Of a stretch of DNA of 64,000 nt, positions 1 to 64,000 are shown piece after piece. Every line of letters begins with the position of its first letter. Within the stretch, counting starts at the first letter, position 1. The notes beneath the pieces are model-generated. The model did no database searches and was not told the origin of the DNA. It was given only the letters and a program-made list of their open reading frames with translations. The translations under genes and the position numbers were made by a program. Source of the stretch: Nocardia sp. NBC_00403 (GTDB lineage: Bacteria > Actinomycetota > Actinomycetes > Mycobacteriales > Mycobacteriaceae). The stretch is taken from the NCBI RefSeq assembly GCF_036046055.1, contig NZ_CP107939.1, positions 558,001-622,000 of the forward strand, read 5' to 3'.

Positions 1-99
1 GGCTGGATGGCCGAGGCACGCACAGTCGGCCGCCGCAATGGCTGGGACCTATTCGATAACGCGTACACCAGCAATACCAACGGCTCATCGACGGTATAG
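1..99 (+). CDS. 3' end of an unidentified protein, cut by the window edge
   Basis: Frame 1 is open from the first base to a TAG at 97-99 and encodes 32 residues ending NAYTSNTNGSSTV. Codon use looks coding, and a strong hairpin follows at 116-133, so this is probably the tail of a real gene that starts to the left. The residues carry no motif I recognise. The next gene is a P450 fragment, and P450s often sit beside terpene synthases or other secondary-metabolism genes, but the tail does not show the terpene-synthase C-terminal pattern. Confidence 0.45.
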   Translation, partial: GWMAEARTVGRRNGWDLFDNAYTSNTNGSSTV

Positions 100-115
100 G
101 CACCGGGACCAGATC

Positions 116-133
116 TGCCCGAGTTCTCGGGCA
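116..133 (+). terminator. Hairpin after the first partial gene
   Basis: TGCCCGAG and CTCGGGCA form a perfect 8-bp inverted repeat around TT, followed within about 12 bases by a T-rich stretch (TTTCGTTTT). It sits 17 bases after the stop at 99 and before the promoter region of the P450 fragment, as expected for an intrinsic terminator. Confidence 0.6.
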
Positions 134-254
134 CTCACTTTCGTTTTGGTTTCTTCCGGTTCCGGTCTGGGGCCGGAAACGCGCGTATCGCGCGCCCCGC
201 AGGTACGGACGACCGAGAATTCCCTCAGCAATCCGAAATTTGTTGGGAGACAGC

Positions 255-815
255 ATGACCGAGCACGCGATCCAGCTGCCCACTGCGGGAGAGTCCACCT
301 ACGACACCTATGACCGAATTCGTGAGCGCGGCGAGGTCGTTCCTATCGAATTGCCGGGCGGGGTGCCCGCCTGGATCGCGACCAGCTACCAGGCCGTCAG
401 TGAAGTCCTTGATGACAAACTGTTCAGCAAGAGTGCCGCGCAGTGTCCCGCCCTGCACGACGGCACCATTCCGGCCGATTGGCCCATGCGCGCGCTCACC
501 GATATCGACCACATGCTCAACAAGGACGGCCTCGACCACCGGCGGCTGCGCAAGACCATCAGCCAGGCGTTCACCCCCGCCAGGGTCGCCGCGCTCGAAC
601 CGCGCATCGAGAAGATCGCCGCGAACCTGATCGCTCGGATCTGCCGGAACAGTCGGCACACCGAAACCCCGGGAGCCGCGTGCACTCAGCGAGCTCCGGG
701 GGCAGCCGGAGCGAGCAATTCGGGAGGGGCGAGGGCATCGCTGACCCGAGAGCACGCGGAGCGGGTCGCCCAGGATTTCGGTGGGCCGGCGAACTCGATC
801 CGATACCAATACTGA
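255..815 (+). pseudogene. Truncated cytochrome P450 (N-terminal third only)
   Basis: ATG at 255 is preceded by GGGAGA at 244-249; a TTG at 240 is in frame but poorly placed. Residues 1 to about 128 read as a bacterial CYP N-terminus: Y-D-x-x-x-x-I-R, a W-I-A-T-S-Y strand, and the helix-C segment GLDHRRLRKTISQAFTP. After about base 637 the protein becomes Ala/Gly/Ser-rich and no longer resembles a P450, stopping at 186 residues where the family has about 400. The ExxR motif and the heme-thiolate Cys loop are both absent, so it cannot bind heme. A deletion or rearrangement near 637 is the simplest explanation. The N-terminal assignment is firm; the tail is unexplained. Confidence 0.8.
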
Positions 816-846
816 CGTATCGACCATGAGGTTTTCGTGAAGGTTT

Positions 847-2064
847 CTAGAGCTGTTCGGCGGCCACCACGCGTTGCGCCGCGCGGGCGATGGCCAGTTC
901 CTCATTGGTCGGAACGACCAGCACGGCCACTTCGGCTCCCGGTGCCGAAATATGCCGGGCTGTGCGGTCTTTCGCGGTGTTGAGCGCGGGGTCGACCGCG
1001 ATGCCGAAGCGGGAGAGCTCGGCGAGGGCGTCGGCGCGAACCTGTGTGCTGTTCTCCCCGACACCCGCGGTGAAGGTGATGGCGTCGAGGCGACCCAGCT
1101 CCACCAAGTACGCGCCGAGGTAGCGGCGCAGTCGGTGGATGTATACGTCGTAGGCCAGCTTCGCGGCGGCGTCACCCTGATCGATGAGCCGTTGCAGCTC
1201 ACGGAAATCGTTGACACCCGAAAGCCCCTTCAGGCCCGAGTTCCGGTTCAGAAGCTCGTCGACCTGGTCGATATTCAGATCGGCCGAGCGCATGAGGTGC
1301 GGCACGATGCCCGGGTCGAGATCGCCGGACCTGGTGCCCATCACCAAGCCCTCCAACGGGGTCAGACCCATTGTCGTGTCGACCGGCTGACCGCCCTTGA
1401 TCGCCGAGGCCGAAGCGCCGTTACCCAGGTGGAAGACAATCTGATTCAGGTCGGCGGGATCGCGATCGAGCAGCTCCGCGACCCGCCCGGAGACGTATTC
1501 GTGCGAAGTGCCGTGAAAACCATATTTCCGAATGCCCTGCGCGGCAGCGACCTTCGCATCGATCGCGTAGGTCTTCGCGGCATCGGGCAGGCCGTGGAAG
1601 AACGCGGTGTCGAACACGGCGACCTGCGGTACGCCCGGCAATAGCCTCCTGGCACTCTCGATGCCCGCAACATTGGCCGGATTGTGCAGCGGCGCAAGCG
1701 AAGACAGCTCCGAAATCGCGGTGACCACTGCATCGTCGATCAGCGTCGGCCGGTAGAACACCTCGCCGCCGTGCACCACTCGATGCCCGACCGCGTGCAC
1801 GCCCTCGCTCGCCAGATCACGTCCGGTCTCGGCAAACATCTCGAAAACCAGCCGCAGTCCGGCGGTGTGATCGGCGACCGGCTCATGACACTCGACGGTC
1901 ATTCCCTCGGCACGATGCTCGATCCCGGCGTTCGCCTCGCCGATCCGGTCGACCATGCCCGAAGCCGCGACAGCGCTCGACTCCGGGTCCAGCAGCTGGT
2001 ATTTGATCGACGACGAGCCGGAATTGATCACCAGCACCAGACCATCGGCACGTTCGCTGCTCAT
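847..2064 (-). CDS. ackA: Acetate kinase
   Basis: A 405-residue ASKHA-fold kinase interconverting acetate plus ATP with acetyl phosphate plus ADP. The N-terminal [10 protein letters not shown], the HRVVHGGE segment, [16 protein letters not shown] and the C-terminal FTAGVGEN are all intact and the length is normal. ATG at 2064 is chosen because AGGAGG lies at 2069-2074; an upstream in-frame start at 2136 would add 24 residues not found in the family. It lies 125 bases downstream of pta on the same strand, the usual pairing for the acetyl-CoA/acetyl-P/acetate route. The frame ends at TAG 847, facing the truncated P450. Confidence 0.97.
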
Positions 2065-2189
2065 GACGCCTCCTGTGTCCCGCGAGAGTTCACATCGCCT
2101 CCAGGGTCCTGCGGTGCTCTCGCACACGTTCAGCAACCGTGATCACGACGCCAATGTTCCGCATTGCCCCTGTGCCGCGGACACCCCCG

Positions 2190-4262
2190 TCACTCTCCGT
2201 GCGCCTGAATCGCGGTGATCGCCACGGTGTTGACGATGTCGGCGACCAGAGCGCCGCGGGACAGATCGTTGACCGGCTTGCGCAGACCCTGCAGCACCGG
2301 GCCGATGGCGATCGCGCCCGCACTGCGCTGCACTGCCTTGTAGGTGTTGTTGCCGGTATTGAGATCGGGAAACACGAACACCGTTGCGCGGCCTGCCACC
2401 TCGGAATCCGGCAGCTTGGTGGTGGCGACGGTCGGCTCGATCGCCGCGTCGTATTGAATCGGGCCCTCCACCAGCAGTTCCGGCGCACGCTCGCGGACCA
2501 GCTTGGTCGCCACCCGGACCTTGTCCACATCGGCGCCGCTGCCCGATTCACCGGTCGAGTACGACAGCATGGCCACCCGCGGTTCGATGCCGAACCTGGC
2601 CGCGGTGCCCGCCGAGGAGATCGCGATATCGGCCAGCTGGTCCGACGTCGGATCGGGGACCACCGCGCAGTCGCCGTAGGCGAGCACCCGGTCGGCAAGG
2701 CACATCAGGAACACACTGGACACCGTGGCGACGCCGGGCGTGGTCTTGATGATCTCGAACGACGGCCGGATGGTGTGCGCCGTGGTGTGCGCGGCACCGG
2801 ACACCATGCCGTCGGCAATGCCCTTGTGGACCATCATGGTGCCGAAATACGAGATGTCGGTCATGGTTTCGCGGGCGCGCTCAACGGTCATGCCCTTGTG
2901 CGCGCGCAGCTTCGCGTACTCCGCGGCGAAATCATCCAGATATCCCGAAGTGGCGGGATCGAGCACCTGCGCGGCGGCAATATCGACGCCCAGTTCGGCG
3001 GCGCGGGCCCGGATGGACCCCTCGTCACCGAGAATGACCAGGTCAGCGATCTTGCGCTGCAGCACCCGACCCGCGGCACGCAGGATGCGGTCGTCGTCGC
3101 CCTCGGGCAGCACGATGCGCTTGCGGTCCGCACGCGCCCACTCGATGAGCTGGTACTCGAACATCTGCGGGGTCACCACCGAGCTGCGCGGAACGTCGAT
3201 GCGCCGCAACAACTCCGCGTCGTCGACCCGCTGCTCCATCAGCGCGAGAGCGGTGTCGACCTTGCGCGGGCTGCCCGCCGACATCCGGCCGCGGGTGCGG
3301 TAGGCGGCACTGGCCGTGTCGTAGGTGCCGAGTTCGGTGGTGAGGATCGGCAGCTTCGGTTTGAGACCGGTCATCAGTCGCGCGACCGCGGGATGCGGGA
3401 GCATGCCGCCGTTCATGATGATGCCCGACAGCGACGGAAAGCCTTCCGCCTCATGCGCATTCACCACGCTGAGCAGCACGTCCGAGCGGTCACCCGGCGC
3501 GATGACCACGACGCCGTCGACAAGCCGCTCCAGAATGTGTTCGGCCGTCATGCCGCCGACCATGATCTCCAACGCCTCGCGCTGCAGCAATTCCTGGTCG
3601 CCGCTGTACATTTCGCCGTCGATCGCGGTGCACAGCTCGGCCATGGTTGGCGCAATCAGCAACGGCACTTCCGGCAGCGTCCAGGACGGCACATCGAAGC
3701 CCTGCAAGGCCGAGCACACCTCGTCGAGCTGGTCCGGATCGCAGCGGTTGGCGATGATCGCGACCAGCTGCGCGTGCTCGAGGGCCAGTTCGCTCGCGCA
3801 CAGCTCGGCCAGATGCCGCACCTCCTCCGGGGTGCGGCCGGAGCCGCGCACCACCAATAGCACCGGTGCGCCGAGGTTCACCGCGACCCTGGCGTTGAAA
3901 CGCAGCTCGCTGGGGCTGGCCACGTCGGTGTAGTCGCTGCCGACGATCACCACCGCATCACACACCTTGGCGACCTCGTGGAAGCGCATCACGATCTCGC
4001 TGATCGCGGCATCGGGATCAGCGTGCACCTGGTCGTAGGTGACGCCGGTGGCCTGCGCGTAGTCGATATCGGCTGTGCTGTGTTCGAGCAGCAGTTCGAG
4101 AATGTAATCCGGCTCGGTGGTCGAGCGGGTGATCGGCCGGAACACCCCGACCCGAGCGGTGGTCACGCACAGCATCTGGAGCATCCCGAGCGCCACCGTC
4201 GATTTTCCGGTGTCACCCTCCGGAGACGCGATGTACACGGCGGATGGAGCAGATTCGGCCAT
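2190..4262 (-). CDS. pta: Phosphate acetyltransferase (long, multidomain form)
   Basis: Catalyses acetyl-CoA plus phosphate to acetyl phosphate plus CoA; the product feeds ackA just downstream. At 690 residues it is the long form. An N-terminal BioD/CobQ-like P-loop domain has GDTGKST at residues 16-22, a middle DRTGG-type region follows, and the C-terminal PTA/PTB catalytic domain begins around residue 370 with AGSPRKVDTALALM, RIVLPEGDDDRI and later YSTGESGSGADVDKV. ATG at 4262 gives the expected MAESAPSAVYIASPEGD start. pta-ackA with fgd close by matches the mycobacterial order fgd1-pta-ackA, except that two other genes separate fgd here. Confidence 0.97.
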   Translation of the reverse strand: MAESAPSAVYIASPEGDTGKSTVALGMLQMLCVTTARVGVFRPITRSTTEPDYILELLLEHSTADIDYAQATGVTYDQVHADPDAAISEIVMRFHEVAKVCDAVVIVGSDYTDVASPSELRFNARVAVNLGAPVLLVVRGSGRTPEEVRHLAELCASELALEHAQLVAIIANRCDPDQLDEVCSALQGFDVPSWTLPEVPLLIAPTMAELCTAIDGEMYSGDQELLQREALEIMVGGMTAEHILERLVDGVVVIAPGDRSDVLLSVVNAHEAEGFPSLSGIIMNGGMLPHPAVARLMTGLKPKLPILTTELGTYDTASAAYRTRGRMSAGSPRKVDTALALMEQRVDDAELLRRIDVPRSSVVTPQMFEYQLIEWARADRKRIVLPEGDDDRILRAAGRVLQRKIADLVILGDEGSIRARAAELGVDIAAAQVLDPATSGYLDDFAAEYAKLRAHKGMTVERARETMTDISYFGTMMVHKGIADGMVSGAAHTTAHTIRPSFEIIKTTPGVATVSSVFLMCLADRVLAYGDCAVVPDPTSDQLADIAISSAGTAARFGIEPRVAMLSYSTGESGSGADVDKVRVATKLVRERAPELLVEGPIQYDAAIEPTVATTKLPDSEVAGRATVFVFPDLNTGNNTYKAVQRSAGAIAIGPVLQGLRKPVNDLSRGALVADIVNTVAITAIQAHGE

Positions 4263-4345
4263 GGTCGAAGCTTAGTAAACGGATGGCAACTCCCCCGCCT
4301 TCCCGAGTCTTCAGGAAGCTTCTAGCAACGCCGTATAGTCCGGGC

Positions 4346-4852
4346 ATGGCTGAGCAGTTCCCGGACCGGCAATGGGGTTCGCGCACCAATGTTCTTTCCC
4401 GCGCAGCGAATAAGCTCGCGGCTACCAAGCCCGGTTCGTGGTTCATTCGGAAGATCACGCCGCTGGATCGCGCACTGCTCGAGCGCACCGACGCCAAGTA
4501 CACCGTGCTCGGCCCGATCGGTGCGCCCGTCATCCTGCTGACCAGCATCGGCCGCAAGTCCGGCGAACCGCGCACCCAGCCGCTGCTCTATGTGCACGAC
4601 GGTGACACGTTGTACGTGATCGGCAGCAACTTCGGTCAGGCCGAGCACCCGGCCTGGACCGCCAATCTGCTGGCGAACCCGCAGGCCACCGTCGCTATCG
4701 CGGGTGAACGCATCCCCGTCCAGGCCACCCTGGTCGCCGAGGCCGACAAGGACGCCGTCTTCGCCCGCTTCGTCGAAATCACCGGCGCCTACGACGCCTA
4801 CCGCTCCCGCACCACCCGCAATCTGCGCATCTTCGCACTCACCCGCGCCTGA
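4346..4852 (+). CDS. Deazaflavin (F420)-dependent nitroreductase-family protein
   Basis: 168 residues with the fold signature of the DDN/FDOR family: the ILLTSIGRKSGEPRTQPLLY segment followed by DGDTLYVIGSNFG and HPAWTANLLANP, where the family uses the G-R-K-S-G and S-x-x-G residues to bind the F420 phosphate and ring. ATG at 4346 matches family N-termini; the frame is open upstream to 4244 but that part overlaps the pta start region and looks non-coding. These enzymes use reduced F420 to reduce nitro compounds, quinones or other substrates; the substrate here cannot be told. The F420-reducing fgd lies 700 bases away, a sensible functional partner. Confidence 0.9.
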   Translation: MAEQFPDRQWGSRTNVLSRAANKLAATKPGSWFIRKITPLDRALLERTDAKYTVLGPIGAPVILLTSIGRKSGEPRTQPLLYVHDGDTLYVIGSNFGQAEHPAWTANLLANPQATVAIAGERIPVQATLVAEADKDAVFARFVEITGAYDAYRSRTTRNLRIFALTRA

Positions 4853-4906
4853 GATGCGCTGACGACCGGTCTTTCGCCTGCGCAGTCCCTCCAACGACTC
4901 GATGAT

Positions 4907-4941
4907 GTGGTGACGGCGACCCATGCGATGGCCGTCACCAC
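4907..4941. terminator. Strong stem-loop between convergent genes
   Basis: GTGGTGACGGC (4907-4917) pairs perfectly with GCCGTCACCAC (4931-4941) across a 13-base loop. It sits exactly between the convergent stops at 4852 and 4951, so it probably ends transcription from both sides. Confidence 0.7.
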
Positions 4942-4950
4942 ACCGTCGAT

Positions 4951-5370
4951 CTAGCCCCCGAAGCTACCGGTTGCGGGCTTGGTGGCGGGGACGGTGACAG
5001 TGACCAGCTCCGACAACTCGTATCCCGCGTCGCCCGCACAGCCTCCCCTGGCCGTGATCGTCGTCCCCGGCTCGAGACCTTCCAGCGACGTCTTGATCGT
5101 CTGGCCGGGGTTGGCCAGCGACTCCGGGCGAGAACCGCCGAAGAACACGTGGTTGTTGTCGGGTCCGACGCCGGCCTCGGCCCAGCACTGACCCTGGTCG
5201 TTCGGATTGTGCAGCGTCGCGGTCACCGTTCCCGGTCCGGTGCCCGCGAAGGTGACGTCAGGGGCCTTGAACGGCGTCGCCGCGCTTGCGGGCGCTGCGG
5301 TAGTGGGGGCGAACATTACGGCCGCCGCGGAGGCGGCAAGGAGGACGGCTCCATGAATTCGTCGGTTCAT
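4951..5370 (-). CDS. Small secreted protein of unknown function
   Basis: About 139 residues. It begins with a classic Sec signal peptide: MNRR, a hydrophobic stretch rich in Ala/Val and an AxA-type cleavage region (ASAATPFKAP) near residue 33. The mature part is a short beta-rich domain with two Cys residues (QCWAEAG and RGGCAGD) that could form a disulfide, and repeated Thr/Val strands. ATG at 5370 is preferred over the adjacent GTG at 5373; no strong ribosome-binding site was seen. I do not recognise a named family. Similar small exported beta-sandwich proteins are common in Nocardia and Mycobacterium. Confidence 0.8.
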   Translation of the reverse strand: MNRRIHGAVLLAASAAAVMFAPTTAAPASAATPFKAPDVTFAGTGPGTVTATLHNPNDQGQCWAEAGVGPDNNHVFFGGSRPESLANPGQTIKTSLEGLEPGTTITARGGCAGDAGYELSELVTVTVPATKPATGSFGG

Positions 5371-5469
5371 CACATGACCGGATCATTCCCTGGAACAGCT
5401 TTCAACACAACAAAATTCGCTACCAGAGCTGGAGATACCCGCTAGAACACACACCGTGCGGGCGATGTG

Positions 5470-5510
5470 ACATGGCCGCGGCGACTGTCACGAGCGCCGC
5501 GTGGCCATGT
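5470..5510 (-). terminator. Stem-loop after fgd
   Basis: ACATGGCCGCGGCG (5470-5483) pairs with CGCCGCGTGGCCATGT (5495-5510) across 11 bases, with a 2-base bulge. It begins 8 bases beyond the fgd stop codon on the minus strand. Confidence 0.6.
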
Positions 5511-5517
5511 TCGATTG

Positions 5518-6528
5518 TCAGCCGAGCGCGCGCAGGCGCGGGGCCAGGTCGCGCTGGAAGAGATCGAGGAAGCGGCGCTGGTCGTGGCCGGGAGCGTGGA
5601 AGACCAGGTGGTTGAGGCCCGCGTCCAGGTAGGGCTTGATGAGGTCGACGGCCTGGTCGGGGTCGCTCGCAACGATCCAGCGCTTGGCGATCTGATCGAT
5701 GGGGAGAGCGTCGGCGGCGGCCTCCATTTCGATCGGGTCGGTGATGCTGTGCTTCTGCTCGGGGGTCAGCGACAGCGGTGCCCAGAAGCGGGTGTTCTCC
5801 AGGGCCAGTTCGGGATCGGTGTCGTAGGAGATCTTTATCTCGATCATTCGGTCGATGTCGTCGACGGTGCGGCCTGCCTTCGCGGCACCCTCGGCGACGG
5901 CGGGCATCAGCTTCTCGGTGTAGAGATCCATACCCTTGCCGGAGGTGCAGATGAAGCCGTCACCGGCGCGGCCCGCGTACCGGGCCACCAATGGACCGCC
6001 CGCAGCGATGTAGACCGGGATACCGCCCTTGGGGACGTCGTAGATCGAGGCGCCGACAGTGCGGTAGTACTGACCGTCGAAGTCGGTGCGCTCGCCGGTC
6101 CACAGTGCGCGCATCAGGTCGACCGATTCGCGCAGACGGGCGAAACGCTCCTTGAATTCCGGCCATTCGCCGGTGAACCCGGTGGCGATCTCGTTGAGCG
6201 CCTCACCGGAGCCGACGCCGAGCATGATCCGGTCCGGGTACAGACAGCCCATGGTGGCGAAGGCCTGCGCGATCACCGCGGGGTTGTAGCGGAAGGTCGG
6301 GGTGAGCACCGAGGTGCCGAGCTGGATGCGCTCGGTGCGCTCGCCGACCGCGGCCATCCAGGCCAGCGAGAACGGCGCGTGCCCGCCCTTGTGGCGCCAC
6401 GGCTGGAAGTGGTCGCTCACGGTGGCGCTGTCGAGCCCGTGTTCCTCGGCGAGCACCGCGATCTCGACCAACTCCCGAGGTCCGAACTGCTCTGCCGATG
6501 CCTTGTACCCGAGCTTGAGCTCACCCAT
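5518..6528 (-). CDS. fgd: F420-dependent glucose-6-phosphate dehydrogenase
   Basis: A luciferase-like TIM-barrel enzyme that oxidises glucose 6-phosphate to 6-phosphogluconolactone while reducing coenzyme F420; it is the main source of F420H2 in mycolata. With the ATG at 6528 the protein has 336 residues, the length of M. tuberculosis Fgd1, and the catalytic set falls at the same numbers: His40, Trp44 (SDHFQPW) and Glu109 ([10 protein letters not shown]). AGGAG at 6537-6541 lies 8 bases before this ATG, whereas the upstream in-frame GTG (6537) overlaps it, so the ATG is favoured. A long 5' region with a hairpin and a 34-bp repeat array lies upstream. Confidence 0.97.
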
Positions 6529-6562
6529 GTGCGCCACTCCTGTCGCTTAGCTGCCACGGTTC

Positions 6563-6584
6563 GGGTGCGGGCGTTCCCGCACCC
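6563..6584 (-). promoter_or_regulatory. Perfect 9-bp hairpin in the fgd upstream region
   Basis: GGGTGCGGG (6563-6571) and CCCGCACCC (6576-6584) flank the 4-base loop CGTT, 35 bases before the fgd start on the minus strand. No U-tract follows in the fgd direction. It could be a 5'-UTR structure or an operator; the sequence alone cannot say which. Confidence 0.4.
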
Positions 6585-6737
6585 CGCTTCGGCCGTATCA
6601 ACGCTTCATCGTGTCGCGATAGTCCGCGTCGCGGCACGACGGTCCTCCGCGTTTCAGACGGCCGTCCTCGACCATAGTCAGCGACCGACCCCGATGTGTG
6701 CGGGGTCGTACCGCGTCGATCCCTTACCCACGATCAC

Positions 6738-6970
6738 CTGGACAGGCGACTGCTTCGCCTTCGCTCAGCCGGCGCAAGCGACTGCTTCGCGTTCACTCAG
6801 CCCAGGCGCAAACAGCTGCCTCACGTTCACACAGCCCAGGCGCAAACAGCTGCCTCACGTTCACACAGCCCAGGCGCAAACAGCTGCCTCACGTTCACAC
6901 AGCCCAGGCGCAAACAGCTGCCTCACGTTCACACAGCCCAGGCGCAAACAGCTGCCTCGCCTCAGCTCAG
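6738..6970. repeat. 34-bp tandem repeat array (4 perfect copies plus degenerate flanks)
   Basis: Four identical 34-base units start at 6801, 6835, 6869 and 6903. A fifth (6937-6970) matches for its first 22 bases and then drifts, and about two decayed units precede at 6738-6800. Each unit begins CCCAGGCGCAAACAGCTG and contains the palindrome CAGCTG. The period is not a multiple of three, so all frames through it are rotating shadows. It fills the space between divergently transcribed fgd and the HAD phosphatase gene. There are no variable spacers, so it is not CRISPR; it is a minisatellite-like (VNTR) array. Confidence 0.9.
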
Positions 6971-7026
6971 CCCGATGCAAGCGGCTACAGACTTCGTCCG
7001 GCTGCGCCATAGTGGACAATTGACCG

Positions 7027-7824
7027 GTGACCGCCATTGACGAGCCCATCCTGTCCTATCTCACCGACATGGACGGCGTGCTGGTGCACGAGGACCACAT
7101 GATCCCGGGCGCGGACAAGTTCCTGGCAGAGCTGCGGTCCAACGAGATCCCGTTCCTGGTGCTCACCAACAACTCGATCCGCACCCCGCGTGACCTGCAG
7201 GCCCGGCTGCGCCACACCGGATTGGATATTCCGGAAGAGGCTATCTGGACCTCCGCCCTGGCCACCGCCACCTTCCTCAATGACCAGCGCCCGAACGGAA
7301 CCGCCTATGTCGTCGGCGAATCCGGGCTCACCACGGCGCTGCACGAGATCGGCTACGTGCTGACCGACAGCGATCCCGACTATGTCGTGCTCGGCGAGAC
7401 CCGCACGTACTCCTTCGAGGCGATCACCACCGCCATCCGCCTTGTCGACCGCGGCGCCCGGTTCATCGCCACCAACCCGGACCCGACCGGCCCTTCCCGC
7501 GACGGCCTGCTGCCTGCCACCGGCTCGGTCGCCGCCCTGATCACTCGCGCGACCGGCCGCGACCCCTACTACGTCGGCAAGCCGAACTCGCTGATGATGC
7601 GGTCGGCCCTGCGCCGCATCGGCGCCCACTCCCAGTCCACCGTGATGATCGGCGACCGAATGGACACCGACGTCATCTCCGGACTCGAGGCGGGTATGCG
7701 AACCATCCTCGTCACCACCGGCATCTCCACCCGCGCCTCGGTAGAGCAATTCCCCTACCGCCCGACCCTGGTCGTCGATTCGGTCGCGGACCTGGTCGGC
7801 CATACCAGCACGCCTTTCGACTAG
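7027..7824 (+). CDS. HAD-superfamily (class IIA, NagD-like) phosphatase
   Basis: 265 residues with the complete HAD motif set: DMDGV with Asp14 nucleophile and Asp16 acid/base, LVLTNNS for motif II, the GKPN lysine for motif III, and GDRMDTD for motif IV. The insertion between motifs II and III is of the C2 cap type shared by NagD and p-nitrophenylphosphatase-like enzymes. GTG at 7027 is the only start that keeps motif I at its usual distance. The likely role is dephosphorylation of a small sugar or nucleotide phosphate in the cytoplasm; the substrate cannot be inferred. The upstream 34-bp array may contain its promoter. Confidence 0.92.
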   Translation: MTAIDEPILSYLTDMDGVLVHEDHMIPGADKFLAELRSNEIPFLVLTNNSIRTPRDLQARLRHTGLDIPEEAIWTSALATATFLNDQRPNGTAYVVGESGLTTALHEIGYVLTDSDPDYVVLGETRTYSFEAITTAIRLVDRGARFIATNPDPTGPSRDGLLPATGSVAALITRATGRDPYYVGKPNSLMMRSALRRIGAHSQSTVMIGDRMDTDVISGLEAGMRTILVTTGISTRASVEQFPYRPTLVVDSVADLVGHTSTPFD

Positions 7825-7890
7825 CCCCTGCACCAGCGTCACCCTCGCGACAGTGCGGGTCCCACCAGCGATGTTCGTCATACTGACATC

Positions 7891-8304
7891 ATGGAAACCT
7901 GGTTCGACGCAGCACGTGCGGCGGAGACCGGCCATGACTGGGATGCAGCGATCTCCGCAGTCAGCGCTGTTGCCGAGTGCTACAGCGCAGACCATAACCG
8001 GCACGATGCGCATCTGTGGCACATGGATCTACTCGTGAAAGCGAGACGCCTCGACGAGCTAGCCACGCGGGGTGAGACCGACGTCCACGCGCGGCGCAGG
8101 CTGGACCGGTTCCTGTACGAGGACAGTCGCGACCGCGATCTCCGGCAACGGGCCCAGCATGGGGACAAGACCACGCTGTACTTGCTCGTGAAGCTGCTTT
8201 GCCAGCGAGAGGAGCAAGCCGCTGCTCAGCAGGTGGTAGCCGAAATTGATGGCACCGATGAATACGCGCTGGGCCTGGCGAGACAGCGGCTGACCGACAT
8301 ATAG
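7891..8304 (+). CDS. Small helical protein of unknown function
   Basis: 137 residues from ATG 7891, predominantly alpha-helical with repeated Ala-rich segments (ETGHDWDAAISAVSAVAECY, LVKLLCQREEQAAAQQVV) that resemble tetratricopeptide-type helix pairs. No catalytic motif, signal peptide or membrane segment is visible. It follows the phosphatase by 66 bases and is convergent with the MarR gene. I do not recognise the family; a small TPR-like adaptor is a guess from composition only. Confidence 0.65.
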   Translation: METWFDAARAAETGHDWDAAISAVSAVAECYSADHNRHDAHLWHMDLLVKARRLDELATRGETDVHARRRLDRFLYEDSRDRDLRQRAQHGDKTTLYLLVKLLCQREEQAAAQQVVAEIDGTDEYALGLARQRLTDI

Positions 8305-8418
8305 CACACAAACCGCACGTCAGTGTTGATCAGGACTTCGAACATCGACAGCTTCCGGTCCGGCGGGCGAGGTGTCGTCACCCAGCGGTCAGGAATCCCC
8401 GAGATCTGGTCGGCGCGA

Positions 8419-8874
8419 TCAGGATTCGGTGTCGGTGATGGCGTCGAGGGCGGCGGACAAGGTGGTCAGCACATCCACCGTCAGGGCGAATTTTTCGGGG
8501 CCGAGTTCGGCCGCCAGTCGCTGTGCCATCACGGCGTGATGGGGGTTGATGCGCTTGATGGCGTCGCGACCGGCGTCGGTGGGCGCCACCAGTTTCGCGC
8601 GGCGGTGAGCGGGGTTCGGGCGGTATTCGGCAAGTCCCTTGTCCACCAACAGATCCGCGATGCGCTGCACGCTCTGGCGGGTAATGCCCATCGCCCTGGC
8701 GATGCCCGCCACCGGAAGCGGTTCGCGCAGCACCGCCCCGAGCACTTGCCACCAGGCCGCAGTAATGCCCCCGGGCTGGGCGAGTTCTTCTGCGATCGTG
8801 AGGAATTGGCCGTTGAGCCGGAACGAGGTGATGGCGGCGGTGCTGAAGAGTTCCTGTTCAGGTGTGTCACTCAT
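8419..8874 (-). CDS. MarR-family transcriptional regulator
   Basis: 151 residues with a typical winged helix: ITRQSVQRIADLLVDKGL as recognition helix and wing approach, followed by NPAHRRAKLVAPTDAGRDAI, the canonical MarR D-x-R-R-A/K-x-x-x-L-T wing. GGAGGG lies just upstream of ATG 8874. It is the second gene after the DJ-1/PfpI gene on the same strand, 108 bases apart, so the pair probably forms one autoregulated operon controlled from the double palindrome at 9624-9663. The effector is unknown. Confidence 0.92.
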   Translation of the reverse strand: MSDTPEQELFSTAAITSFRLNGQFLTIAEELAQPGGITAAWWQVLGAVLREPLPVAGIARAMGITRQSVQRIADLLVDKGLAEYRPNPAHRRAKLVAPTDAGRDAIKRINPHHAVMAQRLAAELGPEKFALTVDVLTTLSAALDAITDTES

Positions 8875-8982
8875 GCCGAGCAGCCCTCCTGTGCCGCACG
8901 GCTTTCGATGCCGGGCATGCCACCTCCTCGATGTGGATCGTCGGCGATCCGACCGTTCGATCGGATCGCCGTGGATTGTCCC

Positions 8983-9624
8983 TCAGTGGGAGGTTCCCGC
9001 CATCTGCGCCTCGTATTCGGCGAGCACGGCATAGCCTGCCGGATCGCTGTGCGCATAGAGCCGGTACCAGCCGTCGAGCACGTGCGGCTCGTACACACCG
9101 AGCCTGCCCAGCACCTCGCGGGCGAACTCGAAGGGTGCGGTGCCGCTCGCGGTGATCAGATCGCCGTCGGTCACCGCAGGCTCGTTCACGTAGCGGTCGC
9201 CGCCCGAATATCCGCTGTAGGCAAGGAATTCCGCGACATTACTGGTGTGCGCGCGAGTGTCGAGCAGACCCTCCTTCGCCAGCCCGAAGGTGGCGCCACA
9301 GATGCCCGCGACCGGCACACCCGCATCGAGGAACGCCCCGGCCAGCCGCGCGAACGGGGCAAGTTCACCCGTAACCCACGTATCCGCGCCGGGCAGGATC
9401 AGCATCGCGCTGTCAGCGGGGGCGAGATCGGCGATCGCCACATCCGGCACAATCCGCACCCCGCCCATTGTGGTGATCGGATCCATGGTCAGCCCGACCG
9501 TCTTGACCTGGAACTTTCCGGGCTCTTTATGCCAGGCGTGCTTGTTGATGTGCGCAGTGGCGGCACCAACCTCCCAGTCGGCGAGAGTGTCGTAAACGGC
9601 CATGTGAACTGTTTGCGTGGGCAT
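8983..9624 (-). CDS. DJ-1/PfpI-family protein (class I glutamine amidotransferase-like)
   Basis: 213 residues with the flavodoxin-like DJ-1/PfpI fold. The nucleophile elbow AGICGAT places Cys109, and Glu18 in DWEVG matches the acid that polarises the cysteine in this family. The pattern resembles the YdeA/YoaZ branch, whose members act as glyoxalase III, peptidase-like or chaperone proteins in stress responses. The ATG at 9624 lies inside the first of two palindromic operators and has no Shine-Dalgarno sequence, so the message may be leaderless; ATG at 9603 is an alternative. Co-directional with the MarR gene downstream. Confidence 0.88.
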   Translation of the reverse strand: MPTQTVHMAVYDTLADWEVGAATAHINKHAWHKEPGKFQVKTVGLTMDPITTMGGVRIVPDVAIADLAPADSAMLILPGADTWVTGELAPFARLAGAFLDAGVPVAGICGATFGLAKEGLLDTRAHTSNVAEFLAYSGYSGGDRYVNEPAVTDGDLITASGTAPFEFAREVLGRLGVYEPHVLDGWYRLYAHSDPAGYAVLAEYEAQMAGTSH

Positions 9625-9663
9625 GACAGTATGCTGTCACATTTGACAGGATGCTGTCAAATG
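9624..9663. promoter_or_regulatory. Tandem palindromic operators for the DJ-1/marR operon
   Basis: Two copies of TGACAG-N4-CTGTCA occur: 9624-9639 and, extended to 10-bp arms (CATTTGACAG GATG CTGTCAAATG), 9640-9663. The TGACAG half-sites start exactly 20 bp apart, about two helical turns, so two dimers would bind the same face. The first site covers the DJ-1 start codon. MarR proteins bind palindromes of this size; assigning this one to the neighbouring regulator is inference. Confidence 0.75.
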
Positions 9664-9747
9664 AAGCGCTGCCCGCACTACACCCAACTCGACGCGCTCG
9701 GACCGGCAGGGGCACTACCTTCGGGATGGCTCGGTCCATGTGCATGT

Positions 9748-10284
9748 TCAGCTGTGGTCGCGTGTAGTGGCAGAGCGGAGTGCCTCTGTTCGGAGCCGGA
9801 AAGGCGCGGCGCCTGCGGGGTTGAGGAGAACATCGGCGCCAGACGGGATGATGTCGGGGAGTGCGCTGCCGTGAACCGGGATCCACTGGTCGACATCGAG
9901 GTGGGCCTTCTGTAGTTCGGCGGTGGCGACGACAACACAGGGTGTGCTGTCGGGGGCGGTGCCCAGCAGCGGCTGACCGTGTACGTCGCAGCCGATTTCC
10001 ACGATCGCGTCACGCACGGCGGCGACGAGTTCGGTGCGAGGCTGCTGTCCTTCAGCGATCAGGCGCAGTACCGCGTCGATAGGATCGGTCGGCACGGTGG
10101 GTGCGCTGGGGCGGTAGCGTGGATTCGGCCGGAACGGCCCAGTGCCACCATTATCGTGTAGCTCCCACCCGCCCACGATGACCTCCACGGGCGGGGATGC
10201 GGTCGGATCGCCCTGATTCCAGCCGGGATCGACCAACACGAACCAGTTGTTGTGCCGGACAGCTTCCGGTGGCGGATTCCCCAC
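9748..10284 (-). CDS. Type VII secretion-associated family protein, copy A
   Basis: 178 residues from GTG 10284 (AAGGA about 9 bases upstream). It is clearly paralogous to the product of 22209-22742, sharing NNWFVLVDPGWN, VGGW, GPFRPNPRYRP, DPIDAVLRLIAEG, VVEIGC-like, CVVVATAELQK and a terminal LNPAGAAPFRL. From memory this matches small actinobacterial proteins annotated as type VII secretion system-associated, often next to genes with a lone conserved cysteine. It is divergent from such a gene here (10509). There is no signal peptide or membrane segment. A role as chaperone, adaptor or immunity partner of the neighbour is plausible but unproven. Confidence 0.75.
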   Translation of the reverse strand: MGNPPPEAVRHNNWFVLVDPGWNQGDPTASPPVEVIVGGWELHDNGGTGPFRPNPRYRPSAPTVPTDPIDAVLRLIAEGQQPRTELVAAVRDAIVEIGCDVHGQPLLGTAPDSTPCVVVATAELQKAHLDVDQWIPVHGSALPDIIPSGADVLLNPAGAAPFRLRTEALRSATTRDHS

Positions 10285-10469
10285 AGCTCATCGTCCTTAC
10301 CTCGGTTCCATGCCTTGTACCGCCACTGTCTCATGACACCGCCCTCCGATCCGGACGGATCACTGCGAAGCCCACCGTGGGACGGTCGCCCGGCCAGACT
10401 CCAACACTGACTCACAGCGTCCGCCCGAACCTTTGCGCAGGTAACCTGTGACGATGTTGGTTAGATGCC

Positions 10470-10487
10470 CCGGGATTTCTATCCCGG
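10470..10487. promoter_or_regulatory. Perfect inverted repeat before the His/Cys gene, copy A
   Basis: CCGGGAT (10470-10476) and ATCCCGG (10481-10487) flank TTCT, 22 bases before the ATG at 10509. It could be an operator or an mRNA hairpin near the ribosome-binding region, which itself is poor here. Confidence 0.35.
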
Positions 10488-10508
10488 TGCGGGACGCGGC
10501 GCGAGGCG

Positions 10509-11396
10509 ATGGCTAGCACAGGAGCGGCTCGACTGATGGTCGAGGCAACCGAGTCGATCACACGATTACTCAAAGACGGCGCTCATACCATCAACAACCG
10601 GGTCGGGGTCAATGGGTTCGCAGGCGAACTCGACAACGCCGGGAGGACCCTTACGAACGGCGACGGCGCCAGCGTGAGTGTTCTCAATCGTTACAGCTTC
10701 AGCTTGCAGGACGACCAGGGCGTTGCACATCACATCCACGACATACGCGTCATTCCCCTGGTGGATCACGAAGGGAATACATTCGGAATTTCCTTCCCAA
10801 CCAAGAAAGGCGCAACAGAGAACGATCTTTCCGGGGACAAGAAATACTACGAGACATGGTCACGGATGCCGGATCGGCTGAGTGACAGCGAATACTACCC
10901 CGTGCGTCGTGTCGACCCAGGCGACGGGAGCGACCCCGATTGGAAAGATGCCGGGCCTTCTCAGCCCGCACCCTGGGCCGATGACGCCAGGGAGGGGATG
11001 CTTTACGTGCACGCGCACGGACGCCCAGAGGGAATCGAGATCGATGCCAATTTCGGTGACGATGCCAACCCCGACTGGCAAACTGTGGGGATTCCTGGGG
11101 GTTTCTTCGGGCAATTGGTTGCGGCAAATTTGGATTTCCAATCCGCTTCCCGTGCAGGACCAAATAAACCGCTGATGATGCTGGTCTGCGAGGGGGACGC
11201 TCACGTCCAGCAGGTAGCAGGGGCCATTCACAGCGCGGGCATGAACCACGATGTTTGGGCCACGGTCGGTGTCAATCAGGCGCGCTTCACCGAGCGGAAA
11301 GGAACCGCGGAATTGGGTGCGGAGATACCGGACGGCGGCGCGCCCTCCGATCCCATCACCGTCATCCGAGCGCCGAACCGCCCACCCACAACATAA
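10509..11396 (+). CDS. His/Cys protein of the lone-cysteine type VII-linked family, copy A
   Basis: 295 residues. The C-terminal half is homologous to the product of 21200-22183. Shared landmarks are a strand ending EGNTFGISFP, then MLYVHAHG with His170, and PLMMLVCEGD with Cys227 followed by a helix and DVWATVGV. The spacing and sequence around His and Cys recall the His and Cys dyad of caspase/CHAT-like folds; this similarity is my reading, not an established assignment. The N-terminal 50 residues are helical and have no signal peptide. Start is uncertain: ATG 10509 has a poor ribosome-binding site and ATG 10536 has GGAG 11 bases upstream. It is divergent from the type VII-associated partner and followed by an integrase fragment. 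Confidence 0.7.
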   Translation: MASTGAARLMVEATESITRLLKDGAHTINNRVGVNGFAGELDNAGRTLTNGDGASVSVLNRYSFSLQDDQGVAHHIHDIRVIPLVDHEGNTFGISFPTKKGATENDLSGDKKYYETWSRMPDRLSDSEYYPVRRVDPGDGSDPDWKDAGPSQPAPWADDAREGMLYVHAHGRPEGIEIDANFGDDANPDWQTVGIPGGFFGQLVAANLDFQSASRAGPNKPLMMLVCEGDAHVQQVAGAIHSAGMNHDVWATVGVNQARFTERKGTAELGAEIPDGGAPSDPITVIRAPNRPPTT

Positions 11397-11436
11397 CGAG
11401 ACCGGTTACCCAACGAGTGGTAGCGCCTTTTTCGCG

Positions 11437-11785
11437 TCACTGCCGCCGCTTGCGGGCGGCCAGGTTGGTACTGGCCTGCCATCGGATCAGAGCCTCCGCC
11501 GACGGGCGGGCGTATTTGCCGAGCGAGCGCACCGAAGCGTGCCCGCTCATGCGCATCAGCATCGGCGTGGACGCCCCGTCCTCTGCGGCATGCGTGAGTC
11601 GTCTGTGCCGGAGTTGATACAAGGTGAATGGCCGCGACCGAAGCCGCCGGTACGGCATGGTGCTCGAACAGCTCGGCCGCTCGCCGGTACGACAACCGGC
11701 CGCGCAACGTCCACGGGTCGATATCGTCGACGGCCGCACCAGGTTTCGCCTCCCGTTGGATTCTTCGGCATGCCGCCGACCTTCT
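11437..11785 (-). pseudogene. Tyrosine recombinase (phage-type integrase) remnant
   Basis: The minus strand encodes the C-terminal catalytic part of a tyrosine recombinase in two frames. One frame gives DDIDPWTLRGRLSYRRAAEL; after a frameshift near 11640 the other gives FTLYQLRHRRLTHAAEDG, MSGHASVRSLGKYARP and a basic end at 11437. The LRH arginine/histidine box, the GHxSxxSL-type box and the KYAR tyrosine are recognisable, but the N-terminal DNA-binding domain is missing and the frame is broken. This is a decayed integrase next to the accessory genes at 9.7-11.4 kb. Confidence 0.75.
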
Positions 11786-12069
11786 GGTTAGTCACCTGGT
11801 GCCAGTAGATCGCGTCAAGGGATGTCAGTAGCGCGAGACACCAGCCGTGCTCGGCGAATGTTGGTAACGCCACGCCATTACCGACAACGACGAGGGGCGA
11901 GAGGGTCAAACCAAGAAGACGCACCCGGAGCCCTCCCCCGACCGCTCTCCCGAAAGGGGAACGATACCGCGACCTCAACCGGTATCGAACCACCTGGATG
12001 AGACAGGTTCCGTTCATAGCCAGACCAGAGCAGAGACCGCTAACGTGACTTTTCACGCCACTGGACCCC

Positions 12070-12141
12070 GTGTGCCGAGCCGTTCCGGAGCACAGCTCAT
12101 TCGACGGCTCGATACCCTCCCCTTCGATTCCCCAGGCACAC
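12070..12141 (+). other. tRNA-like structured segment, possible old attachment site
   Basis: GTGTGCC (12070-12076) and GGCACAC (12135-12141) could form a 7-bp acceptor-like stem around 72 bases. A TTCGATT loop sequence and CCCCA precede the 3' arm exactly as in a tRNA. A nested 7-bp pair, GAGCCGT/ACGGCTC, lies at 12077-12083 and 12104-12110. However, the T-stem does not pair (TCCC against CCCC) and no D-arm or anticodon arm is convincing, so this is not a working tRNA. Because a decayed integrase lies 300 bases away, it may be the tRNA 3'-end remnant left at an att site. Confidence 0.3.
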
Positions 12142-12227
12142 CGAAACACCACGGGTTCAAGGGCTCTCCAGGCCAGAAAAGGGCGCACGACCTGTGGATT
12201 CGCAAAGGAACGGGCGACCCGATTCGT

Positions 12228-12674
12228 TCAGCGGGTGCGCTCGAGCTTCGAGAGGTGCGCGATATTGGCTCGATCATCCGAGTCCGTGCTCGGCTCCGTC
12301 ACGAACCAGGCGTCGAGGATCTCCGTCAGCAGGGCACTCGAGGTCGTCCGCAGGCTCAGCGCAAGGACATTCGCGTCATTCCACTTGCGCGCACCGGCCG
12401 CGGTGGCGGCATCACCACACAGCGCGGCCCGGATACCGGCCACCTTGTTCGCGGCGATCGACGCACCGGTTCCGGTCCAGCAGCAGACGATGGCTTGCTC
12501 GGCTCGCCCCTCGGCGACATCACGTGCCGCCGCCGCACTGGCCCAGGCCCAGTCGTCGCGCTCCACCTCGGAAAGCGCCCCGTGCGCGAGTGTCTCCAGC
12601 CCGCGCCGATGCAACTCCTCGATCAGTTCCTTCGCCACCCCGACACGCTCGTCTGCCGCCACCGAGATCCGCAT
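12228..12674 (-). CDS. RpiB/LacA/LacB-family sugar-phosphate isomerase
   Basis: 148 residues with the Rossmann-like RpiB fold. Landmarks are MRISVAADE at the N-terminus, the IVCCWTGTGASIAANKVAGI loop (equivalent to the catalytic Cys and G-T/S-G-x-G-x phosphate loop) and WNDANVLALSLR. Type B ribose-5-phosphate isomerases interconvert ribose 5-phosphate and ribulose 5-phosphate; some members act on other pentose or hexose phosphates. The normal catalytic Cys-(S/T)-G-x-G order is present, with a Trp between Cys and Thr. It ends 80 bases upstream of nothing obviously linked; metZ follows on the same strand but its product is unrelated. Confidence 0.85.
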   Translation of the reverse strand: MRISVAADERVGVAKELIEELHRRGLETLAHGALSEVERDDWAWASAAAARDVAEGRAEQAIVCCWTGTGASIAANKVAGIRAALCGDAATAAGARKWNDANVLALSLRTTSSALLTEILDAWFVTEPSTDSDDRANIAHLSKLERTR

Positions 12675-12768
12675 ACGTCCAGGGTAGGCACCCGGCGGCG
12701 CCGCAGGTCGCCGAACAGGACATCACCGTGCTCGTTCTCGACGATGTCCCGCTCGCGGCGCGGACGCT

Positions 12769-13983
12769 CTAGCTGAGAGCGTGGCCGAGGTCGTCGAGAA
12801 GGTCTTCGACGTCCTCGAGGCCCACCGAGATGCGGACGACGCCGTCGGTGAGGCCGATGGTCGCGCGACCTTCCGGGCCCATGGCGCGGTGGGTGGTGGT
12901 GGCCGGGTGGGTGATGAGGGTCTTGGAGTCGCCGAGGTTGTTGGAGATATCGACGATGCGCAAGCGATTGAGCACCTCGAAGGCGCGCTTCTTGCCTTCA
13001 TCCGCAGGCGCGTTCAGCTCGAAGGTGACCACCGTGCCACCGCCGCTCATCTGGCTCACGGCCAGTGCGTGCTGCGGATGTGATTCCAGGAAGGGGTATT
13101 TCACCCAGCCGACAGACTTGTTGCCCTCGAGGAACTGAGCGATGCACAGCGCGGCTTCCGTGGAATGACGCACCCGCAGCGGCATCGTCTCCAAGCCCTT
13201 GAGCAGGGTCCACGCATTGAACGGGCTCAAGGCGGGACCGGTGTGGCGCATCAGATTCTTCACCGGGCCGTCGATGTAGTCCCGCGCACCGAGAATCGCG
13301 CCGCCGAGCACCCGGCCCTGGCCGTCGATGTGCTTGGTACCGGAATACACCAGGACGTCGGCGCCGAGTTCGAAACCACGCTGCAGCAGCGGCGTGGCGA
13401 AGACGTTGTCCAGCACCACCTTCGCGCCCGCGGCGTGTGCGAGTTCGGTGACCCTGCGCACGTCCACCAGCGTCTGCATCGGGTTGGCGGGCGTCTCGAA
13501 GAACACCGCCTGGGTGGGCACCGACAATGCCCGCTCCCACTGATCCAGGTCGTCACCGTCGACGAAGACGGTTTCGATCCCCCAGCGCGGCAGAATCTCG
13601 TTGCACACCACGAAGCAGGAGCCGAACAGGCTGCGTGCGGCAACCAGTCGGTCACCGGCGCCGAGCAGCGCGCCGAGCGCGGTGAAGACGGCGGACATGC
13701 CGCTCGCCGTGGCGAAGCAGGCTTCGGCGCCATCCATCAGCCGCAGCCGCTCCTCGAACATGGCGACCGTCGGGTTGCCGTAGCGGGAGTAGACGAAATG
13801 TTCGACCTCGCCGGTGAACGCGGCCTCGGCGGCCTCGGCGCTCTCGTAGACGAAGCCGGAGGTCAGATACAGCGCTTCGGCCGTCTCCTCGAAACCGGAG
13901 CGCCGCAGGCCACCGCGCACGCCGAGGGTCGCCGGACCGACGCCATCGGGCAGTGGCTTGTCGAAGGAGCCGCCGGTGATCAC
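12769..13983 (-). CDS. metZ: O-succinylhomoserine sulfhydrylase
   Basis: 404-residue Cys/Met-metabolism PLP enzyme making homocysteine from O-succinylhomoserine and sulfide. It aligns closely with M. tuberculosis MetZ as I recall it: ALLGAGDRLVAARSLFGSCF, VFVDGDDLDQWERALS, the PLP lysine in YSGTKHIDGQGRVLGG, and SNNLGDSKTLITHPATTTH. The start is GTG 13983, which overlaps the rhodanese stop codon (GTGA), so the two genes are translationally coupled. The larger open frame reaching 14361 is the rhodanese shadow. Expression should follow the SAM-IV riboswitch upstream of the operon. Confidence 0.96.
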   Translation of the reverse strand: MITGGSFDKPLPDGVGPATLGVRGGLRRSGFEETAEALYLTSGFVYESAEAAEAAFTGEVEHFVYSRYGNPTVAMFEERLRLMDGAEACFATASGMSAVFTALGALLGAGDRLVAARSLFGSCFVVCNEILPRWGIETVFVDGDDLDQWERALSVPTQAVFFETPANPMQTLVDVRRVTELAHAAGAKVVLDNVFATPLLQRGFELGADVLVYSGTKHIDGQGRVLGGAILGARDYIDGPVKNLMRHTGPALSPFNAWTLLKGLETMPLRVRHSTEAALCIAQFLEGNKSVGWVKYPFLESHPQHALAVSQMSGGGTVVTFELNAPADEGKKRAFEVLNRLRIVDISNNLGDSKTLITHPATTTHRAMGPEGRATIGLTDGVVRISVGLEDVEDLLDDLGHALS

Positions 13984-14396
13984 GACTGCCGCCACGGGAG
14001 GCCGATGGCCCGCCAGCCGGAGCCGCCACGATGACCGGTCGCGTCGAGGCCGCCCTCGAAGCCATCCAGCACGTTGTAGGACGGTCCGATCCCGACCCCG
14101 GTCGCGGTGTTCGCGGCATGCGCGGAACGCTGGCCGGAGCGACACAGGAACACGACGGGAGCCTCCGGGTTGCGGCCGTCGAGCGCCTGGGTCAGCTGCT
14201 CGACGAACGCACCATTGCGGGTGCCGGTGCCGTCGACCCACTCGATCAGCACCGTCGGGCGCTCGATCGATGTGGTGTCGGGAACTCCGACGAAGCGCCA
14301 TTCGGCTTCGGTACGCACGTCCACCAGGACGGCTTCGGGGTTGTCCCGCAGTAATTCCCACGCCTGCTGCGGGGTGATGTCACCGGCATAACTCAT
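13980..14396 (-). CDS. Rhodanese-like sulfurtransferase
   Basis: 138 residues forming a single rhodanese domain: VLVDVRTEAEW early, and the active-site loop FLCRSGQRS with Cys85. ATG 14396 has AGGAGG at 14400-14405. It overlaps metZ by four bases and corresponds to Rv0390 in the same order in M. tuberculosis. It may deliver sulfane sulfur to the homocysteine pathway, but the acceptor is unknown. It is the first gene after the SAM-IV riboswitch. Confidence 0.93.
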   Translation of the reverse strand: MSYAGDITPQQAWELLRDNPEAVLVDVRTEAEWRFVGVPDTTSIERPTVLIEWVDGTGTRNGAFVEQLTQALDGRNPEAPVVFLCRSGQRSAHAANTATGVGIGPSYNVLDGFEGGLDATGHRGGSGWRAIGLPWRQS

Positions 14397-14449
14397 ATGG
14401 ACCTCCTGTGAATCCGCTCTTGCCGCACCTGGGTTTCGGTGCGCGGCCA

Positions 14450-14527
14450 GGTCGTCACCCGGAGCACCCCGCCGCGGAGGAGGGTTGCCGACCAGCAAGC
14501 CGGGGCTTGACGCTGGTTCTCATGACC
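14450..14527 (-). ncRNA. SAM-IV riboswitch upstream of the rhodanese-metZ operon
   Basis: Read on the minus strand the element starts GGTCATGAGAACCAGCG at 14527, continues GTCAAGCCCCGGCTTGCTGG, CGGCAACCCTCC and CCGCGGCGGGGTGC, and closes with CCGGGTGACGACC at 14450, so GGTC pairs with GACC as the P1 stem. These are the conserved blocks of the actinobacterial SAM-IV class that senses S-adenosylmethionine. Downstream, a GC-rich GCACC/GGTGC stem at about 14418-14446 lies just before the AGGAGG, consistent with an expression platform controlling translation or termination. High SAM should lower homocysteine synthesis. Confidence 0.92.
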
Positions 14528-14589
14528 TGGTTCTGAGATTGCCTGGGCGGGGGTCACCCTGTCAAACCCCAGTTCACGACGCGGGATGG

Positions 14590-15051
14590 TCAACCGCAGA
14601 TGAGCCAGCGGTCGCCCGATCGCGTCAGATTCCAGGTCGCCGTGGCTGCCTTGCCGTCGACCTCGGTGGTGACCGTCGCCTTCGCCCGGTCACCGTCGAC
14701 CATCGGATTCTCGATTTTTGTTATCTCGACGGTCTTTCCGGTTTCGAGGCCGCCGAGCTGGGTGGCCAGCGACGACTTGCGCTCGTCGAATCCGTCGCAC
14801 GCCACACCCGGCGGCGGCGTGACATCGCTGCGACCGCGAGCCTCCGCGTAGTTGCGGACCGCCGCCGCGATGCGATCTGCTTCTGTGACATTTTTCTCAG
14901 CCGGTGACAGCAGCCCGCCGAGCACGATCCCGACGACCACGATGACCGCGACCACCGCCGCCGCGATGAACGGCCACGGGGTGCGGGAGTCGGTCTGGTC
15001 GACCTCGATTACGGCGTCGCCGTCGGTGTCTTGCTGATCGGTCATGTTCAC
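14590..15051 (-). CDS. Membrane-anchored protein with extracytoplasmic NTF2-like/DUF4878-type domain
   Basis: 153 residues: a short acidic cytoplasmic tail (about 1-24), one transmembrane helix (about 26-48, FIAAAVVAVIVVVGIVLGG) and an outside domain with helix-then-strand pattern ending NLTRSGDRWLICG. That ending is typical of small DUF4878/Rv0361-like domains; compare the C-terminus of the 48599-50881 product. Two Cys residues (VACDG and LICG) could form a disulfide. GTG 15051 with AGGG 7 bases upstream is chosen over the ATG two codons later. Function unknown. Confidence 0.8.
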   Translation of the reverse strand: MNMTDQQDTDGDAVIEVDQTDSRTPWPFIAAAVVAVIVVVGIVLGGLLSPAEKNVTEADRIAAAVRNYAEARGRSDVTPPPGVACDGFDERKSSLATQLGGLETGKTVEITKIENPMVDGDRAKATVTTEVDGKAATATWNLTRSGDRWLICG

Positions 15052-15251
15052 GATGATCCCTGGTCGGCGGGGTTATCGAGCGCCCACCCCCGAACTCGGC
15101 GACACGCCGCGGAGGATCCGTGCGCGCAGCGGTTACCTCGGGGCACACCGTGGGTAAGCAGTGGGAGGCAGGCCGTCGTGGCCGCAAGCCGGTCACCGCA
15201 CCGGCGCGGACTGCCACGCGGACCACCGATAGAATCGCGAGACTGCGGCCT

Positions 15252-15274
15252 GCTGTCATAGCTGATATGACAGC
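15252..15274. promoter_or_regulatory. Perfect 9-bp palindrome in the fprA divergent region
   Basis: GCTGTCATA (15252-15260) and TATGACAGC (15266-15274) flank GCTGA. It lies between divergent genes at 15051 and 15386. The form (9-bp arms, 5-base spacer) suits a dimeric regulator such as a TetR, GntR or MarR protein, but no such gene is adjacent. Confidence 0.45.
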
Positions 15275-15325
15275 GAGTCGGCACCAGTGTCCGCACATCA
15301 GGTGCAACCACAGCGGCGCGTCGAG

Positions 15326-15339
15326 TTAGCCTAGGCTAA
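15326..15339. promoter_or_regulatory. DtxR/IdeR-type iron box upstream of fprA
   Basis: TTAGCCTAGGCTAA is a perfect 14-bp palindrome and matches the core of the actinobacterial iron box (TTAGGTTAGGCTAACCTAA-type). It ends 46 bases before the fprA ATG, a promoter-proximal position, suggesting iron-dependent repression of the ferredoxin reductase. Confidence 0.7.
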
Positions 15340-15385
15340 GACCGACGCCATTAATTGTTTTCGACCTTAAGGGTGCGCGTAAGAG

Positions 15386-16774
15386 ATGACCGAACAGAGT
15401 GCAGCGACCCGCCCGCTCCGCATCGCGATCGTGGGCGCAGGGCCGGCCGGCATCTACGCCGCCGACGCATTGATGAAGTCAGATGCGCAAGTGTCGATCG
15501 ACTTGTTCGAGCGCATGCCTGCTCCGTTCGGGCTGATCCGCTACGGCGTCGCGCCCGACCATCCGCGCATCAAGGGCATCATCACCGCCCTGCACAAGGT
15601 GCTCGACAAGCCGCAGGTGCGCCTGCTCGGCAACATCGACTACGGCACCGACATCACCCTCGACGACCTGCGCACCTTCTATGACGCGGTCATCTTCTCC
15701 ACCGGTGCCAACGCCGACCGCGCCCTGGACATCCCCGGCATCGGTCTCGACGGCAGCTACGGCGCGGCGGACTTCGTGTCCTGGTACGACGGACACCCCG
15801 ATGTGCCGCGCACCTGGCCGCTGGAGGCCGAGAAGGTCGCCGTCCTCGGTGTCGGCAATGTGGCGCTCGACGTGGCACGGGTGCTCGCCAAGACCGGCGA
15901 CGAACTGCTGCCCACCGAGATTCCGCCGAACGTCTACCAGGGCCTCGAGGCCAACAAGGCGGTCGAGGTCCACGTGTTCGGCCGCCGCGGCCCCGCCCAG
16001 GCGAAGTTCACCCCGCTGGAGCTGCGCGAGCTGGACCACTCCCCGACCATCGAGGTCATCGTCGACCCGGAAGACATCGACTACGACGAGGGCTCCGAGG
16101 CCGCGCGCCGGCACTCCAAGCAGGTCGACATGATCGCCAACACCCTCGAGCAGTGGGCCATCCGCGACGCGGGCAACCGCCCGCACAAGCTGTTCCTGCA
16201 CTTCTTCGAGTCCCCTTCGGAGATCATCGGCGAGAACGGCCAGGTCGTCGGCTTGCGCACCGAGCGAACCCAGCTCGACGGCACCGGAAACGTCAAGGGC
16301 ACCGGGGTGTACCGGGACTGGGACGTCCAGGCCGTGTACCGCGCTGTCGGCTACCTGTCGCAGAACCTCACCAACCTGCCCTTCGACGATCAGGCAGGCA
16401 CCGTGCCCAACGAGGCCGGTCGGGTGATCGGTGACGAGAACGCGGACGGCGCCGACCGCTACCTGCCCGCCACCTACGTCACCGGCTGGATCAAGCGCGG
16501 CCCCGTCGGCCTCATCGGCCACACCAAGGGCGACGCCAACGAAACCGTGGCCTGCCTGCTCGACGACAGCGCGAACTTCACCCCGGCCGCCCAGCCGGAA
16601 CTGGACGCGGTGACCGCGTTCCTGGAGAGCAAGGGCATCCCTTTCACCACCTGGCAGGGCTGGTACCGCCTGGACGCGCACGAGCGCGCCCTCGGCGAGC
16701 CGGAGGGTCGCGAACGCGTCAAGGTGGTCGAGCGTGAAGACATGCTGCGTGCCAGCGAGCCGCACAAGGTCTGA
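15386..16774 (+). CDS. fprA: Ferredoxin/flavodoxin-NADP+ reductase, adrenodoxin-reductase type
   Basis: 462 residues. The FAD-binding GAGPAG starts at residue 17 and the NADP loop is VLGVGNVALDVAR; FGRRGPAQAKFTPLELREL and YLPATYVTGWIKRGPVGLIG are the signatures of the FprA/adrenodoxin reductase family. It transfers electrons from NADPH to ferredoxins that serve P450s and other oxygenases. ATG 15386 has only a weak AAGAG upstream. The DtxR-type palindrome at 15326-15339 suggests that iron availability controls it. Stands alone in its transcription unit. Confidence 0.96.
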   Translation: MTEQSAATRPLRIAIVGAGPAGIYAADALMKSDAQVSIDLFERMPAPFGLIRYGVAPDHPRIKGIITALHKVLDKPQVRLLGNIDYGTDITLDDLRTFYDAVIFSTGANADRALDIPGIGLDGSYGAADFVSWYDGHPDVPRTWPLEAEKVAVLGVGNVALDVARVLAKTGDELLPTEIPPNVYQGLEANKAVEVHVFGRRGPAQAKFTPLELRELDHSPTIEVIVDPEDIDYDEGSEAARRHSKQVDMIANTLEQWAIRDAGNRPHKLFLHFFESPSEIIGENGQVVGLRTERTQLDGTGNVKGTGVYRDWDVQAVYRAVGYLSQNLTNLPFDDQAGTVPNEAGRVIGDENADGADRYLPATYVTGWIKRGPVGLIGHTKGDANETVACLLDDSANFTPAAQPELDAVTAFLESKGIPFTTWQGWYRLDAHERALGEPEGRERVKVVEREDMLRASEPHKV

Positions 16775-16875
16775 GCCCCGCTCGGTGTGATCGCACTGGA
16801 TCCATCCATGCCGGGAGCGGAAATACTGTCACGTCCGCGGCAGCGAAAACTCCGACACTGAGGCATTCTGTACAA

Positions 16876-17751
16876 GTGTTCGATGCCCATGTCCATATCT
16901 TCGACCCGCGGTTCCCGCTGGCCGAGAACGAGGGTTACCTGCCCGACCCGTTCACCATCGCCGACTATCGAAAGCGCATGTCGCGCTTCGATATCGGCGG
17001 TGGTGCCGTGGTCAGCGGCTCTTTCCAAGGCAACGATCAGACCTATCTCAAGGCGGCACTCGCCGAATTGGGCGAGGGCTGGGTCGGGGTGACCCGCCTC
17101 GATCTCGACGCCACCGACGACGAGATCATCGAACTGGACCGGATCGGCGTGCGCGCGCTGCGCTTCAACCTCAAGCGCGCCGCCGCCGACATCACCGGCA
17201 TGACCCTGCAGGCATTGCGCGCCCACGAGCTGGTCGGCTGGCATGTCGAGGTCTACATCGACGGCCAGATGCTCGGCTCGCTGCAGCCGGTCATCTCCAA
17301 ACTTCCCGCCTTGTCCATCGACCATCTCGGCATGTCCGACGAGGGTCTGCCCTACCTCCTCGACCTGGTCGACCGCGGCGCCCGCGTGAAGGCAACGGGT
17401 TTCGGCCGCGTCGCCTCGAATGTCGCCAAAACGTTGCGCCGCATTCACACGGTGAACCCCGAAGCCCTCATGTTCGGCACCGACCTGCCCGGCACCCGCG
17501 CCGGCCGCCCGTTCAGGGACTCGGATGTGGACCTGATCTGCGACGTCGTCGGCACCGACATGGTCAAGGTCCTCGAAGACAACGCCCGCGCCTTCTACCG
17601 GCTCCCGGCCCGGGCACGCGCGATCCCCGCCGATCCCAACCGGACCACCCCCATGTTCCGCGCGGAACAGCCGACGTTGCCGTTGCGCCGCGACGAACTT
17701 CCTAAATTCGAAGCGGTGCCGGACACGATCCCGTTTCCGGCGATCGAATAG
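16876..17751 (+). CDS. Amidohydrolase-2 family metal-dependent hydrolase
   Basis: 291 residues starting at GTG 16876. The metal-binding DAHVHIFD stands at residues 3-10, SIDHLGMSD in the middle supplies a further His, and MFGTDLPGTR near residue 200 carries the terminal metal Asp. This is the pattern of 2-pyrone-4,6-dicarboxylate lactonase-like members of the family. Length and motif order are normal. Members hydrolyse lactones or decarboxylate aromatic acids; the substrate is not evident. It follows fprA by 100 bases on the same strand but with its own likely promoter. Confidence 0.85.
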   Translation: MFDAHVHIFDPRFPLAENEGYLPDPFTIADYRKRMSRFDIGGGAVVSGSFQGNDQTYLKAALAELGEGWVGVTRLDLDATDDEIIELDRIGVRALRFNLKRAAADITGMTLQALRAHELVGWHVEVYIDGQMLGSLQPVISKLPALSIDHLGMSDEGLPYLLDLVDRGARVKATGFGRVASNVAKTLRRIHTVNPEALMFGTDLPGTRAGRPFRDSDVDLICDVVGTDMVKVLEDNARAFYRLPARARAIPADPNRTTPMFRAEQPTLPLRRDELPKFEAVPDTIPFPAIE

Positions 17752-17929
17752 CGCCGTCGGCAGCCTCGCCGGAGACGGCCGAAACACGCGGTGAGCTCTC
17801 GTTGAGCCGGGTGGTGCACGGTACGTGCCAGCAGCTGGGACGGGACGCCTGGGCGCAGCTCAGCCGACGCGTTCAGCACTTCCCACCTACGGAAGTTTCG
17901 AAATCCATTGCACCCCTATCGTTTCGGCC

Positions 17930-18535
17930 GTGGCGAAGTTCGACGAAGTCCTCTCATCCTTCTGGCGGTACCCGGCCGACGACGACCATGTGGCGTTGAC
18001 CGACGCGGCGATCCGAGACGCCGAGGAAAAACTCGGTGTGCGACTTCCCACCTCGCTGCTGCGCCTTCTCCGGGTACGCAACGGCGGCATCGTCTCCGAC
18101 CGCTGGGACGCCTTTCCCGTCGAGGGGTCGGGGTGGTCGGAGCATTACGCGTGCTTCGACTACCTCAACGGCATCCGCGACGAGGATGATTTCACACTCC
18201 TGGATACGCCGGACATGGTGCAGGAGTGGGAACTTCCCGCACCGGTCGTGCTCCTGCACGGCGATGGGCACTGGTGGGTCGCGCTGGACTATCGCGCCTG
18301 CGGCCCGACAGGCGAACCATCGGTCGTAGAAATCGACTCCGATGGGCCGGAAGTCGTCTATCTCGCATCTGATTTCGAGTCGTTCGTCGAGGGGCTGACC
18401 TCGTCCGAACAGTTCTCGAGACCTGATCAGCTCGCTGTAGCGACCGCCGACGCCCTGGCCGCTGAAGTTCACGCTGGAGCTCGCGCTCCGAAAATTGAAC
18501 TCCCAGACCGACTTCCACGGTGGCCGAATCTCTAG
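17930..18535 (+). CDS. SMI1/KNR4 (SUKH)-family protein, probable immunity protein
   Basis: 201 residues from GTG 17930. Key features are TDAAIRDAEEKLGVRLPTSL followed by LLRLLRVRNGG, the helix and G-G/N-G-G turn that mark SUKH domains, and later VLLHGDGHWWVALDYR and VVYLASDFESFVEGL. SUKH proteins are best known as immunity proteins against polymorphic toxins, and this one opens an accessory island containing other immunity-like and type VII-linked genes. No toxin gene is immediately adjacent, so it may be an orphan immunity gene. The upstream open frame to 17825 looks non-coding. Confidence 0.85.
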   Translation: MAKFDEVLSSFWRYPADDDHVALTDAAIRDAEEKLGVRLPTSLLRLLRVRNGGIVSDRWDAFPVEGSGWSEHYACFDYLNGIRDEDDFTLLDTPDMVQEWELPAPVVLLHGDGHWWVALDYRACGPTGEPSVVEIDSDGPEVVYLASDFESFVEGLTSSEQFSRPDQLAVATADALAAEVHAGARAPKIELPDRLPRWPNL

Positions 18536-18627
18536 ACGCACTCGGGAACCCGATCTTCTCGTCACGCTGCCGTGTTGGTTATGTGTGGCGGCCGGCAAGT
18601 CGTCGGCGTCGGACATCGAGCAGCCGA

Positions 18628-18999
18628 TCAGTCGGCCGTCCAAATTGCCAGCTCACCATTCGGCATGCATACGACCCGATAACCGTTCGGACCTACGAGT
18701 GTCCATGCCTCGTATTCCTCATCTGGCGGGACCACGAGCCGGTTCCCGGAATCCAAGTCGATGGTCAGAGTTCCCGAAGAATTCACGACAGCGGAAGTGA
18801 TCGCACCGCGAAGGACGGATTCGAGATCGCTCTGCGAACCGCCCCCGTTCGCGAGCGCAACAGACCATCGGCCACCTCGGCTGGATTCGATCTCCATATC
18901 TCCCTCGATCTGGAGATCGAATCCGCCGCTGGTCGAGACCTCGACCAGGTACTCGCTGACTGCGACCGAGACGCGCTGCCCGGTAATCGGTAATTCCAT
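18628..18999 (-). CDS. DUF6188-like protein
   Basis: 123 residues. The ATG at 18999 (MELPITGQRVSVA) has AGGA at 19005-19008 and is the normal family start; the frame stays open to 19137, but that extra piece is built from a fragment of the neighbouring DUF456 gene read out of frame. The domain is beta-rich: YLVEVSTSGGFDLQIEG, LTIDLDSGNRLVVPPDEEYE, AWTLVGPNGYRVVCMP and a final ELAIWTAD, as in DUF6188 proteins, which often occur among toxin-immunity genes. No catalytic residues are apparent. Confidence 0.75.
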   Translation of the reverse strand: MELPITGQRVSVAVSEYLVEVSTSGGFDLQIEGDMEIESSRGGRWSVALANGGGSQSDLESVLRGAITSAVVNSSGTLTIDLDSGNRLVVPPDEEYEAWTLVGPNGYRVVCMPNGELAIWTAD

Positions 19000-19009
19000 T
19001 ACCATCCTC

Positions 19010-19051
19010 GAGCGCGTGAACCGTTGCCTGCCAAGCTTGTTGATTTTCACG
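19010..19051. repeat. 42-bp duplicate of the 3' part of the DUF456 gene
   Basis: Bases 19010-19051 match 20050-20091 at 38 of 42 positions, both starting GAGCGCGTGAA. In the DUF456 gene the segment encodes LRENQQAWQATVHAL on the minus strand. At 19010 it sits just upstream of the DUF6188 start, so a piece of the DUF456 gene was left there by recombination. Confidence 0.8.
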
Positions 19052-19164
19052 GAGGCGACTGCCGGACCCGGAAAGTCGAGCAGCAACGCGGGGCCTCGAC
19101 ACGCCAGTCGCAGTTCGTGACCTGTGGTTGCGGACAATCGAGCTGGACTGCCGTCGTTGCGTCT

Positions 19165-19920
19165 TCAGGTAGCCGCGCGGTGGCTCGTCCACGGCCCGCC
19201 GACAGCGGAGCGCGTGGCCTTGAAGCCCGGTTCGAGGTCCAACACATCGATCAATGTCGGATCCTCATCGATGGCATGGCTGAGATGCCCGATCCGGCCC
19301 TCGTCGCGGGCATCGGTGGGCCCGATGAGCTGCCACAGTTCGTCGTCATCGTCATTGGAGACCAGCAGGACGGGCTCCTGCTTCTCGAAGACCTCCGGGG
19401 TCTGGATACACGGCGTCAACAGCAGCCAGTGGCGCATCCACCAGGCCCGCGGGTCGCTCGCCATCACCTGGTCGGCAACCCACCATACAAACGGCAGGTT
19501 TGGGTGGGCGCGGGCCTGCTCGGCGGTCAGATCGGGGCCGCCCTCCGGCACCCGCTCGAACGGCTCGTCCACAAGCGCGAATGCGTACCCGCCGTTGCGG
19601 TCGAGAACTACCGCGTGGAAAGTTCCGCCGCCCGGGTTCCCAGCCCCGAAGCCGAGGGAGAGCCGTCCGACGTGCGGGTCGGAACCGGTTACCCAGCCGA
19701 ATGCATACGACGCGAGTTCGCCTCCAGGACCCACGAACTCGCCGAACGCCCGCCGATCCATCCCGGTCGCGTCGGGCGTCGGTACCTCGATCAGCTGACC
19801 CGCCGTGACTTGTCCATCCACGAGTGGATCGTAGTTGCACTTTGCTGAGTGCGTCCAAATGTCGCGTCTGCGGGCGTGCAGTCTCTGACGAACCTCATCG
19901 CGGCTCCCGTGAGGCCGCAT
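19165..19920 (-). CDS. Uncharacterised cytoplasmic protein, possible immunity protein
   Basis: 251 residues without signal peptide or membrane helix. The middle reads like a globular alpha/beta domain (GELASYAFGWVTG, FHAVVLDRNGGYAFALVDEP, LPFVWWVADQVMA). The end, EPVLLVSNDDDDELWQLIGP then HLSHAIDEDPTLIDVLDLEP, recalls the C-terminal module of DUF2185/Imm11-type immunity proteins, where W-Q-x-x-x-G and D-P-x-l are common. That assignment is tentative. The N-terminus is uncertain; the first Met at 19920 lacks a clear ribosome-binding site. Its position between DUF6188 and DUF456 in a recombined island fits an immunity-cassette origin. Confidence 0.6.
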   Translation of the reverse strand: MRPHGSRDEVRQRLHARRRDIWTHSAKCNYDPLVDGQVTAGQLIEVPTPDATGMDRRAFGEFVGPGGELASYAFGWVTGSDPHVGRLSLGFGAGNPGGGTFHAVVLDRNGGYAFALVDEPFERVPEGGPDLTAEQARAHPNLPFVWWVADQVMASDPRAWWMRHWLLLTPCIQTPEVFEKQEPVLLVSNDDDDELWQLIGPTDARDEGRIGHLSHAIDEDPTLIDVLDLEPGFKATRSAVGGPWTSHRAAT

Positions 19921-19962
19921 CGAACTGCCACGTAAGGCACATCTGCCACGCCACCATTCGAG

Positions 19963-20445
19963 CTACGTCACTATCGCGCCGATAACCCAGACTCCCGTCG
20001 CCAGCAGCGCCCCGAACAACTCGATCAGCATAGAAAGACCGACACCCTTGAGCGCGTGAACTGTTGCCTGCCAAGCCTGTTGGTTCTCACGCAGACGCTG
20101 AAGCTCCGAAAGATAGACACCGAGAACGAAACCCACGAACAAGCCGACCACCGGGATCACGAAAAAGCCGACGATGCCCAGGACCGCCCCGACGAAGAGA
20201 GCCCGGTTCGAGACACCCGCGTCCTTCATCTTCTGGCCCGGCCAGGTGTATTTGATGATGCCGGACAACACGAGGAACGCGGTGCTGACAGCGAAAACGG
20301 TCCACGCGGTAGCACCGCCCTCGACGAACGCCCAGACCGCGATCGCACCGAAGATCAGGATGACACCGGGAAGTATCGGGACGATTATCCCCAACAGCCC
20401 CACCAGAATTACCAGGCCGACAACGACCTCACCCCACATGCTCAC
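19963..20445 (-). CDS. DUF456 family membrane protein
   Basis: 160 residues from GTG 20445, with GGAGGG 7 bases upstream. It has four to five hydrophobic helices: VVVGLVILVGLLGIIVPILP, VILIFGAIAVWAFV, FAVSTAFLVLSGII, the second IVGFFVIPVVGLFVGFVLG, and a C-terminal MLIELFGALLATGVWVIGAI. The first segment with G-L-x-G-x-x-x-P-x-L-P is the DUF456 hallmark. Function is unknown. Parts of this gene are duplicated on both sides: its 3' segment at 19010-19051 and its 5' end at 22793-22890. Confidence 0.88.
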   Translation of the reverse strand: MSMWGEVVVGLVILVGLLGIIVPILPGVILIFGAIAVWAFVEGGATAWTVFAVSTAFLVLSGIIKYTWPGQKMKDAGVSNRALFVGAVLGIVGFFVIPVVGLFVGFVLGVYLSELQRLRENQQAWQATVHALKGVGLSMLIELFGALLATGVWVIGAIVT

Positions 20446-20510
20446 TGCTGGTCCCTCCGGTAGTGGCGTCGTGTCACGCTGCCTGGATTCTGGCGTATCG
20501 GCTGGTTCCG
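20414..20510. repeat. ~97-bp direct repeat, left copy
   Basis: Matches 22793-22890 except for one inserted C and one G/C change. It covers the ribosome-binding site and first codons of the DUF456 gene plus about 65 bases upstream. Together the two copies bracket the His/Cys plus type VII-associated pair (copy B). Confidence 0.92.
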
Positions 20511-20652
20511 TGCACGAGGTAGGTGCCGGACGGGGTTGTTTGGGTGTCGAGCGCCAATGGGCACGGGGTACCGCGAATCTCGCTACCGAGCCAGAGGGCC
20601 GCACGCACCTTGGCCCAACGTTCTTTCCTCGTTCCAGGAGAGATGGCGATCG

Positions 20653-20892
20653 CTAGCGGCGCAGGAGGTCCACGATGCCGGTGTTCGACTCATTCCCGCC
20701 GCCCTCGGCGACCCGGCGCTCCATCAGAGCCATGAAGGGCGTGAGGAGTTCGGGGCTGACGCCCTGTTCGGCGGCGATACGCAGCAACGCCCCGCGCGGT
20801 CGAATTGCGTTGATAGCGAGCACTATTCCCAGAACCAGGAAAGCGCTGATGGGCCAGTAACCTTGGTTCGTCGCCCACCTCGAGTGGTGCAG
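20653..20892 (-). pseudogene. C-terminal remnant of a small membrane protein
   Basis: The minus frame ending at TAG 20653 reads YWPISAFLVLGIVLAINAIR, then a helix ALLRIAAEQGVSPELLTPF and a polar tail NTGIVDLLRR. This is convincing coding sequence with one transmembrane helix. Upstream the frame meets a stop at 20893 without any ATG, GTG or TTG before the membrane helix, so the N-terminus is missing. A GTG inside the helix (about 20823) could only give a truncated product. Probably a gene cut by the rearrangement that inserted the neighbouring cassette. A longer minus frame from 21229 reaches this region in another phase, so a frameshifted full gene is also possible. Confidence 0.5.
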
Positions 20893-21199
20893 TTACGACC
20901 GCGACAAAGGAGTCCGGTGTGGATGTTTGGTTCGCCGCCCATCCCGGGCTCGGCGCGCGTTGGCGGCCGAGCAGGCTTGGATCCCCGAGATATCGATGCG
21001 CCATGCGACTGAGCGAAAGAACTACGTCTGGCGATCGCACAGACCGGGACAGTGACAGCTCGGGAAATGCATCCAGGGACACCCCATCGCCCCGGGCCGA
21101 GCGCACACATTCCAGTCCCTCGACCAAGGGTCGTAGCGTCGCCGTGACGAGCGACAGAATTGCTGCCGCAGCGGATGCCCTCGAGAAGTAGCCGACCTG

Positions 21200-22183
21200 A
21201 TGATGCAGGCTCGTCAGCTGCTCGTTCATCTGACACGGCAGGTCGCCGAAGCTACCGAGCAGGGCGCCCGAGCTGTCCGTGCGAGGTTTCGCGAAGGCGC
21301 CGCACGGATTCGCGCTGCGGCGGACGCGTTCACTAGGGCGGATGGAAGATATGCCACCCGTGTCCTGGAGGAAGACGACATCCCCGCAGGCGAAACAGAT
21401 TTCCTAGGCTGGGACGACCGCGGAAATGTATGGGCTTTCACCCCGGATCACGTCCGGTCCAGATTGCTGCGAAACTATGATGGAAAACCGATCGGTGTCC
21501 AGTATCCGTCCAAACCATTCGATTCTATGGTCGGCAAAATCTGGTCCAGGTCGAAGTATCGGCACACCGATTTCGAGTATTTCATCGACGATGACGTCGA
21601 ATCCTCCACAATGCGTTTCAAACGGCGTTCACCTCTGCGCGAGCCACCATGGGTCCGCATCAGTTCTGATTACCAGCACTTTTCCCCCCGCGCGCGTACG
21701 AACCCGGTGTACGTGGATGCGCACGCGAATGGTTCCGCCTTCCTCGTCCGAATCAAGACCGGCAGGTTTTCTTCTGCGGTAGTGGACCTAAATGGCACCG
21801 ATTTCGCTCGCCTCAACGTAGCCAACAACCATTTCAATCGAGCATTGTCGGAGAATCGGGACACAAAAGCATTGGTACTCGTTGCGTGCGAGTCGGCGTC
21901 TTATTTTCATTCCTTGAGCTATGCCAGTAAGAAGTTCGCCAATTACTTGCAAAACGAGGCCGGTCTGGATATCGATGTGTTCGGTGCCACCGGACCCGTA
22001 GCCACACCGCCAACCATGTGGCCAGCATTCTTGCGATCTTCAGAACTGGGCGTGAGCCTTCCCGGAGGCGTAGACAGTACTGAGCCGGCTTGGATACGAC
22101 ACACGGTGCAAGGCCAGGACATCCCCATTTGGGCCCGCAACTCACCACCTGAAGGCCGTACCGCCGATAACGACTACTTGTAG
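21200..22183 (+). CDS. His/Cys protein of the lone-cysteine type VII-linked family, copy B
   Basis: 327 residues. The N-terminal 45 residues form an Ala/Arg-rich amphipathic helix. The core matches copy A: YDGKPIGVQYPSKP, then PVYVDAHANGSAFLV with His175, TKALVLVACESASYF with Cys230, a helix, and DIDVFGATGPV. The His-...-Cys arrangement with A-C-E-S resembles CHAT/caspase-like cysteine peptidases by eye only. No clear ribosome-binding site precedes 21200. A GTG-started segment just upstream (21144-21191) would extend the helix if one base were skipped. The type VII-associated partner follows after 25 bases and is surely co-transcribed. Confidence 0.7.
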   Translation: MMQARQLLVHLTRQVAEATEQGARAVRARFREGAARIRAAADAFTRADGRYATRVLEEDDIPAGETDFLGWDDRGNVWAFTPDHVRSRLLRNYDGKPIGVQYPSKPFDSMVGKIWSRSKYRHTDFEYFIDDDVESSTMRFKRRSPLREPPWVRISSDYQHFSPRARTNPVYVDAHANGSAFLVRIKTGRFSSAVVDLNGTDFARLNVANNHFNRALSENRDTKALVLVACESASYFHSLSYASKKFANYLQNEAGLDIDVFGATGPVATPPTMWPAFLRSSELGVSLPGGVDSTEPAWIRHTVQGQDIPIWARNSPPEGRTADNDYL

Positions 22184-22208
22184 CCACAATCTGATCGGAG
22201 GAATCTCG

Positions 22209-22742
22209 ATGGACCAACCGATACCCAAGACGGTCATCCAGCAGGGCGACTGGTTCGTGCTGCCGGCCCCCTCCTGGAACCCCGATGGTCCTTCAGCGAC
22301 CCCTCCCCCAGAAGCGACGGTCGGCGGCTGGATGGTGGAAGTAGACGGCACAATCGGCCCTTTCGAGCCGAACCCGGGCTACTTGCCCGCGGACGACTCC
22401 ACACCGAGCGATCCGATCGATGCGATGCTGCGACTCATCGCTGCCGGGGAGAAACTCGGCGACGAACTCGTCGCGATGATCTGCCACTCGGTCGTGGAAA
22501 TCGGCTGCGGCGACGACGATCTCCCGCTCATCGGCGCTGCGCCGGACGGCGCACCGTGCGTAGTGGTCGCAACCGCGGCGGTACAGAAGCGAACAGTGGA
22601 CGTTGACCGCTGGATGCTCATGGTGGGCAGCGATCTTCCGAGGATCGTTCCTCGGGGCGTCGACATCATGCTCAACCCGAGCGGCGTAGCTCCGTTCCGG
22701 CTGCTCATCAACACCATGCGCGGCGATCCCGCGACGTCGTGA
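22209..22742 (+). CDS. Type VII secretion-associated family protein, copy B
   Basis: 177 residues from ATG 22209 with a strong GGAGG (22198-22202). Paralogue of the 9748-10284 product, with the same order of landmarks: GDWFVLPAPSWNP, VGGW, GPFEPNPGYLP, DPIDAMLRLIAAGE, VVEIGC, APDGAPCVVVATAAVQK, DVDRWM and LNPSGVAPFRL. It lies 25 bases after the His/Cys gene in the same direction, while copy A is divergent. The constant pairing with different gene orientation suggests the two products function together. A chaperone or immunity role is inference. Confidence 0.78.
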   Translation: MDQPIPKTVIQQGDWFVLPAPSWNPDGPSATPPPEATVGGWMVEVDGTIGPFEPNPGYLPADDSTPSDPIDAMLRLIAAGEKLGDELVAMICHSVVEIGCGDDDLPLIGAAPDGAPCVVVATAAVQKRTVDVDRWMLMVGSDLPRIVPRGVDIMLNPSGVAPFRLLINTMRGDPATS

Positions 22743-22792
22743 CCTGGTGAAGTCCTCCAGCTCGCTGAGGATGCGGTGCAGTCGATCCAGGT

Positions 22793-22890
22793 AGGCCGAC
22801 AACGACCTCACCCCCACATCCTCACTGCTGGTCCCTCCGGTAGTGGCGTCGTGTCACGCTGCCTGGATTCTGGCGTATCGGCTGGTTCCG
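22793..22890. repeat. ~98-bp direct repeat, right copy
   Basis: Near-identical to 20414-20510. Here the copied DUF456 start codons run straight into a stop, so this is a dead duplicate of that gene's 5' end, marking the right edge of the cassette. Confidence 0.92.
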
Positions 22891-22891
22891 C

Positions 22892-23053
22892 GCAGAGGCG
22901 GCCGACGTCAGCACCACCGTTGCCGAGGCCGAGCGCTTGGGCGCAAAGGTATTGGTGCCGCCCACGACGAACGAATCCGGCTTGGCCCTCGCTCAGCCCG
23001 CAGACACCTCGGGCAAGCAATTAGCTACCTTTACCTCGCCGCCGGCGGCCTAA
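22892..23053 (+). pseudogene. C-terminal fragment of a VOC/glyoxalase-family protein
   Basis: In the frame ending TAA 23051-23053 the segment reads VSTTVAEAERLGAKVLVPPT and closes LATFTSPPAA. The pattern helix, G-A-x-V-x-x-P-P, then a final strand is the second half of a vicinal-oxygen-chelate module. Only about 53 codons remain and the left side abuts the direct repeat exactly, so the gene was cut at the repeat junction. Confidence 0.6.
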
Positions 23054-23234
23054 GCCCTCGTGGTGGTGCGCCGTGATGCGGCGCACCACCCCCCGCGAAG
23101 TCGTGTACGAAGGCGGACAGTTCGTCGGTGTCGAGGGCGGCCAGCAGGCAGGTGGTCGCCCGAGCCGTTTTGTCGGCGAACTCGGGGTCCTTGCCCGCGT
23201 TCCAGGTCTTGGTTTCCTGACGTTCGGCTAAACA
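23034..23234 (-). pseudogene. Possible IS630-type transposase fragment
   Basis: The minus frame between stops at 23235 and 23031 reads RQETKTWNAGKDPEFADKTAR, in which T-K-T-W-x-x-x-x-D-P-x-F-x-x-K is a pattern seen in IS630-family transposases of actinobacteria, then LLAALDTDELSAFVHDF. There is no start codon and the region overlaps a terminator hairpin. The identification rests on about 20 residues and is weak. Confidence 0.3.
23062..23090. terminator. Perfect 11-bp hairpin
   Basis: GGTGGTGCGCC (23062-23072) and GGCGCACCACC (23080-23090) flank 7 bases, 8 bases after the VOC fragment stop. It is a likely terminator of the lost glyoxalase gene. Confidence 0.65.
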
Positions 23235-23320
23235 TCAGCTACTAGTATCGCCATGGGTGCCACGCCAGAAGGCCACGGCGCAGTAGAGCGGTCGAACATC
23301 ACAGTGAAAGGGAAATATCC

Positions 23321-24262
23321 ATGCAGCGATCCACTCTCTACCATGCGCTCGCGGTCACCGTGACCGCCGTCGTCGCAGCCACCGGCGCGCATCTCATTGC
23401 CGGATGCGGCACTGCGTCGTCACAGCCGTGGCCCGGTAGCGGTAGCGCCGAGCAGTTCACCCTTGCCGCAGACAAGTCGGGGCACCGATGGGCGTCCGCC
23501 GCGTCCGCCACCGTAACGCCCGGGGTGCAGACCAACACCGAGGGTGCGAGACAGTGCACCGCGAACTACACCTTCGTCGACGATGCCGGCAACGTGTACC
23601 TCGGTCAGGCCGCGCACTGTGCGGGTACGGGTATCGGCGACCTGAAAGACCCCGACGGCTGCACCGCCAACAGCCTCCCCCTCGGCACCGCGGTAACCTT
23701 CAACCGCGGCGGCATACTGATTTTCCCGGGTGAGGTCGTCGGCACCGGTCATCTGGTCTATAGCAGCTGGCTGGCCATGCAGCAGAACGGCGAACACGAC
23801 CACAATACCTGCGCCTACAACGATTTCGCGTTGGTGAAGGTCGCCCCCGAGGACGTCAGCAAGGTCAACCCGACCGTGCCGTACTGGGGTGGTCCCGTCG
23901 GCATCAACACCACCGGAACCGGCACCGGTGACCGCGTTTACGGCTACGGCAACTCCGGCCTGCGGTTCGGAATCGCCGAACTGTCCCCTCGGACCGGCCA
24001 GAGCAAGGCCGACGGGCTTGTTACCGCCGGTTGGACACACGCGCTGACCGTGACCATGCCAGGGATACCCGGCGACAGCGGCAGCGCCTTCCTCGACCGC
24101 AACGGCTATGCCGTCGGCACGCTATCGACTCTGGGCATCGGTTTGCCGATCGTCAACAACATCGGTGACCTGAGCCACGAACTTGCTTACGCCCGAGCAC
24201 ATTCCGGCATCTCGGGACTCTCGCTGGTCCTCGGCACCGAACCGTTCGACCCGAACCGCTGA
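23321..24262 (+). CDS. Exported trypsin-like serine protease, probable lipoprotein
   Basis: 313 residues. A signal peptide leads to a lipobox-like LIAGCG with Cys29, so the protein is probably anchored to the outer face of the membrane. The chymotrypsin-fold triad is intact: His99 in GQAAHC, Asp168 in NDFALVKV and Ser253 in GIPGDSGSAF. Extra Cys residues (QCTANY, DGC, NTC) could form disulfides. Closest in style to the secreted S1 proteases found across Nocardia and Streptomyces. AAAGGGAA lies upstream of ATG 23321. It stands alone at the right border of the accessory island. Confidence 0.88.
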   Translation: MQRSTLYHALAVTVTAVVAATGAHLIAGCGTASSQPWPGSGSAEQFTLAADKSGHRWASAASATVTPGVQTNTEGARQCTANYTFVDDAGNVYLGQAAHCAGTGIGDLKDPDGCTANSLPLGTAVTFNRGGILIFPGEVVGTGHLVYSSWLAMQQNGEHDHNTCAYNDFALVKVAPEDVSKVNPTVPYWGGPVGINTTGTGTGDRVYGYGNSGLRFGIAELSPRTGQSKADGLVTAGWTHALTVTMPGIPGDSGSAFLDRNGYAVGTLSTLGIGLPIVNNIGDLSHELAYARAHSGISGLSLVLGTEPFDPNR

Positions 24263-24316
24263 GAGAGGTGTCAGCTACGACGATGCCGAGTGGGAACAGC
24301 GCATGCAGAACGCGTC

Positions 24317-24486
24317 CTGAGCTCGCTGTGGTGGCGCCTGACCTGATCTGGCGGCGGGTCGATGACTTCCTCGGCCAGTGTCGGATCGGTCGATAACATG
24401 CCGACTATGCCCGGGTGACGCCGGAGGCGCACTTCAAGACCACGCTCCGCAGGCTCATTGTGGTCAACCGATTCGGCTGGTTCTGA
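24317..24486 (+). pseudogene. Short coding remnants after the protease gene
   Basis: One plus frame gives PELAVVAPDLIWRRVDDFLG, an internal TAA near 24394, then HADYARVTPEAHFKTTLRRL and VVNRFGWF before a stop near 24486. It looks like protein-coding sequence with a nonsense codon and no start. Family not recognised. A nearby frame (from about 24268) ending DDAEWEQRMQNAS may be another fragment. Confidence 0.35.
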
Positions 24487-24747
24487 GCACAGAGAGGTTC
24501 CGGACGGCGGAAGCGTTTCGGCCGGCTTCGCGCACGGGGCAGATTCTGGACGGACATCCGGAGCCGCGGTCGCGCCGCGGCATGGTCGCGAGGATCTCGC
24601 GGGATAACGGCGGGGCTGCGGTCGATCAGAACGATGTTCTCGGCACCTGCCGTCCCTGCGGGTGGGAGATCACCCCGGTGCGGCCCTGAAACTGCACCGG
24701 GATGTCCCGGAATTGCGCTGCGCGGGCTGTCCACGACGCAGGCGGAT

Positions 24748-26307
24748 CTACGCAGGCACGGTGACGCCGAACCACAACTGTGTGGCAGCGTGGAGCGCGT
24801 CCAGTTCGGCGGCGTCCAACTGGGGCGAGGACGATGCCCAGGCTACGTAGCAGTCCGGCCGCAGCAGCAGCGCGGTGGCCGGCGATGCCGGAGTGTGCGG
24901 TCCTGTGGTGACGATGTCGACCTTGTCATGCGAGCCGGGCAGCGCCTTGGCCGCGGATGCGTTCCCGGTCAGATCCAGCAGCAGCGGCCGTGCGTTCCTG
25001 GTCAGCTCCGCCAGCCTGACTGTGCCGGTGGGCCCGTCCAGCCGGAGGTCCGGCGCGAACCGGCCGACCAGAGGGTGTGGGTAGGGCTCGCCCATGTCGT
25101 AGCGGATGTCCGTCCCGGCAGTGAGGTCGGCGAGGCGTTGCACAGTGTCGCGGTCGTCGAGCAGTTCCGCGAACACTTCCCGCAGCGCGGTGACATCGCT
25201 GCCCGGGGCGAGCAACGCCGCCTGCGCCTGGGCATACATGACCATGCGGCGCGCGGCTTGCCTGCGCTCCGTTTCGTAGGTGTCCAAGAGACCGAGCGGG
25301 GCGGTGCCGAGCACGGCCGCGGCGAGCTTCCAGCCGAGATTCACCGCGTCCTGGAGACCGAGGTTGAGGCCGGGCCCGCCACCTGCGGTGTAAACGTGGG
25401 CGGCGTCGCCGACCAGGAAAACGCGGTGATCCCGAAAGTGTTCGGCCAGCCGGGTGTTACCGCCGGTGACCCTGCGCAGCACATGTGGTCCATCACCGGG
25501 CGGCAGACCGAGCGGCAGGTCGGCGCCGAGCACGCGGCGTACGCTCGTCGCCAGCTCATCCAGGCTCATCGGTTCCCTGGGCTCGGGCTGGTCCCACTCG
25601 ATAGTGCTGACCAGCGGCGGATGGCCGGGCAGCGGCGCATACGAGAAACCACCGTGCTCCAAGCGGTGGGGCAGGAACGGCAGAACGGCCCCGTAACCGG
25701 GTATGTCCAGCGCGCCGGTGATGGGATCCACCCACTCGCCGGGGACCGTGGCGTGCGCGGTCCGGTCGGTCCGCCGATCGTAGGAGACGCCGGGGAAGCC
25801 GATGCCGGACAGCTTGCGGGTGACGCTGTGCGCCCCGTCCGCGCCGACCAGATACTGTGCCCGCATTTGGTAGGTCCCGTCCGGGCCGGTGACATCGACG
25901 GTGACCGCATCGTTGTCCTGCGCAAGGCCGACGACTTCGTGCCCGCGACGGATTTCCACACCGAGCTCGAGGGCACGTTCGTAGAGCACCTGCACGATGT
26001 GGCTCTGCGGCGCTGTGAGGCCATAGACCGGGCTGTCGTCGAGCAGGCTCAGGTTCAGGCCCATCGCGGCGAACATGAAGTAGGCCGAGTTCGGCTGTGG
26101 CGGTGCGGGATTGCCGCTGAGGCGCTCATACAACCCGCGGTGGTCGACCAACCGGACAACCTGACCGAGTAGGCCGTTCGCCTTCGGTACGTCGCTGGGT
26201 TCCGGCAGGCGTTCCAGCACGATCGGCCGGATCCCGGCCAGGCTCAGCTCGCACGCCAGCATCAGCCCGTTCGGGCCGCCTCCGGCGATGACGACATCGG
26301 TGATCAT
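24748..26307 (-). CDS. FAD-dependent aromatic monooxygenase (class A hydroxylase)
   Basis: 519 residues. The N-terminal dinucleotide motif is VVIAGGGPNGLMLA, the middle motif GADGAHSVTRKLSGIGFPG, and the FAD ribityl motif VFLVGDAAHVYTAGGGPGLN. A thioredoxin-like C-terminal domain follows from about residue 390, as in PgaE/RdmE and rifampicin monooxygenase-type enzymes. ATG 26307 has GGAG 9 bases upstream and is preferred over two earlier Mets. It is divergent from a TetR regulator, with two identical palindromes between them, so expression is probably induced by a substrate-like phenolic or antibiotic compound. Confidence 0.92.
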   Translation of the reverse strand: MITDVVIAGGGPNGLMLACELSLAGIRPIVLERLPEPSDVPKANGLLGQVVRLVDHRGLYERLSGNPAPPQPNSAYFMFAAMGLNLSLLDDSPVYGLTAPQSHIVQVLYERALELGVEIRRGHEVVGLAQDNDAVTVDVTGPDGTYQMRAQYLVGADGAHSVTRKLSGIGFPGVSYDRRTDRTAHATVPGEWVDPITGALDIPGYGAVLPFLPHRLEHGGFSYAPLPGHPPLVSTIEWDQPEPREPMSLDELATSVRRVLGADLPLGLPPGDGPHVLRRVTGGNTRLAEHFRDHRVFLVGDAAHVYTAGGGPGLNLGLQDAVNLGWKLAAAVLGTAPLGLLDTYETERRQAARRMVMYAQAQAALLAPGSDVTALREVFAELLDDRDTVQRLADLTAGTDIRYDMGEPYPHPLVGRFAPDLRLDGPTGTVRLAELTRNARPLLLDLTGNASAAKALPGSHDKVDIVTTGPHTPASPATALLLRPDCYVAWASSSPQLDAAELDALHAATQLWFGVTVPA

Positions 26308-26455
26308 TGACGGTTTCTCCTTCATATAGATGCAAGGCAAAAGAGCATCGACCCGGCGTCAGCCGGGCAGCGTTCAGCCATACGGTTCAGGTCAGTGGAC
26401 CAGGAGGTCGAGGATCGCGACCGGCTCGGTCAGTTCGAGCAGTCGCGAGATTTAC

Positions 26456-26524
26456 GGTACATCAAGTACCTTAGTTGCGTCGATCCATAGGAGGCAATGA
26501 CAATAAAAAGGTACTTCCAGTACC
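26456..26524. promoter_or_regulatory. Pair of GGTAC-N5-GTACC operators between monooxygenase and tetR
   Basis: Perfect palindromes GGTAC ATCAA GTACC (26456-26470) and GGTAC TTCCA GTACC (26510-26524) lie 54 bp apart, center to center. The second ends 14 bases before GTG 26539, supporting that start for tetR and autoregulation. Confidence 0.75.
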
Positions 26525-26538
26525 GATTGGAGAGGCCC

Positions 26539-27159
26539 GTGGCGGAGAATCCGACAAGGCGGTCAGATGCCAGGCAAACACGACGACGGGGGGCCGCCCT
26601 GGAGGATGCGATCCTGGCTGCTGCGGCGGACCAGCTCACCGAGTCCGGATACGCCGGGTTGACCATGGACAACGTCGCGACCCGCGCGGGCACCAACAAG
26701 AACACCATCTACCGCCGCTGGCCCAATCGTCTCGCGCTCGGCATCGCGGCCTACCGGCAATTGGCCACCACCGCACCCCTACCGGACACCGGCAGCTTGC
26801 GCGGCGACGTCCTCGAGTTCCTGCGCCAGGCGAACCGCCACTGGAGCTCCCCGCTCGGCGCGATCCTGCGCGAACTATTCGCCGCGGCAGGCGGCACGGC
26901 GGAACTGGTCGGGCAGCTGCGGGATCAGTCCGGCGACGCCGAGGCGGCCCCCTGGTTGACCATCCTGGGTCGCGCGGTCGCACGCAGCGAGGCAGCCCCC
27001 GAAGCACTGCATCCGAGGGTCGCCACCGTGGCTATTGTCCTGCTGCGCAACGAATTCGTGGTGCGCGGCTCCCCGACCGCACCCGACGATGTGCTCGTCG
27101 AAATAGTCGACGAGGTGTATCTGCCGCTGGTGCGACAACGCGGTGCGACTTCGAGATGA
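26539..27159 (+). CDS. TetR-family transcriptional regulator
   Basis: 206 residues from GTG 26539. The DNA-binding domain is ALEDAILAAAADQLTESGYA with recognition helix TNKNTIYRRW, and the C-terminal ligand domain is of the TetR_C type with ELFAAAGGTAELVGQLRD. ATG 26497 would add 14 residues but places one operator inside the gene and its AGGAGG only 2-3 bases away, so GTG is preferred. Divergent from the FAD monooxygenase, which is its probable target. Confidence 0.9.
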   Translation: MAENPTRRSDARQTRRRGAALEDAILAAAADQLTESGYAGLTMDNVATRAGTNKNTIYRRWPNRLALGIAAYRQLATTAPLPDTGSLRGDVLEFLRQANRHWSSPLGAILRELFAAAGGTAELVGQLRDQSGDAEAAPWLTILGRAVARSEAAPEALHPRVATVAIVLLRNEFVVRGSPTAPDDVLVEIVDEVYLPLVRQRGATSR

Positions 27160-27472
27160 TCGCGCCCCGGCGCTGAGCCCCGCAGCCGCTCTTCGATTCC
27201 CCGACCGGGGCCATTACGAGTCGCGCTCGCCATCGTGGACCGGCGGTCGACCCGGCCAGAGACCCCGCCGCACATGCTCACGGCCCGCAAACCGATTGCG
27301 GCGGTTCGTCACCGCGCGGGGAATCCGGCGTACCGGCCGGTTCTAGGCACAAGGAGGTTCCGGACGGGGGATCCGACGTTATTGTCATACTGTCAATACA
27401 CCCCCGGGCCGCTCCCGGGACGGACGCACCGCGTCGCCGGTGCACTGGATCAACGACGAACCGAGGTAGGGC
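27160..27472. other. Intergenic region with mcr promoter candidate
   Basis: No gene seen. Bases 27339-27371 match 24479-24511 at 28 of 33 positions (GGTTCT...GAGGTTCCGGACGG), a short dispersed repeat. An imperfect palindrome with TATTG and CAATA arms (27380-27398) lies 75 bases before the mcr start and may be an operator. Confidence 0.35.
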
Positions 27473-28573
27473 GTGAGCACACCAACCACCGCCACCAAGC
27501 AGGGCCCGCTCGCGGGCATCAAGGTCATCGAGCTGGCCGGTATCGGTCCGGGTCCGCATGCGGCGCTGCTGCTGGCCGATCTCGGCGCGGACGTGGTGCG
27601 AGTGCAGCGGCCCAACCTGCTCCCCGGCTTCATGGAAAGGCCGCAGTGGCGTGGGCGCACCATTGTCGAGGCGAATCTGAAGGATCCGGCCGATATCGAG
27701 AAGGTCCTCGGACTTGTCGAGAAGGCCGATGTGCTGATCGAGGGCTTCCGCCCCGGTGTCACCGAGCGTATGGGCCTCGGGCCGGATGCCGCGCTGGCGC
27801 GCAACCCCCGCCTTGTCTATGGCCGGATGACCGGATGGGGACAAGAAGGCCCGCTCGCCGACCGCGCCGGCCACGACATCAACTACATCTCGCTCACCGG
27901 TGTGCTGAACGCGATCGGCCGCAAGGGTGAGCGTCCGGTGCCGCCGCTGAATATGGTCGGCGACTTCGGCGGCGGCTCGATGTTCCTGGTGTTCGGCATT
28001 CTCGCCGCGCTGGTGGAGCGGCAGAGCTCCGGCAAGGGCCAGGTGATCGACGCGGCGATGATCGATGGGGCCCTTGCCCTTTCGCACATGATCTGGGGCA
28101 TGCGCGGCATGGGCCTGTGGTCCGACGAGCGCGGCACCAACCTGCTCGACACCGGCATGGCCTTCTACGACACCTACGAGACCTCCGACGGCAAGTACAT
28201 GGCCGTCGGCGCGATCGAGCCGCAGTTCTACGCCGAGCTGCTGAAGGGCCTCGAGATCGATCCCGAGGGCCTGCCGATGCAGATCGACCCCAATGGTCAG
28301 GACCAGCTGAAGAAGCTGTTCACCGAGAAGTTCAAGACCAAAACCCGCGACGAGTGGGCGGAGATCTTCGACGGCACCGATGCCTGCACCACCCCCGTCC
28401 TCACCTTCACCGAGGCCGAGCAGAACCCGCACATCGTCGCCCGCACCGGCCTGATCGAGCTCGACGGCGTCGTCCAGCACGCACCCGCCCCGCGCTTCTC
28501 CCGCACCCCCAGCGCCACCCCCACCCCGCCACCGACGGAGGCGACCCCGTTCGAATCCGTCTGGGCCGACTAG
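27473..28573 (+). CDS. mcr: Alpha-methylacyl-CoA racemase (CaiB/BaiF family)
   Basis: 366 residues. It matches mycobacterial MCR in order and active site: His134 in GHDINYIS, Asp164 in VGDFGGGSM and Glu249 in GAIEPQFY, equivalent to His126/Asp156/Glu241 of the M. tuberculosis enzyme with a constant offset of 8. It epimerises the alpha-methyl group of branched acyl-CoAs, needed for beta-oxidation of phytol, sterol side chains and similar lipids. GTG 27473 has GAGG nine bases upstream. The Pro/Thr-rich tail near residue 350 is unusual but short. Confidence 0.94.
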
Positions 28574-28835
28574 GCATTCACCGCACTAGCCGAACGGCAC
28601 GTTGGATGACCACACGTCATCGGGCGTGCCGTTCGGGTGTCGGAGGGCGGCATTCCCATTCGACCTCCGGACCGATGGCAGCACATCGCCGAGTTGTCGG
28701 CGGCCCGTCGCTTCCGAGCGGCCGAGACTTGCGGAGTAGAGCGGCCGAGCGGACTGTCGCTCGGAACTTTCACCGCCGCAACGCAGTACCGCATCGCTGG
28801 TGCGCGGCCCCGGCTCAGACGCTGGCACTCGGCAG

Positions 28836-29540
28836 CTACCGGCGTGTCCAGTCGGGCTGAACGAAGTCGGCTATTCGAGCTTCGGACGGGTCCCGGCCGA
28901 GCAGGACGATCTCGCGGAACTGCCAGAGCATCGCGCCGGTAGGGGCGTGGATCGTCATGTCACTGCCGAGTCGCATCTGCAGCAGGCCTCGGCCTTCGGT
29001 GCCAGGTGCCGGCGTGTTGTCACGGAGTGCGGACTGCCGCACGGCCTCCCGAGGGTGGACCCATCGTGGTGTGTCGTCGGCGGCCAGTCGAGCGAGATCC
29101 ACCAGATGGACGGAATGGATCTCGGCTGGGCTCGGCGTCAGGTCGGTCGTATCGGCGAGGGCCGCCACGAACGGGGTGATCACGAATCCCGAAGCGGCGG
29201 GGAAATCGTCGAGCCTGCCGAGCAGGTCGGCGGGAGTCGCGGTCAGGCCGAGTTCCTCGTGCAGCTCTCGCAATGCGGCCTGGTCGGCGGTTTCGCCGTC
29301 GTCCAGTCGGCCGCCGGGCAGCCCCCACTGCCCGGCATTGCGGCCTTGGTAGGCCCGCTTGATGACGATCACCGATGGTCGTCCGTCGGCTTGCTCCACC
29401 ACGCACAACAACACGGCGGCACGACGGATGCCTGGGGTATCCGGAACTTCGATGTGCGGAAACTCGCTCAGCCGCACGTTCGCGAGCGCACGAAAGTCAT
29501 CGACGTTCTCGGGGACACGCGGTCCCGTGGTGGAGCCCAT
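28836..29540 (-). CDS. Nudix hydrolase
   Basis: 234 residues with a full Nudix box, G77-x5-E83-x7-REUxEExGU at residues 77-99 (GGRLDDGETADQAALREL then HEELGL), which binds the Mg2+ ions that cleave nucleoside diphosphates linked to other groups. A strand VIVIKRAYQGRNAGQWGLP precedes it. The longer C-terminal part (TGAMLWQFREIVLLGR) suggests a substrate-specific extension, such as in CoA or ADP-ribose pyrophosphatases, but no specificity motif was recognised. ATG 29540. Convergent with mcr; the 260 bases between hold nothing recognisable. Confidence 0.88.
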   Translation of the reverse strand: MGSTTGPRVPENVDDFRALANVRLSEFPHIEVPDTPGIRRAAVLLCVVEQADGRPSVIVIKRAYQGRNAGQWGLPGGRLDDGETADQAALRELHEELGLTATPADLLGRLDDFPAASGFVITPFVAALADTTDLTPSPAEIHSVHLVDLARLAADDTPRWVHPREAVRQSALRDNTPAPGTEGRGLLQMRLGSDMTIHAPTGAMLWQFREIVLLGRDPSEARIADFVQPDWTRR

Positions 29541-29912
29541 ACCCGTCGATACTGCCCCACCTGTCCCGGTGACGGTTCACCTCCCACCCACCTGCCGCCC
29601 ATCAGTCCGGTCGACGACTCAGAGCGGCCCAGCCGCACGCAAGGATTCCGTCGAACGAGAGGTGACGGGGCGGTTTCTCGGCACATGCCGTACCTCGGCG
29701 GGCACGCCTTCAGGGCGTCGGCGGGTGTTCGGTTCCGGGCGACCGAGCGCGCCCCTTCCCGGCCTTCCATCCGGCTCGGCGACACGATCGCTTTCGACGA
29801 CCCCGCTTCGGCCACACCGCGCGACTGCGGCAACCACGGGCGAAACCTCCCCCTCGCGAGCGCCCTTGCACTCTGGGGCCGGACGCGGTTCGGGGCGGGA
29901 ATGCTTCGGGCC
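29541..29912. other. Intergenic stretch without recognised gene
   Basis: About 370 bases between the Nudix start and the SDR stop. All frames here look like non-coding GC-rich translation; no hairpin, repeat or RNA motif stood out. Confidence 0.5.
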
Positions 29913-30731
29913 CTATGCAGCCGCGGCGCCGGCCGGGCTGGCGGCATCGGCCACTCCGCGGGTGACCAGTTTTGCGATTCGCGCCACGAAAGTGCGTGGG
30001 CGGCGGGGCATCAGGTGGGCTGCGGCGAAGTTCCCGGCACCGGGGACGACGTAGCCCTTGTTGCGCTCTAGCGCGCGCAAGGCGGAACCCACCACCCCCT
30101 CAGCGCTGCCGAACGGTGCACCGATGGCGGCTTTTCGGGTGCCCACCACGTCGAAGAACTCGGTCTCCGTCGGGCCGGGGCAGACAGCGAGGACCTTGAT
30201 GCCGCGGTCGCGGTATTCGCTCCACAGCGACAGGCTGAAGTTGAGAACGAAGGCCTTGCCCGAGGCGTAGGTGGCGAAGTAGGGCGCGGGTTGGAAGGCG
30301 GCGGTCGAGGCGACGTTGACGATTTCGCCGCTACCGCGTTCGAGCATGCCGGGCAGCAGACGGCGGGTGAGGCCGGCCAGCGCTACGACGTTGACCATCA
30401 GCTGGTCGTGTTCGCGATCGGCGGCGAGTTCCTCGAAACGGCCCGCGCTGCCGAAGCCCGCGTTGTTGACGAGGGTGTCGATCGAAACCCGCCGGGCGGC
30501 AAGCTCGTTCGTGATGCGAGCGGCGGCGTCGGGCTCGGCGAGGTCCTGGCCGATGACCTCGACTCGGACGCTGTGGCGGTCGCGCAGTTGGGCGGCAAGG
30601 GATTCCAGGCGGTCCAGTGAGCGGGCGACCAGGACGAGGTCGTGGCCGCGGGCAGCGAGGGCGGCGGCGAACTCGGCGCCGATGCCGGAGGAGGCGCCGG
30701 TGACGAGGGCGGTTTTTCCAGAGCGGGTCAT
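29913..30731 (-). CDS. Short-chain dehydrogenase/reductase
   Basis: 272 residues from ATG 30731 with AAGGAG 7 bases upstream; the open frame to 30827 is not coding. The NAD(P) motif TGASSGIG is at residues 11-18, NNAG is present, and the catalytic Ser (VNVASTAAF) and Tyr/Lys (YASGK) are intact. The C-terminal RRPRTFVARIAKLVTRG is like the fatty-acyl/ketoreductase DltE-type SDRs. Divergent from a TetR regulator across 130 bases containing a palindrome, so it is probably the regulated gene. Confidence 0.9.
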   Translation of the reverse strand: MTRSGKTALVTGASSGIGAEFAAALAARGHDLVLVARSLDRLESLAAQLRDRHSVRVEVIGQDLAEPDAAARITNELAARRVSIDTLVNNAGFGSAGRFEELAADREHDQLMVNVVALAGLTRRLLPGMLERGSGEIVNVASTAAFQPAPYFATYASGKAFVLNFSLSLWSEYRDRGIKVLAVCPGPTETEFFDVVGTRKAAIGAPFGSAEGVVGSALRALERNKGYVVPGAGNFAAAHLMPRRPRTFVARIAKLVTRGVADAASPAGAAAA

Positions 30732-30783
30732 GTCTAACTCCTTCGATCGGATGCAACACAACAGTAGCTGTATTTCCAAAATA

Positions 30784-30801
30784 TGCAACATCGATGTCGC
30801 A
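30784..30801. promoter_or_regulatory. Near-perfect palindrome between SDR and tetR
   Basis: TGCAACATCGATGTCGCA (18 bp) is palindromic except for one base pair. A half-site, ATGCAACA, recurs near 30750 close to the SDR ribosome-binding site. It is a likely operator for the adjacent TetR protein. Confidence 0.55.
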
Positions 30802-30863
30802 TCTAATTCTGGAACTGAATACCACATGTACTATTTCCAGCAGATAGCAGTTAAGAGGAGCCC

Positions 30864-31448
30864 ATGCCGTCCACATCCGCACGCCCGCTACGCGCCGACG
30901 CCGAACGCACCGTGCGCGCCATCCTCGACGCGGCCGAGCGGGTACTGAGCGACAACCCGAACGCGACGCTGGAACAGATCGCGGAAGTCGCGGGCGTCGC
31001 GCGGACCACCGTGCACCGCCGCTTCGCCAACCGCGAGGATCTGGTGCGCACCATGGCGATCACCGCGTGGCGGCGAATGGACGCGGCGGTCGATGCGGCC
31101 CGTCCACAAACCGCCCCGCCGCTCGTCGCGCTACATCAAGCGACGGCCAATGTCATCCAGATCAAATACGGAGCCGCATACGCCCTCGATCGCATCGATG
31201 TGAGCGACCCCGAAGTCGCCCGGATCCAGGCAAACGTCTTCGCGAAATGCGATGCGGCGTTTGCCCGGGCGCAAACCGAAGGCGTTATCGCACCCGACGC
31301 CGACCTCACCTGGGTGCGCCGCGTCTATCTGGCACTGATCACCGAAACCGTGCACGGCGCAACCGAATTGGACACGACGACAGACCCGGACGCGCTCGCG
31401 AGCCGCGTCATCGACACCCTCCTCGGCGGCGTCGGACGCGGGCGGTAA
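30864..31448 (+). CDS. TetR-family transcriptional regulator
   Basis: 194 residues; AGAGGAG lies before ATG 30864. Helix-turn-helix: ATLEQIAEVAGVARTTVHRR followed by FANREDLVRTM. The C-terminal ligand domain has no features I can tie to an effector. Divergent from the SDR gene with a shared palindromic operator, so the most likely role is repression of the SDR and itself. Confidence 0.9.
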   Translation: MPSTSARPLRADAERTVRAILDAAERVLSDNPNATLEQIAEVAGVARTTVHRRFANREDLVRTMAITAWRRMDAAVDAARPQTAPPLVALHQATANVIQIKYGAAYALDRIDVSDPEVARIQANVFAKCDAAFARAQTEGVIAPDADLTWVRRVYLALITETVHGATELDTTTDPDALASRVIDTLLGGVGRGR

Positions 31449-31798
31449 TCGACCGACGCACGGCATCCGGCTAGTTGGACACTGGTGTGAGGATCGGGTC
31501 CCGGCTGATCGGTTGGGTGATGGCCGATACCAGCGATGTGGCCGCGCGCGAGGAGCGGCGGCGAATCCGCAACGCCGCCGATCCGGACCGGGGTTCGCCT
31601 CGGGTCCGGCGCGCAGGCTGGGATCGGGTTCCCGACCTCGCGGCACATCCTCCGGCTGAGCCTCCCCACTATCGCGGGCATCCAGAAGTTTGCTGAGCCG
31701 TCGATGCCAACCGTAGAGTCGGGCAATAGGGAAGGTGTGTCGCTCCCCGAAAATACTTGGTGACGAAGGGGTTTCGCGAATCCGATAGAGGGAAGTCG
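31449..31798. other. Intergenic stretch before the lipoprotein gene
   Basis: About 350 bases. A plus frame stays open (about 31536-31763) with a slightly coding-like end (GIGFPTSRHILRLSLP), but it has no ribosome-binding site and no recognisable family. Treated as non-coding. Confidence 0.4.
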
Positions 31799-32446
31799 AT
31801 GGGTGCCATGGTGGTGGCCGTCGGCGCTGCAGTGCTACTCGCGGGATGCGACGGCAGTTCCAGCACCAGCCAGCCGACCCCGAGCAACTCGCAGGCGGCG
31901 ACGACAACCGCTGCGGCCGCGACCACATCCGCTGGGGGTGCGACCACATCCGCGGGGGGCGAGGACTCGAACACCGGAGGTGCGAACACAACGGACGCAC
32001 CAGCGCCCGCCCAGCAGTCCGCGACAGTGGCGCCCGCCGCGCTCTGGGACCCCTGTGGGATATCCGACGCCGATATCACCAAGCAGGGATTGCGCGTCGA
32101 CAGCAAGGTGGCGCTCACCGGATCCGACAGCTCAGGCGATAAGAGCTGCCGTTGGCAGTCCCTCATGGGCAAGTCCGAAATGACGATCGTGTCGACCCGG
32201 AATACGGTCCAGGACTTGATGCAGAGCGGCCGCTATGTGGATTTCAATGCACTGTCGGTCGGCGACCGAGCGGCCCACCAATATCGTGCCGCCCAGGACA
32301 CGAATAAAATCGGCTGCTACATCAGCATTACGGTGCCGGGCGGCCTCGTCGCATTCGTCACGCGGAATCTACAGCCCGATGCGCCCGAAGAACCATGTGT
32401 CGGGGCGCGTCGTATCAGCGGCGCGCTGGTCGGGTATCTCCCCTGA
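31799..32446 (+). CDS. DUF3558-like lipoprotein
   Basis: 215 residues from ATG 31799 (GAGG 7 bases upstream; GTG 31757 is an in-frame alternative). A lipoprotein signal peptide ends in the lipobox LLAGCDG. A Ser/Thr/Ala-rich linker of about 60 residues follows, containing a direct repeat ATTSAGG. The globular part starts DPCGISDADITKQGL and has Cys residues in SCRWQS, IGCYIS and EPCVGA, the spacing typical of DUF3558 exported lipoproteins of mycolata. Function unknown; anchored on the outer face of the cell membrane. Confidence 0.85.
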   Translation: MGAMVVAVGAAVLLAGCDGSSSTSQPTPSNSQAATTTAAAATTSAGGATTSAGGEDSNTGGANTTDAPAPAQQSATVAPAALWDPCGISDADITKQGLRVDSKVALTGSDSSGDKSCRWQSLMGKSEMTIVSTRNTVQDLMQSGRYVDFNALSVGDRAAHQYRAAQDTNKIGCYISITVPGGLVAFVTRNLQPDAPEEPCVGARRISGALVGYLP

Positions 32447-32732
32447 GCGCCTCGGAGGGCAACGACGGTAGCTGGAATACGGTGCGCGACAAAGACCGTC
32501 AGCTGACCTCGGACGGTGACACCAGTCTCATGAGATGGCACAGGTGGTGACAGGTTCCCCAGAAATGCCCGAATTCACTGTGACACAAAGTTTTACATGA
32601 CTGTTTCGCGATGACTATGGGTTGCGAAGAGCCTGTTAGAGGGAAGTTTTCACGTTCAGGGTGCGGGTAGGGCTGGTTGGCGCTCGGGTTGGCCGCCGAT
32701 GATGTTGGTCGGTGTGCTGGAGGGTGAAGTTC
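32447..32732. other. Intergenic stretch before the transposase remnant
   Basis: No gene was recognised. The last 100 bases may hold the decayed end of the Tn3-type element whose transposase fragment follows, but no clear 38-bp terminal inverted repeat could be picked out by eye. Confidence 0.35.
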
Positions 32733-32995
32733 GTGGCGACGCGGGTGTTCGCGGACGCGGAGTTGGAGCGTCTGCGGGGCCCCGGAGATCAGCCGCGACG
32801 AGCTGATCCGGTTTTCACCCTGGCTCCGGCGGATCTGGCGGTTGTTGATCCAGGACGGGTGCGGGGTCCGGCGGACCGGTTGGGTTCGGCGGTGGCTTTG
32901 TGCACCTTGCCGTAGCTGGGATTCGTGCCGGACAGGGTCGTGACTGCGCCGCCGGTGGTGATAGCGCGGCCGGCCGAGCAGCTGAAGGTGGACGC
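32733..32995 (+). pseudogene. Tn3-family transposase remnant (N-terminal DUF4158 region)
   Basis: Three reading frames together recover the start of a Tn3-type TnpA: VATRVFADAELERLRG, then EISRDELIRF, then TLAPADLAVVDPGRVRGPAD, SAVALCTLP, an in-frame TAG where a Trp is expected, LGFVPDRVVTAPPVVIARPA and EQLKVD. At least two frameshifts and a nonsense codon have inactivated it, and the remaining 850 or so residues are missing. The next gene begins at the point where the similarity stops. Confidence 0.82.
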
Positions 32996-33000
32996 GGCCC

Positions 33001-33969
33001 GTGCAGGTGGACGACGATGGGCAGATGTCGCTCAGTACACGCGAGGCCGATCTGTTCGAGAGTTACCGGGGCCGTTTGGAGGCGATAGCCTACCGGTTGC
33101 TGGGGTCGGCGAGCGATGCCGAGGACGCGGTGCAGGATGCGTTCCTGCGGTGGCATGCCGTGGACCGGGAGCACATCGAGACGCCCGAGGCGTGGCTGAC
33201 GAAGGTGCTGACCAATATCTGCCTCAATCAGCTCACCTCGGCGCGGGCGCGACGGGAAACCTATGTGGGGCAATGGCTTCCGGAGCCGGTACTGGCCGGT
33301 GACCGGATGCTCGGTCCGGCCGACACCGTCGAGCAGCGCGAGTCGGTCTCCATGGCGATGCTCGCGGTCATGGAGCGGCTCACGCCCAATGAACGGGTGG
33401 TGTACGTGCTGCGTGAGGCGTTCGGTTACTCGCATCGCGAGGTCGCGGAGATCCTCGACCTCACCGAGGTCAATTGCCAGCAGATCTACCGGCGGGCCAG
33501 ACAGCATGTCAGCACCGAGCGCTCCCGGACCGCGGTCGATGCGGAAGCCGCGCGCCGGATCGTCGAGGAATTTCTCGCCGCGGCCCTCAGCGGCGATACC
33601 GAGCCACTGATCCGGTTGCTCACCGACGATGCGGTCAGCATCGCCGACGGCGGCGGCAAGGTGCCCGCCCGCAAGACTCCCGTCCTCGGCGCACTCGGCA
33701 TCGCGCGCTACCTGCGCGAGGTGTTCCGTGGCACCAAGGTCAAGCGCGATCTGGTCGGCGGCGTGCCGTCGCTCTATGTCGTCGAGGTCAATGGCGCTCC
33801 GGCCGCACTGGTCGAGGTCGACGGGCGGGTGTACGGCGTCTTCGGCCTCGACACGACCGCCGAGGGCGTCGCGGCCGTCCACATCCAGCTCAACCCCGAC
33901 AAGCTGGAACACATCACTCGCCAGTGGAGGGCCGCCGGACCTCGGCGACCCTTCACCGTGGGGTGGTGA
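33001..33969 (+). CDS. ECF sigma factor with SnoaL-like C-terminal domain (ECF41/SigJ type)
   Basis: 322 residues. Sigma region 2 has YRLLGSASDAEDAVQDAFLR, and region 4 has LTPNERVVYVLREAFGYSHR followed by EVAEILDLTEVNCQQIYRRA. A 130-residue NTF2/SnoaL-like domain follows (EEFLAAALSGDTEPLIRLLT, GVFGLDTTAEG). In ECF41 factors this fused domain replaces an anti-sigma factor. The usual partner is a carboxymuconolactone decarboxylase, oxidoreductase or epimerase gene; here a flavin oxidoreductase follows after 80 bases. GTG 33001 is used, but ATG 33025 is equally likely because the transposase remnant runs right up to this start. Confidence 0.9.
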   Translation: MQVDDDGQMSLSTREADLFESYRGRLEAIAYRLLGSASDAEDAVQDAFLRWHAVDREHIETPEAWLTKVLTNICLNQLTSARARRETYVGQWLPEPVLAGDRMLGPADTVEQRESVSMAMLAVMERLTPNERVVYVLREAFGYSHREVAEILDLTEVNCQQIYRRARQHVSTERSRTAVDAEAARRIVEEFLAAALSGDTEPLIRLLTDDAVSIADGGGKVPARKTPVLGALGIARYLREVFRGTKVKRDLVGGVPSLYVVEVNGAPAALVEVDGRVYGVFGLDTTAEGVAAVHIQLNPDKLEHITRQWRAAGPRRPFTVGW

Positions 33970-34049
33970 TTCACCTCACAGTCCATAGCTGTCAGGGTTT
34001 GCGGGGCTGTCCGGTTCAGGAGGTGAGTCCAACCCGATAGGAGCAAGCC

Positions 34050-35234
34050 ATGAAGCACCGCATTGTCGTTCTCGGAGCCGGGTACGCCGGAGCCAATGCC
34101 GCTGGACGCCTGGCTCGGCGACTGCACCCCGACGACACCGAGATCGTTGTCGTCAACGCTGATCCCGATTTCGTGGAGCGGGTCCGCTCGCACCAGCTCG
34201 CGGCCGGGCAGAAACTGGAGCGCCGCAGGCTGATCGACGTCTACGCGGGTACCGGAGTGCGGGTGCGAATCGCGCGGGTCACCGCCGTCGACGCCGACCG
34301 CAAGACAGTCGCGCTCATCGACGACCGGGGCGTCGACGAGATCGCTTACGACACACTCGTTTACGCCCTCGGCAGCACCTCGGCCGACAATGGCGTCCCC
34401 GGCGTCTCCGAGCATGCGTGCGCCATCGCGGGCAAGCCGTCCGCGCTGCGGCTGCATGAACGGCTGCAAGACCTCGGCGCGAGCGGCACCGTGTTGGTTG
34501 TCGGAGGGGGCCTCACCGGCATCGAAGTGGCCACCGAGATCGCCGAGTCCCGCCCCGATTTGCGCGTATCGATCGCGGCCCGCAACGGTTTCGGTGACTG
34601 GCTCAGCACAAAGGCCCAGCAGCACCTGCGCAGTACCTTCAACTGCCTCGACATCGCTGTGCACGAGCACGCTGACATCACGCGCGTCCGAGCCGAGGGT
34701 GCGGTCACCGGCGACGGCAGCGTGATCCCTGCCCAGGCGACGGTGTGGACGGCCGGTTTCGCGGTCCACCCCATCGCCGCGGCCACCAGCCTCGAGGTAG
34801 ATGAGACGGGCCGTATCGTCGTCGACGCCACCATGCGCTCGGTCTCGCATCCCGACGTGTACGCCGTCGGCGACGCCGCACTGGCACAGGGCGCGGGCAA
34901 CAAACCGCTCCGCATGTCCTGCGCGTCGGGCGTCCCCATGGCCCACCATGCCGCCGACGCCATCGCCGCCCGCCTGACCGGCCGCAAGGTCCCCCAGAAG
35001 ACCATCGGCTATGCCGTCCAGTGCATCAGCCTCGGCCGCCGCGACGCCATCATCCAATTCGTCACCCCCGACGACCAACCCAAGCCCTCCGCTATCACCG
35101 GCAAGACAGCCGCCCGCATCAAGGAGTTCGTCTGCAAGTCCGCAGTATGGAGCATCACCCACCCGACGAATATGCTCCCGGCCCGCCGCCGCCACCTCAT
35201 CGTGGCCGCGGAGGCGCTCGCCGTCACCGCGTGA
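34050..35234 (+). CDS. NDH-2-like FAD-dependent NAD(P)H oxidoreductase
   Basis: 394 residues; GGAGC upstream of ATG 34050. Two dinucleotide-binding sites are present: VVLGAGYAGANAAGRL for FAD at the N-terminus and VLVVGGGLTGIEVATEIAE for NAD(P)H mid-protein. The FAD ribityl segment is HPDVYAVGDAALAQG. It belongs to the COG1252 group of single-subunit dehydrogenases. There is no clear C-terminal membrane anchor, so it may act on a soluble acceptor. It directly follows the ECF41-like sigma factor and is its likely target. Confidence 0.88.
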   Translation: MKHRIVVLGAGYAGANAAGRLARRLHPDDTEIVVVNADPDFVERVRSHQLAAGQKLERRRLIDVYAGTGVRVRIARVTAVDADRKTVALIDDRGVDEIAYDTLVYALGSTSADNGVPGVSEHACAIAGKPSALRLHERLQDLGASGTVLVVGGGLTGIEVATEIAESRPDLRVSIAARNGFGDWLSTKAQQHLRSTFNCLDIAVHEHADITRVRAEGAVTGDGSVIPAQATVWTAGFAVHPIAAATSLEVDETGRIVVDATMRSVSHPDVYAVGDAALAQGAGNKPLRMSCASGVPMAHHAADAIAARLTGRKVPQKTIGYAVQCISLGRRDAIIQFVTPDDQPKPSAITGKTAARIKEFVCKSAVWSITHPTNMLPARRRHLIVAAEALAVTA

Positions 35235-35394
35235 CGCCGCACCACCGCGTGGGCCCTGTCGGACGACGACCCGACACGGCCCGCGCCGGGCGGATCCCGG
35301 CCGATCGGGTGCCGGTGATCGCCGCGCATGTGTGCACCTGGTACGCGCCCAGCGCCTGGCCGTGCATCCCGAAACCCTTCGAGCCTAACAGGTC

Positions 35395-36900
35395 TCAGTA
35401 GCAGGTCAGCGGCTGGAGCGGGTCGGCCGCGCGCGGGGTCAGCGCTTGATAAGCGGCGGCAATCGACTTGACCGCGAGTCGGAGTTCGGGTTCCGGATGG
35501 GTGAACGGCAGGCGCAGGAAACGTTCGAAAGCGCCCTGTACTCCGAATCTCGGTCCGGCCGCGAGCAATACGCCATGGTTGGGGGCGGTGGCCGCGAGGG
35601 CTGTGGAGACCGGGGCCGGAAGTTGAGCCCAGACGGACATGCCACCGGCACCGGTGGTGACGCGCCAATCGGGTAGTTCTTCGGTGACCGCCGTCAGCAG
35701 AGCGGCACGCTGCGAGAGCAGTTGACCACGGCGGCGGTCGAGGATGGCATCGGCATGCTCCAGCAGATAGGTGGTGGCCAGCTGGTCCATCACGGGGGTG
35801 CCGAGGTCGACGGTGGAGCGGATGCCGAGCAGCTTGGTGATGAGCGCCTGGTTGGTGCGGATCCAGCCGACGCGCAGGCCGCCCCAGAAGGATTTCGAGG
35901 CCGAGCCGATGGTGACGATCTCGGTGCCCTTGGCGAAGGCGGCGACGGGCGGCGGCGGGGTGGCATCGGTCAGGTGCAGGTCCATCATGGACTCGTCGAT
36001 CACCACGGTCATGCGGGTGTCGCGGGCGATGGCAGCCAGTTCCGCGCGGCCCTCGGCGCCCAGCAGCAGGCCGGTCGGGTTGTTGAAGTCGGGCACCAGG
36101 TAGGCCAGCGTTGCCGCGGTTTGCCGTGCGGCACTGCGGATTCCATCGAGATCCCAGCCCGAACCCGGGGTCTCGGGACGCAGCGGCACCGGCACCGGGC
36201 GGGCGCCGACATCGCGGATCGCCTCGATGGCGTTCGGATAGGTGGGGTGGTCGATCAACACCCGCGCCGCCGGAGCGGTGAGCACATTGAGCAGCAGCCG
36301 CAAGCCGTGCTGGGCGCCGAGGGTGATCAGGATCTGGTCTGCTCCGGTGGGCAGGCCACGCTCGGTGTAGCGACGTGCCACCGCCTCGCGCAGCGCGAGC
36401 ACGCCGACCGGGTCCATGCCGTGGGTCATGAGGTAGGGCGGAAGGCCCTGCAGCGCTGTCGAATACGCGTCCTGCATTTCCAGCGGCGCGGCCATGGCGG
36501 CGTAGGTCATGTCGATGGTCGGCAATTCCGGCTGTGCCATCAGCGCGAGAATGCTGCGCGCAGGCTTGGCGCCGTCATGCTGGATGGCGGGCGGCAGGGC
36601 CACGGTGCTGCGGGAGCCCTGCCGACTGATCAGGTAACCGTGCTCGCGCAGCAACGCGTAGGTGGAGGTGATGGTCGTGCGGCTGACGCCGATGGTGGCG
36701 GCGAGGTCGCGTTCGCTGGGCAGGGCGACGCCGAGTGGGGCCCTGCCGTCGTGGATGAGCAGCCGGATGCCCTCGGCAAGGGCCAGGTAGGCCGGGCGCG
36801 CGGACCTGCGGGACTCACCGGATTCCCCGCCCTCGTCCGCACTGCGCCACTGCCCCAGGTCCCGAGCCAAGCTGGCGGCACCGATCACTCTTGTCGACAT
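35395..36900 (-). CDS. MocR-type GntR regulator with aminotransferase domain
   Basis: 501 residues: an N-terminal GntR winged helix (LPSERDLAATIGVSRTTITS) joined to a fold-type I aminotransferase domain. That domain contains the PLP lysine in GSASKSFWGG, the DFNNPTG loop and a conserved Tyr/Arg set. MocR proteins use PLP, and sometimes an amino compound, as effector. ATG 36900 is preceded by TTGCCA-18-GATACT ending about 7 bases before the ATG, so the transcript may be leaderless. AGTCCAGT sequences overlap this promoter and recur as a palindrome upstream of the divergent alkyltransferase gene. Confidence 0.92.
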   Translation of the reverse strand: MSTRVIGAASLARDLGQWRSADEGGESGESRRSARPAYLALAEGIRLLIHDGRAPLGVALPSERDLAATIGVSRTTITSTYALLREHGYLISRQGSRSTVALPPAIQHDGAKPARSILALMAQPELPTIDMTYAAMAAPLEMQDAYSTALQGLPPYLMTHGMDPVGVLALREAVARRYTERGLPTGADQILITLGAQHGLRLLLNVLTAPAARVLIDHPTYPNAIEAIRDVGARPVPVPLRPETPGSGWDLDGIRSAARQTAATLAYLVPDFNNPTGLLLGAEGRAELAAIARDTRMTVVIDESMMDLHLTDATPPPPVAAFAKGTEIVTIGSASKSFWGGLRVGWIRTNQALITKLLGIRSTVDLGTPVMDQLATTYLLEHADAILDRRRGQLLSQRAALLTAVTEELPDWRVTTGAGGMSVWAQLPAPVSTALAATAPNHGVLLAAGPRFGVQGAFERFLRLPFTHPEPELRLAVKSIAAAYQALTPRAADPLQPLTCY

Positions 36901-36962
36901 AAAGTCCAGTATCAACCAAGTGGATATTTCTTGGCAAGGCCAGTCGGCGCAAGCTGTCCGTT

Positions 36963-37313
36963 ATGACCGCAATCGTGACGGTGCTCGTCCTCGGATTCTG
37001 CACTTACCTCATCTACCACTACGCGCCGAAGCGGTCGGAGGAGATCTTCCGGATCGACCGGTTCCGCGCACCGGGCCCACTGACCGACCGGTCTCCGTTG
37101 CACTACGAAGACCAGCGCCGATACTCGGATCTCGCCGCGATCTACGGACGCAGCGACATGCCGGATCCCGACCTGGGGAGCGCGGCGCGACCGGCCGTCG
37201 CCGCGCAGCGCGCGGAATCCGTACCGATCGCCACACGCAAACCAGTCCAGTTGTGCAAAACTGGACTTGTCCGCAAAAATCTGTCGGCTGCGGGAGGCAC
37301 ACTGGCGGTATGA
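36963..37313 (+). CDS. Small single-pass membrane protein
   Basis: 116 residues. An N-terminal helix VTVLVLGFCTYLIYHY precedes a basic, Arg/Asp-rich cytoplasmic tail (PKRSEEIFRIDRF, HYEDQRRYSDLAAIYGRSDM). The last 30 codons run across a perfect 24-bp palindrome and the stop codon overlaps the start of the alkyltransferase gene (ATGA), so either the end is coupled to that gene or the frame is fortuitously extended. No family recognised; the first 80 residues look genuinely coding. Confidence 0.6.
   Translation: MTAIVTVLVLGFCTYLIYHYAPKRSEEIFRIDRFRAPGPLTDRSPLHYEDQRRYSDLAAIYGRSDMPDPDLGSAARPAVAAQRAESVPIATRKPVQLCKTGLVRKNLSAAGGTLAV
37242..37265. promoter_or_regulatory. 24-bp palindrome upstream of the alkyltransferase gene
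   Basis: AGTCCAGTT (37242-37250) and AACTGGACT (37257-37265) flank GTGCAA. The AGTCCAGT half-site also lies at the MocR promoter (36903-36910), 340 bp away, so both may be bound by the MocR protein. Confidence 0.65.
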
Positions 37314-37882
37314 GTGAATCCGCTCGCGCGTCCACCGGGGCGGCGCTCTTCGACACCGCGATCGGGATCTGCGCGATCGCCTGGAACGAGGGCGCCGTCA
37401 TGCGCTTCCAGCTGCCCGAGTCCAGCCCCGCGGCCACCCGGGCACGGATCACCCGCCGCCGCAGCGGCAGTGCCGACAGCACCGAAATTCCCGAGCAGAC
37501 GCCGACCGGTCCGATCGCCGAAGCGATCGCAGGCATCCGCGCCCACCTCGACGGCAGCCTCGACGACCTGCGCTGGATTCCCTTGGACACCAGCACGATT
37601 CCCAGCTTCCACCGCGCCGTGTACGAGGTGACCCGAGCCATCGACCCGGGCCACACGCTCACCTACGGGCAGGTCGCCGACCGCATCAATGCTCCCGGCG
37701 CGGCCCAGGCCGTCGGACAAGCGTTGGGCCGCAACCCGATTCCCCTCATTATCCCGTGCCACCGGGTACTGGCCGCCGACAACGCCCTGACCGGTTTCTC
37801 GGCCCCGGGCGGCATCACCACCAAACAGCATCTCCTGGAGATCGAACGCACCCCCGGCTTCGGCGAGCCGACACTGTTTTGA
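37310..37882 (+). CDS. ogt: Methylated-DNA-protein cysteine methyltransferase
   Basis: 190 residues from ATG 37310, with GGGAGG 12 bases upstream. The C-terminal half is the conserved MGMT DNA-binding domain: TYGQVADRINAPGAAQAVGQ, ALGRNPIPLIIPCHRV with the alkyl-acceptor Cys150, then GFSAPGGITTKQHLLEIE. The N-terminal half is divergent, as in most bacterial Ogt proteins. It removes O6-alkyl groups from guanine in a suicide reaction. The start overlaps the stop of the small membrane protein gene. Confidence 0.92.
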   Translation: MSESARASTGAALFDTAIGICAIAWNEGAVMRFQLPESSPAATRARITRRRSGSADSTEIPEQTPTGPIAEAIAGIRAHLDGSLDDLRWIPLDTSTIPSFHRAVYEVTRAIDPGHTLTYGQVADRINAPGAAQAVGQALGRNPIPLIIPCHRVLAADNALTGFSAPGGITTKQHLLEIERTPGFGEPTLF

Positions 37883-37960
37883 ATCCCACCGATTAGTTCG
37901 TCCGGCCCGCGCCGTCTTATCTCTTGAAGCAACGCACGCGCTATCAGGAGAAGAACGACC

Positions 37961-38794
37961 ATGGAGACTGTCACCTCGGCCGACGGCACCGTCATCGCAT
38001 TCGACCGGCACGTCGGAGGCGACGCCGGAACAGTGATTCTGATCGGGGGCGCATTCAGCTTCCGCAAGTTCCCCAAGATGGTCGAGATTTCCGAGACCCT
38101 CGCCAAGCAGTACGGCTTGACGGTCGTCAACTACGACCGCCGAGGCCGTGGCGACAGCACCGATACGCCGGGCGAGTACAACGTCGATAACGAAATCGAC
38201 GATATTGCCGCGCTGATCGAGGCGGTCGGCGGGTCGGCCGCCCTGTTCGGCTGGTCATCGGGTGCCATGCTCGCGCTGCGAGCCGCGGAATCCGGCCGGG
38301 TGCCTGGCATCTCGCGCATCGTCGCGTTCGAGCCACCGTTCGTCATCGATCGTGAAAACCACGTACCGCCCGCGGATTTGACCACCGAACTGCATGCGCT
38401 GATTGCCGCGGATCGCCGCGCGGAGACTGTGCGGTTCTATATGAACAAGGCCATGGGTATGCCGCGCGCCATGGTGGCGGTCATGCGATTCACCCCGTAC
38501 TGGAAGGGCCTGCTCGCCACCGCGTACTCGATTGCGCACGACTGGGCGGTGGTGGAACCGTTCATGCGCGGCGAGGCCCTGCGCACCGAAGACTGGTCAC
38601 ATGTCACCGTGCCGACGCAGGTGATCTCCGGTACCAAGAGCATCCCGCTGCTCCGCAAGGGCGCCAAGGCCATTGCCGCCGTGCTGCCCGATGCCGAGCA
38701 CACGGAGCTCGCGAAACTCAGCCATAACCCGTCCATCGAGATCCTGGCCCCCGCCGCCGCCGAATTCCTCACCCGGGCCGGATCCGACGCTTGA
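37961..38794 (+). CDS. Alpha/beta hydrolase
   Basis: 277 residues; GGAGAAGAACGACC precedes ATG 37961. Nucleophile elbow GWSSG, oxyanion region ILIGGAF, and the VVNYDRRGRGDSTD segment common to this branch; the catalytic acid is probably in VISGTKS to PDAEHTEL, with His in LAKLSHNPS. Substrate unknown; similar proteins act as esterases or as detoxifying hydrolases. Follows ogt by 78 bases on the same strand, perhaps in one transcript. Confidence 0.88.
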   Translation: METVTSADGTVIAFDRHVGGDAGTVILIGGAFSFRKFPKMVEISETLAKQYGLTVVNYDRRGRGDSTDTPGEYNVDNEIDDIAALIEAVGGSAALFGWSSGAMLALRAAESGRVPGISRIVAFEPPFVIDRENHVPPADLTTELHALIAADRRAETVRFYMNKAMGMPRAMVAVMRFTPYWKGLLATAYSIAHDWAVVEPFMRGEALRTEDWSHVTVPTQVISGTKSIPLLRKGAKAIAAVLPDAEHTELAKLSHNPSIEILAPAAAEFLTRAGSDA

Positions 38795-38841
38795 TCGCCG
38801 CGGCCTGCGGCGGCGATCCAACCGCCGCAGGCCTGTTGCGA

Positions 38842-39999
38842 TCAGACGGCCGGCACCGGTCGGCGATCGCGGTGCACCATGTACACCGCGATCACCAACC
38901 CCGCGAAGGTCAGCAGCGCGCCGACGAGATAGATCGACCGCAGGCCCAAGGCACTGTCGCCGACCTGCCCGCCGAGCCACCCCGCGAACGCGGCGGCCAG
39001 CTGAAATCCGGAGGCGTTCACCGCAATGGCCAATGTCGGTGCGGCACTGGCGGTTGCCATCACTCGAGTCTGCATCCCGGGAATGATCGCGAATCCGAAC
39101 ACGCCGATCACGAAGGTCGATGCGGCCACCGACGTCGCATCCGTGCCGACCGCCCACATCACCGTCAGCGCGGCGGCAAGGCAGCCGAGCAACCCGGCCA
39201 CCGAGGGCAGCAGGGATTTGTCCGCCAACCAGCCACCGAGAAAGTTCCCGATGACCGCGCCGACGCCGTACACCAGCAGCAGGATGGGCACCGCGCCGTC
39301 GGCGAATCCGGCGACGTCGGTGAGCAAAGGCGCGATGTAGCTGAAGACCATGACCAGCCCGACATTGCCGACGGCCGTCAGCGCGATCGCCATCTGGACA
39401 TCACGGTTGGCGAAGACCCGCAGTTCCGGCAGCACCGGCCCGGTCGCGTGCACCGGCAGCACCGGAACGAACCGCAGCACCATCAGCAGTGCGCCGGCCG
39501 CGAAGACCCCCACCGTCGCGAATGTTGCTCGCCAGCCGAAGCTTTGGCCGATGAGTGTGCCGATCGGGGTGCCGAGAATAATGCCCAGATTCATGCCGAG
39601 TGCCACTTTCGCCACCGCGGCGGACTGTCGATCCGGCGGTGCGGTCGACACGGCGGTCGCGATCGCGACGGCGAAAAATGTGGCCACGACGAGTCCCGCG
39701 GCGCCTCGCGTGATCAGCAGCACCGCGTAGTTCGGAGCGACCGCCGACCCGAGATTCGCCAGTACTGCCACCGCGACGAGACCGATGATCAGCGGTTTAC
39801 GAGCCAGCCGCGCGGTCGCGATGGTGATGACCGGCCCGCCGACGATCATGCCGACGGCATAGGCGGTGACCAGCAGACCGGCCGCGGATACGGACACCGA
39901 CAGATCGGCGGCGACGTCCGGGAGAATGCCCGCGATCACGAATTCGCCTGTGGTGAGACTGAAGACGACGAGCATGAGCGAAAGCAGCGAAAGTGGCAT
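38842..39999 (-). CDS. MFS transporter, drug:H+ antiporter-1 type
   Basis: 385 residues with 12 predicted membrane helices. The first has the sugar-efflux/Cmx-like MLVVFSLTTGEFVIAGILPD, and the loop 2-3 region contains ATARLARKPLIIG in place of the canonical GxxxDRxGRR; motif C-like GMNLGIILGTPIGTLIG follows in helix 5. These are hallmarks of the 12-TM DHA1 efflux family (AraJ/Cmx type). Divergent from a MarR regulator with palindromes between, so it is probably inducible drug or metabolite efflux. ATG 39999. Confidence 0.9.
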   Translation of the reverse strand: MPLSLLSLMLVVFSLTTGEFVIAGILPDVAADLSVSVSAAGLLVTAYAVGMIVGGPVITIATARLARKPLIIGLVAVAVLANLGSAVAPNYAVLLITRGAAGLVVATFFAVAIATAVSTAPPDRQSAAVAKVALGMNLGIILGTPIGTLIGQSFGWRATFATVGVFAAGALLMVLRFVPVLPVHATGPVLPELRVFANRDVQMAIALTAVGNVGLVMVFSYIAPLLTDVAGFADGAVPILLLVYGVGAVIGNFLGGWLADKSLLPSVAGLLGCLAAALTVMWAVGTDATSVAASTFVIGVFGFAIIPGMQTRVMATASAAPTLAIAVNASGFQLAAAFAGWLGGQVGDSALGLRSIYLVGALLTFAGLVIAVYMVHRDRRPVPAV

Positions 40000-40012
40000 C
40001 CACGTCCTCCAA

Positions 40013-40068
40013 GATAGTTCTAACTGTAATGATTTGAATTAGAACTATCACAGTTCGAATCATCAGCG
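40013..40068. promoter_or_regulatory. MarR-type operator region between MFS and marR
   Basis: GATAGTTCTAA (40013-40023) and TTAGAACTATC (40039-40049) form a perfect 11-bp inverted repeat around 15 bases. A further AGTTCGAAT half-site follows at 40052-40060. The half-site AGTTCTAA/TTAGAACT fits MarR-family binding sites. Confidence 0.7.
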
Positions 40069-40081
40069 CTAGACTCGAGCC

Positions 40082-40516
40082 ATGGCAAGACGGCCGGACA
40101 CGTCCGCGGACAGCAAGATCGACCGGGATATGTGCAGGCTGGTGCACCAGTTCGCGCACCAGCTCGACACCAACGCGCGTCGCGTCGCCGACGAGCTCGG
40201 CCTGACGCCGACTCAGGTCGTCATGCTGCGTGAGCTCTCCGAACCGATCACCGCACGAGAACTCGCGGCCCGCATCTTCTGCGAACCGTCCAACGCGACA
40301 TTCGTCCTCGATCGACTCGAACAGCAGGGCCTGATCGAACGGCACCCGCACCCGACCGACCGCAGGGCGAAACAGATTGTGCTCACCGAGACCGGTCACG
40401 ACCGCCGCGCCGAGGTACTGGTCGGCCTGCACACCGACTCACCGCTGTCGCCGCTGACGACACTCGAACAGGAAACCCTGCGCGATCTACTACAACGGCT
40501 GGTCGCGCCGCAATAG
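40082..40516 (+). CDS. MarR-family transcriptional regulator
   Basis: 144 residues. The winged helix contains ITARELAARIFCEPSNATFV with LDRLEQQGLIER and the wing HPTDRRAKQIVLTETG. Divergent from the MFS efflux gene and flanked by its own operator-like palindromes, so a classic efflux repressor that responds to the exported compound is the most likely role. ATG 40082. Confidence 0.92.
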   Translation: MARRPDTSADSKIDRDMCRLVHQFAHQLDTNARRVADELGLTPTQVVMLRELSEPITARELAARIFCEPSNATFVLDRLEQQGLIERHPHPTDRRAKQIVLTETGHDRRAEVLVGLHTDSPLSPLTTLEQETLRDLLQRLVAPQ

Positions 40517-40748
40517 CAGCAGCGTGATTGCGAGGGTGGATGGTCGCGCCGAAACCGGCGCCCGCAGTGCCACCGAGGATGGCGCCGACCAGGATTCGGG
40601 TCAGGCAGTGCGGCCTCTGCACGTGCGCACGCACCATAGCCGTAGCCCGGATGTCGTCAGACCGGACGAAACCGGCTCGACGCTGATGAAGTCACCGCCT
40701 ACTCCGTTCCGCGAAAGCGACCATCGCCGGCCGGTGGCGTATGCCGCG

Positions 40749-43352
40749 TCAGCCGGAGCCCGAGTCGCCTCGCATCAGCGCGCCCAGCGACTCCCGGTCG
40801 GTGACGTCCATTTTGATGCAGGCGCGATAGAGATGGCCTTCGACGGTGCGCACCGAGACGGTGAGGCGGTCGGCGATTTGCCGGTTGGACAGGCCCGCCG
40901 CAACGAGATTCGCGATTTCGCGTTCCCGAGAGGTGAGTGGCAGCGGCTGGGCAGCCTGACGCAGCGCCGGGGTGCTCGCCCCACCGCAGGCGGCGGACAG
41001 TCGGTTTGCCGCCGCGGCGGACTCCAGCAGACGGCGGCGATCGCCGCCACGTTCGTGCGCGGAAGCGGCTTGGGCGGCAGCGTCCGCGGCCGAGAGCAGC
41101 GCGCCGATCTGCTCGAATTCGGCCGACGCCGCATCGAGCCCCGGCCCGTCGTGGGCGGCGAGCGCGACCGCGTGCTTGGCCTGTGCCTGCACCAGCCTGC
41201 CGTCGATTTTGGCTGCCAGATCGGCGAGTCTGCCCGCGACCGAATGATCGCCGAACCGGGCGGCCACGTGCAGCGCCATCGCCTCGATGGCGTGCTGATG
41301 CGACCGGGCGGCGGCGTCGGCCGCGCCCATCGCCGATCGGATGGCCGGGGTGACAGTGCCTTCGGCGGCGGCCATGCAGGCCTTGGCGATCTCCAGCTGC
41401 GGGTCGTACACCGCGCTGTGTCTGCCACCGCGCGCGGTGACCTCGGCAATGGTCTCGGCCGCCTCGGCGGTGCGACCGAGCGCCGAATATGCCTCCGCCA
41501 AGCGGATTCTCGCGGGGATCATCCAGGCCGCCGCGCCCTCCATCGAGAGGGCGGCCACCGCTTGTTCGAGATGCTCGATGCCGTCGAGGAATTGACCTTT
41601 GGCCACGTCGACGGTGCCCTGCAGAATCTTCGACATGCCCCACGCCAGATACTGGCCCGGCGCGGAATAGCCGAAATATGCCGCGGCGCAACGCCGCGCG
41701 GCTTCCAGGTCGCCGGTCAAGGTCAGCGCGAGCACCTCGGCGTGTGTCGAAATGAACCGGTTGAGCCCATCGATGTGGGATTCCACCTGGTGCCCGCGTG
41801 TCGCGTACTGCCGGGCGGCCTCACCTTTGCCCATCAGTGCCAGGGCAAGTCCACCGCCGAACGACGCCCACCACACCGCCCACGGCGGCGATCCTGCGGC
41901 CGACATCACGGATTCGGCATCGGTGAACGCATCGTCGAGCCGGTTCTCATTGACCGCGCACGCCGAGGCGAGTCCGGTGAGCGTAGCCACGATTTTCGGA
42001 TGCTTCGCCCTGGCCCGGATCGACGCGAGCACCTCGTCGGCGCGATCGGCATCACCAACGGCCCACAGCAGATTCGAGACCCGAGTGCTGCCCCAACGCG
42101 CCAGCTGCACTTCGTTCAGCTGATCGGGATCGAACGTGGCGAGGGTACGTTCGGCCTCGATGCGGTGACCCTGCCAGAGCAGCGCCCGCGCGAGCAGATC
42201 CGCCGCCTCGACACCGCCCTGGCGTTCCACCGCCGCCCTGGCGAAACGCTCACCGAGCGGCAGGTTCGCCAGCCCGATCGCATCCGCCGCCGCCGCCTCG
42301 AACAGCTCGAGATCGGCGGATTTATCGCTGTCCAAGGCCAATTCGGCCAGCCGGATGCGGTCGGCGGCGGAATTGATGCGCCGCTCCTTGAGCGAGGAGT
42401 ACAGCCGTCCACGCAGCCTGCGGGCCGAGGCGATGCCGAGCCTGCGCCGGATCACCTCACCGAACAGCGGGTGGTTGTAGCGCACGATCAGTTGGTGCGA
42501 GTTCGCGACAACCCTGATCACACCACGGTTTTCGGCAGCCTCGACGGCTTCCTCACCGGCCAGCTCGGCAAGCACGTCGAGGTCGATCGGCTCACAGAAG
42601 GTGAGCAACTCGAGCACCCGCAGCACCGGCTCCGGCAGTTGCTCGACCCGATCCTCCAGCAGCGCGGCCAATTCCGAGGTGACCGCGGCCCGGCCGCGCA
42701 GCTGCCACACGCCGTTGACCTGACGCAGCGTGCCCGCCTCGATCGCGCCCTCCACCAAATGCCTGAGAAACAGGGCATTTCCGCCGGAGGACTCCCACAT
42801 GAGGTTGGCGGTGAAGCCCTCCAACTGCCCACCGAGCATGGACTCGACCAGGTCGACGCTCTGGCGCTGGGTGAACGGGCTCAGGTCGATGCGCAGCAGA
42901 TGGCCGTCTTTCCACAGCGAGGTGACCGCGTCGGGAACCGGCACCCCGCTGCGGACCGTCGCCACGATATAAGCGGCCTTATCGATGGCAAGCTGCAGCA
43001 GCAGCGTGGCCGACAGTTGGTCGAGCAGGTGTGCGTCGTCGACGCCGATGATCGTGTGCCCGTCCGCGAGCAGCGCTTCCCGCGCCGCGGACATGAACGT
43101 CACCGGATCACGGGCTGTATAGACCCCGACCATGTGCGCGAAGACGCCCAGCGGGATGCTCCGCGCCGATTCGGTGCCCGCCACCCATCGAATATTGCCC
43201 CCGATGGCGGCCGTCGCCTGTCTCGCCAGCGTCGTCTTGCCCACCCCGGCGTCGCCGGTGAGCACCGTGCCGACATAGTCGGTACCACTGAGCGCTGCGC
43301 GAATCGCCTCGAACTCGGTCTCGCGCTCGATCATCGGCCAATTCCGAGCCAT
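40749..43352 (-). CDS. Large ATP-binding LuxR-family regulator (LAL type)
   Basis: 867 residues. An AAA/STAND ATPase module is at the N-terminus with Walker A GDAGVGKT (residues 33-40) and Walker B IIGVDDAH. A long helical TPR-like region follows (about 380-780), and a C-terminal LuxR helix-turn-helix: LTSREREIANLVAAGLSNRQ and TVSVRTVEGHLYRAC. LAL regulators activate pathway genes in response to small molecules and oligomerise on ATP. No obvious target cluster is adjacent. ATG 43352. Confidence 0.92.
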   Translation of the reverse strand: MARNWPMIERETEFEAIRAALSGTDYVGTVLTGDAGVGKTTLARQATAAIGGNIRWVAGTESARSIPLGVFAHMVGVYTARDPVTFMSAAREALLADGHTIIGVDDAHLLDQLSATLLLQLAIDKAAYIVATVRSGVPVPDAVTSLWKDGHLLRIDLSPFTQRQSVDLVESMLGGQLEGFTANLMWESSGGNALFLRHLVEGAIEAGTLRQVNGVWQLRGRAAVTSELAALLEDRVEQLPEPVLRVLELLTFCEPIDLDVLAELAGEEAVEAAENRGVIRVVANSHQLIVRYNHPLFGEVIRRRLGIASARRLRGRLYSSLKERRINSAADRIRLAELALDSDKSADLELFEAAAADAIGLANLPLGERFARAAVERQGGVEAADLLARALLWQGHRIEAERTLATFDPDQLNEVQLARWGSTRVSNLLWAVGDADRADEVLASIRARAKHPKIVATLTGLASACAVNENRLDDAFTDAESVMSAAGSPPWAVWWASFGGGLALALMGKGEAARQYATRGHQVESHIDGLNRFISTHAEVLALTLTGDLEAARRCAAAYFGYSAPGQYLAWGMSKILQGTVDVAKGQFLDGIEHLEQAVAALSMEGAAAWMIPARIRLAEAYSALGRTAEAAETIAEVTARGGRHSAVYDPQLEIAKACMAAAEGTVTPAIRSAMGAADAAARSHQHAIEAMALHVAARFGDHSVAGRLADLAAKIDGRLVQAQAKHAVALAAHDGPGLDAASAEFEQIGALLSAADAAAQAASAHERGGDRRRLLESAAAANRLSAACGGASTPALRQAAQPLPLTSREREIANLVAAGLSNRQIADRLTVSVRTVEGHLYRACIKMDVTDRESLGALMRGDSGSG

Positions 43353-43499
43353 GCCCTAACTGTAGTTCTTCACCGATCATGATCGAAGCCAACGAACGAT
43401 GAACTGCCACAGCAATTCAGACGGTTTCTGTCCCTAGTCGGCGCGGGCGGACAAAGTCAGCCCACACCGCGCCGAACCGATTACAGACCGGCCAGCCGC

Positions 43500-44876
<1,377 letters not shown>

Positions 44877-45076
44877 CTACCTGCCGTATTGAGGCGGTGG
44901 CCGGAAGCACAGTCTAGCCGAAGCACCGACGGCGGCGGCGAACCGGTTCAGCCCGTAGGCTTGGCGACCGTGTCTCCAAAGCCGTACGCGGCTAGGGTGA
45001 CACCCGAAGCGGACCAAAAGCAGGGGGTTCGCGGAAACCGACGGTCGTCGGCCGGACCAGGAGGGTGTACCGCAGT

Positions 45077-45736
45077 TTGAGTACCCACGTTCTCCGTTGC
45101 GACGGCGCACCGGTACCCATCGCTCTCGCGTCGTTACCGAACTCCCAGACCTCTGCCATTCCGGATACCGGCCACATCGATGAGCTGCTGCCCGTGCTCG
45201 CCGCCGACAGCCTGCCCCGGCTGATCGTGCTCGGCGCCGATGCCGCACTCGCCGCAGTACTGACCCACTTGATGCGGACCGAACGGTTGCACGTGGAGAT
45301 CGGTTACGTGCCGGTCGACAAGACCTACGGCTCCCGCGCCTACCAGACCGGCACCGGCAATGCGGCGGCCAAGCAGGCACTGAAGGGCAGAGCGAAGGAA
45401 ACGCCGCTGATCCGCGACGACACCGGCACCGTGCTGGTCGGTCGCGCGACGATCACCGGCCCCGGCGGCGACAAGCTGGAGGGCGAGGCCTACGTGGACG
45501 ACACCTTACTGTTCTCCGGCGCAGTGAAGGCCATGCACATTTCGCCGATGCTGGAGATGCCCGGCGTTCGCGCTGCCGTCCGCAGGGGCATACGCAAGCG
45601 CCGCTGGGTGACGGGCCGTGCCGCCCAGCTCGGCACCCCCGGTGCGGTGGTGACCCGTGACGGCATCGCCAACGACCGCGTCGTACCGCGCTCGACGTTC
45701 TATCGACATCACGAACCCTGGCTATTGGTCCGATGA
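45077..45736 (+). CDS. Conserved mycolata protein (Rv0358-like)
   Basis: About 219 residues from TTG 45077; AGGAGG at 45059-45064 directly abuts GTG 45065, so the TTG 12 bases later is the better start, though not ideal. A central alpha/beta motif, RLIVLGADAALAAVLTHLM followed by VEIGYVPVD, resembles the nucleotide-binding part of diacylglycerol-kinase-like proteins, and later VVPRSTFYRHHEPWLLVR ends the protein. Position between purA and an M50 protease is that of Rv0358. The stop overlaps the next start (ATGA), so the pair is coupled. Function unknown. Confidence 0.78.
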   Translation: MSTHVLRCDGAPVPIALASLPNSQTSAIPDTGHIDELLPVLAADSLPRLIVLGADAALAAVLTHLMRTERLHVEIGYVPVDKTYGSRAYQTGTGNAAAKQALKGRAKETPLIRDDTGTVLVGRATITGPGGDKLEGEAYVDDTLLFSGAVKAMHISPMLEMPGVRAAVRRGIRKRRWVTGRAAQLGTPGAVVTRDGIANDRVVPRSTFYRHHEPWLLVR

Positions 45737-46521
45737 ACCGTTCGTTCCCCAAGGGTCGGCGCTCCGGTCTCGGCGCAGTCCGGCCGAGCCCTATCTTCCT
45801 GCTCGTCGTCGCGATCACCGTGGCAGGCGGCGTCTTGGCCTGGGGCGCCGAACTCGATTCGACGCGGGCGAAGTTCGGCGTGTTCGTGTTGGTGCTGTTC
45901 GGCTGGATCATCACCGTCTGCCTGCACGAGTTCGCACACGCCTTCACGGCATGGCGGGCGGGCGACAACGAGGTCGAGCTGCGCGGCTACCTCACGCTGA
46001 ATCCACTCAAATACAGCCACCCGCTGCTGTCGATCGTGCTGCCGATGGTGTTCATCGCACTCGGCGGCATCGGCCTGCCCGGTGGCGCGGTCTACGTGCG
46101 AGCAGCCGACTTCAGCCCGCGCACCCAGCGACTCATCAGCGGCGCAGGGCCTGCGACGAACGCGTTCTGCGCGGTCGTGCTGCTGGTGATCGTGCGCCTG
46201 CTCGGCAGCGCGCAGTCCCATCCCGCGTTCTGGTACGGGCTCAGCTTCCTGGCGTTCCTGCAAGTCACCGCAGCGCTTTTGAACATCCTGCCGATCCCGG
46301 GAACCGACGGCTACGGGATTCTCGAGCCGTCGCTGAGCTATCAGACCCGGCGTTCGCTCGACCAGTTCAAGCCGTTCGGCATGCTGATCCTGTTCGCGCT
46401 GCTTTTCACGCCTGAAATCAACAGGGTGTTCTTCGACTCGGTCTATGCCTTGTACGAATTGTCCGGCGTCCCATCCGACTGGTCGCGTTTCGGCAGTTTC
46501 CTGACTCGCTTCTGGACCTGA
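45733..46521 (+). CDS. Membrane-embedded M50-family zinc metalloprotease
   Basis: 262 residues with about six membrane helices. The zinc site HEFAH is at residues 65-69 inside a helix and a second zinc ligand lies in NILPIPGTDGYGI, the two signatures of site-2 proteases. No PDZ domain is present, as in the minimal Rv0359-type members. Such enzymes cut membrane-spanning substrates, for example anti-sigma factors; the substrate is unknown here. The start overlaps the upstream stop by four bases. Confidence 0.92.
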   Translation: MNRSFPKGRRSGLGAVRPSPIFLLVVAITVAGGVLAWGAELDSTRAKFGVFVLVLFGWIITVCLHEFAHAFTAWRAGDNEVELRGYLTLNPLKYSHPLLSIVLPMVFIALGGIGLPGGAVYVRAADFSPRTQRLISGAGPATNAFCAVVLLVIVRLLGSAQSHPAFWYGLSFLAFLQVTAALLNILPIPGTDGYGILEPSLSYQTRRSLDQFKPFGMLILFALLFTPEINRVFFDSVYALYELSGVPSDWSRFGSFLTRFWT

Positions 46522-46834
46522 CGCTCGGGGCCGAGCATGCGCCCCGCGATCGACCGCGCAGATCGCCCGGTCCGAATGCCAGGACCGGGCGACCGATCTC
46601 CGCCGACCGCGGCGCGCCCGGCCACCACACCGAATGGCCTGTTGAGCGTGCACAGTCGTGCGAAGTGGTGCACCGCAACACCCCTCGTACTGCGGTTACC
46701 ACTACACGCTATGACCGGCAGTGCGCGCCGAACGCGAGTAGCGGACTACTCCAAGATCAGCATTCGGACACCAGGCGGATGGTGCGGCACGCTCGCAGAT
46801 CGATCGAATGTCCGAAATCCGCTGAGTAGTCCGG
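46522..46834. other. Convergent intergenic region
   Basis: Contains the terminator at 46561-46594; the rest shows no gene, repeat or RNA. Confidence 0.5.
46561..46594. terminator. 13-bp stem-loop between convergent genes
   Basis: GATCGCCCGGTCC (46561-46573) pairs with GGACCGGGCGACC (46582-46594) except for one position, around an 8-base loop. It lies 40 bases after the M50 protease stop. Confidence 0.65.
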
Positions 46835-47983
46835 TCATTCCGCCGGCGGCACGTGGGGGTGCGGCACCGTCGGCGGCAACAGTGCCATGGCGGAAATACG
46901 CTGCATGCCGCACACCTGCATGAGGTCGACCACCATCGAACGCACCTGCGCGAACACCACGTGTGCCGAAAGCCCAGCACCCGCGACGAGTTCCGGCCGC
47001 GCACTCTTGGCGACCGAGCGCAGCACCCGCGCCGCCTCGGCCTGGTCGGGCTGATCGCCCGGGTCGGCGAGCATCATCCGACGCACCACATCGACGGCCT
47101 GCGCGAGTCGCTCGACCAGGTCGATCAGCCGCGGGTCGAGGATTTCGTCGTCCTGCACCAGCGTGAGCGAACGGCGCAGCAGCACCCTGGTGTTGCGGAT
47201 CGCGTTGTCCAGCGGGTCGGCGGTGGCCCGGATGCGTTCCAGGCGCGTGCGCGAATTCCAGTACAGCGGCGAGATCCTGCTGATCTCCCTGCCGCCCTCC
47301 AGGGTTGAGCGCAAACCATCGATCTGCGGCTGCGTCGCGCGGGCCGAGTCCAGTACCGCGCGGATCTTGTCCGGGTCTTGCTCGAGCAGACCGTCCGCGC
47401 ATTCGGTGAGCGATTTGCCCATCACCGCAAGAACTTCCGCGGCCTGCTCGCGGGCCCTGCGCACCGGATGCAAAGGAATCGACGCGACGACGACCACGCC
47501 CACCAGCCCGCCGACCAACGCGTCGATCATGCGCGAGAAACCACCGCCCGCCGAAGGCGGCAACAACGTCGCGACCAGCACAGCGGAGCTGGCGGCCTGC
47601 ATGGAGATGATCGAGCCACCGTCGAGGAACACCGTCGCCGCCATCGCGACGGCCACCACCAGAGCGATCTGCCAGACCCCGGTGCCCGCGCGGGTGATGA
47701 ACAGATCGCCGATGCCGATGCCGACCGCGACGCCGACCACCAGCTCCACCGACCGGCGCAGCCGGGCGCCGAAGGAGATGCCGATCGACACCACGGCCGC
47801 GGTCGGTGCGAAGAACGGAATTTTATGGCCGATGACGTTGTGCGCGATAAACCAGGCAAGCGCGGCGCCGACAGCACACTGGACGATCGGCAGCGCGGAC
47901 AGTCGCAGCCGCCGCCAGGAGCTGTGCAGCCGGTCCATACTGCTCATCCGCGCAACGTCCACGCGGGAGTTCAGGTCGAACAA
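46835..47983 (-). CDS. FUSC-family membrane protein (aromatic acid exporter type)
   Basis: 382 residues from TTG 47983 (7 bases after the DUF3151 stop); ATG 47947 is an alternative that removes 12 residues. Six N-terminal membrane helices occupy residues about 30-170 (IVQCAVGAALAWFIA, FFAPTAAVVSIGISFG, LVVGVAVGIGIGDLF, IALVVAVAMAATVFLDGG and so on), followed by a long helical cytoplasmic domain. This is the FUSC/ArAE layout used for export of aromatic acids or related compounds. Probably co-transcribed with the DUF3151 gene. Confidence 0.86.
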   Translation of the reverse strand: MFDLNSRVDVARMSSMDRLHSSWRRLRLSALPIVQCAVGAALAWFIAHNVIGHKIPFFAPTAAVVSIGISFGARLRRSVELVVGVAVGIGIGDLFITRAGTGVWQIALVVAVAMAATVFLDGGSIISMQAASSAVLVATLLPPSAGGGFSRMIDALVGGLVGVVVVASIPLHPVRRAREQAAEVLAVMGKSLTECADGLLEQDPDKIRAVLDSARATQPQIDGLRSTLEGGREISRISPLYWNSRTRLERIRATADPLDNAIRNTRVLLRRSLTLVQDDEILDPRLIDLVERLAQAVDVVRRMMLADPGDQPDQAEAARVLRSVAKSARPELVAGAGLSAHVVFAQVRSMVVDLMQVCGMQRISAMALLPPTVPHPHVPPAE

Positions 47984-47990
47984 CTACGAC

Positions 47991-48449
47991 TCAGTCCAGG
48001 CCGAGCTCGGACGCGGCACGCGGGTCACAGTCCTCCAGCAGATCCAGGCAGCGAGCGTATTCCTCGGTCTCGCCGATCGCACGCGCCGCCTTGGCCAGCG
48101 CGCCGACGCACCGCAGGAAGCCCTGGTTGGGTTCGTGGCTCCACGGCACCGGCCCGAAACCCTTCCACCCGTTGCGGCGCAACAGGTCGAGGCCGCGGTG
48201 GTAGCCGGTGCGGGCGAAGGCGTACGCGGCGACGATGTCGTGATTGACCACCGCCGCGGCGTCGTCGCTGCCACCCCGGGCCAGCGCGGCCTCCGCGAGG
48301 TGGGCCCACGCGATCGAGGCCGCGGGATGGGCGGCCGCGACCTGTACGGGGTCGACCTTGTCGAGCAAGGCCTCCTCCGCTTCGGAGTTTTCGGGCAGGA
48401 GTACCGGTTGCGGTCCGAGCAGGTCACCGAACGAGGTCATGTGGATCAT
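47991..48449 (-). CDS. DUF3151 family protein (Rv0360c-like)
   Basis: 152 residues. It begins with MTSFGDLLGPQPVLLPE (preceded in frame by a possible earlier ATG at 48449) and has a conserved helical core: IAWAHLAEAALARG, AAYAFARTGYHRGLDLLRRN, GWKGFGPVPWSHEPNQGFLR. This is the DUF3151 pattern, found almost only in Actinobacteria. No function is known. It lies between the M50 protease and the Rv0361-like gene, as in M. tuberculosis. Confidence 0.92.
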   Translation of the reverse strand: MIHMTSFGDLLGPQPVLLPENSEAEEALLDKVDPVQVAAAHPAASIAWAHLAEAALARGGSDDAAAVVNHDIVAAYAFARTGYHRGLDLLRRNGWKGFGPVPWSHEPNQGFLRCVGALAKAARAIGETEEYARCLDLLEDCDPRAASELGLD

Positions 48450-48598
48450 TGTGCACCCGGTGGGGCGAAGTGCGGCGACGGGGGAATCACCAGCGACGGG
48501 CAGACGCCGCGACGGACCAGTAAAGACGGACTACCTCCGGGTGCGCCCATTAGGCTGACCGTCGAGTTCAACAGTTCCGCGTGAGCGAGGGGTATCAG

Positions 48599-50881
48599 TT
48601 GTCCGACCCGAACGACAAGAAGAACCCGGCGCAAGGTAGCGCCGGTGCCGCCGACCAGGCCGCGGACGCCGCGCGCCCGGACGCGCCCGCGGAACGGACA
48701 TCCGCCTCGGATACCGCGCAGAGCGGCACAACCGCCGCACCGACCAAGCCCCTGTCCACCAAGGCTGCCGAGAAGCAGTCGGGAACCTCGGCTCGAACGG
48801 ATACCTCCGGTACGTCGGGCAAGTCCGGCACGTCCGAAGGATCCGATGGCGTGCAGGACGCCGACGCCGCCACGACATCGGCCGCCGCGGCAACGTCTGC
48901 GCCGCCCGTCGGGACACCGGCCGCAGCAACCCCCGCGACACCGTCCGTGCCGTCCGCCGGAACACAATCCGCACCAACCACCGCGACACCATCTGTGCCG
49001 TCCGCCGGAACACAATCCGCACCAACTGTTGAGACACCGTCCGTGCCGTCCGCTGCGAAAGCGGCCACACCAAACCCCGCACCGGCCGCTGCAACGTCCG
49101 ACCGACCTGGCGCTCCGACGCCGGGCGGGCCCGGCAAGCCTGCCGACCCAACTCCGGAAACCACACCCATCCCGTCTGCTTCCAGCAAGTCTGCGGACGC
49201 GAACCCGAAATCCGAGCCGGAGACGACACCGATCAAGTCGGGCGAATCCGCGTCGGGCCAGGCGGCGGGCGAATCCGCGTCGGGGAAGACCGCAGACGAG
49301 TCCACTTCCGGCAAAGCCGCGAGCGAACCCGCTTCCAGCACTGCGTCTTCCGGTGCAGCGTCGGGCACAGCGGCGTCGGGCGCACCCGACGCGGAGACGG
49401 TTCCCGGCCGTCCGATCCAATCCGTGTCTACCGCAGGCACGAACACCGCAGAGTCCGCCGAAGCCGACGGCCCCGTCACAGCAGGCGCCGCGAAGTCCAC
49501 CTCCGAGGTCGCCGGCGGTGGCAGTGCCGGCGGCGGAGCTGACGACCGAACCACCGTTATCCGAGGCAACAGCTCGGCGAGCCGGACGTCGGCCGACGCC
49601 GCCGCCGGCCCCGATGCGGAAACCGCGGTGATCAAGCGTGACACCTCGGCGAGTCGATCAGGGCCCGATGCCGCGACAACCGATGAGGCACAACGCGCGG
49701 CCGCTGCGGCGGAACTGGCCGATTCCAGCGCGGCGACCGTTGTGATGCGCAGGGCGACCCCCGCGAACAAGCCCGCTGACGGCGACGCGTCCTCCGACGC
49801 ACCCGCGGATATCGCGGCCGCCGATGCCAAGACCGTCTCCTTGCCGACGGCAACCCCGGCAGCCGACAAATCGGCGACCGACAAACCACAGGACGCCGGT
49901 CCCGACGAGCCGAATATCGCCGGCGCCGACGCGCAGACCGTCGCGATGCGGGTCGTCCCCAACCCGGCCGACGATGCCAAGACCACGGCGATACCGATCC
50001 AGAAGCGCGCCGACAGCGACGCGACCCAGCGGATGCAGACTCCAGGAGCCGGTAGGAAACCCGGCACCGACCGCGTCACGTCGCCATCCGGTCGTCCGGC
50101 CCCGATCACCCGGCCGCCGAGCACGCCTCGGCCCGCGTCCGGCCCGAAACAACCTGCAGCGCAAGGTTCTTCGGCACCACCGCAGAACGCACCCGGCACG
50201 CCGCCGACCGAGCAGACCCAACCGTCGCCACCGCGTCCGATCGCCACCCCTCGACAGGTCAACTCGGCGCCGTCACCGGCGGATATGCAGGTGACCCGCC
50301 CGGGGCAGTCGCTGTCCGGCCCGCCCGCGGCCCCGCGCCCGCCGCAACCGCGCCAGATCGCCTCGCCGCAGCGCATCACGCCACCCGCTCAGCCGCAGCC
50401 GGCCCCGGCTGCCGCCGAGCCAGTAGCGCCGGCCGGACGCTCGAAGCGTTGGCCCACCTCGATGCTTGCCGCGGCGGCGCTCGTCGTTGTGGCGCTCATC
50501 ACGTTGGCGGTGGTGCTCATCAGCAATTCCCGCAACAACACTCCAGAGGCCAAGGTCCGTAGCGCCATCTCTGATTACACCCAGGCCTTGAAGACCGGCG
50601 ACCTGACAACGCTGCAGGACACCACATGCGGTCCGCTGCACGATTTCTACAAGAACATCCCGACCGATCAATTCGAGGGTGTGCACCAATTGTCGGTGGA
50701 GCGCAAGAACATTCCGGTGGTGGACAGCGTCGACGCGATCCGGATCACCGACAACACCGCGATCGCGCAGGCCACCGTCTATACCGAGGCGGATCGCGCC
50801 AAGCGGTCGGCGCGGACCTTCGATCTGGAACGCACCGACGATGGCTGGAAGGTCTGCGATCCACCGACCGCGACGCCATAG
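48599..50881 (+). CDS. Long low-complexity membrane protein (Rv0361-like)
   Basis: 760 residues from TTG 48599 with GAGGGG 6 bases upstream (GTG 48581 is in frame). Residues 1-615 are Ala/Ser/Thr/Pro/Asp-rich and probably disordered, with a tandem repeat ATPSVPSAGTQSAPT near 110-155. Between about 315 and 465 there are six D-x-x-T-x-V/A segments (such as DDRTTVIR, DAETAVIK, DAQTVAMR) that look like kinase or FHA docking sites. One transmembrane helix is at about 620-643 (LAAAALVVVALITLAVVLIS). The C-terminal 110 residues are an extracytoplasmic NTF2/DUF4878-like domain. M. tuberculosis Rv0361 has the same end but is far shorter. Confidence 0.85.
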   Translation: MSDPNDKKNPAQGSAGAADQAADAARPDAPAERTSASDTAQSGTTAAPTKPLSTKAAEKQSGTSARTDTSGTSGKSGTSEGSDGVQDADAATTSAAAATSAPPVGTPAAATPATPSVPSAGTQSAPTTATPSVPSAGTQSAPTVETPSVPSAAKAATPNPAPAAATSDRPGAPTPGGPGKPADPTPETTPIPSASSKSADANPKSEPETTPIKSGESASGQAAGESASGKTADESTSGKAASEPASSTASSGAASGTAASGAPDAETVPGRPIQSVSTAGTNTAESAEADGPVTAGAAKSTSEVAGGGSAGGGADDRTTVIRGNSSASRTSADAAAGPDAETAVIKRDTSASRSGPDAATTDEAQRAAAAAELADSSAATVVMRRATPANKPADGDASSDAPADIAAADAKTVSLPTATPAADKSATDKPQDAGPDEPNIAGADAQTVAMRVVPNPADDAKTTAIPIQKRADSDATQRMQTPGAGRKPGTDRVTSPSGRPAPITRPPSTPRPASGPKQPAAQGSSAPPQNAPGTPPTEQTQPSPPRPIATPRQVNSAPSPADMQVTRPGQSLSGPPAAPRPPQPRQIASPQRITPPAQPQPAPAAAEPVAPAGRSKRWPTSMLAAAALVVVALITLAVVLISNSRNNTPEAKVRSAISDYTQALKTGDLTTLQDTTCGPLHDFYKNIPTDQFEGVHQLSVERKNIPVVDSVDAIRITDNTAIAQATVYTEADRAKRSARTFDLERTDDGWKVCDPPTATP

Positions 50882-50914
50882 CAGGGCCGAGCCAAGGCGG
50901 TGCCGGACGTCACA

Positions 50915-50927
50915 TTGACCTGGTCAA
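50915..50927. promoter_or_regulatory. 13-bp palindrome upstream of the dehydratase gene
   Basis: TTGACC T GGTCAA is a perfect palindrome 21 bases before ATG 50948. It might be an operator for a fatty-acid regulator; it may also be chance. Confidence 0.3.
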
Positions 50928-50947
50928 GGGACCGGTTGACAAGTAGC

Positions 50948-52024
50948 ATGGCCCGGATCATGGGCACGGAACAGACAATCGCACACCCGGAATCGGATGT
51001 TGTGGCGCAGACACCGACGCAGGCTGGACGACGATTCCGCAGCCGCGACCATTACGTAGTAGGCCGAGAGAAGGTCCGCGAGTTCGCGCGCGCCGTCCAG
51101 GCCCAGCACGGCGCGCACCTGCGGGAGCCCGATGCGCGCAAGCTGGGCTATGACGGCATCATCGCGCCGCCGACCTTTTCCTCGGTCATCGGCATCACCG
51201 CGACAAGGGCGCTGCTCGATTCGGTACTCACCGAGTACGACCTCTCCCAGATCCTGCAGACCGACCAGGTCTTCGAGATCGTGCGGCCGATCCTCGCGGG
51301 CGACCGGCTCACCACCGAGATCGTGATCGAATCGATCCGGCAGTTCGGTGACAACGATTTCATCCTGGTCGGCTTCGCGCTGACCGACCAGCACGGCGCG
51401 GTCGTGCAGACCGGATCGACCACGATCGTCGCGCGCCGCGGCGTCGAGGTCGACGCGAATATCGCCGAGACGGTGGAGAGCATCGTGATGCACGCCGTCC
51501 CGCTGACCACCCCCGCGGCGGCCAAGAGCTCACTCATCTCCCTCGACACCGACGACGACGACGAGCCTGCCCGCCTCTCGTCGCCGAGCGCGCTCGTGCT
51601 CAGCCTGCCCGACTTCGACCAGCTGTCGGTCGGCGATCAGCTCCCGGCCGGTAGCGCCGAGGTGACTCGTGGCGACCTGGCCAACTATGCGGGCGTCTCG
51701 GGTGATCCCAACCCGATCCACTTCAGCGAGCAGGCCGCAACGCTGGCCGGGCTGCCCACTGTGGTGGCGCACGGGATGCTCACCATGGGTCTTGCCTCCG
51801 GCTACCTGACCTCGTGGGTCGGTGATCCGACCGCGATCGAGAAGTTCAGCGTGCGGTTCTCCGGGTTCGTTCCGGTGACGAGCGATGCGCCGAGCACGAT
51901 CGAATTCACCGGCAAGATCAAGTCCTTGAATCCGGCGCGGCGGACCGCGACGGTCGTGATGGCGGGCACTTCGGAGGGGCGCAAGCTCTTCGGGCGCGCC
52001 ATTGCCGAGATCCGATTCGCCTGA
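50948..52024 (+). CDS. Fused HadA/HadB-type (3R)-hydroxyacyl-ACP dehydratase
   Basis: 358 residues. The N-terminal hot-dog domain (about 30-165) is like the HadA/FAS1-DH region: RRFRSRDHYVVGREKVREFA, GYDGIIAPPTFSSVIG and a following VFEIVRPILAGDRL. The C-terminal domain (about 210-350) is the MaoC/HadB hydratase with YAGVSGDPNPIHFSEQAA, where Asp and His of D-x-N-x-I-H are catalytic, and VVAHGMLTMGL. Mycobacterial HadAB is a heterodimer that dehydrates 3-hydroxyacyl-ACP in FAS-II elongation of mycolates; here both halves are in one chain. ATG 50960 is an alternative start. Supports a mycolata origin. Confidence 0.9.
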   Translation: MARIMGTEQTIAHPESDVVAQTPTQAGRRFRSRDHYVVGREKVREFARAVQAQHGAHLREPDARKLGYDGIIAPPTFSSVIGITATRALLDSVLTEYDLSQILQTDQVFEIVRPILAGDRLTTEIVIESIRQFGDNDFILVGFALTDQHGAVVQTGSTTIVARRGVEVDANIAETVESIVMHAVPLTTPAAAKSSLISLDTDDDDEPARLSSPSALVLSLPDFDQLSVGDQLPAGSAEVTRGDLANYAGVSGDPNPIHFSEQAATLAGLPTVVAHGMLTMGLASGYLTSWVGDPTAIEKFSVRFSGFVPVTSDAPSTIEFTGKIKSLNPARRTATVVMAGTSEGRKLFGRAIAEIRFA

Positions 52025-52046
52025 GAAGCAGGACTGTTCGCGCGAA

Positions 52047-53504
52047 TCACTCCACCGTGGCGTGCATCAGATAGACGTTGTAGTCACTCCAGGTCGAAAC
52101 ATTGAGGTACAGGTCCGAACCCGAGGACCACGGGTGGATGAAGCCGCCGTAGAGCTCCGGGTAGGCCCGCGCCGTCACCGTCGGCGTGCTCTCGGACCAC
52201 TCCCCCTGCGGTGAATCCGATTCGCGGATAACAACGGCCGCCTTCGCCGTCTCGAGATAGCTCATCTGCCAGATATTTCGTGCGGCGTCGAAGCGGACCG
52301 ACAACTCACCGGCCGGCGCATCGACAATCGGAGTGGCGGCGGCGAATCCACCGACCGGTGTCCACTGTCCGTCACGCCAATACTGATACGCGGTGGTGTT
52401 GAGGATCTGGTCCTTCGGCACCCTGGCCAGGCCGACCGCGCCGAGGCGGGTGTTGGGCGTGCCGAACACGTAGACGTGGTCGCCGTGCGGCACCATCGCA
52501 CTGACCTGGAAGTTCGCGAGGCCGAAGATGTTGTCCCAGCGCGCGTACGGGTCCTTGGTCCAGGTTTGGCCGTGATCGTCGGAGTAGGCGATGCCGCCGT
52601 AGTTGGTGAAGAAGGTGCCCGGGATGCTGTTCCAGGTGCGAATTGCCATGTAGCTCAGGTACTGCCGGTCACCGATGGCGAACCCGGAGGTCGGAATCGT
52701 GGTCACCTCGACATTGTCGAGCTTGCGACTGGACAGTACTTCGGCTGCGTGGCAACGATCGTCGGTCACCATCCGGTCGTAGGTCATGCCGTCGGAGAGA
52801 TCCCGATCGGTGCTGAAGGCCAGCACATTGCTGCGCCAGTCCGTGCCCATCCCGCCGGGCGGGTGGAACCCGCGCCCGACCGTGTCACCGAAGGCGGTCG
52901 CGATCTCCCCCGGTGCGCTCTCCCACATGATGCCGAGGTCGGTCCCGTCCACCTGCCACCGCTTGTCGGTGCGGTTGACCGAGTTCGCACCGGTCTGCTT
53001 GGCCACCTCGCGCACCGCACCGACTCGCGGCGCCCGCAGCTGCGGTGTTTGCGCGGCGGGTTCGGTCGGCGGATCGACCCGAGCGGGCCGCGGCTGCACG
53101 GACCCCGGTTGCGGTCCTGGTCCGGGAACCGCGAAGTGGAAAGGCTTGAGGCTCAACAGAATTTCCGGAATCCCGAGCCGACTGGCCAGACCGGGTGGCG
53201 GCACCGGCCCGTCGGTGAGATCCGGACACGGGTTGGTGCACGGATCGGCGGGCAGTTCCATCACGACCCGCTTGGGCGCAGGCTCCGGCAGTTGCGGCGG
53301 AAGCACAGTGACCACCGGATACGGAATCGGCACCTCGATCGTTTTCGGCACCAGCGGCTCATGGGTGGCCATCGGATCGCCCACGCACGGCCCGACTCCC
53401 ACCGCATTCACCTCGGGCACCGCCACAGCAGCCCGCTCAGCGCACACCAACACCCCCGCCGCCACCACGACAGCACCGAGTACAGCCACCAGTCGCCCAG
53501 CCAT
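52047..53504 (-). CDS. Exported DUF4185-domain protein
   Basis: 485 residues from ATG 53504 with GAGGGG 6 bases upstream; the open frame to 53594 is not needed. A signal peptide (LVAVLGAVVVAAGVLVCAER) is followed by a Pro-rich linker of about 130 residues (PPQLPEPAPKRVV, PQPGSVQPRPARVDPP). The C-terminal 300 residues form a beta-propeller-like DUF4185 domain: VDGTDLGIMWESAPGEIATA, FGDTVGRGFHPPGG, YSDDHGQTWTKD with Asp-box-like repeats. It is probably a cell-wall or secreted glycan-binding or sialidase-like protein; activity is unknown. Confidence 0.87.
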   Translation of the reverse strand: MAGRLVAVLGAVVVAAGVLVCAERAAVAVPEVNAVGVGPCVGDPMATHEPLVPKTIEVPIPYPVVTVLPPQLPEPAPKRVVMELPADPCTNPCPDLTDGPVPPPGLASRLGIPEILLSLKPFHFAVPGPGPQPGSVQPRPARVDPPTEPAAQTPQLRAPRVGAVREVAKQTGANSVNRTDKRWQVDGTDLGIMWESAPGEIATAFGDTVGRGFHPPGGMGTDWRSNVLAFSTDRDLSDGMTYDRMVTDDRCHAAEVLSSRKLDNVEVTTIPTSGFAIGDRQYLSYMAIRTWNSIPGTFFTNYGGIAYSDDHGQTWTKDPYARWDNIFGLANFQVSAMVPHGDHVYVFGTPNTRLGAVGLARVPKDQILNTTAYQYWRDGQWTPVGGFAAATPIVDAPAGELSVRFDAARNIWQMSYLETAKAAVVIRESDSPQGEWSESTPTVTARAYPELYGGFIHPWSSGSDLYLNVSTWSDYNVYLMHATVE

Positions 53505-53679
53505 AGCCACCCCTCGACATCCCTCGGAGTACCCGCCACCAGCGAACGACCATACCCGGCACACCCGATCGGACATGCGCGACTTTCCGATCACCGAAGG
53601 TATTTGCGCCAGGCAGCGCAGTTACCGATCCAGCACGGGACACGCGATGGTGAGTCCCGGCCGGATCGGCGACCGGGAC

Positions 53680-54627
53680 TCACCCGATGTGGACGATGCT
53701 CTTGCCTCGGGTCGCTCCGCCTGCCAGGTGGGCGATCGCGGTCTCGACGTCGGCGAGGGCGTATTCGGCGGTGATGTCGATGCGCACCGACCCGTCGGCG
53801 ACCAGGGTCATGGCGCGGGCGGCGCTGTCGGCCAACCGCTTCGGGTTGATCTGGCCGGCCAGGTTGCTGTTATAGGTCAGCAGCGACTGGCCTTGCATCA
53901 GCAGATCATTGGCCGACACCGTGACCGGTTCGAAGGTGGCGATGTTGCCGTAAACCACGATCCGGCCGTGCGGCGCCAACCGCGCCAGATTCGCGACGCG
54001 AGTTGCGCCGCCGATCGGATCGAGGATCGCATCGAACTTCTCCTCGCCCAGCGCATCGGGGAACTCTTCCCGCACGAACACCTCGTGGTAGCCGAGCTGG
54101 CGCGCGTAATCGACCTGTCCCGCATTGCCGACCACCCCGACGATCCGCTCCGCACCCGCGAGCGCGGCGAACTGCCCGGCCAGCGAGCCGACACCACCGG
54201 CGGCGGCATGGATCAGGACACTGTCCCCGGCCCGCACCCCGGCAACCGAGTTGATCAGGTCGTAGGCGGTCGGCACGACCCACCCGAACCCCGCGGCATC
54301 GCGCAGGCCGACCCCGGCGGCGTTGATCGCCAGCACGGCCGGCGCGATCACCACCTCGGCGTAACCGCCCCCGCCGATCAGCGCGATCACCTGCTCGCCG
54401 ATCCGCGTCTCGTCCACGCCGTCGCCGACCGCGACGATCAAACCAGCCGCTTCGAAGCCCGGCACGAACGGGCGCGGGATCGGGAAATGCCCCGCACGTA
54501 CCAGCACGTCACCGTACTGCACCCCCGCGTAGGCGACCTGGATCGCGACCTCGCCCGGCCCGGGCACCGGCTCAGCCACCTCGGTTATGCGGAATTGGTC
54601 ATCGGTGCCCAGAACAACAGCCTTCAT
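53680..54627 (-). CDS. Quinone oxidoreductase-like (zinc-free MDR) protein
   Basis: 315 residues from ATG 54627 (AAGG 9 bases upstream). GroES-like N-terminal domain (VPGPGEVAIQVAYAGVQYGD, FVPGFEAAGLIVAVGDGV) and a Rossmann domain with AAAGGVGSLAGQFAALAG. The residues that bind catalytic zinc in alcohol dehydrogenases are absent, which points to the zeta-crystallin/QOR branch that reduces quinones or enones with NADPH. Divergent from a MarR regulator with an inverted-repeat operator between. Confidence 0.9.
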   Translation of the reverse strand: MKAVVLGTDDQFRITEVAEPVPGPGEVAIQVAYAGVQYGDVLVRAGHFPIPRPFVPGFEAAGLIVAVGDGVDETRIGEQVIALIGGGGYAEVVIAPAVLAINAAGVGLRDAAGFGWVVPTAYDLINSVAGVRAGDSVLIHAAAGGVGSLAGQFAALAGAERIVGVVGNAGQVDYARQLGYHEVFVREEFPDALGEEKFDAILDPIGGATRVANLARLAPHGRIVVYGNIATFEPVTVSANDLLMQGQSLLTYNSNLAGQINPKRLADSAARAMTLVADGSVRIDITAEYALADVETAIAHLAGGATRGKSIVHIG

Positions 54628-54648
54628 CACATTCAACCTTCTGTGTCA

Positions 54649-54696
54649 ACTCAGTATCCTGATACTCAGAACTAAAGCATTATCAGGTAACTGAGT
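54649..54696. promoter_or_regulatory. Inverted pair of operators between QOR and marR
   Basis: ACTCAGTATCCTGATA (54649-54664) and TATCAGGTAACTGAGT (54681-54696) are reverse complements at 14 of 16 positions, with a 16-base spacer; the left half also holds the perfect palindrome AGTATC CT GATACT. It sits in an A/T-rich intergenic gap of 88 bases. Confidence 0.7.
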
Positions 54697-54715
54697 CAAC
54701 TTAGGGAGTTGTGAC

Positions 54716-55171
54716 ATGGTGGACGTGCCCGTCGGGGAATACGTGTGCACCCGGATCCGTCGCGCCGAGCAGGCGCTGATGGCGCACCACGAAGCGGTGC
54801 TGCGCGGCTACGGGCTGACCATGACCCAGTACACGGTGCTACTGACCCTGTCCCGGGAGGACAGCATGTCCGGCGCCCAGCTGGCCCGCGCGTGCGGAGT
54901 CACCCAGCAGAGCATGGCCACCGTGTTGACCGGGATGCAGAACAAGGGGGTCATCGATCGCAAACCGTCTCCCCTGCATGCGAAAGTCATGATCGCCAGT
55001 CTCACCCCGGCCGGCCTCGACCTGCTCGATCACGCCTATCAGGAAGTCATCGTGCTCGAACGCGCTCTGACCGACCGATTCACCTCCGACGAGCACAAGC
55101 TGTTGTGCGAATTCCTCGACCGCGCCACCGCCGCCCTCATCGAGCAGACACCCACCGCCCACACCAACTGA
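54716..55171 (+). CDS. MarR-family transcriptional regulator
   Basis: 151 residues; AGGGAG 7 bases before ATG 54716. The winged helix is MSGAQLARACGVTQQSMATV with LTGMQNKGVIDRK, and the wing has PSPLHAKVMIASLTPAG. It is of the MarR/OhrR size class, but there is no conserved N-terminal Cys of the OhrR type. Divergent from the quinone oxidoreductase, its likely target, with the double operator in between. Confidence 0.9.
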   Translation: MVDVPVGEYVCTRIRRAEQALMAHHEAVLRGYGLTMTQYTVLLTLSREDSMSGAQLARACGVTQQSMATVLTGMQNKGVIDRKPSPLHAKVMIASLTPAGLDLLDHAYQEVIVLERALTDRFTSDEHKLLCEFLDRATAALIEQTPTAHTN

Positions 55172-55313
55172 CAATCCCACCCGCCACGGACCGGTGGGGA
55201 AATCCGCTGTCCGCCAGCGTGTGAGAACTCCTGGCCCCGCAGACCTACCCGGCCACTGACGCCCCGACCGAATAATCAGGCGCAGACACCGGGTTCGGCG
55301 CAGGATGGAAGGC

Positions 55314-55649
55314 GTGAACATCTCACTGAACCACCGCCACGGGCTCGCCACATTCGGCGTTGCCTGTCTGCTGGCGGCCGGGTCGGCGCTCATGCCGACC
55401 GCCGCTGCCGATCCACCGCAGGCCGCCGCCATATCCGGGCCGCAAGATTCGCATCCGATACCGAGCTATCGGCCGGGGCCGAAAGGGAACAATGTGCCGC
55501 CGCCGAAGGAGCCGGCGCCGGAGCACCCCTGGTACTACGCGAACTGCGATCAGGCACGGGCCGAGGGCAGGCTGCCGTTGTATCGGGGGATGCCGGGGTA
55601 TGCGCCGTATCTCGACCCGGATGGCGACGGGGTCGCCTGCGACTACTGA
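55314..55649 (+). CDS. Secreted excalibur-domain protein
   Basis: 111 residues from GTG 55314 (AGGA 8 bases upstream). Signal peptide (LATFGVACLLAAGSALMPTA), a Pro-rich spacer (YRPGPKGNNVPPPKEPAP), then a C-terminal excalibur domain: YYANCDQARAEGRLPLYRG and PYLDPDGDGVACDY, with the D-x-D-x-D-G-x-x-C calcium-binding loop and two Cys residues. Excalibur domains occur on extracellular proteins and nucleases. The last seven bases overlap the convergent EmbR-like gene. Confidence 0.9.
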   Translation: MNISLNHRHGLATFGVACLLAAGSALMPTAAADPPQAAAISGPQDSHPIPSYRPGPKGNNVPPPKEPAPEHPWYYANCDQARAEGRLPLYRGMPGYAPYLDPDGDGVACDY

Positions 55650-56761
55650 ACGGCCTGGAAGACCAGGAGGGTGGTGCCGATTCGGATGATGTCGGCATCG
55701 GCCAGCAGGGCGCCGGTCTCGATCGGCTCGTCGTTGACGAAGACGCCGTTGGCCGAATGCAGGTCCTTGATCAGCAGGCCGGCCCGGCTCGGCATGATGT
55801 GCGCGTGGTAGCGGCTGGCCTTGGGGTCCTCGAGCACCAGGTCGTTGTCGGTCATCCGGCCGATCCGCAAACCGCCGTGGCCGATCACGAGCGCCCGGCC
55901 GTCGGCCATCCGCAGCTGGCCGCTGCGCACCGCACGCGGCATCTCGGTGACCGTCTCGGTCATCGCCGCGGCCATTCGCTCCGTGCGCTTGAGTTCGGCC
56001 GTGCTGAGCGGTTCCTGACGCAACACCCGCTGCTCGAGATCGACCACCATCGGGCCGGGATCGATACCGAGCTCCTCGGCCAGCACCGCGCGCACCCGGC
56101 GGCAGGCGTCGAGCGCGTCGGCCTGCCGACCGGACAGGTATAGCGCGGTGATCAACTGCCCCCACAGCGGCTCCCGCAACGGATGCTCCGTCGTCATGGC
56201 AACCAGCTCACCGATCACCGAAGAAGCACGTCCACAGGCGATTTCGGCATCGATGCGTGCCGCGGCGGCCTGCAGCCGCTCCTCGTCCATCGCGGTGGCG
56301 AAACCGTCGGCGAACTGCAGCCCGGCCAGATCGGCCAGCGCGCGACCACTCCACTCACGCAGCGCGGTGCCGAACAACTGCGCGGCGCCGGTGTGATCGC
56401 CGACCTCCGCACAGCGTGCACCCGCATCCCGTGCCGCCTCGAAACGGCCGAGATCGCAAGCCTCCTCGGCGATTTCGAGGCGATAGCCCGATGATTCGGT
56501 GCGTAACACCGTGGCCGGATCCACACCCGAATTACGCAGTGCCTTACGGATATTCGAGACGAACACCTGCAGGCTCGCGGCGTAGGAATCGGGCGGATCC
56601 TCGTTCCACACCATGTCGGCCAACGCGGCAGAGGCCACCGCGCGCCGCCGATTCACAGTGAGCGCGGCAAGCAGCGCCCGCGGCTTGGGCCCGCCGACTG
56701 CCACCGGCTCACCACCGACGAGCAGCCGAACGGGCCCGAGCACACGCACATCAAGACTCAT
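55643..56761 (-). CDS. EmbR-like transcriptional regulator (SARP-type DNA-binding, BTAD, FHA)
   Basis: 372 residues. Domain order: an OmpR/SARP winged helix (residues 1-95, LLAALTVNRRRAVASAALAD and VFVSNIRKALRNSG), the bacterial transcriptional activation domain (about 100-245), and a C-terminal FHA domain (about 285-360) with GGLRIGRMTDNDLVL, KASRYHAHI and LHSANGVFVND, which binds phosphothreonine. M. tuberculosis EmbR has this layout and answers to the kinase PknH to control embCAB. No kinase or emb gene is next to it here, so its targets are unknown. ATG 56761. Confidence 0.92.
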   Translation of the reverse strand: MSLDVRVLGPVRLLVGGEPVAVGGPKPRALLAALTVNRRRAVASAALADMVWNEDPPDSYAASLQVFVSNIRKALRNSGVDPATVLRTESSGYRLEIAEEACDLGRFEAARDAGARCAEVGDHTGAAQLFGTALREWSGRALADLAGLQFADGFATAMDEERLQAAAARIDAEIACGRASSVIGELVAMTTEHPLREPLWGQLITALYLSGRQADALDACRRVRAVLAEELGIDPGPMVVDLEQRVLRQEPLSTAELKRTERMAAAMTETVTEMPRAVRSGQLRMADGRALVIGHGGLRIGRMTDNDLVLEDPKASRYHAHIMPSRAGLLIKDLHSANGVFVNDEPIETGALLADADIIRIGTTLLVFQAVQ

Positions 56762-56791
56762 GAGCTGGGAGCCCCCGGGGGGTCGAGCGGG

Positions 56792-57826
56792 TCAGGCGCT
56801 GATCGACCGTCCCGCGGACTTCAGATCATTGCACGCCTCGAGAACGCGCGCCGCCATGGCGGACTCGGCCTTCTTCAGGTAGCTGCGCGGGTCGTAGACC
56901 TTTTTGTTGCCGACCTCGCCGTCGATCTTGAGCACACCGTCGTAGTTGGCGAACATGTGACCGGCGACCGGACGGGTGAAGGCGTACTGGGTGTCGGTGT
57001 CGACGTTCATCTTGACGACGCCGTACCGCAGCGAGTCGTCGATCTCCGACTTCAGCGAGCCCGATCCGCCGTGGAAGACGAAGTCGAAGGGCTGCGCGTC
57101 GGCGGCGAGACCGAGCTTGGCGGCGGCCACCCGCTGGCCCTCGGCCAGCACCTCGGGCTTGAGCACCACGTTGCCCGGCTTGTAGACACCGTGCACATTG
57201 CCGAAGGTCGCGGCGAGCAGGTACTTGCCGTTCTCGCCTGCGCCGAGCGCGTCGATGGTCTTCTGGAAGTCCTCGGGCGAGGTGTAGAGCTTGTCGTTGA
57301 TCTCGGCCTCGACACCGTCTTCTTCGCCGCCGACGACGCCGATCTCCGCCTCGAGGATGATGTTCGCCTGGGCGCACGCCTTGAGCAGCTCCTTGGCGAT
57401 CTCCAGGTTCTCGTCGATCGGGATCGCGGAGCCGTCCCACATGTGCGACTGGAACAGCGGGTTCTGCCCCGCGTTCACCCGCTCCTGGGAGATGGCGATC
57501 AGCGGGCGCACGAAGGTGTCCAGCTTGTCCTTGGGGCAGTGGTCGGTGTGCAGCGCGATGGTCACGTCGTAGCGCGCAGCGATCACGTGCGCGAACTCGG
57601 CCAGCGCGACCGCGCCGACGACCATGTCCTTGACACCCTGGCCGGAGGCGAATTCCGCACCACCGGTGGAGAACTGGATGATGCCGTCACTACCCGCGTC
57701 GGCGAAGCCCTTGATGGCCGCGTTGACGGTCTCGGAGGAGGTGCAGTTGATGGCAGGGAAGGCAAAGGAGTTCGCTTTGGCCCTACCGAGCATCTCGGCG
57801 TAGACCTCCGGAGTCGCGATGGGCAC
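56792..57826 (-). CDS. fba: Class II fructose-bisphosphate aldolase
   Basis: 344 residues from GTG 57826, exactly the length and start (MPIATPEVYAEML) of the M. tuberculosis enzyme; GGAGG lies 8 bases upstream, whereas an earlier in-frame start at 57853 would precede it. Zinc ligands are in LHTDHCPKDK, EAEIGVVGGEEDGVE and the two late His segments (FGNVHGVYKPG, FVFHGGSGS). It splits fructose 1,6-bisphosphate into two triose phosphates in glycolysis and runs in reverse in gluconeogenesis. A duplicated palindromic element lies 120 bases upstream. Confidence 0.97.
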   Translation of the reverse strand: MPIATPEVYAEMLGRAKANSFAFPAINCTSSETVNAAIKGFADAGSDGIIQFSTGGAEFASGQGVKDMVVGAVALAEFAHVIAARYDVTIALHTDHCPKDKLDTFVRPLIAISQERVNAGQNPLFQSHMWDGSAIPIDENLEIAKELLKACAQANIILEAEIGVVGGEEDGVEAEINDKLYTSPEDFQKTIDALGAGENGKYLLAATFGNVHGVYKPGNVVLKPEVLAEGQRVAAAKLGLAADAQPFDFVFHGGSGSLKSEIDDSLRYGVVKMNVDTDTQYAFTRPVAGHMFANYDGVLKIDGEVGNKKVYDPRSYLKKAESAMAARVLEACNDLKSAGRSISA

Positions 57827-57948
57827 TGTGAAGACCTCCGTGTTGTGCGGCAATAGACAATTCTGTCAGGCCACAGCGTAGGCCAGCGACGTTTCGCGCT
57901 GTTTCACGGGCAAGACAATGCGTCCCGAGGGCCCATTCCCGGCCCACA

Positions 57949-58257
57949 ACCACGGAGCGAGTCTTACGAGCGACCGTTCGCGGCCCGTCTCGCGGCCGAG
58001 TGGCCGAAGTGCATGCGCCGCAGGCGCGAGTCTCGGCCGCTCGGCCGCGAGACCAAGGGGGCCGCGAACACGCAGCGCCGCAGGTGCTGCAGATTCGATC
58101 CCCACCACCACGGAGCGAGTCTTACGAGCGACCGTTCGCGGCCCGTCTCGCGGCCGAGTGGCCGAAGTGCATGCGCCGCAGGCGCGAGTCTCGGCCGCTC
58201 GGCCGCGAGACCAAGGGGGCCGCGAACACGCAGCGCCGCAGGTGCTGCAGATTCGAT
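57949..58257. repeat. Perfect 151-bp tandem duplication carrying large stem-loops
   Basis: 57949-58099 and 58107-58257 are identical (period 158, 7-base spacer). Within each copy a nested hairpin can form: outer arms TTCGCGGCCC and GGGCCGCGAA (57977-57986, 58059-58068), and inner 21-base arms 57987-58007 and 58033-58053 paired at 20 of 21 positions. The loop itself contains GCGCC GCA GGCGC. A second small hairpin with AGCGCC GCA GGTGCT arms follows. It occupies the divergent gap between fba and dedA. Confidence 0.95.
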
Positions 58258-58284
58258 ACAGCATTCTCAGTTGAACCCGGTACT

Positions 58285-58338
58285 GTGGGCCGCGTAATTG
58301 CGCTGGCAGCTACCGACGCGGTGACACAACCCGCGTGA
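58285..58338 (+). other. Short ORF duplicating the start of dedA, leader peptide or remnant
   Basis: GTG 58285 opens a 17-codon frame containing RVIALAATDAVTQPA before TGA 58336-58338. The real DedA start 92 bases later reads VILLAATESVSN after the same GGCCGCGT lead. The DNA is about 70% alike over 40 bases. It is either a decayed partial duplication of the dedA 5' end or a small leader peptide. Confidence 0.45.
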
Positions 58339-58379
58339 CGATTAGCAAGTTGGCCAGCCGTACCCGGACAGGAGGCCGC

Positions 58380-59093
58380 GTGATTCTGCTCGCAGCGACA
58401 GAATCGGTAAGCAATGTTGCGCTGACCCAGCTGTTGGATCCGATGCATTTGCTCACCGATACGTGGCTGAAGAACGCGGTTCTTCCAGCAATTCTGGTCA
58501 TCGTCTTCATCGAGACCGGGCTGCTGTTCCCGATCCTGCCCGGCGATTCGCTGCTGTTCACCGGCGGTCTGCTCGCCGCGCAGACACCGAATCCGGTATC
58601 GATCTGGGTCCTGGTGCCCGCCGTTGCGATCACCGCGTTTGCGGGTGATCAGTGCGCGTACTGGATAGGCCGGGCCATCGGTCCCGCGCTGTTCCAGAAG
58701 GAAGACAGCCGGTTCTTCAAGAAGCATTACGTCACGCAGACGCATGAATTCTTCGAGAAGCACGGGCCCAAGACGATCATCCTGGCGCGGTTCGTGCCGA
58801 TCGTTCGTACTTTCATGCCGGTGCTGGCGGGCGTTTCCAAGATGGACTACCGCAAGTACGTCGCCTTCGACATCGTCGGCGCCATCCTGTGGGGCGGCGG
58901 CGTAACGGTGCTCGGCTACTTCCTGGGCAATGTCGGCGTCATCAAGGACCACGTCGAGGCGATCTTCCTGCTCATCGTGCTGATCTCGGTGCTGCCCGGC
59001 ATCTTCGCGGTGGCGAAGCGACTGCTGAACAAGGACGAGGCGCCCCGGCCCGACACCGAGTTGGCTGCCTCGGCGAACGAGCCAACCCACTGA
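58380..59093 (+). CDS. DedA-family membrane protein (first of two)
   Basis: 237 residues from GTG 58380, with AGGAGG at 58370-58375; the frame is open to 58335. Features of the DedA/SNARE-associated family: ETGLLFPILPGDSLLFTGG, the amphipathic GDQCAYWIGRAIG, the conserved RFVPIVRTFMPVLAGVSKM loop, and late helices AILWGGGVTVLGYFLG and FLLIVLISVLPGIFAV. DedA proteins act as phospholipid (for example undecaprenyl phosphate) flippases or proton-linked transporters. It is followed after 4 bases by a second, divergent paralogue. Position matches Rv0364. Confidence 0.93.
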   Translation: MILLAATESVSNVALTQLLDPMHLLTDTWLKNAVLPAILVIVFIETGLLFPILPGDSLLFTGGLLAAQTPNPVSIWVLVPAVAITAFAGDQCAYWIGRAIGPALFQKEDSRFFKKHYVTQTHEFFEKHGPKTIILARFVPIVRTFMPVLAGVSKMDYRKYVAFDIVGAILWGGGVTVLGYFLGNVGVIKDHVEAIFLLIVLISVLPGIFAVAKRLLNKDEAPRPDTELAASANEPTH

Positions 59094-59097
59094 GCCG

Positions 59098-59796
59098 GTG
59101 TCCATTGCACCGTTGCCCCTAGCAGTGGGCAATTTCGATCCGCTGACCTCGGCGGGCCCCGCGCTCGTCTGGACGGTGGTGCTGACCTTCGTTTTCATCG
59201 AGTGCGCGGTGATCATCGGGCTGTTCCTGCCCGGCGACTCGATGCTGATCACCGCGGGCATCGTGATGGCGGGGCACGCCACCGGCGAGACCCAGGTGTG
59301 GGCGCTCTCGGTGGGCACCATGCTCGCCGCCATCGCGGGCAACCAGGTGGGTTATGTCATCGGGCACCGCACCGGCCACCATTTGGTCGCGCGGAAGAAC
59401 GGCAGGTACATCAACACCCGCAATCTGCAACGGGTCACCGAGTTGTTGCAGAAGCACGGGTTCCTCGCGGTGCTGATCGCCCGCTGGATTCCGTGGGTCC
59501 GCACGCTGTGCCCGATGGTCGCGGGCGCGGCCGGGATGAACCACCGCAAATACACCGCGGCGAGCACGGTCGGCGCGATCATCTGGGCACCGGTACTGCT
59601 GCTCATCGGCTATTACGCGGGCAGTTTCCTGGAGCGGGTGCCGTGGTTGATGCCCGGCGTCATCGGCACGCTCGTGGTCGGATTGATCATCGGGACGGTG
59701 CTCGGTATCCGGCACTACCGGCAGGAAATGCGCAAGCCCGCCGAGGACTTCGATCTCGAATCCGCTCCCGCGGGCATGCTCGAGTCCGAGGGCTGA
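59098..59796 (+). CDS. DedA-family membrane protein (second, tandem paralogue)
   Basis: 232 residues from GTG 59098. Same family landmarks as its neighbour: IECAVIIGLFLPGDSMLITA, NQVGYVIGHRTGHHLVARKN, the loop RWIPWVRTLCPMVAGAAGMN, and helices AIIWAPVLLLIGYYAG and IGTLVVGLIIGTVLG. It shares only moderate similarity with the first copy, so the duplication is old. Four bases after the upstream stop imply co-translation. Two tandem DedA proteins in one operon suggest a paired or specialised role. Confidence 0.92.
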   Translation: MSIAPLPLAVGNFDPLTSAGPALVWTVVLTFVFIECAVIIGLFLPGDSMLITAGIVMAGHATGETQVWALSVGTMLAAIAGNQVGYVIGHRTGHHLVARKNGRYINTRNLQRVTELLQKHGFLAVLIARWIPWVRTLCPMVAGAAGMNHRKYTAASTVGAIIWAPVLLLIGYYAGSFLERVPWLMPGVIGTLVVGLIIGTVLGIRHYRQEMRKPAEDFDLESAPAGMLESEG

Positions 59797-59847
59797 GCCC
59801 CGATCCGAGCAGTCCTGCGCCGGCCGAGCCGCAGACAAGGCAGCCGT

Positions 59848-61023
59848 CTAGAGCCCGGCAGCGCTGACCTGGTAGGCGGCCTCCATCAACAACCATCCCG
59901 ATAGCTGCACCGACAAATCCCGCTCGGGGACCCGCGACGAGGTCACCGAACCACCCGCGGTGAAATGCCCGGCACCGGAGCTGCCACCAGGCAACTGGGC
60001 CGGTTTGCTCCAGTCGTGACCGAACAGCGGCTCCCCCTCGACATCGAGCCGGTTCGCCCAGGCCGCGGCGGCCGAGGCCCGCACGATCGCGGCCGCGTCA
60101 CGCCGGGCGGCGACCTGCTCGCGATCGTCACCGGGCAACATCAGCGCGACCACCGCGAGGTAGCGGGCCAGAATCCCGTTGAACAGCCCGCCGTCACCGC
60201 CACCACCACCGTTGATCACACCGCGGGTGGTCAGGTGCTCCTCGACCGCGGTGAGCAGCCGGTGCACGCGTTCGGCGTGCCTCGGCTCGCCGGTGTGCAC
60301 CGCAAGCTCGGTCTCCAAACCGAGCACCACGCCCTGGCAATAGCTGAACACCGGGCGCTCGATTTCGCCGGAGGGCAAATGGATTCCGTCGAGGATCAGG
60401 CCGGTCTCCGGATCGCGCAGCATCTCGTCGAGCCAGTCGGCCATCTCCTGGGCCCGCGCGTGCCTGCCCAGGCGCAGCAGCGCGATACCCGCAGGGCCGT
60501 TGGCCGGTGCGTTGAAGTAGTCCGATCGCTTGCGCCACGGGATGCCGCCGCCGCGGGCCGGATCCCACGCGCCGTACAGCTCCTTCTCCAGCGCCACGAG
60601 TGCGCGGCGCGTCTCGGTGATGCCCTGGGTGCGCTCGGCGCGTTCCAGCGCGATGGCGAGCCAGGCCATGTCGTCGTAATAGCTATTGGTCCAGCCGGTG
60701 ATGTTACGGATGCGGTGGGAGCGCGTGATCGCACCGATACGTTGACGGCGGGCCGGGGTCGGCACCCGGTTGGCCGCGTCCGTCGCGCAGTCGATCAGAT
60801 GCGCCTGCCACCAGTAGTGCCAGGAGGCGAAGGTGCGCTCGCGCATGGTCGCAGGCCAGCCGACCACGCCCAATTCCGTTCCGGGACAAGCCCACAGTGC
60901 GCGCAAGTGCCGGGAGACAATCGCGGACTCCGCCATGTCGGCGCGCTCCGACCACACCGCGGGCGTCGGCGCCGCTCTATCCCCACCCGTGCCCTGCCCG
61001 GTATGCGGGCTCCGCGATGTCAT
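59848..61023 (-). CDS. Glycoside hydrolase family 76 protein (endo-alpha-1,6-mannanase type)
   Basis: 391 residues with the GH76 (alpha/alpha)6 barrel layout. The catalytic Asp pair is in SYYDDMAWLAIALERAE (Asp117 and Asp118), and GIPWRKRSDYFNAPANGPAG and PVFSYCQGVVLGLETELAVH are further conserved blocks. GH76 enzymes hydrolyse alpha-1,6-mannan; in mycolata the likely targets are mannose-containing cell-envelope glycans. No signal peptide was seen, so the protein may act inside the cell. Matches Rv0365c in position. ATG 61023. Confidence 0.9.
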   Translation of the reverse strand: MTSRSPHTGQGTGGDRAAPTPAVWSERADMAESAIVSRHLRALWACPGTELGVVGWPATMRERTFASWHYWWQAHLIDCATDAANRVPTPARRQRIGAITRSHRIRNITGWTNSYYDDMAWLAIALERAERTQGITETRRALVALEKELYGAWDPARGGGIPWRKRSDYFNAPANGPAGIALLRLGRHARAQEMADWLDEMLRDPETGLILDGIHLPSGEIERPVFSYCQGVVLGLETELAVHTGEPRHAERVHRLLTAVEEHLTTRGVINGGGGGDGGLFNGILARYLAVVALMLPGDDREQVAARRDAAAIVRASAAAAWANRLDVEGEPLFGHDWSKPAQLPGGSSGAGHFTAGGSVTSSRVPERDLSVQLSGWLLMEAAYQVSAAGL

Positions 61024-61068
61024 AGATCAATGGTGCCAGTTGGACGCCGGTTTTTACGCCTGTTTTCG

Positions 61069-61755
61069 TTACCAAGCTGAGGCCAAATCGGCATGTTGAC
61101 AGATCCACGCATGCATTGCGATTCCCGCCGCGACGCCGGCATTGATACTGCGGGTCGAACCGAACTGGGCGATCGAGACCGTCATGACCGCCGCGTCCTT
61201 CGCATGCTGGGTGACGCCGGGGCCTTCCTGCCCGAAAAGCAGCAGGCAGCGGCGCGGCAGCACCGCGGTTTCCAGCGGCACCGAGCCAGGCGTGTTGTCC
61301 ACCGCGACCACCGTGAGATCCGCGCGCGCGGCGTAGGCGAGCAGCTCGGCCATATCGGTGTGATGCTCGATGTGCTGGTAACGGTCGGTGACCATGGCGC
61401 CGCGGCGATTCCACCGCCGCCTGCCGACGATGTGCACAGCGGCCGCGGCAAAGGCGTTCGCGGTGCGCACCACGGTGCCGATATTCGCGTCGTGCCCGAA
61501 GTTTTCGATGGCCACATGGAAAGGGTGCCTGCGCCGGTCGATATCGGCGATGATGGCCTCGCGCGTCCAATAGCGGTAGGCGTCGACCACATTGCGGCGG
61601 TCGCCGCCCGCGAGCAGCTCCTTGTCGAAGCGCGGATCCTCCGGCGGCGGTTCGGTGTGCTCGTCGGCCCACGGGCCGACACCGTGCGGATGCTCGCCCC
61701 ACTCGGTGGGTCCTGGCGGCTCCTGCTCCGAGGTGCCCGACACTGGGTCATTCAC
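61069..61755 (-). CDS. SpoU/TrmH-family RNA 2'-O-methyltransferase
   Basis: 228 residues from GTG 61755; the longer open frame to 62004 overlaps the DUF4190 gene and looks non-coding. SPOUT signatures are present: IENFGHDANIGTVVRTANAF (motif 1 with Asn and Arg), CLLLFGQEGPGVTQHAKDAA (motif 2) and STRSINAGVAAGIAMHAW (motif 3). These enzymes methylate ribose 2'-OH in tRNA or rRNA using SAM bound in a trefoil knot. The acidic N-terminal 50 residues are poorly conserved. Target RNA cannot be inferred. Confidence 0.9.
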   Translation of the reverse strand: MNDPVSGTSEQEPPGPTEWGEHPHGVGPWADEHTEPPPEDPRFDKELLAGGDRRNVVDAYRYWTREAIIADIDRRRHPFHVAIENFGHDANIGTVVRTANAFAAAAVHIVGRRRWNRRGAMVTDRYQHIEHHTDMAELLAYAARADLTVVAVDNTPGSVPLETAVLPRRCLLLFGQEGPGVTQHAKDAAVMTVSIAQFGSTRSINAGVAAGIAMHAWICQHADLASAW

Positions 61756-61814
61756 TCGGATGATGCTAATTCCGGTCGCGACACCGCCGTCACACGAGGC
61801 GGATGCGCGCGGGC

Positions 61815-62144
61815 TCAATAGCTCGAGCTGGTGAGCGCGCCGGCGATACCGAGAACCACGAAGAACACCACGAACAGCAAGCCGACGATGATCATCACCG
61901 AACCGATGATGCCGCACACGTAGCCGACCATGACATTGTTGCGTCCGCCCATCGCGCCGCCCGACGCGTCGATCTCGTTGAGCGCCCTCTTGCCCATCAC
62001 CCACGCGAACGGTCCGAGCACCTGGCAGAACGCCAGACCGAGGACACCGAGAATCAAGATCAGGGTGGCCTGCGGATGTTCCTGCGGCGGGCCATAGCCA
62101 TAGGGTGAATAGCCGTACTGCGGCGGTGGTGGCGGGTAGCTCAT
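61815..62144 (-). CDS. DUF4190 membrane protein
   Basis: 109 residues: a Pro/Tyr/Gly-rich N-terminus (PPPPPQYGYSPYGYGPPQ) and two membrane helices (LILILGVLGLAFCQVLGPF and GIIGSVMIIVGLLFVVFFVV) separated by GKRALNEIDASGGAMGGRN. This is the DUF4190 arrangement, where the G-K/R-x-A-L-x-E-I motif joins the helices. Usually of unknown function. Divergent from the histidine kinase across a small palindrome. Confidence 0.9.
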   Translation of the reverse strand: MSYPPPPPQYGYSPYGYGPPQEHPQATLILILGVLGLAFCQVLGPFAWVMGKRALNEIDASGGAMGGRNNVMVGYVCGIIGSVMIIVGLLFVVFFVVLGIAGALTSSSY

Positions 62145-62160
62145 GCGTGGATGGTAGTTA

Positions 62161-62178
62161 GGTGTAGCTGGCTACACC
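62161..62178. promoter_or_regulatory. 18-bp palindrome between the DUF4190 gene and the sensor kinase
   Basis: GGTGTAGC TG GCTACACC is perfectly symmetric and lies 17 bases before the DUF4190 ATG and 58 before the kinase ATG. Flanking ATGG and CCAT extend the symmetry loosely. It could be the binding site of the response regulator encoded just downstream. Confidence 0.5.
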
Positions 62179-62235
62179 ATCCATTCGGCGGACAGCTCCA
62201 TCGAATCCCACGGCCACGACGACAACCATGGAGCC

Positions 62236-63612
62236 ATGACCGAGACAGACACCGATCCGACCATCGTGCTGGCCGTGCCGACCGGACCCCCCGGCCGATC
62301 CGCCGCCCAGCAAGTGCTTCGCGCGGTGCTACGGGCGCCGATCGAGGCGCGGACCTGGAAGGAATTCGCCTACGTCTTCACGGTTTTCGTGCTCGGCTGC
62401 GTCGCCATCGCCTATGTGATCTTCGGCTTCCTCGGCGGGCTGTTCGCCTCGATCTTCATCATCGGGTTATGGGTGCTCGCACTGGTATTCCTGGGCGGGC
62501 GGACCTGGGGCCGGGTCTATCGCGCACTATGCAAGGACCTGCTCGGCACACCGGTCGTCGCACCGCCACGCTTCGCGCCGCAGCCGGGGCTGTTCGGATT
62601 CTTGAAGAGCGCGTTCACCGATCGGGCCTGCTGGCGGGCCATCCTCTTCCTCTTCGCCCAAGCCGTGCTCGGCGTCTTCGTCGGCTATTTCGTGCTCATC
62701 GTGATAGCCGCGGTGCTGTTCACAGCGATCTCGCCGATTCCGTGGGTGCTGTTCCACCCGACGAATGTCGACGACAACGGCGTCGAGCATCATTCGCTCA
62801 CGCAGTTCGGTTCTTTCTATATCGACACCTGGCCCAAGGTGCTGCTGTTCTCGGCGATCGGCATCCTCGGTTGCTTCGCTTTGCCGTGGCTGTTGCGTGG
62901 CACCTGTCTGCTGCACCGAGCGCTCACGGTCACGTTGCTCGCCGCGACGGCGCGCGATACCCAGGTCGCCGAACTACAGGCGAGCCGGAGGGCCGCGGTC
63001 GAGAATGCGGCGGACACGCTGCGCCGGGTGGAGCGGGATCTACACGACGGCACCCAGGCGCGCTTGGTCACCATCGCTATGGCCCTCGGGCGGGCCGAGG
63101 AGCGGCTGGCCGTGGGCGGCGACCCCGCCGATCTGATCGCCGACGCGCATGCCAGTTCCAAAGAGGGGTTGACCGAACTGCGCGAGCTTGTACGCGGAAT
63201 CCATCCGCCCGCACTGGAACTCGGGTTGGCGCCGGCCCTGGAAACCCTGGCGGCGCGCTGCGCGGTTCCGGTGGAGCTGCGGGTTCATCTGCCGCAACGG
63301 CCGCACCCCGCCATCGAGGCGATCGCCTACTTCTCTGTTGCCGAACTGCTCACCAATGTGGTCAAACATGCCCATGCCGACCGCGTCTGGGTGTCGGTGG
63401 TGCCGACCGACATTCGAACCATCGCGGTCACCGTGCGCGACAACGGAATCGGCGGTGTACTGCTACCCATGGCGGGCGAACACACCGCGGGCAGCGGACT
63501 CACGGGCCTGGCGGCGCGAGCGCGCGCCGTCGACGGCACTCTCACCGTGCAGAGCCCGACGGGCGGACCCACCGCGGTGACCATCCTGCTACCGAAAGCC
63601 GGGCCGCAATGA
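62236..63612 (+). CDS. Sensor histidine kinase (NarL-type HisKA_3)
   Basis: 458 residues. Four membrane helices lie in the first 230 residues (YVFTVFVLGCVAIAYVIFG, LFASIFIIGLWVLALVFLGG, AILFLFAQAVLGVFVGYFVL, LLFSAIGILGCFALPWLL). The dimerisation box RVERDLHDGTQARLV carries the phospho-accepting His270, and the HATPase domain has ELLTNVVKHAHADRVWV with the N box, DNGIGG and GSGLTGLAARARAVDG. No dedicated sensor domain is present, so it may sense a signal in the membrane. The stop overlaps the response-regulator start. Confidence 0.93.
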   Translation: MTETDTDPTIVLAVPTGPPGRSAAQQVLRAVLRAPIEARTWKEFAYVFTVFVLGCVAIAYVIFGFLGGLFASIFIIGLWVLALVFLGGRTWGRVYRALCKDLLGTPVVAPPRFAPQPGLFGFLKSAFTDRACWRAILFLFAQAVLGVFVGYFVLIVIAAVLFTAISPIPWVLFHPTNVDDNGVEHHSLTQFGSFYIDTWPKVLLFSAIGILGCFALPWLLRGTCLLHRALTVTLLAATARDTQVAELQASRRAAVENAADTLRRVERDLHDGTQARLVTIAMALGRAEERLAVGGDPADLIADAHASSKEGLTELRELVRGIHPPALELGLAPALETLAARCAVPVELRVHLPQRPHPAIEAIAYFSVAELLTNVVKHAHADRVWVSVVPTDIRTIAVTVRDNGIGGVLLPMAGEHTAGSGLTGLAARARAVDGTLTVQSPTGGPTAVTILLPKAGPQ

Positions 63613-64000
63613 CCATGCCACCGTCCAGCACACCATTGCGCATCGTGATCGCCGAAGACAGCGCGATCCTGCGTGACGGACTCGCGAGCCTGCTCACCGA
63701 GCGCGGCCACGAAGTGGTCGCCATGGTCGGTGACGCGAGCACACTGAGCGACGTGGTCGGCACCCACAATCCCGATGTCGCCGTGGTGGACGTGCGCATG
63801 CCACCGTCCTTCACCGACGAGGGCCTGCTGGCCGCGATCGAGCTGCGCAGGAAGTACCCGATGACCGGGGTGCTGGTCTTCTCCCAGTGGATCGAAACCC
63901 GCTACGCCACCGAACTTCTCGCGGGCGGTGCCAACGGTGTCGGCTATCTGCTCAAGGATCGGGTCGCCGATGTACGCGACTTCATCGACGCATTGAACCG
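63609..64000 (+). CDS. NarL-family response regulator, cut by the window edge
   Basis: Open from ATG 63609 to the last base, 130 residues visible. The receiver domain begins LRIVIAEDSAILRDGL with the acidic pair Glu16/Asp17, the phospho-acceptor Asp61 lies in VAVVDVRMPP, and the conserved Lys is in GYLLKDRVAD. The DNA-binding LuxR-type domain would lie beyond 64000. The start overlaps the kinase stop (ATGA), so it is translationally coupled and the cognate partner of the kinase. Confidence 0.95.
   Translation, partial: MTMPPSSTPLRIVIAEDSAILRDGLASLLTERGHEVVAMVGDASTLSDVVGTHNPDVAVVDVRMPPSFTDEGLLAAIELRRKYPMTGVLVFSQWIETRYATELLAGGANGVGYLLKDRVADVRDFIDALN

Follow-up and report, generated by a model that had tools for sequence, protein, structure and literature searches.

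Two loci in the window (the whole 64,000-nt stretch of Nocardia DNA analyzed here, to which coordinates refer unless they are called genome positions) carry a gene pair that we call LARGE and SMALL. In pair B, LARGE-B (21200..22183, + strand, 327 aa), a predicted clan CD cysteine peptidase with a caspase fold resembling the C80 cysteine protease domain (CPD), has an N-terminal helix (residues 2-51) and the codons for His175 and Cys230 at 21722-21724 and 21887-21889 (both +). It is followed by SMALL-B (22209..22742, +), an NF033532 "type VII secretion system-associated" protein that is likely its inhibitor or immunity partner. Pair A consists of a second, diverged copy, LARGE-A (10509..11396, +, 295 aa; His170 and Cys227), and of SMALL-A (9748..10284, −), an NF033532 protein by profile match. 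The LARGE proteins are 23% identical (E = 8e-10) in an alignment that spans most of their length and puts His170/Cys227 of LARGE-A in register with His175/Cys230 of LARGE-B, while the SMALL proteins are 51% identical. The proposal of the initial annotation that one two-protein unit occurs at both loci is thus borne out, with correct coordinates, as is the difference in orientation, pair A being divergent and pair B co-directional.

Genomic surroundings of the two pairs

Pair B appears, from its sequence, to sit between duplicated, apparently truncated gene pieces. The left direct repeat (20414..20519) covers the 5' end of a DUF456 gene and the region upstream of it, and the right repeat (22793..22898) is a second copy of the same segment, 96.3% identical over 107 columns. 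The DUF456 gene itself (19963..20439, −; PF04306, E = 1e-36; start at MWGEVVV inferred from sequence) is the likely insertion neighbor of the pair, and two relatives, G009 (query 670-1216) and G005 (query 674-1203), conserve the left repeat along with this gene. The span 20414-22890 singled out in the initial annotation coincides with the two repeats. Across this genome, long direct repeats flank three of six pairs and none of 159 control spans; none of 34 other loci has repeats of at least 80 bits. Among mixed control spans, 14/400 reached 80 bits; L052, L057, and L095, which contain paralogous toxin or SMALL genes, account for 11 of these. Direct-repeat evidence is weaker for the second pair of L012, where the repeat may predate insertion because the flanking gene has internal repeats. 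Beside pair A lies a likely C-terminal fragment of a tyrosine integrase (11437..11739, −; PF00589, E = 7.3e-5), which scores 23.0 bits, below the cut-off of 27.1, and covers profile positions 125-170 of 172.

With respect to type VII secretion (T7SS), the window agrees with the expectation that no EsxA/B lies nearby: of the 18 WXG100 matches in the genome, the closest is ~405 kb away, and each of the three EccD genes is more than 1.6 Mb from it. Another pair, elsewhere in the genome, has a WXG100 match ~20 kb away (match at 8603759, pair at 8583581, genome positions). A T7SS signal on standalone LARGE proteins was considered and set aside, as WxG (3/43) and YxxxD/E (5/43) were not enriched over shuffled sequences (3.5 and 4.2).

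Fold and family of LARGE and SMALL

The AlphaFold model of LARGE has a clan CD (caspase-like) fold, in agreement with the caspase/CHAT-like assignment proposed initially. Among solved structures it is closest to C80 autoprocessing protease domains. Clan CD proteins fill rows 1-9 of the Foldseek list and rows 1-15 of the VIA-align list, headed by C80 cysteine protease domains; unrelated and helix-only chains appear further down. In the predicted LARGE-B model, His175 ends strand 170-176 and Cys230 lies just after strand 224-228, and the two are predicted to form the catalytic dyad. In C80 peptidases, as in LARGE, the His precedes the Cys. Judged by the model, LARGE resembles the C80 domains of MARTX and large clostridial toxins in its best structural matches and in occurring as a domain of giant proteins. 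It differs from them in that it also comes as a small gene of its own, accompanied by a partner, and it is not a plain C80 member: LARGE-B scores 20.5 bits against Pfam C80 (PF11713), under the curated cut-off of 23.8, and only 1 of 43 LARGE members matches at E = 0.1. C80 peptidases have a basic pocket for inositol hexakisphosphate. By the composition of alignment columns, K/R in LARGE reaches 60% in only four scattered columns (14, 38, 186, and 313), which form no conserved cluster pointing to such a site. In its predicted clan CD fold LARGE resembles CHAT proteases, but its structural match to them is weaker than to C80, and the absence of a PF12770 match from LARGE-A and LARGE-B (E = 1) and from the 43 members (E = 0.1) led us to reject LARGE as a CHAT protein. 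No hydrophobic segment was found in 43 standalone members. PDB sequence searches (queries A1 to A4) returned helix matches as best rows (apolipoprotein A-IV, E = 0.0086; designed coiled coil, E = 0.61), a weakly matching DUF4347 stretch (E = 1.4), and, for SMALL, matches at chance level; a protein search with A3 gave six matches, none new.

Both SMALL copies exceed the 85-bit curated cut-off of NF033532 (lone7para_assoc; SMALL-A, 144.8 bits; SMALL-B, 127.1 bits), in line with the initial annotation. The name of this family states no function; the present pairs associate it with one particular predicted peptidase. A single-sequence scan of genome contigs with SMALL-B gave no match, and a literature search of limited reach found no paper on "Lonely Cys domain" or NF033532.

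The His and Cys first proposed are the conserved pair, both being present in 40/43 aligned LARGE members. Among the matches listed, 66/84 scored standalone copies keep both residues, 16/84 have lost both, and 2/84 retain one, indicating that the residues are nearly always lost together (joint losses are counted over related sequences, ignoring kinship). Furthermore, LARGE genes lacking the dyad tend to be without SMALL (P of ~0.01 to 0.02 over related sequences, ignoring kinship, with SMALL fragments scored as no SMALL and anything but both residues as lost). Three dead LARGE genes nevertheless retain SMALL, including one in the window's genome, and 25/40 LARGE genes without SMALL, among the matches listed, keep both residues.

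Distribution of the pair and LARGE arrays in giant proteins

The window's genome has six LARGE-SMALL pairs and one orphan LARGE; since the four SMALL copies beyond A and B each adjoin a LARGE, the pairing exceeds chance. Across 150 Nocardia genomes, a LARGE lies within 3 kb of 47/52 full-length SMALL genes, and the 86 standalone LARGE loci listed divide into 42 with a complete SMALL at that distance or less, 4 with a fragment, and 40 with none. The survey scored 15 and 23 first-look candidates per genome, so that LARGE counts are lower bounds and some SMALL without LARGE, or LARGE without SMALL, may be misses. Two diverged full-length SMALL relatives (G002 and G516; E of ~1e-12, no LARGE near) and nine SMALL fragments were set apart, the pairing count taking in the other 50. 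The claim that the partner always co-occurs is therefore nearly true of SMALL and fails for LARGE. A third gene as fixed partner was rejected, as only SMALL and LARGE recur widely among the predicted neighbors at loci L016 to L049. Other neighbor families at three or more of these loci are recombinases (L024, L029, and L030), a synteny group (L016, L019, L025, and L028), an ABC-type ATPase (L023, L033, and L037), and a gene upstream of TPR-SMALL fusions (L038, L044, and L048); the trypsin-like gene at 23321-24262 has no relative in the compared loci's frames beyond its own locus and was likewise discarded.

Five giant Nocardia proteins end in C-terminal tandem arrays of 5 to 12 LARGE copies, all of which keep His and Cys (43/43), and a SMALL gene lies directly downstream of each. 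LARGE occurs in giant frames in at least 17 genomes, of which only these 5 have SMALL beside the giant. At L052, LARGE forms the C-terminal tip of a long protein with the partner gene behind it, and the N terminus of this protein is WXG-like (WXG100_2, 24.3 bits, under the cut-off of 27). A natural protein, P0088, joins SMALL and LARGE.

SMALL is the more conserved protein (median identity of 47%, versus 24% for LARGE), which is unusual for a dedicated immunity protein, and within the genome's six pairs alone the SMALL and LARGE distances are uncorrelated (r = 0.01). In other actinobacteria, SMALL relatives adjoin T7SS-type or long proteins that end differently at the C terminus, and they also occur within TPR and STAND proteins; given these varied contexts, its role may be broader. 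A CHAT protein adjoins TPR-SMALL fusions at two loci, with only part of the fused loci scanned for CHAT. Strings of SMALL genes occur at L057 and L078.

Possible roles of the LARGE-SMALL pair

We consider it probable that the loci are standalone toxin-immunity cassettes of the polymorphic-toxin kind, combining a predicted cysteine peptidase, LARGE, with a likely inhibitor, SMALL. As in such systems, LARGE is found both at the C-terminal tip of long proteins, with SMALL behind it, and in standalone LARGE-SMALL pairs, and with arrays and SMALL at the tails of giants the pairs resemble warheads kept in reserve for bacterial weapons. The earlier suggestion of an effector or protease with an immunity or chaperone partner stands in outline through these giants, without the strict mutual co-occurrence. 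SMALL, as an immunity or inhibitor protein, would bind and silence LARGE until the peptidase is used, and LARGE would cleave proteins, those of a rival cell when it is part of an exported giant protein and those of the host if unchecked; the pair may enter genomes as a unit via recombination or integrase activity.

The Tox-Caspase systems, in the part of PMC3482391 that describes them, are similar in having a caspase-like fold with His and Cys, internal or C-terminal in large actinobacterial proteins (T7SS-linked ones included), caspase-like domain arrays, and small cassettes of toxin tip and immunity gene. They differ in that the immunity families given there are Imm36 and Imm57, versus NF033532 for LARGE, and in that the arrays described there lie upstream of another toxin domain, with some repeats lacking catalytic residues, whereas the LARGE array is C-terminal-most in five giants with His and Cys in 43/43 repeats. 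The widely annotated NF033532 family gains a testable job as partner, and likely inhibitor, of a caspase-fold peptidase, and small standalone pairs are linked to giants whose tails carry as many as twelve intact copies of this predicted protease. Whether caspase-like domains of polymorphic toxins are processing peptidases or warheads becomes testable with a small self-contained gene pair.

A more general and tentative reading is that SMALL is an inhibitor or gatekeeper of actinobacterial caspase-fold proteases at large, a bacterial functional counterpart of caspase inhibitors that would act beside secreted protease toxins, behind giants with up to a dozen intact protease heads, and as an integral domain of TPR and STAND proteins, some of which adjoin CHAT proteases, the pair spreading as a mobile cassette. 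Alternatively, though we find it unlikely, SMALL could be a chaperone or export adaptor, not an inhibitor, that passes LARGE and other T7SS cargo to the type VII machine. This would fit its stronger conservation, the three EccD loci of the genome, and the position of its relatives in other actinobacteria, whose neighbors are long or look like WXG proteins and have dissimilar C-terminal ends (for instance, L094 and L095 show putative ADP-ribosyltransferase-like ends, and L081 and L100 contain WXG-looking genes). However, standalone LARGE shows no T7SS signal, the loss of His and Cys accompanies loss of SMALL, an association not expected if SMALL served export alone, and the SMALL strings resemble the immunity-gene strings in the portion of PMC3482391 concerned, so that an immunity role is somewhat better supported than that of a chaperone.

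We give still less credence to an intracellular conflict module (cell death or anti-phage) with LARGE as caspase-like executioner and SMALL as sensor-side regulator: a CHAT protein was seen at two fused loci, only part of the rest being scanned for CHAT, and LARGE arrays precede SMALL in giants and LARGE also follows a WXG-like N terminus. PADLOC finds neither window pair, and a known anti-phage system was rejected on this basis. It seems most improbable that the standalone copies are relics, autoprocessing domains cut loose from giants and now mostly silent or decaying, despite the duplicated and apparently truncated pieces around pair B, the 16 scored copies devoid of both catalytic residues, the stops or frame breaks in several copies, and low GC3. 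Many copies seem instead to be under selection, since 66 of the 84 scored retain the dyad despite large divergence and full-length SMALL nearly always adjoins LARGE.

LARGE/SMALL pairs in this genome and in other genomes

The window holds two related pairs at the coordinates and in the relative orientations that the initial annotation gave them, each consisting of one LARGE (a predicted caspase-fold, clan CD cysteine peptidase) and one SMALL (its putative inhibitor): LARGE-A (10509-11396, +) with SMALL-A (9748-10284, -), and LARGE-B (21200-22183, +) with SMALL-B (22209-22742, +). SMALL-A and SMALL-B are 51% identical and both pass the NF033532 cut-off. The alignment of LARGE-A to LARGE-B (23% identity, E = 8e-10) pairs His170/Cys227 of the former with His175/Cys230 of the latter. 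The surrounding genome (8.7 Mb, single contig) carries six copies of SMALL, every one adjoining a LARGE, as well as a seventh, solitary LARGE without SMALL. Immediately 3' of pair B lies a trypsin-like serine protease gene (23321-24262; Trypsin_2 E = 0.0015, below cut-off), for which no relatives were found at the other collected loci.

With respect to named genomes, a LARGE domain is present at 32 of the 45 loci retrieved with the SMALL profile. The 13 loci without LARGE comprise TPR-SMALL fusions (L035, L038, L044, L053, L055), a candidate frame resembling these (L048), a STAND-TPR-SMALL fusion (L051), SMALL genes adjoining long frames that run to 1,745 codons or more (L058, L059), a locus with four SMALL where a long frame matches LARGE weakly over the whole sequence (L057; E = 1e-8), a weak fragment (L060), and L037 and L050. 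In the fusions, SMALL forms the C-terminal domain of the TPR or STAND-NTPase-TPR protein, and a CHAT protein is found upstream at L053 and L055.

Across 59 Nocardia genomes, 17 of the 18 SMALL that score above the cut-off have a LARGE no more than 2 kb away (the exception is in genome G002). In a 150-genome Nocardia search that includes these 59, 47 of the 50 listed close full-length SMALL lie within 3 kb of a LARGE (chance expectation, 0.18), with a median gap of 69 nt and nine SMALL fragments kept out of the count. The proposal that the partner always co-occurs is thus nearly true of SMALL (47/52 when the diverged, LARGE-less full-length copies of G002 and G516 are counted) but not of LARGE, since the 86 listed standalone LARGE loci divide into 42 with a complete SMALL, 4 with a fragment and 40 with none.

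Gene order varies among 35 pairs (6 from this genome and 29 from elsewhere, excluding the broken or giant L021, L032 and L056): SMALL precedes LARGE in 16, LARGE precedes SMALL in 8, 8 are divergent and 3 convergent. LARGE distances correlate with SMALL distances in this set (r = 0.68) and after dereplication to 23 pairs (r = 0.32, P = 0.003); within this genome's six pairs the correlation is not significant (r = 0.01). SMALL and LARGE are fused in 3 of 129 scanned proteins, each with an incomplete LARGE part: P0088 (SMALL 1-174, then LARGE 195-414), and P0100 and P0120, where a LARGE piece stands ahead of SMALL.

Loss of the His/Cys dyad and the role of SMALL

Gly99 and Trp151 are invariant in a 43-row LARGE alignment, and His175 and Cys230 are each kept in 40 rows; the other three have lost both residues, with identical replacements (Val and Asp). 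Among the 86 standalone LARGE loci listed from the 150 Nocardia genomes, 66 keep both residues, 16 neither, one His only and one Cys only, with two unscorable. The replacements in the 16 are K or R with Q (n = 4), E, T, A, D or P with G (n = 7), V, T or A with D (n = 4), and D with H (n = 1), and from these differences joint loss seems to have arisen several times, as expected for a working residue pair. One paired LARGE of this genome (L012, outside the window, 13596-14615) also lacks both. Several dyad-less LARGE keep much of the domain (L062, L066-L069, L207, L217, L235-L238, L240, L241), and no SMALL was found near these.

If SMALL restrains the enzyme, a LARGE without a working dyad should have no need of it. 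At the listed standalone loci, the LARGE that adjoin a complete SMALL comprise 38 dyad-intact and 3 dyad-less copies, and those without any SMALL comprise 25 dyad-intact and 12 dyad-less copies (P = 0.008 by Fisher's test, which set aside the single Cys-only and the single His-only copy, two unscored loci and four next to SMALL fragments). When related sequences are collapsed at 50, 40 and 35% identity, P is 0.013, 0.011 and 0.023, respectively. A putative inhibitor is therefore somewhat better supported than a chaperone. The 25 dyad-intact LARGE without SMALL possibly rely on a different partner or on a SMALL encoded farther away. Two observations speak against SMALL being a dedicated immunity protein: it is more conserved than LARGE is, and members of its family, as read by eye, also adjoin other long or type VII secretion-like proteins.

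LARGE domains in giant proteins

LARGE occurs inside long open frames in at least 17 Nocardia genomes; among the matches listed, these frames span 2,311 to 28,643 codons. Five giants have a full-length SMALL nearby, and their retrieved C-terminal stretches hold 12 (G484), 12 (G527), 5 (G479), 5 (G544) and 9 (G534) LARGE domains, with His and Cys kept in all 43. In each, the final LARGE stands at or near the frame end, and the SMALL gene begins no more than about 100 nt further on. Two giants without SMALL (L074, 1-6126; L075, 4905-19898) end in a LARGE after LuxR-type helix-turn-helix and M3 peptidase domains. At L052 (Saccharopolyspora kobensis), LARGE forms the C-terminal end of a protein whose N-terminus is WXG-like (24.3 bits, below the cut-off of 27); SMALL comes next, as does a WXG-like RHS-repeat protein (6561-11720) that ends in a YwqJ-like deaminase stretch (25.7 bits, just under the cut-off of 25.9). 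The longest frame (G538, contig 1, about 557000-611000) would, if one gene, encode a protein of exceptional length for a bacterium; G484, G527, G023 and G540 have frames of 13,548 to 15,216 codons.

These arrangements are of the kind that a survey of polymorphic toxins (PMC3482391) describes: caspase-like domains that figure as releasing peptidases or C-terminal toxins, arrays of such domains in giant proteins, and standalone cassettes uniting toxin tip and immunity gene. The survey's passages on these domains give Imm36 and Imm57 as Tox-Caspase partners, whereas the partner here is NF033532; among titles and abstract openings, we found no pairing of NF033532 proteins with a caspase-fold protease. 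In the favored mechanism, giant exported proteins would carry LARGE as their toxin tip or as a processing head, the standalone pairs would be stored or mobile cassettes, and SMALL would be co-produced to silence the predicted peptidase. Type VII secretion genes are present in the host, as shown by three EccD loci far from the window. A WXG100 match (G000:C1:8603759-8603980; 31.9 bits, 473-codon frame) is separated by about 20 kb from another pair of this genome (8582045-8583581).

Repeats and composition around the pairs

Pair B is flanked by direct repeats (20414-20519 and 22793-22898; 96.3% identical over 107 columns), and the left copy looks native, as two relatives keep it together with DUF456. 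The first L012 pair is flanked by a 401-nt repeat (91.5%) spanning part of a gene read as GntR-type, and the second a 163-nt repeat (84.7%) derived from a gene with internal repeats. Flanking repeats exceed 150 bits at three of the genome's six pairs, with none above 32 bits at the remaining three; 0 of 159 control spans reach 60 bits. None of the 34 loci examined elsewhere attains 80 bits, a score that 14 of 400 mixed control spans do reach; 11 of these spans come from L052, L057 and L095, which have paralogous genes. GC3 is 0.56 to 0.79 in all 13 LARGE/SMALL genes of this genome; 15 hand-picked neighbor genes average 0.86 (minimum, 0.80). Together with the integrase or resolvase matches of five candidates chosen by eye, at pair A (below cut-off), L013, L022, L024 and L030, the repeats and low GC3 make entry of the pairs by recombination likely.

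Pieces of other genes lie around pair B: a stretch of up to 150 nt (20639-20789) with 79-91% identity to at least five relatives, and a remnant (22895-23057) that we read as resembling the 3' end of a glyoxalase-family gene. A 55-nt direct repeat (19003-19057 and 20043-20097; 85%), which lies within the DUF456 gene and next to it, is perhaps a second, decayed DUF456 copy.
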